Of a stretch of 29,863 bases of DNA, positions 1-29,863 are shown piece after piece. The stretch is from the NCBI GenBank assembly GCA_900752815.1, contig CAADWS010000106.1, positions 1 through 29,863 of the forward strand, read 5' to 3'. The first letter of the stretch is position 1. Every line of letters starts with the position of its first letter. The notes under the pieces were generated by a model, which ran no database searches, was not told where the DNA came from, and was given only the letters and a program-made list of their open reading frames with translations. The position numbers were made by a program, and so were the translations under genes. The stretch comes from Bacteroidaceae bacterium (lineage in GTDB: Bacteria; Bacteroidota; Bacteroidia; Bacteroidales; Bacteroidaceae).

Positions 1-388
1 ATCACTTCTAATTTACTAAATATCAGCGATATGCGCAACCTTTCATACATAAATATTTTATCGATTTAATTCCGCCAACGGGTTGATAAAAACACAGAAT
101 ATTCTAAACTTATTTTTTTAATTTCGCCAAGGACGCAGCATACACTGCACTTGCTCTTGAGGGAATGCCGCAGCCGTGCTCTGCCGTTTCTCCCAATCCG
201 TCAAGCCGAAAGCGGCTGATGGTATACGCAAAAAGACTACCGGAAAAATCATCGGACAAGTACCCGGCAAAACATCAGGCAAGCCTGAACGCCAGCCCCC
301 CGGACAGCCACCACAAGGCTGAATCCCGCCCGGATGGGATACCCGCGGCTTTCTGTTCCACTCAAACACCCATATACAAAAACGGATA
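1..388. other. Noncoding stretch upstream of the Tat-module operon
   Basis: I see no convincing gene here. The first 120 bases are AT-rich and the rest is GC-rich. Short open frames on both strands look like by-products of composition and resemble no family I know. The AT-rich part around 105-126 would be a natural place for a promoter of the gene at 389. The closest match to the Bacteroidetes -7 element (TAnnTTTG) is TAATTTCG at 119-126, which has one mismatch and no clear -33 partner, so I do not call it. A weak hairpin (ATCCC/GGGAT) lies near 322-339. Confidence 0.5.
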
Positions 389-1897
389 ATGCTTATGTTA
401 AGGAAAATCAGACTGACACTTGCTGCTCTGATCTTTACAGCTGTCACACTGCTGTTTCTCGACTTTACGGGAACCCTGCACGCCTGGCTGGGATGGATGG
501 CAAAAATACAATTTCTTCCGGCCCTGCTGGCTGTCAATGTGGGAGTAGTCCTCTTCCTCGTCGTTCTGACCTGGGTATTCGGTCGAGTTTATTGCTCGAT
601 CATCTGCCCGCTGGGAGTCATGCAGGACGTCATTTCCTGGCTGAACGGCAGAAGGAAAAAGAAAAAGTACCGCTTCTCCTATTCACCGGCCAAATCCTGG
701 CTGCGCAACAGCATACTGGTATTATATCTGGCTGCCCTGGTGGCAGGGGCCGGTTCGCTGATTGCCCTGCTGGCCCCCTACAGTTCCTACGGGCGCATAG
801 TCAGCAACCTTTTCGCCCCGATTTATCAGTGGGGCAACAACGCGCTTGCCTACCTTGCCGAACGCGCCGACAGTTACGCCTTCTATGAAGTAACGGTCTG
901 GCTCAAGAGCCTGCCTACATTTCTCATTGCTGCCGCCACTTTTGTCATCATTGCCCTGCTGGCATGGCGTGGTGGCCGCACCTATTGCAACACCATCTGT
1001 CCGGTAGGCACCCTGCTCGGTCTCATTTCCCGCTATTCGCTGCTGCGCATCACCATCGACGAGGAGAAATGCAATGCCTGCGGACTCTGCTCCCGCCGGT
1101 GCAAGGCCGCCTGTATCAACGGAAAGAAACACACGGTGGACTACAGCCGCTGCGTGGCATGCATGGACTGCATTGACACCTGCAAACAGGGGGCCATCAG
1201 TTTCTGCCTCCCACACAAGCATCCGAAGCCCACGGCCACACCTTCCGGGACAGAAGAAAAACCGATTGACCGTACCCGCCGCTCCTTCCTGACGGCCACA
1301 GCCCTGGCGGCCACAGCAGCCACGCTCAAGGCACAGGAAAAGAAAGTGGACGGCGGACTGGCAGCCATCGAGGACAAGGAAATCCCCGACCGCGAAACTC
1401 CCATCGTTCCGCCGGGGGCAACGGGCATACGCCATTTTGCCTCCCACTGCACAGCCTGCCAGCTTTGCGTATCGGTCTGCCCCAACGAAGTGCTGCGGCC
1501 GTCAACCCAGCTGACAAGGCTCATGCAGCCGGAAATGAGCTATGAGCGAGGATACTGCCGCCCGGAATGTACGAAATGCAGCGAAGTGTGCCCGGCCGGC
1601 GCAATACGTCCCATCACGGCTGCCGACAAGTCGGCCATTCAGATAGGCCACGCCGTATGGATAAAAAAGAACTGCGTTCCGCTGACCGACGGAGTGGAAT
1701 GCGGTAACTGCGCCCGCCACTGCCCCACCGGAGCCATTCAGATGATACCCTCCGACGCCGGCAATCCCGCATCGCTGAAAATCCCGGCCATCAACACCGA
1801 GCGGTGTATCGGCTGCGGCGCCTGCGAAAATCTCTGCCCGGCCCGCCCGTTCAGCGCAATCTACGTGGAAGGGCACAGCAAGCACAGGAACATATAA
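389..1897 (+). CDS. Fused NapH/NapG-like membrane polyferredoxin (4Fe-4S)
   Basis: This 502-residue protein probably passes electrons across or along the inner membrane. The N-terminal part is NapH-like: about four or five membrane segments and two paired Cys motifs, C69-x3-C73-P and C200-x3-C204-P. A cytoplasmic-type ferredoxin pair follows (C228/231/234/238 and C255/258/261/265). Next comes a twin-arginine motif with a short Ala-rich hydrophobic stretch (RTRRSFL, residues 295-301), then a NapG-like domain with four more cysteine clusters starting near C354, C390, C438 and C473. NapH and NapG are normally separate quinol-dehydrogenase subunits of periplasmic nitrate reductase, so this looks like a fusion in which the NapG Tat signal has become internal. 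There is no napA in the window. The aldo/keto reductase 24 bases downstream is the likely electron partner (inference). ATG at 395 is an alternative start. Certain as a Fe-S membrane protein; its donor and acceptor are not known. Confidence 0.9.
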   Translation: MLMLRKIRLTLAALIFTAVTLLFLDFTGTLHAWLGWMAKIQFLPALLAVNVGVVLFLVVLTWVFGRVYCSIICPLGVMQDVISWLNGRRKKKKYRFSYSPAKSWLRNSILVLYLAALVAGAGSLIALLAPYSSYGRIVSNLFAPIYQWGNNALAYLAERADSYAFYEVTVWLKSLPTFLIAAATFVIIALLAWRGGRTYCNTICPVGTLLGLISRYSLLRITIDEEKCNACGLCSRRCKAACINGKKHTVDYSRCVACMDCIDTCKQGAISFCLPHKHPKPTATPSGTEEKPIDRTRRSFLTATALAATAATLKAQEKKVDGGLAAIEDKEIPDRETPIVPPGATGIRHFASHCTACQLCVSVCPNEVLRPSTQLTRLMQPEMSYERGYCRPECTKCSEVCPAGAIRPITAADKSAIQIGHAVWIKKNCVPLTDGVECGNCARHCPTGAIQMIPSDAGNPASLKIPAINTERCIGCGACENLCPARPFSAIYVEGHSKHRNI

Positions 1898-1921
1898 TCT
1901 CTCAATAAAGCACGACAGAAT

Positions 1922-3316
1922 ATGAAACAAGATAAGAAGCCAACCATCTCCCGCCGTGAGTTCTTCAAGACTATCGGTGTGGCCGGCATGGCCACGGCCG
2001 GATGGGCAGCCTGTTCCGACAACGGGAAGAAACCGGCAGCCGAAGCAGGAAAGAAAGGAGAGATGACCTACCGGACCAATTCCACGACAGGCGATAAGGT
2101 TTCGCTGCTGGGATATGGCTGTATGCGCTGGCCGATGAAGCCTTCACCCGACGGAAAAGGCGAAGTCGTAGACCAGGAAACGGTTAACGAACTGGTGGAC
2201 TATGCACTGGCCCACGGCGTCAACTATTTCGACACCGCCCCTCCCTACGTGCGGGGACTTTCGGAAAAGGCTACCGGAATCGCCCTCAGCCGCCATCCGC
2301 GCAATTCCTATTTCATTGCCACCAAAATGTCCAACCAGCATTTTGCAAGCACCATGGAAGGAAAGGAGTTGCTTGATGCCTCCATCGGCATGTACCACCA
2401 GTCGCTCAAGGAACTCCAGACAGACTATATCGACTATTATCTTCTGCACTGCATCGGCACGAACGACGGCGTGCCTTTCCTGAAAAAGCGCTTCTTCGAC
2501 AACGGTCTGCTGGACTATCTGCTGAAAGAGCGGGAAGCCGGACGCATACGGAACATCGGATTCTCCTACCACGGTGACGTAAAAGCCTTTGACTATCTGC
2601 TCGCGCTGCACGACAAAATCCACTGGAACTTCGTGCAGATTCAGCTGAACTATGTGGACTACCGCCATGCATCCGGCATGAACTTCAATGCCGAATACCT
2701 GTATGCGGAACTGGAGAAACGGAACATACCGGCCATCATCATGGAGCCGCTGCTCGGCGGACGGCTCGCCTCCCTGCAGGACTACCTGAACGCACGGCTC
2801 AAGCAGCGCCGGCCGACGGAAAGCATAGCCTCCTGGGCATTCCGCTTTGCCGGTTCCTTTCCCGGCGTGCTGACGGTGCTGAGCGGAATGACCTACATGG
2901 AACATTTACAGGACAACATCCGCACCTATTCTCCCCTTGACCCTTGCACGGAAGAGGAATTCGCGTTGCTGGAAGATACGGCACAGGAAATGCTGCGCTA
3001 CTCCTCCGTGCCCTGCACCGCCTGCTCATATTGCATGCCGTGCCCGTATGGCATTGACATCCCCGCCATCTTCTCCCACTACAACAAGTGTATCAATGAA
3101 GGGAATGTACCCTCTTCCTCACAGGATGAAAACTACCGCAAGGCACGCCGTGCCTTCCTCGTAGGCTACGATCGGAGCGTGCCCCGCCTGCGGCAGGCCA
3201 GCCACTGCATCGGCTGCAACCAGTGCGCCCCCAACTGCCCGCAGAACATCCGGATTCCGGAAGAACTGCACCGCATTGACAAATTCGTGGAACAGCTGAA
3301 GCAGGAAACGCTGTAA
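1922..3316 (+). CDS. Tat-exported lipoprotein aldo/keto reductase with C-terminal 4Fe-4S domain
   Basis: This 464-residue protein is predicted to work outside the cytoplasm. The N-terminus has a Tat motif (SRREFF, R11-R12), an Ala/Gly hydrophobic stretch and a lipobox ending at C31, so it should be exported folded and lipid-anchored. The AKR barrel covers about residues 50-350 and keeps the family tetrad: D104, Y109, K135 and H176. The C-terminus adds two ferredoxin-like clusters, C365/368/371/374 and C429/432/435/439. AKR-ferredoxin fusions are a known Bacteroidales family, but the substrate is unknown. AKRs normally use NADPH, which the periplasm lacks. The Fe-S clusters and the polyferredoxin gene just upstream suggest electrons arrive through clusters instead (inference). 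It lies 24 bases after the polyferredoxin, so the two are probably co-transcribed. A 285-base gap with no gene follows. Confidence 0.92.
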   Translation: MKQDKKPTISRREFFKTIGVAGMATAGWAACSDNGKKPAAEAGKKGEMTYRTNSTTGDKVSLLGYGCMRWPMKPSPDGKGEVVDQETVNELVDYALAHGVNYFDTAPPYVRGLSEKATGIALSRHPRNSYFIATKMSNQHFASTMEGKELLDASIGMYHQSLKELQTDYIDYYLLHCIGTNDGVPFLKKRFFDNGLLDYLLKEREAGRIRNIGFSYHGDVKAFDYLLALHDKIHWNFVQIQLNYVDYRHASGMNFNAEYLYAELEKRNIPAIIMEPLLGGRLASLQDYLNARLKQRRPTESIASWAFRFAGSFPGVLTVLSGMTYMEHLQDNIRTYSPLDPCTEEEFALLEDTAQEMLRYSSVPCTACSYCMPCPYGIDIPAIFSHYNKCINEGNVPSSSQDENYRKARRAFLVGYDRSVPRLRQASHCIGCNQCAPNCPQNIRIPEELHRIDKFVEQLKQETL

Positions 3317-3601
3317 AACCCGAAGGCAAACAGACTTCAACCGAAGGTCAAGGAAGCACTGCACCCGTTGGAGCATGCACAACTTCCGTTGGAATCCGAG
3401 CAGCTCGCGCCGCGCATCATGGACCGGACCCCGACGACCGGTGCCCACAGAAAAAAATGTCCCGGCACAGATTCGGCTGCCGATATCACAGACATCATCC
3501 GCCTGTTTGCACGACAAAACGGATAAGTCCTGTCTTCCACCGCTGAAGAATACGGATTTCCGAACTGGCGGAACCTTACGAAACAAAACCATCTATTTTT
3601 T

Positions 3602-4111
3602 ATGGAAACAACAGTTAAGTTCTATTCATTGGAGTACGGGCAGGCAAAAACCTATCTGGTGGCCATGCTTTTCATCCTCGGAAACATGGCATTGCCCCAG
3701 CTCTGCCACACCGTCCACCTGGGAGGCCCCACCTGGCTGCCCATCTACCTTTTCACACTGATAGGAGCCTACAAATATGGCTGGCGCGTGGGATTGCTGA
3801 CAGCAGTCGCCTCTCCCCTGCTCAACTCCGTCCTTTTCGGCATGCCCGCCTGGACAGTATTGCCGGCCATCCTGCTCAAATCCGTGCTACTGGCAGGCAT
3901 CGCAGGCTACACGGCCCACCGTTTCCGGAAAGTTACCGTAGCCCTGCTGCTCGCCGTCGTACTGGGCTACCAGGTGCTCGGCACACTGGGCGAATGGGCA
4001 CTGACAGGACAGTTCTATCTCGCCGCACAGGATTTCCGTATCGGCATCCCGGGCATGCTCCTGCAGATTTTTGGCGGTTACTTATTCATTAAATACCTAA
4101 TACACAAATAA
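3602..4111 (+). CDS. ECF transporter S-component-like membrane protein
   Basis: A 169-residue, very hydrophobic protein with about five membrane segments. The central stretch ([11 protein letters not shown] followed by [16 protein letters not shown] and then GMP) resembles substrate-binding S components of energy-coupling factor transporters, which take up vitamins or small cofactors. No EcfA ATPase or EcfT gene is in the window, so if it is an S component it must share a module encoded elsewhere. It lies 285 bases after the aldo/keto reductase and only 2 bases before tatA, so it is almost certainly in the Tat operon. It could supply a cofactor precursor needed by the exported reductase, but this is speculation. 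The S-component call rests on general pattern and hydrophobicity, not on a ligand motif. Confidence 0.65.
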
Positions 4112-4113
4112 AT

Positions 4114-4344
4114 ATGTTTGGAATCGGAATGCAAGAGCTAATCTTCATCGCGCTGATTGTTCTCCTGTTTTTCGGCGGAAAGAAGATTCCCGAACTGATG
4201 AAGGGACTGGGTAAAGGCGTGCGCAGTTTCAAGGAAGGCATGAATGAGATAGAGAAAGAGCCCAAAACCGAGAAAGAATCCGGCAGTCAGGTAAAGAAAG
4301 AGGCGGACAGCCAGGGCGCAAATCCCACACAGAAACAGGAATAG
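4114..4344 (+). CDS. tatA: Twin-arginine translocase subunit TatA
   Basis: A 76-residue TatA/E-type protein that forms the translocation pore of the Tat system for folded proteins. It has the standard order: one N-terminal membrane helix (about residues 7-20), the hinge motif FGGKKIPEL (residues 19-27), an amphipathic helix ([13 protein letters not shown]), then a charged, low-complexity Lys/Glu/Gln tail. The start codon lies 2 bases after the stop of the ECF-S-like gene, and tatC follows after 19 bases. No separate TatB is seen, so this appears to be a two-component TatA/TatC system unless tatB lies elsewhere. Confidence 0.97.
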
Positions 4345-4363
4345 CAGCAAAGCAAGAGAGACC

Positions 4364-5158
4364 ATGCAGGAAACAGACATGACCTTCTGGGAACACCTGG
4401 ATGTTTTGAGAAGTGTATTAATCAAGACGGCGCTGGCAGTTGTTGCATGCGGGCTTCTGGCCTTCTTTTTCAAAGACACGATGTTCGACATCGTACTGGC
4501 CCCCAAGGATTCATCTTTCGTTACCTACCGTCTGTTCCAGCGCATCGGCAGCCAGCTGCAGCTGCCGGCCATGGACCTGTTTTCCATCAAGCTAATCAAC
4601 ACCGGACTGGCAGAACAGTTTCTCATCCACATGAAGACTGCGGTTGGTGCCGGTTTCCTTCTGGCCTCCCCCTATATCATCTACCAGCTGTTCCTGTTCG
4701 TATCTCCCGCACTGTACGAACAGGAACGCAAATACTCCTTCCGCATTGTTGCCAGCGGATACCTCATGTTCCTCCTTGGCGTCATGGTGGGCTATTTTCT
4801 TATTTTTCCGCTGACACTACGCTTCCTCGGCACCTATCAGGTGAGTGCCGAAGTGGAGAACATGATTTCCCTCCAATCCTACATCGGCACCTTCATGATG
4901 ATGAATCTGCTGATGGGGATTGTCTTCGAACTCCCCGTCCTGTGCTGGTTCCTGGGCCGGCTGGGACTGTTGAATTCCAGGATGATGCGGCACTTCCGCA
5001 AGCATGCCATCGTGGCCATCCTCGTCGTGACTGCCATTATTACGCCGACATCGGATGTTTTCACCCTCCTGCTGGTATCCTTCCCCATCTGGCTACTCTA
5101 TGAAATCAGTATCCATGTCGTCAAAAAACCAGCGGACCGCTCCGTCCGCCCCCGTTGA
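4364..5158 (+). CDS. tatC: Sec-independent translocase subunit TatC
   Basis: A 264-residue polytopic protein, the Tat receptor that recognises the twin-arginine motif. It has the TatC start (MTFWEHLDVLRS), six predicted membrane helices, and the family's periplasmic PALYEQE segment with its conserved glutamate. It ends in a short basic tail. The length is normal for the family. ATG at 4379 is an equally plausible start, since the TatC homology begins there. It sits 19 bases after tatA and closes an operon whose first two genes carry twin-arginine motifs. The gene next to it (5600) is unrelated rRNA modification. Confidence 0.97.
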   Translation: MQETDMTFWEHLDVLRSVLIKTALAVVACGLLAFFFKDTMFDIVLAPKDSSFVTYRLFQRIGSQLQLPAMDLFSIKLINTGLAEQFLIHMKTAVGAGFLLASPYIIYQLFLFVSPALYEQERKYSFRIVASGYLMFLLGVMVGYFLIFPLTLRFLGTYQVSAEVENMISLQSYIGTFMMMNLLMGIVFELPVLCWFLGRLGLLNSRMMRHFRKHAIVAILVVTAIITPTSDVFTLLLVSFPIWLLYEISIHVVKKPADRSVRPR

Positions 5159-5599
5159 AAAAGGCGGTTGCCCGGTTGAAGGAGAAAATCACACTTTCTT
5201 TTTCTTTACCCGACGCCTATAAAAAAATATTTATATCTTTGTTGGCGCAAAGGTATTTACACCTCTCAATGAACTCTGCTAACTGCTTTGCATATTTATT
5301 GCACCCGCAGTTTGGCCAACAGCCAAACCGCAACGGCACAACGGGCCCATTTCTGCGGCAACAGCCCTCCGTAGCTGTTGCAGTTTTCCTATGTCCCGCC
5401 TGCAACGGCATGTCCGCAAAGCAAGCCCACGGATATGGCAGCAAAGCCATTTACACAGTTCATCCGTCTTCGCCGCACAAGGCAACCGGCAGCGGCCGGC
5501 CACAGGCCGCCCCCCTACAGCCGGAAAGCTGCCGCGCAGATGCGGCTTTTGCCAACCCTCTCGAAAAAACAGGAAAAACAGCACATCTTAATATTCTAA
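5159..5599. other. Noncoding, hairpin-rich stretch between tatC and rlmL
   Basis: This gap of 441 bases holds no believable gene. It does hold clear inverted repeats: GTTTGGC/GCCAAAC at 5310-5316 and 5322-5328 (5-base loop), GCAACAGC/GCTGTTGC at 5358-5365 and 5374-5381 (perfect 8 bp, 8-base loop), and GCCGC/GCGGC at 5531-5535 and 5542-5546. All lie downstream of the promoter-like element at 5234. They could belong to a long structured leader of rlmL, a small RNA, or early terminators. I find no match to tmRNA, RNase P RNA or a tRNA. Confidence 0.5.
5234..5241 (+). promoter_or_regulatory. Bacteroidetes-type -7 promoter element (TATCTTTG)
   Basis: TATCTTTG fits the Bacteroidetes sigma-ABfr -7 consensus TAnnTTTG exactly and lies in an AT-rich patch just after tatC. 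No clean TTTG -33 element sits at the usual spacing. Transcription from here would start near 5248 and run about 350 bases through the hairpin-rich stretch before reaching the methyltransferase gene. Confidence 0.55.
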
Positions 5600-7051
5600 A
5601 TGGAACAATTCGAACTCATTGCCAAGACCTTCCAAGGACTGGAGGAAGTTCTTGCACAGGAACTGACGGAACTCGGTGCCGACAATATCCAGATAGGACG
5701 CCGCATGGTATCCTTCAGCGGCGACAAGGAAATGATGTACCGCGCCAATTTCTGCCTTCGCACCGCCGTGCGCATACTCAAGCCCATCAAGCACTTCAAG
5801 GCTACCGACGCCGATGATGTCTACACAGCCGTCCGCAGCATTGACTGGGGCCAGTACCTGGACCTCGACACCACCTTTTCTGTCGATTCCGTTGTCTACT
5901 CGCAGGAATTCCGGCACTCCAAATTCGTGGCCTACAAGGTAAAGGATGCCATCGTCGACTATTTCCGGGAAACGCAGGGCAAGCGTCCCAACATCCGCCT
6001 CACCAACCCGGACATCCGTCTCAATATCCACATTGCCGAGGATAACTGCACGCTCTCGCTCGATTCCTCCGGCGAAAGCCTTCATCTGCGCGGCTATCGT
6101 GTCGCCAGTGTGGAAGCTCCCATCAACGAGGTGCTTGCCGCGGGCCTCATCAAGCTTTCCGGCTGGAAGTTTGATACCGATTTCATCGACCCCTTCTGCG
6201 GTTCAGGCACACTGCTCATCGAAGCCGCCCTCATGGCCCGCAACATCTATCCCGGCGTCTTCCGCAAGGAATACGGCTTCGAAAAGTGGAAGGACTTCGA
6301 CCGCGAACTCTTCGACCGCATCTACAACGACGATTCCGACGAGCGCGAATTCAACCACCGCATCTACGGCTACGACCTCAACCTGCGTGCCATCGAAGCC
6401 GCCACGGCCAATGTCAAGTCGGCCGGAGTGGCCGATTGCATTGTGCTCAAGCAGCAGGATTTCAAGAAGTTCACGCAGCCCGGACAGCCGGCCATCATGA
6501 TTACCAACCCGCCCTACGGCGAGCGCATCACATCGTCCGACCTGCTCGGCCTTTACCGCGCCATCGGCGAACGCCTGAAGCACGAATTTACCGGCGGAGA
6601 AGCCTGGATTATCAGCTACAAGCAGGAATGTTTCGACGAAATCGGCCTGAAGCCCAGTTTCAAAATACCTCTCTACAACGGTTCGCTCGACTGCGAATTC
6701 CGCAAATACCAGCTCTTCAGCGGCAAGCTCGATGAATTCCGGGCAGCCGGCGGCAGCGTCAAAACCGAGGAAGAACGCGCCCGCATGGCCGAGAAGCGCC
6801 GCTTCAAGACCCACCGCAACGAATTCAACGGCCGCTTTGCGGGCCGGAACGCTGAAGAGGACGAAAACGAAGAATACGCTCTCCTGCGCAACAAGCACCG
6901 CGAATTTGAGCGCAACTTTGCCCGCCGCGAACGCGACGACCGCAAAGGCGACGAAAGGCGGCGTGAAGGCGGTGAGCGCCGGCGCGAAGGCTTCGGCGGC
7001 AAGAAGCAATTTGACAAGAAGTCATTCGACCGCAAGTCCAAGAAATTCTGA
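5600..7051 (+). CDS. rlmL: THUMP-domain class I SAM-dependent 23S rRNA guanine-N2 methyltransferase
   Basis: A 483-residue enzyme of the RlmL/YpsC type, which methylates the exocyclic N2 of a guanine in 23S rRNA (m2G2445 in E. coli). The N-terminal ferredoxin-like and THUMP part covers about residues 1-160. The methyltransferase domain follows, with SAM-binding motif DPFCGSGT at 197-204 and catalytic motif NPPYGE from N303. The RlmK domain fused in E. coli RlmKL is absent, as usual outside gammaproteobacteria. Residues from about 397 on form a long Arg/Lys/Glu-rich tail with repeated RRREG blocks, probably disordered and RNA-binding. It is flanked by noncoding gaps and appears monocistronic. 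The exact target base is inferred from the family. Confidence 0.92.
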   Translation: MEQFELIAKTFQGLEEVLAQELTELGADNIQIGRRMVSFSGDKEMMYRANFCLRTAVRILKPIKHFKATDADDVYTAVRSIDWGQYLDLDTTFSVDSVVYSQEFRHSKFVAYKVKDAIVDYFRETQGKRPNIRLTNPDIRLNIHIAEDNCTLSLDSSGESLHLRGYRVASVEAPINEVLAAGLIKLSGWKFDTDFIDPFCGSGTLLIEAALMARNIYPGVFRKEYGFEKWKDFDRELFDRIYNDDSDEREFNHRIYGYDLNLRAIEAATANVKSAGVADCIVLKQQDFKKFTQPGQPAIMITNPPYGERITSSDLLGLYRAIGERLKHEFTGGEAWIISYKQECFDEIGLKPSFKIPLYNGSLDCEFRKYQLFSGKLDEFRAAGGSVKTEEERARMAEKRRFKTHRNEFNGRFAGRNAEEDENEEYALLRNKHREFERNFARRERDDRKGDERRREGGERRREGFGGKKQFDKKSFDRKSKKF

Positions 7052-7070
7052 CCGCAGCAAGGTCTTCACA

Positions 7071-7120
7071 GGCACGGAAAGGGCCACCGTCCCGGATGAG
7101 ACGGCCGCCCTCCCCGTGCC
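7071..7120 (+). other. Long imperfect hairpin between rlmL and ptpA
   Basis: Three nested pairings share one axis: GGCACGG (7071-7077) with CCGTGCC (7114-7120), GGGC (7081-7084) with GCCC (7107-7110), and CCGTC (7087-7091) with GACGG (7100-7104). No T-run follows, so it is not a classical terminator. It may stabilise or separate the two transcripts. Confidence 0.45.
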
Positions 7121-7156
7121 GAATCATTCACAACGCTGAACCTAGAAAACTACAAA

Positions 7157-9322
7157 ATGAAAAATTGCAAATGGATATGGGCAGCCCTGTGCTTGCTGCT
7201 CGCCACCAACGCTATGGCACAGACTAAGAAAAGCTTTACACTCGACGACCTCATGTGGGGCGGCTCAAACTACTGGAACCTGCAGCCGCGCAGCATCTTC
7301 ACCGCATGGTGGGGCGACCGCCTGCTGCTCACCGACGTGGAAGAGGTGAAAACCTTCTACAACGAAAAGGGTAAGGCCGTGAAGCAGGAGGTGCTCTTTA
7401 CCGAAGCCGACCTCAACGCCGCACTCGACGAGAAGCTCCACGGAAAGGTGCGCAACCTGACCGGCGCACGTTTCCCCTTCGCCGACAAAACACAGGTCTT
7501 CTTTGCCACCTCCAAGGCCAACCTGCTTTACGACTGGAAGGAGAAAAAAGTCGTATGGTCTGCCCCGCGCACAGCCGGAAGCTCCCGCCACGACTTCTGC
7601 ATGGCTTCGAAGAGCGAGGCCTTCGTCAAGGACTGGAACCTCTACGTCACCACCGCCGACGGCAAGACCCACCAGGTCAGCACCGACGGCAGCCGTGAAC
7701 TGCAATACGGCCAGAGCGTACACCGCGACGAGTTCGGCATTTACAAAGGCACCTTCTGGAGCCCCGACGGCAGCCTGCTCGCCTTCTACCGCATGGACCA
7801 GAGCATGGTAACCGACTTCCCGCTCGTCGACATCAGCACACGTGTGGCCACTCTGGCTCCCGAGAAATACCCCATGGCCGGCATGACCAGCCACAAGGTG
7901 ACCGTCGGCGTGTTCAATCCCGCCACAGATAAGACTGTCTACCTGCAGGCCGGCGACCCCACCGACCGCTATTTCACCAACATCGCCTGGTCGCCCGATG
8001 CCAAGACGGTCTACGTCATTGAGCTCCCCCGCACCCAGGACAAGGCAGAACTCGTAGCCTATGATGCCGCCACCGGCGCACGCAAGCAGGTGCTCTACAC
8101 CGAAACCAACCCCCGCTATGTGGAACCCATGAACCCCATCGTCTTCCTGCCGTGGGACGACACGAAGTTCATCTACCAGACCCGCCGCGACGGCTACAAC
8201 CACCTCTACCTCTTCGACACCGCCGGCCACGAACTGGCCCAGCTCACCAAAGGCAAGTTCGAGGTCATCGAGATGCTCGGATTCAACACCAAGACCAAGA
8301 GCATCATCTACAAGGCCAACGAAGAGTCGCCCATCTGCTACAACCTCTACAGCGTCAACGTGAAAAGCCAGAAGCGCACACTGCTCGACAACGGCCGCGG
8401 CGTGCACAACGGCAGCCTTTCGGCTTCGGGCACTCTCGCCTGCGACACCTGGCGCGCCCCGCAGGTATACCGGCAAATCGACCTCATCAGCACCTCAAAG
8501 CCCGCACAGACCTGTCTGCAACTCTCCGACACGCCCTGGAAGGACTATAACGTGCCTGAATTCAGCTGCGGCACCATCAAAGCCGCCGACGGCGTGACCG
8601 ACCTGTATTACCGCATGGTGAAGCCCATAGGCTTCGACCCCGCCAGGAAATACCCCACCGTGGTCTATGTGTATGGCGGCCCGCACGCCCACAACGTGGA
8701 CGAAGGCTGGAACTACGGCGCACGCCCCTGGGAAATCTACATGGCACAGAAAGGCTACCTGCTCTTCATCGTCGACAACCGCGGCTCGCAATATCGCGGC
8801 TTCGAGTTTGAAAGCTGTACCCACCGCCAGCTGGGCGTCATCGAGATGCAGGACCAGATGAAGGGTGTGGAATTCCTCAAGACGCTGCCCTATGTCGACG
8901 CCGACCGCATCGGCGTGCACGGCTGGTCGTTCGGCGGATTCATGACCACCAACCTCATGTGCTCCTATCCCGAAACCTTCAAGGTGGGCGTGGCCGGCGG
9001 TCCCGTCATCGACTGGAAATATTATGAAGTCATGTATGGAGAGCGCTACATGGACACCCCGCAGGAAAATCCCGAAGGCTATGCCGGCTCCGACCTCACG
9101 AAGAAAGCCAAGAACCTGAAGGGCCGCCTGCAAATCATCGTGGGCTACAACGACCCCACCTGCGTGCTCCAGCACAGCCTCGCGTTCCTGCGTGCCGCCG
9201 AGGATGCCGGCACACAGCCCGACTACTTCGTTTATCCGGGCCAGGGACACAACATGATGGGCAAGGACATGGTGCACCTGCACGAGCGCATCACCCGCTA
9301 TTTTGACGACTATCTGAAGTAG
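7157..9322 (+). CDS. ptpA: Prolyl tripeptidyl/dipeptidyl peptidase, S9 family (DPP IV-like)
   Basis: A 721-residue secreted serine peptidase that removes N-terminal tri- or dipeptides ending in proline. It has a Sec signal peptide with likely cleavage after AMA, before Q22. An eight-bladed beta-propeller (DPP_IV_N) fills most of residues 40-480 and an alpha/beta hydrolase domain the rest. The catalytic triad is visible: S591 in GWSFGG, D666 in GYNDPT and H698 in GQGHNM. Recalled from memory, the sequence follows Porphyromonas gingivalis PtpA closely in many blocks (GTFWSP, AFYRMDQSMV, GVAGGPVIDW, PQENPEGY), so tripeptidyl activity is more likely than DPP IV activity. E192 in the DEFG block is a candidate for binding the substrate amino terminus. 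The family acts in the periplasm in peptide catabolism. Start chosen because it directly precedes the signal peptide. Confidence 0.92.
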   Translation: MKNCKWIWAALCLLLATNAMAQTKKSFTLDDLMWGGSNYWNLQPRSIFTAWWGDRLLLTDVEEVKTFYNEKGKAVKQEVLFTEADLNAALDEKLHGKVRNLTGARFPFADKTQVFFATSKANLLYDWKEKKVVWSAPRTAGSSRHDFCMASKSEAFVKDWNLYVTTADGKTHQVSTDGSRELQYGQSVHRDEFGIYKGTFWSPDGSLLAFYRMDQSMVTDFPLVDISTRVATLAPEKYPMAGMTSHKVTVGVFNPATDKTVYLQAGDPTDRYFTNIAWSPDAKTVYVIELPRTQDKAELVAYDAATGARKQVLYTETNPRYVEPMNPIVFLPWDDTKFIYQTRRDGYNHLYLFDTAGHELAQLTKGKFEVIEMLGFNTKTKSIIYKANEESPICYNLYSVNVKSQKRTLLDNGRGVHNGSLSASGTLACDTWRAPQVYRQIDLISTSKPAQTCLQLSDTPWKDYNVPEFSCGTIKAADGVTDLYYRMVKPIGFDPARKYPTVVYVYGGPHAHNVDEGWNYGARPWEIYMAQKGYLLFIVDNRGSQYRGFEFESCTHRQLGVIEMQDQMKGVEFLKTLPYVDADRIGVHGWSFGGFMTTNLMCSYPETFKVGVAGGPVIDWKYYEVMYGERYMDTPQENPEGYAGSDLTKKAKNLKGRLQIIVGYNDPTCVLQHSLAFLRAAEDAGTQPDYFVYPGQGHNMMGKDMVHLHERITRYFDDYLK

Positions 9323-9350
9323 CGCCCATCCCCCCTTATTCCGTAACCGC

Positions 9351-9384
9351 CCTGCCGGGCAAGGCCCCGCGCATTCCCGGCAGG
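9351..9384 (+). other. Intergenic hairpin after ptpA
   Basis: CCTGCCGGG (9351-9359) pairs perfectly with CCCGGCAGG (9376-9384) over a 16-base loop. There is no T-run on the plus strand, so termination is doubtful. It falls in the 82-base gap between ptpA and ridA. Confidence 0.4.
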
Positions 9385-9404
9385 CACAAATAAAATCAAC
9401 CGAA

Positions 9405-9782
9405 ATGAAGCAACAGATTGCAACCCAGCAGGCTCCGGCCGCCATCGGCCCCTACAGCCAGGCCATCGAGGCCAACGGTATCGTATTCGTATCCGGCCAG
9501 CTGCCCATCGATCCCGCCACCGGCGAATTTGCCCCCGGCGGCATCAAGGAGCTGACCCGCCAGTCGCTCACCAACCTCCGGAACATCCTGGCCGAAGCCG
9601 GACTCACTCTGGACAATGTGGTGAAGACCACCGTATTCCTGGCCGACATGGCCGATTTCGCCGACATGAACAGTGTCTACGCCGAATTCTTCCCGGCACC
9701 CTGTCCGGCCCGCTCGGCCGTGGCTGTCAAGACACTGCCCAAGAATGCCCGCATCGAAATCGAGTGCATTGCCGTGCGCTGA
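9405..9782 (+). CDS. ridA: RidA-family enamine/imine deaminase
   Basis: A 125-residue cytoplasmic protein of the RidA (YjgF/YER057c/UK114) family. RidA trimers hydrolyse reactive enamines and imines, such as 2-aminoacrylate, made by PLP enzymes, and so protect other PLP enzymes. The family signature region (ARSAVAVKTLPKNARIEIE) is present. R103 and E120 match the active-site Arg105 and Glu120 of E. coli RidA. Length is exactly typical. A strong hairpin follows 16 bases after the stop, so transcription probably ends there. It lies 82 bases after ptpA, whose peptide products feed amino acid catabolism; a functional link is only suggested by position. Confidence 0.96.
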   Translation: MKQQIATQQAPAAIGPYSQAIEANGIVFVSGQLPIDPATGEFAPGGIKELTRQSLTNLRNILAEAGLTLDNVVKTTVFLADMADFADMNSVYAEFFPAPCPARSAVAVKTLPKNARIEIECIAVR

Positions 9783-9797
9783 CCGTAGCCACGCCGC

Positions 9798-9837
9798 GCC
9801 GGCATCCCTCTGCCCGTCATGGCAGGGGGATGCCGGC
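9798..9837 (+). terminator. Strong hairpin terminator after ridA
   Basis: A 17-bp stem with one G-T pair: 9798-9814 (begins GCCGGCATCCC) pairs with 9821-9837 (ends GGGATGCCGGC) over a 6-base loop. It is followed by TTCCTTAT, a weak T-rich tract. Confidence 0.7.
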
Positions 9838-9873
9838 TTCCTTATATCCCCGTCACTAAAAAAATCCACCAAC

Positions 9874-10416
9874 ATGAGCAAACGAATCGGCATTTTCCTC
9901 TCTTCGCACGAATCGCTGCCGGCCTCCTTCGGCGAGGCCGCCGAAAGCGTAGGTCGCTGGATGGGCCGCAACGGCCACACCCTCGTTTACGGCGGCAGCA
10001 GCAAGGGCCTGATGGAAACTCTGGCCCAGTCCACCCGGCAGAACGGCGGCCGCGTTATCGGAGTCGTGCCGCAGATACTCACCGAGCAGGGCGACGTCAG
10101 CGATGCGCTCAACGTCACCTTCCACTGCGCCGACCTCAACGACCGCAAAGCCATCATGATGCGCGAAAGCGACCTGTTCATCGCCCTGCCCGGCGGCATC
10201 GGCACTCTCGACGAGATATTCACCGTGCTGGCAGCCGACACCATCGGACTCTGCAACAAGCACATTATCCTCTACAACACCGACGGCTGCTGGACACCGG
10301 CCCTCGCCCTGCTCGACCACCTGCGGCAGCAGGGACTCGTGAGCTCCGCGGCGCTGGCCTATCTCCACACCGCCACCACCACCGAAGAACTCGACGCCCT
10401 CTGCAGCCGTCTGTAA
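9874..10416 (+). CDS. LOG-family (TIGR00730) Rossmann-fold nucleotide phosphoribohydrolase
   Basis: A 180-residue protein of the LOG family (lysine decarboxylase-like in older annotations). Characterised members cleave ribose 5-phosphate from nucleoside monophosphates, for example cytokinin precursors in plants or AMP in bacteria. Visible are the phosphate-binding motif YGGSSKGLME (residues 39-48) and the signature PGGIGTLDE (106-114), with R91 and E114 at the expected catalytic positions. The frame stays open upstream to 9673, but that part overlaps ridA and its terminator. The ATG at 9874, with M-S-K-R-I-G-I-F beginning the first beta strand, is the sensible start. The physiological substrate is unknown. 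Repeat copy R1 follows 61 bases after the stop. Confidence 0.9.
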   Translation: MSKRIGIFLSSHESLPASFGEAAESVGRWMGRNGHTLVYGGSSKGLMETLAQSTRQNGGRVIGVVPQILTEQGDVSDALNVTFHCADLNDRKAIMMRESDLFIALPGGIGTLDEIFTVLAADTIGLCNKHIILYNTDGCWTPALALLDHLRQQGLVSSAALAYLHTATTTEELDALCSRL

Positions 10417-10477
10417 CGGTCCTACGGCAGCGGCAACTACACTGCGGCGCCGGCCGTCTGTGGGCCCCGGCCCCCCG

Positions 10478-10566
10478 GAAACAGTCAGTAGTTTTGAAAA
10501 AACTGTCAGTACTTTAGAAAATTCTCTCAGCACTTTAGTTTTTTCAAAACTACTGACTGTTTTTTC
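10478..10566 (+). repeat. Interspersed 21-base repeat element, copy R1 (three units plus inverted arm)
   Basis: There are three tandem 21-base units at 10478-10498, 10499-10519 and 10520-10540. An inverted arm and a T-run (10560-10565) follow. Positions 10481-10504 and 10537-10560 form a perfect 24-bp stem over a 32-base loop. Unit 1 reads GTAGTTTTGAA where the family has GTACTTTAGAA, and the inverted arm carries the exactly matching change. The element lies in the gap between the LOG gene and murG. It can act as a rho-independent terminator for the LOG gene, insulating murG (inference). Confidence 0.85.
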
Positions 10567-10672
10567 ACACTCCTGCCGCCCCGCGCCGCCACCGCGCCCA
10601 CGCCGGACGCCGCTTCATCCTTTTCTTTCAGAAAAAAGCGGAAAAAGCTACGGCAGAGCGAGAAATATTTGC

Positions 10673-10680
10673 TAATTTTG
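10673..10680 (+). promoter_or_regulatory. Bacteroidetes-type -7 element upstream of murG (TAATTTTG)
   Basis: TAATTTTG fits TAnnTTTG exactly and ends 22 bases before the murG start, giving a very short leader. There is no TTTG at the usual -33 position. A promoter here makes sense, because murG heads the cell-wall block and repeat R1 probably stops transcription from upstream. Confidence 0.55.
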
Positions 10681-10702
10681 CTTTCTAACAGAAAGTGTAC
10701 AC

Positions 10703-11830
10703 ATGATGAAACAACAACTTCGGGTCATCATCAGCGGCGGCGGAACAGGCGGACACATCTTTCCCGCCATTTCCATTGCCAACGCCATACGCGCCAAACG
10801 CCCTGATGCACAAATACTTTTTGTCGGTGCCGAAGGACGCATGGAAATGCAGCGCGTCCCCGCCGCAGGCTACGACATCAAAGGTCTGCCCGTGGCCGGC
10901 TTCAACCGGCAGCAATGGTGGAAGAATTTCGCCGTACTCCTCAAACTTTTCAAGAGCCGCAGGCTCGCCCGCCGCATTGTCGCCGACTTCCGGCCCGCCG
11001 TGGCCGTAGGCGTGGGCGGATATGCCAGCGGACCCACTCTCAACGTGGCCCAGAAAATGGGAATCCCCACGCTGCTGCAGGAACAGAACTCCTATGCCGG
11101 CGTCACCAACAAGCTGCTGGCCAAAGGCGCCCGCCGCATCTGCGTGGCCTATGAAGGCATGGAGCGTTTCTTCCCGGCCGACCGCATACGCCTCACCGGC
11201 AATCCCGTCCGCCAACAGCTGCTGGCCACCGGCATCAGCCGCGACGAGGCCGCCGCGCGCCTGGGGCTCGACCCCGCCCGCCGCATCGTGCTCATCGTGG
11301 GCGGCTCGCTCGGCGCCCGCACGCTCAACGAGAGTGTGCTCAGCCAGCTGGACCTCCTGCGCAGCCGGCAGGACGTGCAAGTGTACTGGCAGACCGGAAA
11401 ATACTACAGCGATGAGATTCGCAACCGGCTCCAGCAGGCCGGACAGCCCGACAACCTTTCCGTCACCGACTTCATCGGCGACATGGGCGTGGCCTACGCC
11501 GCCGCCGACCTCGTCGTGTCCCGCGCGGGTGCCGGCAGCATCTCCGAATTCTGCCTGCTCGGCAAGCCCGTCATCCTCGTGCCCTCACCCAATGTGGCGG
11601 AGGACCACCAGACCAAGAACGCCATGGCCCTCGTGGAGCGCAAGGCCGCTCTCTTCACCGCCGATGCCGACGCTCGCGGGCAACTCCTGCCCCTGGCCCT
11701 CGACACGGTGAACGACGCCCCCCTGCTGGCCAGCCTCTCCGAAAACATCCGCCAGATGGCCCGTCCCAATGCCGCCGACGACATTGCCGACGAAGTCATC
11801 CGCCTGGCCGAAACCGGCGGTAACCACTGA
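10703..11830 (+). CDS. murG: Undecaprenyldiphospho-muramoylpentapeptide beta-N-acetylglucosaminyltransferase
   Basis: A 375-residue GT28 glycosyltransferase that converts lipid I to lipid II by adding GlcNAc from UDP-GlcNAc at the inner face of the membrane. Family motifs are all present: GGGTGGHIFPA (residues 12-22), QEQNSYAGVTNK, GGSLGARTLNE and the UDP-GlcNAc-binding block SRAGAGSISE, then PNVAEDHQTKNA. Length is normal. ATG at 10706 is an alternative start, since the protein begins M-M-K. It is the first gene of a compact plus-strand block ending with yqeY. In a canonical dcw cluster ftsW and murD precede it; here a LOG gene and repeat R1 do. Confidence 0.97.
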   Translation: MMKQQLRVIISGGGTGGHIFPAISIANAIRAKRPDAQILFVGAEGRMEMQRVPAAGYDIKGLPVAGFNRQQWWKNFAVLLKLFKSRRLARRIVADFRPAVAVGVGGYASGPTLNVAQKMGIPTLLQEQNSYAGVTNKLLAKGARRICVAYEGMERFFPADRIRLTGNPVRQQLLATGISRDEAAARLGLDPARRIVLIVGGSLGARTLNESVLSQLDLLRSRQDVQVYWQTGKYYSDEIRNRLQQAGQPDNLSVTDFIGDMGVAYAAADLVVSRAGAGSISEFCLLGKPVILVPSPNVAEDHQTKNAMALVERKAALFTADADARGQLLPLALDTVNDAPLLASLSENIRQMARPNAADDIADEVIRLAETGGNH

Positions 11831-11883
11831 ACCCCGCCACAGCCGCAGGCCCTGGCGCATCACAAGAAAACCAATCAAGACGC

Positions 11884-13263
11884 ATGGACGAAAAAGACAT
11901 CAAATCCGTATATTTCGCCGGTGCCGGTGGCATCGGCATGAGCGCCCTCGTGCGCTACTTCCTCTCCCGCGGACTCACCGTAGCCGGCTACGACCGCACC
12001 GAAACCGAACTCACCCGCCGGCTCTGCGCGGAAGGCGCGCAAATCCACTATGAGGACAACCCCGACCTCATCCCGCAGGCCTGCCGCGACGCCCGCCACA
12101 CGCTGGTGGTCTACACGCCGGCCCTGCCGGCCGAACACCGCGAACTGGCCTGGTTCCGCGCCGGAGGCTTCGACATCCAGAAGCGCGCCCAGGTGCTCGG
12201 CACGCTCACCCGCCTCATGAAAGGGCTCTGCGCCGCCGGTACGCACGGTAAGACCACGACATCGGCCATGACCGCCCACCTGCTCCACGAAAGCCATGTG
12301 GGCTGCAACGCCTTTCTGGGCGGCATCACGAAAAATTACGGTACCAACTACCTGATTTCCGAAAAAAGTCCGTACGTGGTGATAGAAGCCGACGAGTTCG
12401 ACCGCTCTTTCCATCATCTGCGGCCCTACGCCACCGTCATCACCTCGACCGACGCCGACCATCTCGACATCTACGGCACGGCCGAAGCCTACCTGGAGAG
12501 TTTCCGCCACTACACGCAGCTCATCCAGCCCGGCGGCGCCCTCGTCGTGCACCGCGGACTCGCCCTCAGGGAAGATCTCCAGCCGGGCGTGCGCCGCTAC
12601 GACTACTCGCGCACCGAAGGCGACTTCCACGCCGAGAACATCCGCATCGGCAACGGACGCATCCTCTTCGACTTCATCTCGCCTCTGGGCAACATTGACA
12701 ACGTGGAACTGGGCGTACCCGTCAGCATCAACATCGACAACGGCATCGCCGCCATGGCCCTGGCCCAGCTGGCCGGCGCCACGGGCGAGGAAATCCGCCG
12801 GGCCATGCTCAGCTACCGCGGTGTGGACCGCCGCTTCGACTTCCAGCTGAAGACCGACCGCATCGCCTTCCTCAGCGACTATGCCCACCATCCGGTCGAA
12901 CTGCGCGAAAGCATCCGCTCGCTCCGCGAAGTGTTCAACGGGCGTAAACTGACCGGCATCTTCCAGCCTCACCTCTACACCCGTACCCGCGACTTCTACC
13001 GCGACTTTGCCGACAGCCTTTCCCTGCTCGACGAAGTGTACATCACCGAAATCTATCCGGCCCGCGAAGCGCCCCTGCCCGGCGTCAGCAGCGAACTTAT
13101 ATACAACGAGTTGCGCCCCGACATGGAGAAGCATCTCTGCCGCAAGGAAGAGGTGCCCGCCCTGGTGGAACAGGGACAGTTTGACGTGCTCGCCGTGCTC
13201 GGCGCAGGCGACCTCGACAATTATGTTCCGCAACTGACCGAAATACTCCGGCCGCGCGCCTGA
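11884..13263 (+). CDS. murC: UDP-N-acetylmuramate-L-alanine ligase
   Basis: A 459-residue cytoplasmic Mur ligase that adds L-Ala to UDP-MurNAc using ATP. It has the N-terminal Rossmann motif GAGGIGMS, the ATP-binding P-loop GTHGKTTT (residues 119-126), EADEFDRSF in the central domain, and YAHHP and QPHLYTRTRDF in the C-terminal domain. Length is standard. It lies 53 bases after murG and 42 before ftsQ, consistent with one operon. A 701-residue open frame on the opposite strand covers this gene and ftsQ but is a composition artefact. Confidence 0.97.
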   Translation: MDEKDIKSVYFAGAGGIGMSALVRYFLSRGLTVAGYDRTETELTRRLCAEGAQIHYEDNPDLIPQACRDARHTLVVYTPALPAEHRELAWFRAGGFDIQKRAQVLGTLTRLMKGLCAAGTHGKTTTSAMTAHLLHESHVGCNAFLGGITKNYGTNYLISEKSPYVVIEADEFDRSFHHLRPYATVITSTDADHLDIYGTAEAYLESFRHYTQLIQPGGALVVHRGLALREDLQPGVRRYDYSRTEGDFHAENIRIGNGRILFDFISPLGNIDNVELGVPVSINIDNGIAAMALAQLAGATGEEIRRAMLSYRGVDRRFDFQLKTDRIAFLSDYAHHPVELRESIRSLREVFNGRKLTGIFQPHLYTRTRDFYRDFADSLSLLDEVYITEIYPAREAPLPGVSSELIYNELRPDMEKHLCRKEEVPALVEQGQFDVLAVLGAGDLDNYVPQLTEILRPRA

Positions 13264-13305
13264 CGCCCGCCCCGGCCGCAACCGCAACCTTTTCCGCTCT
13301 GCCTC

Positions 13306-14037
13306 ATGAAGACCTTTTTCAAGCTCCTCCTGCTCCTGGCGGTCACCGTCTACCTGGCCTTCGCCTTCGTCCGTCTGCACCGCAACCAGAACCAGTCGGT
13401 GTGCTCCGGTCTGGAAGTCACCCTGACCGACACGCTCCACACCGGGTTCATCACCAAGGCGGAGGTGGAACACCTGCTCCACGAAGCCGGACTCCACCCC
13501 GTCGGCAAGCACATGGACTCGGTCAATGCCCTGCGCATCGAACAGTTCCTGCAGGAAAATCCCTTTGTCAAGGAAGCCGTATGCTACAAAATGCCGGACG
13601 GAAAAATCGGTATCATCCTCGGACAGCGGCGCCCCGTCATGCGCATCATGCCACCCAACGGCCGCAGCTACTATCTCGATGAAGACGGATACCCCCTCGA
13701 AACGCTCGACTACAATGCCGATGTCGTGGTGGCCACGGGCAACGTCGACACCACCTTCCTGCGCGAAAAGCTCCTCAACCTGGGGCTCTACCTGAAGCAG
13801 GACCGTTTCTGGAACGACCAGATTATGCAAATCAACGTATTGCCCAACCGCGAAATCGACCTCGTGCCCCGCGTAGGCGGCAATCTCATCATCCACTTCG
13901 GAACCGCCGACAGCATCGCCCGCAAGTTCTGCAACCTCAAGGCGTTCTACGAAAAAGTGATGCCCGAAGTGGGCTGGCACACCTACCGCGAAATCAGCCT
14001 GAAATATGCCGACCAGATTGTGTGCAAGAAGCGCTGA
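13306..14037 (+). CDS. ftsQ: Cell division protein FtsQ
   Basis: A 243-residue single-pass membrane protein of the divisome. It has a short cytoplasmic start, one membrane helix (about residues 5-23), then a periplasmic POTRA-like region (about 35-110) and a beta domain. In the family it recruits FtsL/FtsB and coordinates septal wall synthesis. FtsQ sequences are poorly conserved, so the call leans on topology, size and position between murC and ftsA. Fragments such as GLEVTLTDTLHTGFI, and QFLQENPFVKEA at the end of the POTRA region, fit Bacteroidetes homologues. Confidence 0.9.
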   Translation: MKTFFKLLLLLAVTVYLAFAFVRLHRNQNQSVCSGLEVTLTDTLHTGFITKAEVEHLLHEAGLHPVGKHMDSVNALRIEQFLQENPFVKEAVCYKMPDGKIGIILGQRRPVMRIMPPNGRSYYLDEDGYPLETLDYNADVVVATGNVDTTFLREKLLNLGLYLKQDRFWNDQIMQINVLPNREIDLVPRVGGNLIIHFGTADSIARKFCNLKAFYEKVMPEVGWHTYREISLKYADQIVCKKR

Positions 14038-14133
14038 ACCCTCTCCGGCCCCGTGCCGGCACTCTCTCCCCGCCGCGCGGAAGCAGCAAGCCTCCCCGCC
14101 CCTTCAAGAATAACAAGAAAAAACAAGAATAAT

Positions 14134-15513
14134 ATGGCAGCAGAAGATAACTTTATCGTAGCTACCGTGCTCGGTTCCTCGAAAATAACCGCCGTAGCAG
14201 GCCGCAAACAGCCCGATGGCGCCATCCAGGTGCTGGCTTGCGTGCAAGAACCCTCAGACAGTTTCATCCGCAAGGGACGCATCAACAATGTGACCAAGAT
14301 GAAGCAGTGCATCATCAACATGAAGGACAAACTGGAAAAGAAACTCCAGAAGTCCATCTCACACACCTACGTCGGCATCGGCGGCATGGGCATGCACACC
14401 GTAAGCAACACCGTAGTGCGCCATTTCGACCAGAAGACCACCGTCACGCAGGAACTCGTCGACTCCATGATGGAGGAAAACAAAGACACCGCCACCCCCG
14501 ACCGTTACATCTTCGAAGTGGTGCCGCAGGACTACAAAATCGGTACGCAGAGCCAGACCGACCCCGTCGGCATCCCGGCCGAAACCATCGAAGGGCACTA
14601 CCTGAACATTGTGGCCAACTGCTGCATCCGCGAGGACGTGGACAACTGCTTCCGCAACGCCAACCTGATGATAGCCGGCCGGCCCATCACGCCGCTGACG
14701 CTTTCCGACCTGGTGCTCTCGGAGTCGGAGAAGCGCTCGGGCTGCGTCTTCGTCGACATGGGGTCGGAAACCACCTCCGTAGCCATCTACAAGAACAACC
14801 TGCTGCGCCATTTCGCCGTCATCCCCCTGGGTGGCTCCAACGTCAACCGCGACATCGCTTCCCTGCAGATTGAGGACAGCGAAGCCGAGGAACTCAAGAT
14901 GCGTTTCGGCGCGGCGCTCTATGAAGACGCCACCGAAACCCGCCAGCCCGTGGAGCTCAAGGACGGCCGCAGCGTGAAGTTCGAGGAATTTGCCGGTCTG
15001 GTCGAAGCCCGCATGGAGGAAATCATCCTCAATGTGGCCCATCAGATTGAACTGTCAAAATATGACAAGAGTCAGCTCATCGGCGGCATCATCATCACCG
15101 GCGGCGCGGCCAACATGAAGAACATGGACAAGGCCTTCGAAAAGCATACCCGCTTCGAGAAAATACGTTTCGCCACCAAGAGCGGCGTCCGCATTCCCCT
15201 GCGCACCAGCCTGAGCGACTTCAACAAGGATGGCTCCTGCAACGCAGCACTCGCCATCATAGACAAGGCGGAATTCAACTGCTGCGGCGGCGAACTGGGC
15301 AACAACACACCGGCGCTCTTCCCCGCCGAACCGGCCGCCGAACCGGTGCCCGCCGCACCGGCACCTGCCGAAGCCGACAAAAAGGCACCCAAGCAGGAGG
15401 AAGAAGAGGAAAAGCCCGCAAAGCCCAAAGGCCCCGGCATCTTCTCCAAATTCATGACCCGCATGAAAACGCTGGCCAACGACCTCGTTTCGGAAAAAGA
15501 CCAGGACAATTAA
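14134..15513 (+). CDS. ftsA: Cell division protein FtsA
   Basis: A 459-residue actin-like ATPase that tethers FtsZ to the inner membrane and recruits later division proteins. It shows the actin-fold phosphate loop FVDMGSETTSVAIY, the second block GGIIITGGAANMKN, and the FtsA-specific 1C/SHS2 region between. After about residue 390 comes an Ala/Pro/Glu/Lys linker. The last ~27 residues form the amphipathic membrane-targeting helix (PGIFSKFMTRMKTLANDL). The frame is open upstream to 14053, but those codons are unrelated to FtsA and the AT-rich patch before 14134 is the normal start context here. Two FtsZ genes follow; whether this FtsA tail binds both is an open question. Confidence 0.96.
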   Translation: MAAEDNFIVATVLGSSKITAVAGRKQPDGAIQVLACVQEPSDSFIRKGRINNVTKMKQCIINMKDKLEKKLQKSISHTYVGIGGMGMHTVSNTVVRHFDQKTTVTQELVDSMMEENKDTATPDRYIFEVVPQDYKIGTQSQTDPVGIPAETIEGHYLNIVANCCIREDVDNCFRNANLMIAGRPITPLTLSDLVLSESEKRSGCVFVDMGSETTSVAIYKNNLLRHFAVIPLGGSNVNRDIASLQIEDSEAEELKMRFGAALYEDATETRQPVELKDGRSVKFEEFAGLVEARMEEIILNVAHQIELSKYDKSQLIGGIIITGGAANMKNMDKAFEKHTRFEKIRFATKSGVRIPLRTSLSDFNKDGSCNAALAIIDKAEFNCCGGELGNNTPALFPAEPAAEPVPAAPAPAEADKKAPKQEEEEEKPAKPKGPGIFSKFMTRMKTLANDLVSEKDQDN

Positions 15514-15586
15514 CACGACGCCGGAGCCTCGCCGCAGGGCGGCACAGACTTCCGGGAAAAGGTAAATCCCAAAACGCAACACAACG

Positions 15587-16903
15587 ATGTCAGAACAGAA
15601 TAACAACCTTTTGATTGACATGGGCGTACCCTCCACCACGCCCTCCATCATTAAAGTAATCGGAGTCGGCGGTGGCGGCGGAAATGCCGTCAACCACATG
15701 TACCGCGAAGGTATCCACGACGTCAATTTCGTCATCTGCAACACCGACTCCAAGGCGCTCTGCGACTCTCCCGTTCCCGTGCGCCTGCAGCTCGGCAAGG
15801 AAGGTCTCGGCGCCGGCAACCGTCCAGCCCGTGCCCGCGAGGCTGCCGAAGAAAGCGTGGAAGACATCCGCCGCATGCTCGACGACGGCACCAAGATGGT
15901 ATTCATCACCGCCGGAATGGGCGGCGGCACCGGCACCGGCGCCGCTCCGGTCATTGCCCGCGAGGCCAAGGCGATGGGCATCCTCACCGTCGGCATCGTT
16001 ACCATCCCCTTCCTCTTCGAAGGCAACAAGAAAATCGACCAGGCGCTCGACGGCGTTGAGGAAATCTCCAAGCACGTTGACGCCCTGCTCGTCATCAACA
16101 ACGAACGCCTGCGCGAAATCTACCCCGACCTCAACGTGCTCAGCGCCTTCGAGAAAGCTGACAACACGCTCTCCGTGGCCGCACGCAGCATCGCCGAAAT
16201 CATCACCATGCACGGCATCATCAACCTCGACTTCCGCGATGTCTGCACCGTGCTCAAGGACGGCGGAGTGGCCATCATGTCCACCGGCTACGGCGACGGC
16301 GAGAACCGCGTCACCAAGGCCATCGAAGACGCCCTCCACTCCCCGCTGCTCAACAACAACGACATCTTCAACTCCCGCAAGGTGCTCCTCTCCATCTCCT
16401 TCTGCGCCGAAAAGGAAGGCGACCTGCTCATGATGGAAGAAATGAACGAGGTGCACGAATTCATGTCGAAGTTCCACGACGACGTGGAGACCAAATGGGG
16501 ACTCTCCACCGACCCCTCGCTCGAAAAGCGCGTGAAAATCACCATCCTCGCCACCGGATTCGGCATCACCAACGTGCCGGGCATGAAGGACAAGCAGCTG
16601 CAGGAAGAAGAAGCCATCCGGCAGAAGAACGCCGAGAAGATGGAGGAATATGAGGACCGCCGCGGCCAGTACTACGGTCCCGGCGACAAGAAGAGCGGAC
16701 AGAAGCGCCGCCCGCGCTCCTACCTCTTCGGGCTCAACGACCTCGACAACGAGGAAGTCATCTCCCTGCTCGAACTCACGCCCACCTACCGGCGCAGCAA
16801 GGAGCAGCTGGCCGACATCAAGAGCAAGACGACCGAAAACTATCCCATCGATTTCGGCGACCTGCCCCGTCAGGAGGGCAACATGGTCATCAGTTTCGAC
16901 TGA
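15587..16903 (+). CDS. ftsZ: Cell division protein FtsZ (first of two tandem copies)
   Basis: A 438-residue tubulin-like GTPase that forms the Z ring. All FtsZ hallmarks are intact: the first glycine-rich loop GVGGGGGNAV (residues 26-35), the signature GGGTGTG (112-118), ADNTL at the guanine site, and a complete T7 loop NLDFRD (213-218). N213, D215 and D218 match E. coli Asn207, Asp209 and Asp212. After the core there is a charged linker (about 335-380), a second conserved block LDNEEVISLLELTPTYRRSK, and a ~30-residue tail ending in ISFD that may hold the FtsA-binding peptide. It lies 73 bases after ftsA. By every criterion this is the orthodox, fully competent copy. Confidence 0.98.
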   Translation: MSEQNNNLLIDMGVPSTTPSIIKVIGVGGGGGNAVNHMYREGIHDVNFVICNTDSKALCDSPVPVRLQLGKEGLGAGNRPARAREAAEESVEDIRRMLDDGTKMVFITAGMGGGTGTGAAPVIAREAKAMGILTVGIVTIPFLFEGNKKIDQALDGVEEISKHVDALLVINNERLREIYPDLNVLSAFEKADNTLSVAARSIAEIITMHGIINLDFRDVCTVLKDGGVAIMSTGYGDGENRVTKAIEDALHSPLLNNNDIFNSRKVLLSISFCAEKEGDLLMMEEMNEVHEFMSKFHDDVETKWGLSTDPSLEKRVKITILATGFGITNVPGMKDKQLQEEEAIRQKNAEKMEEYEDRRGQYYGPGDKKSGQKRRPRSYLFGLNDLDNEEVISLLELTPTYRRSKEQLADIKSKTTENYPIDFGDLPRQEGNMVISFD

Positions 16904-16935
16904 CACCCCTCCCTTTCCCGCCGCCCAACCGCGGT

Positions 16936-16991
16936 CAAAGAGTTAAGGATGTCGCGCCGGCCATGGCCTGCAAGGCGTCTTTAACTCTTTG
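16936..16991 (+). repeat. Inverted repeat between the two ftsZ genes
   Basis: CAAAGAGTTAA (16936-16946) is repeated perfectly inverted as TTAACTCTTTG (16981-16991). The 34-base interior includes the palindrome GGCCATGGCC and can pair further, imperfectly. It lies 32 bases after the first ftsZ stop. There is no poly-T tract, so it could attenuate or process the transcript rather than end it. Confidence 0.75.
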
Positions 16992-17095
16992 TCGTCATTC
17001 CGCACCCGCCCGCGAAGCCCGCCCGCTGCCGGTGCCGCGAAGCCGTGCGGCCCCGTCGCGTCTCTCATCATCATCCCCTTCAGCACACGACAATC

Positions 17096-18289
17096 ATGGA
17101 CGATTTACTCATCAATCTGGTCAATGCCAGCCAGCCTTCCATCATCAAGGTCATCGGCGTAGGCGGTGGCGGCGGAAATGCCGTCGCCCACATGTACCGG
17201 AATGGCAACTTCGCCGATGTCAACTTCCTCGTATGCAACGCCGACGCCAAGGCACTCGAAATCTCCCCCGTGCCCGACCAGCTCCAACTGGGCAACGACG
17301 GTCTCGGGGCAGGCGGAAAGCCCGAAATCGGCCGCCAGCTCGCCGAGGAAAGCATCGACAGCATCCGCCGCGTGCTCGACCCCCACACCAAGATGCTCTT
17401 CATCACCGCCGGAATGGGCGGCGGCACCGGCACCGGCGCAGCCCCCGTCATCGCCCGCGAAGCCCGCAAGCGCGGCATTCTCACCGTGGGCATCGTCACC
17501 ATTCCCTTCCGCTTCGAAGGCATCCGCAAGATAGACAAGGCGCTCGACGGCGTCGACGCCATGGCCGCACAGGCCGACGCGCTCATCGTCATCAACAACG
17601 AGCTCCTGCGCGAGAACTATCAGAACTACTCCGTCACCGAAGGCTTCCAGCGGGCCGACGACACGCTCAGCATCGCCGTAAAAAGCATTGTCGACATCAT
17701 CACCATGCACGGCAAGATGATTCTCGACTTCCGCGATGTCTACAACACCCTGCACGACGGCGGCATTGCCGTCATGTCCACCGGCTATGCCTCCGGCGAA
17801 GGCCGCGTGGCCCGGGCCATCGCCGATGCGCTCAACTCGCCCTTCGTCTGCCGCCGCGACATCTACAAATCGCGCAAAATCCTCATGTCCATCTCCACCA
17901 GCACGGCCCACAACCTCATGATTTACGAGATGAACGACATCAACGCCTTCATGCTCAACTTCGAGGACAAATACATCGAAACCAAGTATGGGCTGGCCAC
18001 CGACGAAAGCCTCGGCGACCGCGTCAAGGTCACCCTCCTCGCCTCCGGCTTTGCCCTGCCCAACAAGGAAAAGCAGGAAACCGTCATCCACTTCAGCGAA
18101 GAGGACATCCGCCGCGTCTTCCGCCGCAAGCAGCACTACGGCAACGAAGCCGCCACGCGCCCCACGCGCCACCTGTGCCTCTTCAATACCGACGAGCTCG
18201 ACAACGACGCCCTGCTGCAGTATGTAGAGGAAACCCCCACCCAACTGCGCCGGCAGCCCGTGCCCGAACACCTCCGCACGCACAGCTGA
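17096..18289 (+). CDS. Second FtsZ paralogue with altered T7 loop and short tail
   Basis: This 397-residue protein is homologous to the upstream FtsZ along its whole length, including the LDNDALLQYVEETPT block near the end. Nucleotide binding looks intact: GVGGGGGNAV (21-30) and GGGTGTG (108-114). The T7 loop reads ILDFRD: D211 and D214 remain, but the position of E. coli Asn207 is Ile209. This loop completes the active site of the neighbouring subunit, so GTP hydrolysis may be slowed (inference). The linker is short, and the protein stops about 15 residues after the second conserved block, lacking the tail seen in the first copy. It could co-polymerise and tune the Z ring. The frame is open to 17045, but homology and the TTGNNATG-poor context favour ATG at 17096. 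It lies 192 bases after the first copy. Confidence 0.95.
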   Translation: MDDLLINLVNASQPSIIKVIGVGGGGGNAVAHMYRNGNFADVNFLVCNADAKALEISPVPDQLQLGNDGLGAGGKPEIGRQLAEESIDSIRRVLDPHTKMLFITAGMGGGTGTGAAPVIAREARKRGILTVGIVTIPFRFEGIRKIDKALDGVDAMAAQADALIVINNELLRENYQNYSVTEGFQRADDTLSIAVKSIVDIITMHGKMILDFRDVYNTLHDGGIAVMSTGYASGEGRVARAIADALNSPFVCRRDIYKSRKILMSISTSTAHNLMIYEMNDINAFMLNFEDKYIETKYGLATDESLGDRVKVTLLASGFALPNKEKQETVIHFSEEDIRRVFRRKQHYGNEAATRPTRHLCLFNTDELDNDALLQYVEETPTQLRRQPVPEHLRTHS

Positions 18290-18361
18290 AGCCCGCCGCC
18301 ATTCCGGCCGACCCCCACACTTCTCATCAACTGAACCATTCACTTTAATTTTTTACATAGC

Positions 18362-18814
18362 ATGGAAATTTTCGAACAAGTCAGCAAAGACATCGTCGCC
18401 GCCATGAAGGCGAAGGACAAAGTGCGCCTGGAAGCACTCCGCAACATCAAGAAGTTCTTCATCGAAGCCAAGACCGCTCCCGGAGCCAACGATACGCTCA
18501 CCGACGAGGCCGCCCTCAAGATTCTGGCCAAGCTCGCCAAGCAGGGACGCGACACCGCCGCCCTCTACCGCGAACAGAACCGCCCCGACCTCGCAGAAGA
18601 GGAGGAAGCACAGGCCGCCGTTGCCGAAAGCTATCTGCCCCAGCCGCTCAGCGAAGCTGAACTGGAAGCAGCCCTGCGCGACATCATCGCCGAAACCGGT
18701 GCTGCTAGCCCCAAGGACATGGGCAAGGTGATGGGCGTAGCCAGCAAGCGGCTGGCCGGAAAGGCCGACGGAAAGGCCATTTCCGACAAGGTGAAACAAC
18801 TTCTGGCGCAATAA
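18362..18814 (+). CDS. yqeY: GatB/YqeY domain protein
   Basis: A 150-residue all-helical protein of the YqeY family, related to the tail domain of the GatB subunit of the Asp-tRNA/Glu-tRNA amidotransferase. It shows the family pattern: AMKAKDKVRLEALRNIK at the start, KLAKQGRDTAALYREQNRPDLAEEE cut by a conserved Arg, and a C-terminal KDMGKVMGVASKRLAGKADG block. The biochemical role of the free-standing form is not established; tRNA binding is assumed from GatB. It follows ftsZ in many Bacteroidales, so its place here marks the end of the dcw-type block. Two hairpins directly follow the stop. Confidence 0.93.
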   Translation: MEIFEQVSKDIVAAMKAKDKVRLEALRNIKKFFIEAKTAPGANDTLTDEAALKILAKLAKQGRDTAALYREQNRPDLAEEEEAQAAVAESYLPQPLSEAELEAALRDIIAETGAASPKDMGKVMGVASKRLAGKADGKAISDKVKQLLAQ

Positions 18815-18817
18815 GCA

Positions 18818-18844
18818 AAATAACGGCTGTGTGAGCCGTTATTT
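18818..18844 (+). terminator. First hairpin after yqeY
   Basis: AAATAACGGCT (18818-18828) and AGCCGTTATTT (18834-18844) form a perfect 11-bp stem with a 5-base loop. It begins 4 bases after the yqeY stop and is symmetric in A/T flanks. Confidence 0.75.
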
Positions 18845-18851
18845 CTCTGCC

Positions 18852-18879
18852 AAAGGCTTCCCCACCGGAAGCCTTTTTT
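18852..18879 (+). terminator. Rho-independent terminator of the dcw-type operon
   Basis: AAAGGCTTCC (18852-18861) pairs with GGAAGCCTTT (18867-18876) over a CCACC loop, and a T6 tract runs 18874-18879. It is a textbook terminator. The rest of the gap up to 19384 holds repeat copy R2 (19006-19094) and the minus-strand terminator at 19301-19347. I see no gene in it. Confidence 0.92.
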
Positions 18880-19005
18880 CGTGTCCACAGAGCGGAGGAA
18901 ACAGCCCCAAAAGGCGATGGCTCACCGGTCCATCCCCTGAAGCCGCACAATGCGTCGTTTCCACACGCCATGAGCGCCCCTGTTTTCACGCCCGAAAATC
19001 CTCCG

Positions 19006-19094
19006 AAAACAGTCAGTACTTTAGAAAATTCTATCGGTACTTTAGAAAAAACAGTCAGTACTTTTGTTTTTTCTAAAGTACTGACTGTTTTTTC
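19006..19094 (+). repeat. Interspersed 21-base repeat element, copy R2 (three units plus inverted arm)
   Basis: Three 21-base units occupy 19006-19026, 19027-19047 and 19048-19068. The first and third begin AAAACAGTCAGTACTTT; the middle one begins AATTCTATCGGTACTTT. An inverted copy follows at 19069-19094. Positions 19045-19064 and 19075-19094 form a perfect 20-bp stem with a 10-base loop, T-rich on both strands, so it could terminate in both directions. It lies between the convergent yqeY and lipoprotein genes. Unit 1 can pair with the same arm, giving two alternative hairpins. Confidence 0.88.
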
Positions 19095-19300
19095 AGGACA
19101 ATCCCACGCTCCCGACATCTCCAAGAAAGACGGTCCGGATGCTTCCGCACAACAAGTGCAACCGAGCGGTGTACTCTGCCTGCCCAACAAACGAACACGG
19201 CCGCCGGCTTTCCTTCCACCAGGTCGGATTACGGCAACCGGTCCGCCGCCGGCCCGTTCCGAAGAGCCACCCAACCGGCCTCGGCACAGCGCCAGCCACG

Positions 19301-19347
19301 ACAAAAAGAAGGCGCGGGCACCTCCCACTCGGGGAAGCGTCCGCGCC
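19301..19347 (-). terminator. Terminator of the susC-susD-lipoprotein operon
   Basis: On the minus strand GGCGCGG (19347-19341) and CCGCGCC (19317-19311) close a long near-perfect hairpin whose inner part (TTCCC/GGGAG with flanking pairs) continues the stem to a 5-base loop. CTTCTTTTTGT follows (19311-19301). It begins 37 bases after the lipoprotein stop. Confidence 0.82.
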
Positions 19348-19383
19348 ATTCTTATCGGGACTTGCTGTCCGGACCGGCCGGAA

Positions 19384-20628
19384 TCAGAAGTTCTTTTCGT
19401 AAAGTGTGGTGTAAGCCGCCTTGAAGTTGCGCACCAACTGGTTCTGCTTCTTCACAGCCTTTGCTGCAGCCGCTTCACCCTCTGCGTCGAGAACAAAGGT
19501 TTCGTTCACGATTCCGAAGTAACCGGCACTTACCACATAAGCCAGTTCCAGGAAGAAAGTACTGTTACCGTCGAAATATGACTTGTTACCCAATTCTCCT
19601 CCAGTATAACTCTTGCAGTCAATAGCATAGATAGGACCGTAGGAAGAGTCGCTCACACCAGTAGCCTGCTGCGGAATGCTCAGTTCGCCCGTATTGGGAT
19701 CCATCGTCATCAGCAAACCATCCGGATTGTTAAGCCAAGGAGAAATCTTGTAGCGGTTAGGATTCTCTGCGCTGACATAGAGAGAGGTCGCATATACGTC
19801 GTCGAAGACCAGACCACCCTCGATTACACCTACACTATGGCTGTAAACACCTGTACCTACCAGATTGAAGATTTCAGGCTCGGGCGTGCTGTAGCTGCGC
19901 TCTACCGTAAATGTCTGGCCAGCGAAGTTCACCACCAGTGCATAGTTGGCATCATAGCTGAAAGTACCCTGAAGCGGCGTTGCTGTAGAACCTTCGGGCA
20001 ACACCTGGGTGAAGGTACCGTTGGTGCCGTCGAAAGTATAAGTTACAGGGATTTCCACCGGGCCCTGCTCCGTACCCACGGTCACGGAGCCCTTGAATTC
20101 ACCGTTTTCAGCCTTCTCTTCCGTCAAGCTGACCAGCATGAAGTCGCTGGCCCAGTTGCCTGTTACGGGCAGGCTCTTCATAACTGCCGGCGAAAGAATA
20201 GTGTTTACCTTCTTATTGCCGTAGCTCATTTCCAGAATCAGCTGACGCTTGTTCTGCTTGTAAGCCATAACGGTCTGCACAGGAGTTTCATAGTAGCTGT
20301 CGTTACCGGATACGGCCACCAGCATACCCAATGTGTCGTCATAAGCCACATTGCTGGTAGTCATAATGGTGCGGAACGTACCTTCCTTTTCACTACCTGC
20401 CTTGCCTTCGAGGAAGAGCTGCATGACGGTATCGTTGTCAGCATTCTTGGTCAGCAATACGGCATACTCGTAGTCGCCGTTGGCGGTATAGTCAGAATGA
20501 TAATAACCAAGGGGCACAGAGCTGGGATAGTTCACCTTGAAATCATCGAAGTCATCGTTGTCGTTGCAGGCAACGAAACCCAGGCTCACCATCAGCAGCA
20601 AGGCCAATGATTTGATGTATTGTTTCAT
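19384..20628 (-). CDS. SusD-linked surface lipoprotein of unknown family
   Basis: A 414-residue lipoprotein with a Lys-led hydrophobic signal and lipobox ending at C21 (GFVAC). The residues after the cysteine are strongly acidic (NDNDDFDDF), resembling the lipoprotein export signal that sends Bacteroidetes lipoproteins to the cell surface. The remainder looks beta-rich and secreted, with many Thr, Ser, Gly and aromatic residues and no recognisable enzyme motif. The C-terminus ends in a helical, Lys/Ala/Tyr-rich stretch. It follows susD by 30 bases and is the last gene of the operon, the usual place of SusE/SusF-type glycan-binding proteins. That role is inferred from position; I do not recognise the family from sequence. 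Confidence 0.85.
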   Translation of the reverse strand: MKQYIKSLALLLMVSLGFVACNDNDDFDDFKVNYPSSVPLGYYHSDYTANGDYEYAVLLTKNADNDTVMQLFLEGKAGSEKEGTFRTIMTTSNVAYDDTLGMLVAVSGNDSYYETPVQTVMAYKQNKRQLILEMSYGNKKVNTILSPAVMKSLPVTGNWASDFMLVSLTEEKAENGEFKGSVTVGTEQGPVEIPVTYTFDGTNGTFTQVLPEGSTATPLQGTFSYDANYALVVNFAGQTFTVERSYSTPEPEIFNLVGTGVYSHSVGVIEGGLVFDDVYATSLYVSAENPNRYKISPWLNNPDGLLMTMDPNTGELSIPQQATGVSDSSYGPIYAIDCKSYTGGELGNKSYFDGNSTFFLELAYVVSAGYFGIVNETFVLDAEGEAAAAKAVKKQNQLVRNFKAAYTTLYEKNF

Positions 20629-20658
20629 GATTTTTCGTTTTTTTAGAGGTGAAACTTA

Positions 20659-22146
20659 TTACTTCCAGTTAGGTTCCAGATTACCGTTGGCCTCAGTGTC
20701 GTTGAGCGGGAGTTCCCATACCATCTTATAATAGAGGTCACCGCTGGGCTGTACGTTCAAGTCGACAGAACCGGGAGCCTGCACCAGGATGTTGGCCGTA
20801 AACGGCTGAGGGTTCATACGCTTTACGCCATCACCCCAACGCTTGAGACAGTCGAGACGGAAGCCTTCGCCCACCATTTCGCGTACCCATTCCTTTTTGA
20901 GCAGCTGCACGAGAGCATCACCGGTCAGATTGCCCGTTTCAAGACCGCGGTTCTGGCGGAGCGTCTTGAGCAGACTGAGCGCCGTAGCTTCGTCGCGCTG
21001 CGCCTTGAAGAGGCTGGCTTCCGCTGCAATCAGATACATTTCAGAAGTGCGGAACACCTTGCACATGTTATAGAACGAGTTCGTTTTTCCCTCACCTGCC
21101 TTGTAAAGAGCGGGGTTACCGGGGAACTTGCTGAAATAGTAGCCAGTCTCCTTCTGGTCACCGGCATTAATCATGTCCTTGGTGAAGAACACGTCCTTGC
21201 GCACGTCACCTGCCTCATACAGGTCCATCAGGCCCTGCGTGGGAAGGTAGTAGGGATTCCATGCGGACTGTGCTTCGTTGTAAGCCATGAAGATGGTACC
21301 GTAGCTGCCACCGCGCTCAGACGGAGTCATAAGGGGCTGGAAGATGATTTCAGAAGCCACATCATCCGTCCACATGGCTGCATAAGCGTCGGGAGTGGCC
21401 AGGGGATAGTCGGCAAAGAGAGAAGTCGCAGCTTCAATCGCGCCTTCGTAATCCTTCTTGTAGAGAAGCACACGAGCCTTGAGAGCCGTCAGCACATTCT
21501 TGTTGGGAGCGGTGATGTCGGTGCCTTCCATGATGAGCGTGTCGGCTGCGGCAATGTCACCAAGGATGAATTCTACCGTCTTGTCCAGCTTGGCACGGAA
21601 CGGCTTGGCATTCTCGTCCACCGTCTTCAGCAGAGGCAGACCCAGGTCGCTGGCTGCAGTAGCTTCATTGTATTCCTTGCAGTAACGGGGCAACATGTTG
21701 GCATAGGCAAAGGCACGGGCAAAGTAAGCAGCACCCTTGATGTTCTTGAGGATTTCCTTCTCCTGTGCATTCTGCGCCGGCACCTTGTCAATGTTGTCCA
21801 GAATATTGTTGGCATTGGTTACAAGGCCAAAATTGTTGGCCCACTTTCCATCGCCGTAAAACTGCGCCGTGGTGAAAGTCCAGTCGTATATTCTGTTGAG
21901 CTGAGCAACACCGAAAGCAGCGTTGAACAAGTCGGTCTGAATTTCACTCACATAATTGTGAGAACCGCCGGTCACATTGCGGAAGCTGTTGAGCAGGCCA
22001 GTATAGAATTTCTGCGCATCGCTCACCTTTTCCCATGACTTTTCGGAAGGAATTCTTCCGTCAGGGTACTGGTCCAGCTCGCAGGAAGTCGTCAGCGACA
22101 GCGCAAGCGCGGAACAGATCAATGTTTTGAATATATATTTTTTCAT
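20659..22146 (-). CDS. RagB/SusD family nutrient-binding outer membrane lipoprotein
   Basis: A 495-residue SusD-like lipoprotein that caps the SusC channel on the cell surface and binds the incoming glycan or peptide. It has a signal with lipobox LTTSC (C22), then ELDQYP, a start typical of the family. SusD-type blocks include WEKVSDAQKFYTGLL, the TPR-like helical region around AYFARAFAYANMLPRY, and RTSEMYLIAAEASLFKA in the C-terminal third. The family is unmistakable, but ligand specificity cannot be read from sequence. It follows susC by 23 bases and is certainly co-transcribed with it. Confidence 0.95.
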   Translation of the reverse strand: MKKYIFKTLICSALALSLTTSCELDQYPDGRIPSEKSWEKVSDAQKFYTGLLNSFRNVTGGSHNYVSEIQTDLFNAAFGVAQLNRIYDWTFTTAQFYGDGKWANNFGLVTNANNILDNIDKVPAQNAQEKEILKNIKGAAYFARAFAYANMLPRYCKEYNEATAASDLGLPLLKTVDENAKPFRAKLDKTVEFILGDIAAADTLIMEGTDITAPNKNVLTALKARVLLYKKDYEGAIEAATSLFADYPLATPDAYAAMWTDDVASEIIFQPLMTPSERGGSYGTIFMAYNEAQSAWNPYYLPTQGLMDLYEAGDVRKDVFFTKDMINAGDQKETGYYFSKFPGNPALYKAGEGKTNSFYNMCKVFRTSEMYLIAAEASLFKAQRDEATALSLLKTLRQNRGLETGNLTGDALVQLLKKEWVREMVGEGFRLDCLKRWGDGVKRMNPQPFTANILVQAPGSVDLNVQPSGDLYYKMVWELPLNDTEANGNLEPNWK

Positions 22147-22169
22147 TTCGATTGCTTTTAATTTTGGTA

Positions 22170-25139
22170 TCAGAATGTTACATCTACGCCCAATACGAAC
22201 TGTCGAGTAGCCGGATAAGCACCGTATTGGATGTTTGTATCAATTTCAGGATCCGCGCCCCTGTAGCCGGTTACCGTAAAGAGGTTGCGGCCGGTGAAGC
22301 TCAGGCGCACAGCCTTCATGAAGCCGGTTGCCTCCATCCACTGGGAAGGAAGGTTATAGGCCAGCGTAAGGTTCTTCATGCGGAGGAAAGAGGCATTCTC
22401 CAAGAGATGGGTATCAAACTGCGAGCTATAATTGAATCCCGGCAGCACGGCCAAATCACCCGGTTTCTTCCACATGTTCAACATGTCGCGGTCAGGATTA
22501 GCTCCATTGCTGATATTGAGCGGTTCAGTCACCCATAAGTACGAATTGTTCACCATATACTTGCCGGCAACGAAAGCAAAGTCAGTCGAAAGAGTGAAGC
22601 CCTTCCACTGTGCCGTCAGGCCAAAACCTCCCGTGTGCGGCGCAAAGCGCTTCTTGCCGGTATCCTGGTTAAGGGCATCCATGTTGCTGGCATCCTTGGT
22701 CATGGTTTCCGGATTGAACTCGTGTACCACGCCGCCCTTATGACCTTTCTTGTACCACATCGGGGCACCGTCGTTCTTGTCGACACCGGCATAAATCGGC
22801 ATGTAGTAGTTCAGGCTCTCGCCCACCTTGTAATTCATCAGATAACCGGGCATCGGCCATTCCGTCTTGCCGTAGAAGAGCTTGTCAATCTGGTTGGTGT
22901 TGTAAGCATAGTTGGCACGCACGCTCACCAGCAGGTCCTTGCGCTTGATGATGTCGTAAGAGGCAGAAAGTTCCACACCGCGGTTGCTCAACTCACCTAC
23001 ATTCATCATCTGGCTGGTGAAACCGGTGGTATAAGGAAGGGGCACTTCCATGAGCATGTCCTTGGTCTTGCGATGATAGAAGTTGAACTCAAAATTGAAG
23101 CGGCTGAAAATAGAGGCAGAGAAACCGACGTTGGTCTGAATCTGCTTTTCCCATCCCAGTTCTTCGTTGCTCGGCTGTGTCAGCACCCATCCGGCTTCAC
23201 CGTTGTACTGCGTACTACCTACCAAACCGAGACTGGCGTAATTATCGATACCGGCATTACCGGTGGAACCGACACTGACACGTACGTCGAGCGCATCGAG
23301 CCAATAGAGGTCCTGCATGAAGTTTTCGTTGCGCATATTCCACATCAAACCACCGGAGTAGAACATAGCCGAACGGTTCTTAGCACCGAATCGGGACGAC
23401 TGGTCGTTACGCACGGTGAAGTTGGCGAAATAGCGGTTCATCAACGAATAGTCCAAACGTCCGAAGAAACTCAGGAACTGATAAGCAGAAGTGCTTTCCG
23501 ACACATCGCTGATGGTGGCTTCGGTCATGTTGCTGATAGTGAGCAGACGGTCATCGGTAGAACCCTTGGCACCTGCACCGAAGGCATCAGAATTGTATTT
23601 GATACCTTCCTGACCGGCCAGCAACGTAAATTCGTGGTCATCACCGATATTGAAACGGTATTCAGCCGTATTGGTAATGGTCCACATGGAACTGCGGGAA
23701 TCGCTACGCTTGGTAGAGGCGATTCCGTTTCTACCCGGAAATTCCGCCAAAACGGAGAATTTCGAATTGGTGTTGGTTGCATAGAGACCCAACTGCGACT
23801 TGAGGGTCAAGCCCTTGATGGGGTTCAACTGCAAATAGGCATTACCGTTATAAATAATGTCATTGATTGTACCCGGCTGCAAGTCGTTCAGCCACTTGGT
23901 ATCGTAGCTACCCATGTAAAGAATTTGATGATTCTTACGGGATTCCGGATCATACGGGTCCCAATACGGAAGGAACATGGCTGCAGCAGAAGAATAGGAA
24001 CGAATATTGTTGGTTCCATTATAAGTATAACCATTGTACATACGGTCGGTATAAACAATGTTCTGGTTCACGCCAAACTTCAACCAGTCGTTCACTTGAG
24101 CATCGAGATTGGCACGTACGTTGTAACGCTGCATGTGTGACTCGTCATCCACACCCGTATTGTCGAGATAAGAACCCGAAACAAAGTAAGAGGTCTTCTG
24201 GCTGCCTCCACGAATAGAGAAATCGGTCTCATAAAGCGGGGCATCATTGCGGAAGTAGTAGTCCTGCCAGTCGGTGTTGGCACCATGTGCTTTATACTCA
24301 GCATACTGAGACGCAGTAATGATACCGTTCTCAAGTGCAAAGCTCAGATACTCTGTTGCATTCATCGGGTTACCGATGCGACGGGCCAACTGGTTCCATC
24401 CCACCTTCTGCCCAATTGTCACCTCAGCGTTGGCTTCGCCCTTGCGGCCTTTCTTCGTCACGATGTAGATAACACCGTTGGCAGCACGCGAACCGTAGAT
24501 AGAGGTAGCGGAAGCATCTTTCAGCGTGGTGATGCTCTCAATATCGCTAGAGTTCATCAAACCGAGCACAGAAGTTCCTACAGGAGTACCGTCCACTACA
24601 ACGAGGGGCTCATTGCTGGCCTCAAGCGAACCGATACCACGAATATAAAATGAGGTTGTATTTACTTCACCTACGTCACCGGTATTGTTGAATACCTGCA
24701 AGCCGGCTACCTGACCCTGCATGGCGTCGGCAATATTGGCGGTGGGCATGGCGCTGATTTTCTCGCCGTCCACCTTGCTCACGGAGCCGACAACGGTACC
24801 GATCTTACGGGCAGAACCGTAACCGATTACCACAGCTTCATCGAGCACGTTGTTGTCTTTCATCACCACCTTCATGTCGCTGGCGATGCTTACATTCTGG
24901 GTTTCATAACCGATGTAGGAGATCAAAAGACGCTTTGCCGAAGCGGGTACATCGGTCAATTTGAAGTTACCCTGGTCGTCGGTCATAGTCACCTTCTGAA
25001 CGCCTTCCACGCGAACACTGGCGCCTACCAACGGATTGCCGTCAGCATCGAGCACCTTACCTGTTACGCGCTTCTGTGCAGAAGCCACTCCTGCCGTCAT
25101 CAGCATGGCAGCTCCCAAAAGCACTAACTTTTTGTTCAT
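22170..25139 (-). CDS. SusC/RagA family TonB-linked outer membrane protein
   Basis: A 989-residue TonB-dependent transporter that imports glycans or peptides across the outer membrane together with its SusD partner. A signal peptide (cleavage after about A21) leads into a carboxypeptidase-regulatory-like domain (VTGKVLDADGNPLVGASV, about 24-105). The plug domain follows, with VIGYGSARKIGTVVGSVS, the SusC signature FYIRGIGSL, and EPLVVVDGTPV. The rest is a 22-strand beta barrel ending in the outer-membrane terminal Phe (VLGVDVTF). No anti-sigma-responsive N-terminal (STN) domain is present, so it is probably not wired to a sigma/anti-sigma pair. It heads the operon and has a good promoter about 235 bases upstream. 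Confidence 0.97.
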   Translation of the reverse strand: MNKKLVLLGAAMLMTAGVASAQKRVTGKVLDADGNPLVGASVRVEGVQKVTMTDDQGNFKLTDVPASAKRLLISYIGYETQNVSIASDMKVVMKDNNVLDEAVVIGYGSARKIGTVVGSVSKVDGEKISAMPTANIADAMQGQVAGLQVFNNTGDVGEVNTTSFYIRGIGSLEASNEPLVVVDGTPVGTSVLGLMNSSDIESITTLKDASATSIYGSRAANGVIYIVTKKGRKGEANAEVTIGQKVGWNQLARRIGNPMNATEYLSFALENGIITASQYAEYKAHGANTDWQDYYFRNDAPLYETDFSIRGGSQKTSYFVSGSYLDNTGVDDESHMQRYNVRANLDAQVNDWLKFGVNQNIVYTDRMYNGYTYNGTNNIRSYSSAAAMFLPYWDPYDPESRKNHQILYMGSYDTKWLNDLQPGTINDIIYNGNAYLQLNPIKGLTLKSQLGLYATNTNSKFSVLAEFPGRNGIASTKRSDSRSSMWTITNTAEYRFNIGDDHEFTLLAGQEGIKYNSDAFGAGAKGSTDDRLLTISNMTEATISDVSESTSAYQFLSFFGRLDYSLMNRYFANFTVRNDQSSRFGAKNRSAMFYSGGLMWNMRNENFMQDLYWLDALDVRVSVGSTGNAGIDNYASLGLVGSTQYNGEAGWVLTQPSNEELGWEKQIQTNVGFSASIFSRFNFEFNFYHRKTKDMLMEVPLPYTTGFTSQMMNVGELSNRGVELSASYDIIKRKDLLVSVRANYAYNTNQIDKLFYGKTEWPMPGYLMNYKVGESLNYYMPIYAGVDKNDGAPMWYKKGHKGGVVHEFNPETMTKDASNMDALNQDTGKKRFAPHTGGFGLTAQWKGFTLSTDFAFVAGKYMVNNSYLWVTEPLNISNGANPDRDMLNMWKKPGDLAVLPGFNYSSQFDTHLLENASFLRMKNLTLAYNLPSQWMEATGFMKAVRLSFTGRNLFTVTGYRGADPEIDTNIQYGAYPATRQFVLGVDVTF

Positions 25140-25372
25140 AATAAAACTATTAAATTAAACATATAGAATTCCGGTGGTCCGGCGCCGGCGCAGGAAGACG
25201 CTCCCATCCCTGTGCGGCGCTGCAGGGAGGACAAGTGAATATAGACATGATAGGCTTCAACATGATTGCACCCAGTTTGTGGGTTGAACAACATCTTTCC
25301 GAAACGGCCTCCAACGGTTTCCCGCGGGCTGCTCTTCGGGGCAGACGCGCCCTTCCTGCAAAACACGAAGTG
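25140..25372 (-). other. Long untranslated leader of the susC operon
   Basis: Between the promoter at 25373-25403 and the susC start lie about 230 bases with no clear gene. Inverted sequences include CCCTG/CAGGG around 25205-25240 and the palindrome GCGCCGGCGC (25182-25191) close to the start codon. A 79-codon open frame spans this leader and overlaps the susC start by 4 bases, but I see no support for translation. A leader this long could host regulation by a small RNA or RNA structure, as shown for some Bacteroides PULs (family knowledge; not shown here). Confidence 0.5.
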
Positions 25373-25403
25373 CAAAAATAGTCTTTTTATTTAAAATAAC
25401 AAA
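25373..25403 (-). promoter_or_regulatory. Bacteroidetes promoter of the susC operon
   Basis: Read on the minus strand: TTTG (25403-25400), a 19-base spacer, then TATTTTTG (25380-25373). This is an exact match to the Bacteroidetes -33/-7 pattern with ideal spacing, in an AT-rich window. Transcription should begin near 25366. Confidence 0.82.
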
Positions 25404-25732
25404 AAAATTAATTTCGAAATGCTCCTTTTTACAAATAAAACCGAATATTTTGCTCAAAAAAGGCATGTCGGATACGCATTTTTAGAGGTTTTTTACAAAT
25501 AGAACCGACAACCGGGTTCGGCCGCACTTACCGGCATTTGCAACTCTCTCCACGTCAGAAAAATGCTGCAACGGAAGCACAGCCAGCCGGTGCAATCAAA
25601 CCTCCACGACCGAACGCGGGGGAGGACCAACCGTCAGATCCGTTTCCCATAAAGAAACAGACACCCCGGAACGGACACCGGAAAAACAAGGAAAAACGAT
25701 AGCGGTTTTTCCAAAAGGAAGAGGCCCGCAGC
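25404..25732. other. Noncoding stretch between susC promoter and GH95 terminator
   Basis: There is no gene here. It is AT-rich near the promoter (to about 25500), where a regulator could bind. A perfect hairpin lies at 25690-25712 (GGAAAAAC/GTTTTTCC, 7-base loop). AACAGACACC at 25656-25665 is repeated inverted at 25790-25799, bracketing this hairpin and the terminator next to it. Confidence 0.5.
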
Positions 25733-25776
25733 GGATGCCGGTAAGGGCATGTGTCCACTGCGGGCCTTGTTTCACG
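25733..25776 (-). terminator. Terminator after the GH95 gene
   Basis: GGCCCGCAG (25733-25741) pairs with CTGCGGGCC (25768-25776), and an inner ATGCC/GGCAT pair (25745-25749, 25756-25760) extends the fold. On the minus strand it is followed by TCTTCCTTTT. It lies 65 bases past the GH95 stop. Confidence 0.8.
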
Positions 25777-25840
25777 GGCGGTGTCTGTTCGTTTCTTCCA
25801 GCCCCGTCGGGCCGTTTGTAACGGTTATTTTTATCCGGAC

Positions 25841-28306
25841 CTACGCCGGATCGGCCACAAAGCGGTTGCCGTCGAAGGTCAGGCGATAACGCTTACCGGC
25901 CTTGGTGGGAAAATCGAACGTAACGGTGCCATAGCGCAGATGGCAGGTTTCTCCCGAACCGCTGTAAACGGTAACGGAGGCCAGACGGCCGGATTTCCAT
26001 TCCAGGTCGACCCCGAAATTGCCGCGGGCACGGAGTCCGCTGATGCTGCCGGCGAGCCAGGCATCGGGCAATGCCGGCAACAGATGCAGACAGCCGGCAT
26101 GGCTCTGCAGAAGCATCTCGGTGACGCCGGCCGTGCCGCCGAAGTTTCCGTCAATCTGGAACGGCGGATGCACGTCCCACAGGTTGTCGGCCGTTCCGTT
26201 CTTGAGCAGATTGCCATAGAGCAGATAGGAACGGTTGCCGTCGTGCAACCGGGCCCACTGGTTGAGCTTCCAGCCCATGCTCCAGCCGGTGGCACCGTCG
26301 CCGCGATGGTTGAGCACCACGCGGGCGGCATCGGCCAGTTCGGGCGTAGTGAGCGGTGAGATGGTGCGGCCGGGATGAAGTCCGTAGAGATGGTTGACAT
26401 GGCGGTGACGGTCTTCGGGGTCGTCGATGTCGCGGCTCCATTCCATCAGCTGGCCGTAACGGCCGATGCGGTAAGGAGCCAGCTGTGTGAGCATCGCCTG
26501 CCAGGTTTGTGCCTCGATGGCATCGGTGTCGAGCACCTCGGCTGCGGCAATGGCGTCGAGCAGAATCTCGCGGACCACGGCGTGGGTAAAGGTAGTGCCT
26601 TCGTCAATCGGGCCGTGCTCGGGCGATGTGGAGGGAGCGGCCGTCAGTGTGCCGTCGGGCTTGCGCCAGAGGAAATCCTCACAGAACTGTGCGCAGGCCT
26701 TGATGAGCGGATAGGCTGTGCGGCGCAGGAAGTCGCGGTCGCGGGTATAGTCATAATAGTCCCACAGATGGGTGGCCAGCCACGAAGCCGCCATGGGGTT
26801 ATAGTTCCACGACATGTCGCCGCCGGCCAGCGGTGCGGTGAAGCCGAAGATATTGGCCGAAATACCGGCAGCCCATCCGCGGGCGCCCCAATAGGCCTTG
26901 GCCGTGACGCGTCCCGGCTTTTCGAGCAGACGGATGAAGTCGGTGAGCGGTTCGGCACACTCGGTGAGCGCCGTGGGCAATGCCGGCCAGTAGTTCATCT
27001 GGAGATTGATGTTGTTGTGATAGTCCACGCGCCAGGGCCCGTCCACATTATTGTGCCAGATGCCCTGCAGGTTGGCCGGCAGATTGCCGGGGCGGGAGGA
27101 GGCGATGAGGAGGTAACGGCCAAACTGGTAGTAAAGCGTTTCGAGTCCGGCGTCGGGCTTCCCTTCGCGGTAACGCTGCAGGCGTTCGTCGGTGGGCAGG
27201 TCGGCCGACGGACCGTCCAGGCGGAAGTCGACACGGCGGAACAGGGCGGCATAGTCGGCATAGTGCTCGCGGAAGAGCTTTTTCCAGCCCTTGCGGACAG
27301 CCCCCTTCATCCAGGCGGCCGTCGTTTCGTCCGGGCGCACGCCCACATAGGCCTTGGGGTCATTGAAATCGGGGTCGTAATTGGGACGGTAGTCGGTGTC
27401 GGCCGTAAGCAGGAAGACCACCTCGTCGGCGCCGTCCACCTTGAGGGCGCCGCCCCCGTTGCTAACGGTTCCGCCACGGGCATCGACGTGCAGCCGCACG
27501 ACATACTCCATACCGTTGTTGTCGAGCCGGCCACGGAAAACAAGGCCGTCGGTGCCTTCGGGTTGCAGCGTGCCTTCAGACAGCGGATTGTGCCCGTAGG
27601 TGAGGCGCAGATGCTGGCGTCCCTTCTCGCTGGCACTGAAACGGATGGCCAGGACGTTGGCCGGATAGGAAATGAACGACCGGCGCTCGTAGCGCACCCC
27701 GTCGCTGACAAAGGAGACGGTGGCCAGCGCCGAATCAACCGAAAGGGCACGGCGGTAGCCGCTGATGTGCTGGGGGTCAATGCCGGTTTCGATGCAAAGT
27801 TCGCCCAAGGTGGTATAGGAACCAAAACGGAATTCGGGCTCGCCGGTAGCCTCGTAGGGAACGGCGCTGTTGAAGTTGGAGGTCGTCAGCCGAGCGGCCT
27901 TGTCCCAGTCGCCGGCAGCAAAAGCCGCACGTATTTCGGGCAGGAAGGCAGCAGCCGGTTTGTTGACGTTCCAGTAGTGGGCAGGCCCCTTGGCCGTATT
28001 GGGTCCTCCGCGCCACAGCGTCTTCTCGTTCAGGGTGTAGCGCTCCACGGCCACCGAGCCCATCACGTTGGCACCGATGGAACCGTTGCCCAGGGGCAGC
28101 GAACGGTATTCCCATTCATGGTCGGCATTGCCGTTGAAGCCACCGGCGTCGATGGGCTTGCGGCCGTCGGCAAAACGTTCGGGATGACCGCCATACCAGG
28201 GCGAACGGCCCTTGAGCGAAGTGGGTTCGTCGAACCAGACGGTGTTTTGTGCAAAAAGCGGAAAGGCACAGCAACCGGCCAGAGCCAGTAACAGATTTTT
28301 TTTCAT
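25841..28306 (-). CDS. Glycoside hydrolase family 95 (alpha-L-fucosidase-like)
   Basis: An 821-residue secreted enzyme of GH95, whose members remove terminal alpha-L-fucose (mostly alpha-1,2) or alpha-L-galactose from host or plant glycans by inversion. The order matches the family: an N-terminal beta-sandwich with [11 protein letters not shown] and [11 protein letters not shown], then an (alpha/alpha)6 barrel with [32 protein letters not shown] and [11 protein letters not shown]432 and N434 match Asn421 and Asn423 of Bifidobacterium AfcA, E563 in STSPEHG matches its acid Glu566, and D719 sits where Asp766 is expected. The signal peptide probably ends at FAQ; an LAGC lipobox at C12 is possible but early. 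ATG at 28312 is an alternative start. The frame extends to 28624 but overlaps the HIT gene and its terminator. Substrate (fucose or galactose) is not decidable here. Confidence 0.93.
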
Positions 28307-28379
28307 AGTCATGACAGATACTGAATAACAGGGTAAATAAATGAGGTGAAAGCGGTCCGGCTGCGGCCGGAGGGGGAAG

Positions 28380-28435
28380 AAAAAGCCGGGGCTCCACAGC
28401 CTCCGCCACAAGCGGAAGGGCTGTGAGGCACCGGC
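28380..28435 (-). terminator. Terminator after the HIT-family gene
   Basis: On the minus strand a long stem, GCCGG..CACAGCC with GGCTGTG..CCGGC (outer ends 28435 and 28385), closes on TCCGC/GCGGA and a CACAA loop with a few mismatches and one bulge. TTTTT follows at 28384-28380. It starts 9 bases after the HIT stop, so the GH95 gene needs its own promoter, which I could not identify. Confidence 0.78.
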
Positions 28436-28443
28436 CGTCAAGG

Positions 28444-28842
28444 TCAGCCCTCGGTGAAGGCGGCGAGGATGCGGGCGGCAATGTCCTGCATTTCCTCGGG
28501 CGCCAGCTGGAGCTTGGGTTTGCGGAAATCCATGTCGCCTTCGTTCTGAAGGGGAATGAGGTGGATGTGGGCGTGGTTCACCTCCAGGCCGAGCACGGCC
28601 ATGCCCACCTTGGTGCAGGGGCAAACCGTTCTGACGGCAGCTGCCACGCGCTTGGCAAAGACGGCCATGGCTGCGAGGGTGTCGTCGTCAAGGTCGAACA
28701 GATAGTCCACTTCCTGCTTGGGCACGACGAGCGTGTGGCCCTTGGCCACGGGATTGATGTCGAGAAAAGCGTAGAAACGGTCGTCCTCGGCACACTTGTA
28801 GGAAGGAATCTCGCCGGCAATGATTCTACTGAACAGCGTCAT
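28444..28842 (-). CDS. HIT-family nucleotide-binding hydrolase
   Basis: A 132-residue cytoplasmic histidine-triad protein of the HINT/Hit type. Such enzymes hydrolyse nucleoside phosphoramidates or dinucleoside polyphosphates. The fold markers run in order: [17 protein letters not shown] at the start, [18 protein letters not shown], and the triad [11 protein letters not shown] with H90, H92 and H94. The frame is open to 28929, but that extension is unlike HIT proteins and overlaps greA by 4 bases, so ATG at 28842 is chosen. It lies 83 bases after greA, a pairing common in Bacteroidales, and ends at a strong terminator. Confidence 0.95.
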
Positions 28843-28925
28843 AATTTCGGTTGCATTTGTGTGCGGTTCCGGCAGAGCGGCCGGCCGGCAGCCTTGCCGC
28901 CCCGCATGAGCCACACGGGTTGTTG

Positions 28926-29390
28926 TCAATAAGTAATGCTCAGAATCTCGAGTTGGATGGTGCCCTGCGGAATCTTCACGTCCACCACGTCGCCCACCTT
29001 CTTGCCCAGCAGTCCCTGCGCAATGGGGGTGGTGGAAGAGATTTTCCCTTCACGAAGATTGGCCTCGCTCTCGCTGACGATGGTGTACTTCATCTTCATG
29101 TTGGTCTTCACGTTCTTCATTTCCACGGTGGAGAGAATCTGCACCACGTCGGTGCGGAGCTTGGTGGGGTCGATAATCTTGGCCTCGGCGATGGCAGCCT
29201 TGAGCTGGTTGATTTTGCTCTCCAGCATGGCCTGGGCCTCCTTGGCTGCATCATACTCGCTATTTTCGGACAAGTCGCCCTTGTCGCGGGCTTCGGCTAT
29301 CGCCGCCGACGCCGCAGGACGCTCAATTGTTTCCATGTGTCGTAACTGGGCCACCATTTTATCGTAGCCCTCCTGTGTCATGTAAGCCAT
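28926..29390 (-). CDS. greA: Transcription elongation factor GreA
   Basis: A 154-residue factor that inserts its coiled coil into the RNA polymerase secondary channel and rescues backtracked complexes by stimulating transcript cleavage. The N-terminal coiled coil carries the tip motif GDLSENSEYDAAKE with the acidic pair D39 and E42 (E. coli Asp41 and Glu44). The C-terminal FKBP-like domain ends with PIAQGLLGKKVGDVVDVKIP. Length is standard. The MAYMTQEGYDKM start is typical of Bacteroidetes GreA, and a good promoter lies about 145 bases upstream. Confidence 0.97.
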   Translation of the reverse strand: MAYMTQEGYDKMVAQLRHMETIERPAASAAIAEARDKGDLSENSEYDAAKEAQAMLESKINQLKAAIAEAKIIDPTKLRTDVVQILSTVEMKNVKTNMKMKYTIVSESEANLREGKISSTTPIAQGLLGKKVGDVVDVKIPQGTIQLEILSITY

Positions 29391-29532
29391 AATTGTAACT
29401 TATATACCTTTTAAATAAATTGTGTAAAATTTCGCTAACTGTCGCGGATGACAAAAAAACTGAAAGAACTCCTGCCTCAAATACACCGGCGGGAATCCTT
29501 TCGCTTCACCTTAATAACTGTGTTATCCTCGG

Positions 29533-29564
29533 CAAAGATAGACCTTATTTTCGAGTGTACCAAA
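29533..29564 (-). promoter_or_regulatory. Bacteroidetes promoter of greA
   Basis: On the minus strand: TTTG (29564-29561), a 20-base spacer, then TATCTTTG (29540-29533). Both elements match the Bacteroidetes consensus. Predicted start near 29526 gives greA a leader of about 135 bases. Confidence 0.8.
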
Positions 29565-29670
29565 TTTTTCCGTAAAAATAAAGCGGACGCCTCGCCCGAA
29601 CCGTTCCCAAAACGGCAGGCCGCCGCCGGCCACAGCCTGACGCTCCAGCCGCAGCCCCGCCGGCCGGAAA

Positions 29671-29754
29671 AACAAAAGTACTGACTGTTTTTTCTAAAGT
29701 ACTGACAGAATTTTCTAAAGTACCAAGTGTTTTTTCTAAAGTACTGACTGTTTT
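29671..29754 (-). repeat. Interspersed 21-base repeat element, copy R3 (four units, no inverted arm)
   Basis: There are four exact 21-base units, read on the minus strand from 29754 down to 29671. Unit 1 begins AAAACAGTCAGTACTTT, unit 2 AAAACACTTGGTACTTT, unit 3 AATTCTGTCAGTACTTT, and unit 4 repeats unit 1 but ends TTTTGTT. In R2 the same ending leads directly into the inverted arm; here it meets unrelated GC-rich sequence (GGCCGG), so the hairpin cannot form. The gap 29391-29863 otherwise holds the greA promoter and no gene I can support. Confidence 0.88.
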
Positions 29755-29790
29755 TTCAGGCTGCGGGACACGTGGTATACTGTGTGGTGT

Positions 29791-29841
29791 ACTAAAAATG
29801 GTTGACAGGTTAAACACTAAAAACGATTAGGGTTGACAACC
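29791..29841. other. Repeated GTTGACA motif at the window edge
   Basis: ACTAAAAA occurs at 29791 and 29816, and GTTGACA at 29801 and 29832. The second GTTGACA lies inside the near-palindrome GGTTGACAACC (29831-29841). This could be a regulatory site of a gene beyond the window, or chance. Confidence 0.25.
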
Positions 29842-29863
29842 TGATTTCTTATTCCTGTCTGTG

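What the first reader, a model, noticed from the sequence alone, without database searches (positions are those of the whole stretch)
15587..18289. Two complete FtsZ genes in tandem inside the division cluster
Most bacteria have one ftsZ. Here two full-length, clearly paralogous copies lie in the same strand and operon context between ftsA and yqeY, both with intact GTP-binding signatures. The second has diverged in just the parts that set catalysis and partner binding. Tandem retention in the cell-wall cluster suggests a working pair: one canonical filament former and one modulator.
Basis: partly seen in the sequence, partly recalled or inferred. Interest (0 to 1): 0.75.

Follow-up and report, generated by a model that had tools for sequence, protein, structure and literature searches.

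The report
Second FtsZ gene beside the first
Bacteria of the Alloprevotella group carry, next to their normal cell-division gene ftsZ, an old and still functional-looking second ftsZ, so their division ring may be built with two different FtsZ proteins instead of the usual one.

Summary
Two intact, 55% identical ftsZ genes (A, 15587-16903; B, 17096-18289) lie between ftsA and yqeY. B is not a recent accident. In a sample of 399 family genomes (389 with a match), I found 23 with a B gene. All 23 fall into one clade with window B (SH-aLRT 100; 100/100 for the 17 rows of a careful tree), and yqeY follows B in all 23. Named carriers are Alloprevotella tannerae and Alloprevotella sp. oral taxon 473. 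B evolves faster than A but under purifying selection (dN/dS 0.04-0.35 against 0.03-0.19 for A in the same six pairs). B keeps the FtsZ fold, the nucleotide loops, both catalytic aspartates (39 of 39) and a C-terminal-peptide-like block (36 of 39); the T7 asparagine is lost in 17 of 39, window included. Best guess: B co-assembles with A and modulates ring turnover; untested. Two further kinds of second FtsZ occur in the family, one with a tail like FtsA's membrane helix. My capped searches of an open library showed no report of these; one survey places extra bacterial ftsZ copies outside this cluster.

The parts
14053..15513 (+). ftsA (mechanical start GTG 14053; an internal ATG at 14131 looks likelier), ending in an FtsA-type C-terminal helix
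   Evidence: Pfam FtsA 71 bits, SHS2_FTSA 34.4 bits; start and tail judged by eye from the sequence
15587..16903 (+). ftsZ-A, canonical FtsZ, 438 aa
   Evidence: Pfam Tubulin + FtsZ_C; TIGR00065 325.2 bits, above cut-off 295.2; tree
16904..17095 (+). A-B intergenic stretch, 192 bp, with a strong hairpin at about 16935-16992 (perfect 11-base outer arms 16936-16946 / 16981-16991, no T run after it)
   Evidence: RNA fold of 16925-17005, z-score -5.41, 0 of 200 shuffles fold as well
17096..18289 (+). ftsZ-B, second FtsZ, 397 aa, T7 loop GKMILDFRD (Asn replaced by Ile), C-terminal-peptide-like block kept, terminal IxF-like motif lost
   Evidence: Pfam; TIGR00065 292.4 bits, just under cut-off 295.2; clade of 39 B rows, 100/100 in the careful tree; AF2 model mean pLDDT 70.5, the 50 Foldseek hits listed are all FtsZ, TM by target 0.82-0.91
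18362..18814 (+). yqeY, the gene that follows B in all 23 B loci found
   Evidence: Pfam YqeY 145.3 bits; synteny

Best explanation
The window shows a two-FtsZ division module of the Alloprevotella lineage (Bacteroidales). One ancestral ftsZ was duplicated in tandem in the common ancestor of this lineage. Copy A stayed the canonical filament former. Copy B was kept in most of the lineage as a faster-evolving FtsZ. SHOWN by sequence: one clade of B, conserved place, purifying selection, predicted FtsZ fold, intact nucleotide loops, both catalytic Asp, and a C-terminal-peptide-like block. INFERRED: B binds GTP, enters A filaments through the conserved longitudinal faces, reaches the ring partly through its own FtsA-binding peptide, and modulates filament turnover. 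In the window's sub-clade, loss of the T7 asparagine should slow hydrolysis of the GTP that B's T7 loop covers, so B would act as a slow-turnover, stabilising subunit.
For: Two intact genes. B forms one clade: SH-aLRT 100 with 39 rows; 100/100 and in 100% of 200 bootstrap trees with 17 B rows of 63, nested with the A copies (100/99). 23 of the 399 sampled family genomes carry B; yqeY follows it in 23 of 23. dN/dS of B is 0.345, 0.260, 0.043, 0.128, 0.252, 0.260 against A 0.106, 0.035, 0.033, 0.054, 0.188, 0.095 in the same six genome pairs. Catalytic Asp pair 39 of 39, C-terminal-peptide-like block 36 of 39. A-B gaps run from -8 to 225 bp in 22 of the 23 loci measured, window included, and one is 803 bp (starts chosen by script), so co-transcription is likely. 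Predicted FtsZ fold. The T7 motif GXXNXD is described as important for GTP hydrolysis (PMC8456036, passages).
Against: No evidence of co-assembly, expression or localisation. The T7 Asn is kept in 22 of 39 B proteins, so slowed hydrolysis cannot be the shared function of the clade. B is missing between ftsZ-A and yqeY in two A-lineage genomes, G133 and G400, so it is not indispensable. The window's 192-bp gap holds a strong hairpin that could lower or uncouple B expression. A separate B filament is not excluded. B branches are long, and the exact point where B leaves the canonical tree is weakly supported (94/37).
Confidence: 0.55

Rival explanations
1. B is a full FtsZ that forms its own filaments for a separate job (another division mode, cell shape, a stage of growth) and does not mix with A.
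For: Long B branches and B-specific T3, H7-end and core-end residues; 22 of 39 B proteins keep a complete T7 loop and could self-assemble; Haloferax volcanii has two FtsZ homologues (start of the abstract of PMC8187382 in search listings; that their roles differ is recalled).
Against: B stays in the division cluster next to a canonical ftsZ in 22 of 23 genomes and keeps a block like A's FtsA-binding end in 36 of 39, which points to the same ring.
Confidence: 0.25
2. B is a spare or condition-specific FtsZ with the same function as A, kept by dosage or subfunctionalisation.
For: Fold, nucleotide loops and catalytic Asp are kept; an intergenic hairpin could give separate expression.
Confidence: 0.15
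3. Recent accidental duplication, decaying copy, or an assembly artefact.
For: Tandem repeats can be mis-assembled; no genome is held for the window to check it.
Against: 55% identity between the copies, one B clade across genomes, dN/dS well under 1, and pairs on contigs of 2.76 and 2.92 Mb.
Confidence: 0.02

Closest known systems
Bacterial FtsZ (TIGR00065; PF00091 + PF12327)
   Same: Predicted fold, GTP loops, tubulin signature, catalytic Asp pair, C-terminal-peptide-like block, dcw-cluster place
   Different: Second gene in the same cluster; T7 Asn lost in the window and in 17 of 39 B rows in all; window B lacks the terminal IxF-like motif; 292.4 bits, just under the NCBIfam cut-off of 295.2
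Chloroplast FtsZ1/FtsZ2 and red-algal FtsZA/FtsZB
   Same: Two FtsZ paralogues in one ring; they co-assemble (abstract of PMC5821325) and one gives stability while the other enhances dynamics (abstract of PMC12343686); abstract starts seen in the listings
   Different: Independent lineage; here tandem genes in one bacterial cluster, and co-assembly is not shown
Archaeal dual FtsZ (Haloferax FtsZ1/FtsZ2; Odinarchaeota)
   Same: Two FtsZ paralogues in one cell (titles and abstract starts of PMC8187382 and PMC12583498, listings)
   Different: Another domain of life and, as recalled, a much older duplication; SepF as partner is in the titles of PMC8187382 and PMC8178401
Bacteria with a second ftsZ (Bipolaricaulota, named in PMC9871819; recalled: Magnetospirillum and Agrobacterium extra FtsZs)
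   Same: A second ftsZ in a bacterium
   Different: PMC9871819 (passages) says that in the few bacteria with two copies the additional one lies outside the dcw cluster; here it lies inside

Membership tests
FtsZ family | GTPase domain plus FtsZ_C domain | tested here: met
   Both proteins above Pfam gathering scores
FtsZ family | Tubulin signature GGGTGTG and T1 glycine loop | tested here: met
   Present in window A and B and in the 34 B rows printed; region retention
FtsZ family | T7 loop GxxNxDxxD | tested here: inconclusive
   A meets it. Window B keeps both Asp but has Ile for Asn; across B, Asp pair 39 of 39, Asn 22 of 39
FtsZ family | NCBIfam TIGR00065 equivalog score of at least 295.2 | tested here: inconclusive
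   A 325.2; window B 292.4 (just under); the B of L117 307.7 (two B proteins tested)
FtsZ family | C-terminal peptide for FtsA-type partners | tested here: met
   A loose PT-x(1,2)-R pattern in the last 100 residues: 28 of 28 A, 36 of 39 B, 41 of 42 other canonical, 9 of 9 C, 4 of 28 U; binding itself not tested
FtsZ family | GTP-dependent polymerisation | not testable with these tools
   needs protein
Conserved two-FtsZ system | Second copies form one clade across species | tested here: met
   39 rows, SH-aLRT 100; 17 rows 100/100
Conserved two-FtsZ system | Both copies under purifying selection | tested here: met
   dN/dS at most 0.345 in all pairs with finite dS
Conserved two-FtsZ system | The two proteins act in one ring | not testable with these tools
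   inferred from gene place and C-terminal block only
FtsZl1 / TubZ / CetZ side families | Lack of the FtsZ_C domain or degenerate GTPase motifs (definition partly from PMC9871819 passages, partly recalled) | tested here: not met
   B has FtsZ_C above cut-off and intact GTP loops

The most novel reading that the evidence does not exclude
The Prevotella-Alloprevotella family has moved to a two-FtsZ divisome more than once. There is a tandem downstream copy (B, as in the window), a tandem upstream copy (C), and an unlinked copy (U) that swapped the FtsA-binding peptide for its own FtsA-like membrane helix; the kinds rarely co-occur in one genome. In the window's lineage, A and B form mixed filaments in which B, with a weakened T7 loop, sets filament lifetime: a bacterial counterpart of chloroplast FtsZ1/FtsZ2.
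Probability: 0.3. Interest if true: 0.85.

Novelty: new variant of a known kind. Interest (0 to 1): 0.62.

Why it matters
Bacterial Z rings are taken to contain one FtsZ (abstract starts of PMC8142252 and PMC11285052 say so, as seen in the listings). A conserved pair inside the division cluster of named oral bacteria would give a simple genetic system for asking why some lineages, such as chloroplasts and archaea, divide with two FtsZs, and how a second subunit tunes filament turnover. It also warns that annotation and FtsZ-inhibitor work in this family may meet two targets.

Tried and rejected
Recent duplication or artefact: rejected by divergence, tree and dN/dS. Degenerate GTPase: rejected, both Asp kept in 39 of 39. 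B carried by viruses: the viral-contig scan confirmed no relative among 105 pattern matches. One common origin of all second copies: the best tree keeps B, C and U apart, but AU tests reject B+U (p 0.031) and B+C+U (p 0.047) only weakly, and B+C is not rejected (p 0.152); the groups were named after the tree was seen, so these p values flatter the split, and a shared origin of B and C stays open. B and U as mutually exclusive: 22 of 23 B genomes show no third FtsZ and one (G298) has an unlinked one; 10 of 11 C genomes show no third, one (G116) a fragment. With unlinked copies in about 60 of 399 genomes this is not significant (about 0.13 by a binomial estimate done by hand). Two genome-contig scans: the first confirmed no relative among 15 pattern matches; the second (two peptide patterns) gave 36 loci, each with one ftsZ match, 41-53% identical to B. 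P0008 (573 aa) looked like an A-B fusion but is a canonical-type FtsZ with an internal repeat. The first C-terminal helix measure (11 of 28 U, 0 of 28 A, 1 of 39 B, 0 of 9 C, 4 of 42 others above the bar) left out tails with proline and was replaced by the shuffle test; the window's own FtsA tail reaches only p 0.06 in that test.

Rows chosen or left out; 111 rows, with 15 of the 36 loci L001-L036 and 24 of the proteins; 146 rows after leaving out six partial second-batch rows (L106, L109 twice, L110, L123 first copy, L121 second copy) and seven rows close to others (P0045, L055, L085, P0012, L009, both of L076); 63 of those 146, for time. Of 31 unlinked copies fetched, 28 entered the tree; about half of the unlinked copies counted were never fetched and are assigned by place and identity alone.

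Full report
WHAT IS THERE. Window 15587-16903 and 17096-18289 (+ strand) are two intact genes for FtsZ proteins of 438 and 397 aa. Both pass Pfam cut-offs for the GTPase and C-terminal domains. They are 55% identical over 404 columns. The order is murG, murC, an ftsQ-like ORF (named by place), ftsA, ftsZ-A, ftsZ-B, yqeY. The true B start is most likely ATG 17096, because most aligned homologues begin there. An AlphaFold2 model of B (21-row alignment, mean pLDDT 70.5, a moderate model) finds FtsZ structures in all 50 Foldseek rows listed (TM by target 0.82-0.91, 34-42% identity).

IS IT A RECENT ACCIDENT? No. The protein search with B (7,999 scored, best 120 listed) gave 44 hits above a clear score step: 42 at 59-71% identity, plus P0008 and P0045, two long canonical-type proteins. 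The rows below the step are at 57% or less; they are canonical FtsZ together with more distant B proteins such as P0110 and P0119 (placed). I sampled 399 genomes of the family of a named relative (L001, uncultured Prevotellaceae RUG174); 389 had a match. I resolved those with two or more matches by fetching 40 loci, by further searches and by 40 more loci. 23 genomes carry a B-type gene. In 22 of them it lies directly behind a canonical ftsZ (in one of these the canonical gene is cut by the contig end). In the 23rd (G048) it lies away from ftsA, still followed by yqeY. yqeY follows B in 23 of 23.

TREE. In a 146-row tree B is one clade of 39 rows (SH-aLRT 100) inside a 69-row clade (96) that also holds the canonical A copies of the same genomes and two single copies. 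In a careful 63-row tree B is 100/100 and is recovered in 100% of 200 bootstrap trees; A, B and the two single copies form a 100/99 clade, while the point at which B branches inside it is weak (94/37) and A is one group in 69% of bootstrap trees. B branches are long, which the program flags for several rows. Of the 16 sampled genomes whose canonical copy groups with window A, 14 carry B. G133 and G400 do not: there yqeY follows ftsZ-A at once. G133 also has a weak partial FtsZ-like match with a stop inside on another contig, fetched but not examined. Sampling was biased towards two-match genomes. A check with A of 70 genomes chosen by hand found an A-like FtsZ of 80% or more only in G133 and G400, the next being 74%; this check would miss single-copy relatives of the more distant A copies (L091-type).

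WHO. The window's organism is not known. Window A is 86% identical to FtsZs named Alloprevotella sp. (P0187, P0188) and 85% to one named Bacteroidaceae bacterium (P0137). P0251, named Alloprevotella sp. oral taxon 473, is identical to the B of L118 and lies on a contig of the same length, 447,361. P0313, P0325 and P0337, named A. tannerae, are 97-99% identical to the B of L097. The 120 best hits listed for a B profile are each closest to a B row.

SELECTION. NG86 estimates for the six genome pairs with finite dS in both genes: B 0.345, 0.260, 0.043, 0.128, 0.252, 0.260; A 0.106, 0.035, 0.033, 0.054, 0.188, 0.095. B is above A in six of six, though one pair is nearly equal, and all are far below 1. 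Several dS values exceed 1 (up to 2.28) and are rough; one A comparison rests on 225 codons. In three other pairs dS was saturated in at least one gene and no comparison was made.

WHERE B DIFFERS. Of the positions at least 90% conserved in 70 canonical FtsZs, 11 are kept in under half of the 39 B proteins. They include a T3-loop Asn that is Gly in 39 of 39, an Ala that is Val in 34 and a Glu that is Asp in 21 at the end of helix H7, and a core-end Thr that is Ser in 39 of 39. Catalytic Asp209 and Asp212 (E. coli numbering) are kept in 39 of 39. Asn207 is Asn in 22, Ile in 11 (window included), Gly 3, Tyr 1, His 1, Leu 1. Retention of canonical-conserved positions in B: T1 99%, T4 96%, T7 92%, C-terminal domain 84%, T3 75%. 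The C-terminal-peptide-like block (a loose pattern) is present in 36 of 39 B and 28 of 28 A; a terminal IxF-like motif in 20 of 28 A but 14 of 39 B, and not in window B. So B is a complete FtsZ with altered parts, not a broken one. That the GXXNXD loop matters for hydrolysis is from PMC8456036 (passages); what Asn to Ile does is inference.

HOW IT MAY WORK. A and B are probably made from one operon: gaps run from an 8-base overlap to 225 bp in 22 of the 23 loci measured, window included, and one is 803 bp (starts chosen by script). The window's gap of 192 bp holds a hairpin with z -5.4 that may set the A:B ratio. The simplest mechanism is co-assembly with slower or altered turnover of filaments containing B. 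Not shown: expression, interaction, localisation.

COMPARISON. Pairs of FtsZ are known from chloroplasts and archaea. For bacteria, PMC9871819 (passages) states that in the few with two copies the additional copy is outside the dcw cluster. Eight library searches (open-access papers only, lists capped, for example 20 of 46, 40 of 74, 20 of 100) listed no paper that by title or abstract start treats a second ftsZ in Prevotella, Alloprevotella or Bacteroidales. Passages of PMC2875224 name a Bacteroides species among its FtsZ-like side families, and passages of PMC4164004 did not bear on this.

WIDER PICTURE. Two other kinds of second FtsZ turned up. C: an upstream tandem copy, in 11 genomes by layout; 8 of them form one clade (SH-aLRT 100), while those of L078 (with its near-copy L076) and L120 stand apart. 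U: unlinked copies in 60 of 399 genomes by my count (24, 22 and 13, and G298; a lower bound, since one search scored at most four candidates a genome). 28 intact U copies of 31 fetched were put in the tree and form one clade (100). Most U proteins lack the C-terminal peptide pattern (24 of 28) and end in a stretch that looks like FtsA's helix: amphipathic by shuffle test at p 0.05 or less in 15 of 28 U, against 0 of 28 A, 2 of 39 B, 0 of 9 C and 4 of 42 others; the window's FtsA tail itself scores p 0.06. AU tests reject B+U (p 0.031) and B+C+U (p 0.047) as one clade only weakly, and do not reject B+C (p 0.152).

Noticed in passing
L098-L105, L107, L108, L111-L116, L124-L127, L129-L136 (unlinked ftsZ copies): An unlinked second FtsZ (clade U, 28 intact copies in the tree, support 100) that mostly lacks the FtsA-binding peptide pattern and ends in a short, often amphipathic stretch like FtsA's membrane anchor: possibly a self-anchoring FtsZ.
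   Followed up: partly
L057, L058, L060, L063, L065, L068, L069, L076, L078, L120, L121: Divergent ftsZ directly upstream of the canonical one (type C order); in L068, L076 and L078 yqeY lies between ftsA and the two ftsZ genes.
   Followed up: partly
window 16935-16992: Strong hairpin between ftsZ-A and ftsZ-B (11-base perfect outer arms, z -5.4) without a following T run; not a classical terminator.
   Followed up: partly
C-termini of canonical FtsZ of this family (for example window 16880-16903): A terminal [IVL]x[FY] motif after the C-terminal peptide in 20 of 28 A and 31 of 42 other canonical rows, and in 0 of 28 U; function unknown to me.
   Followed up: no
G012, G017, G030, G046, G056, G098, G163, G165, G187, G219, G243, G244, G272, G287, G290, G361, G390 and others: Weak second matches (about 25-36% identity, ORFs mostly about 170-410 aa) that may be FtsZ-like side families; not identified.
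   Followed up: no
G133:C233:1083-1442 (in L137): In one of the two A-lineage genomes without B, a weak partial FtsZ-like match (28%, one stop inside); fetched but not examined.
   Followed up: no
P0008: A 573-aa FtsZ with an internally repeated GTPase stretch on a 6.4-kb contig; possibly an assembly artefact.
   Followed up: no
G120, G212, G248: Two canonical-type ftsZ matches on separate contigs, probably mixed or duplicated bins.
   Followed up: no
window 20659-28624: A minus-strand SusD-like and TonB-receptor (SusC-like) gene pair with a GH95 glycoside hydrolase gene, a typical polysaccharide locus, beyond the division cluster.
   Followed up: no
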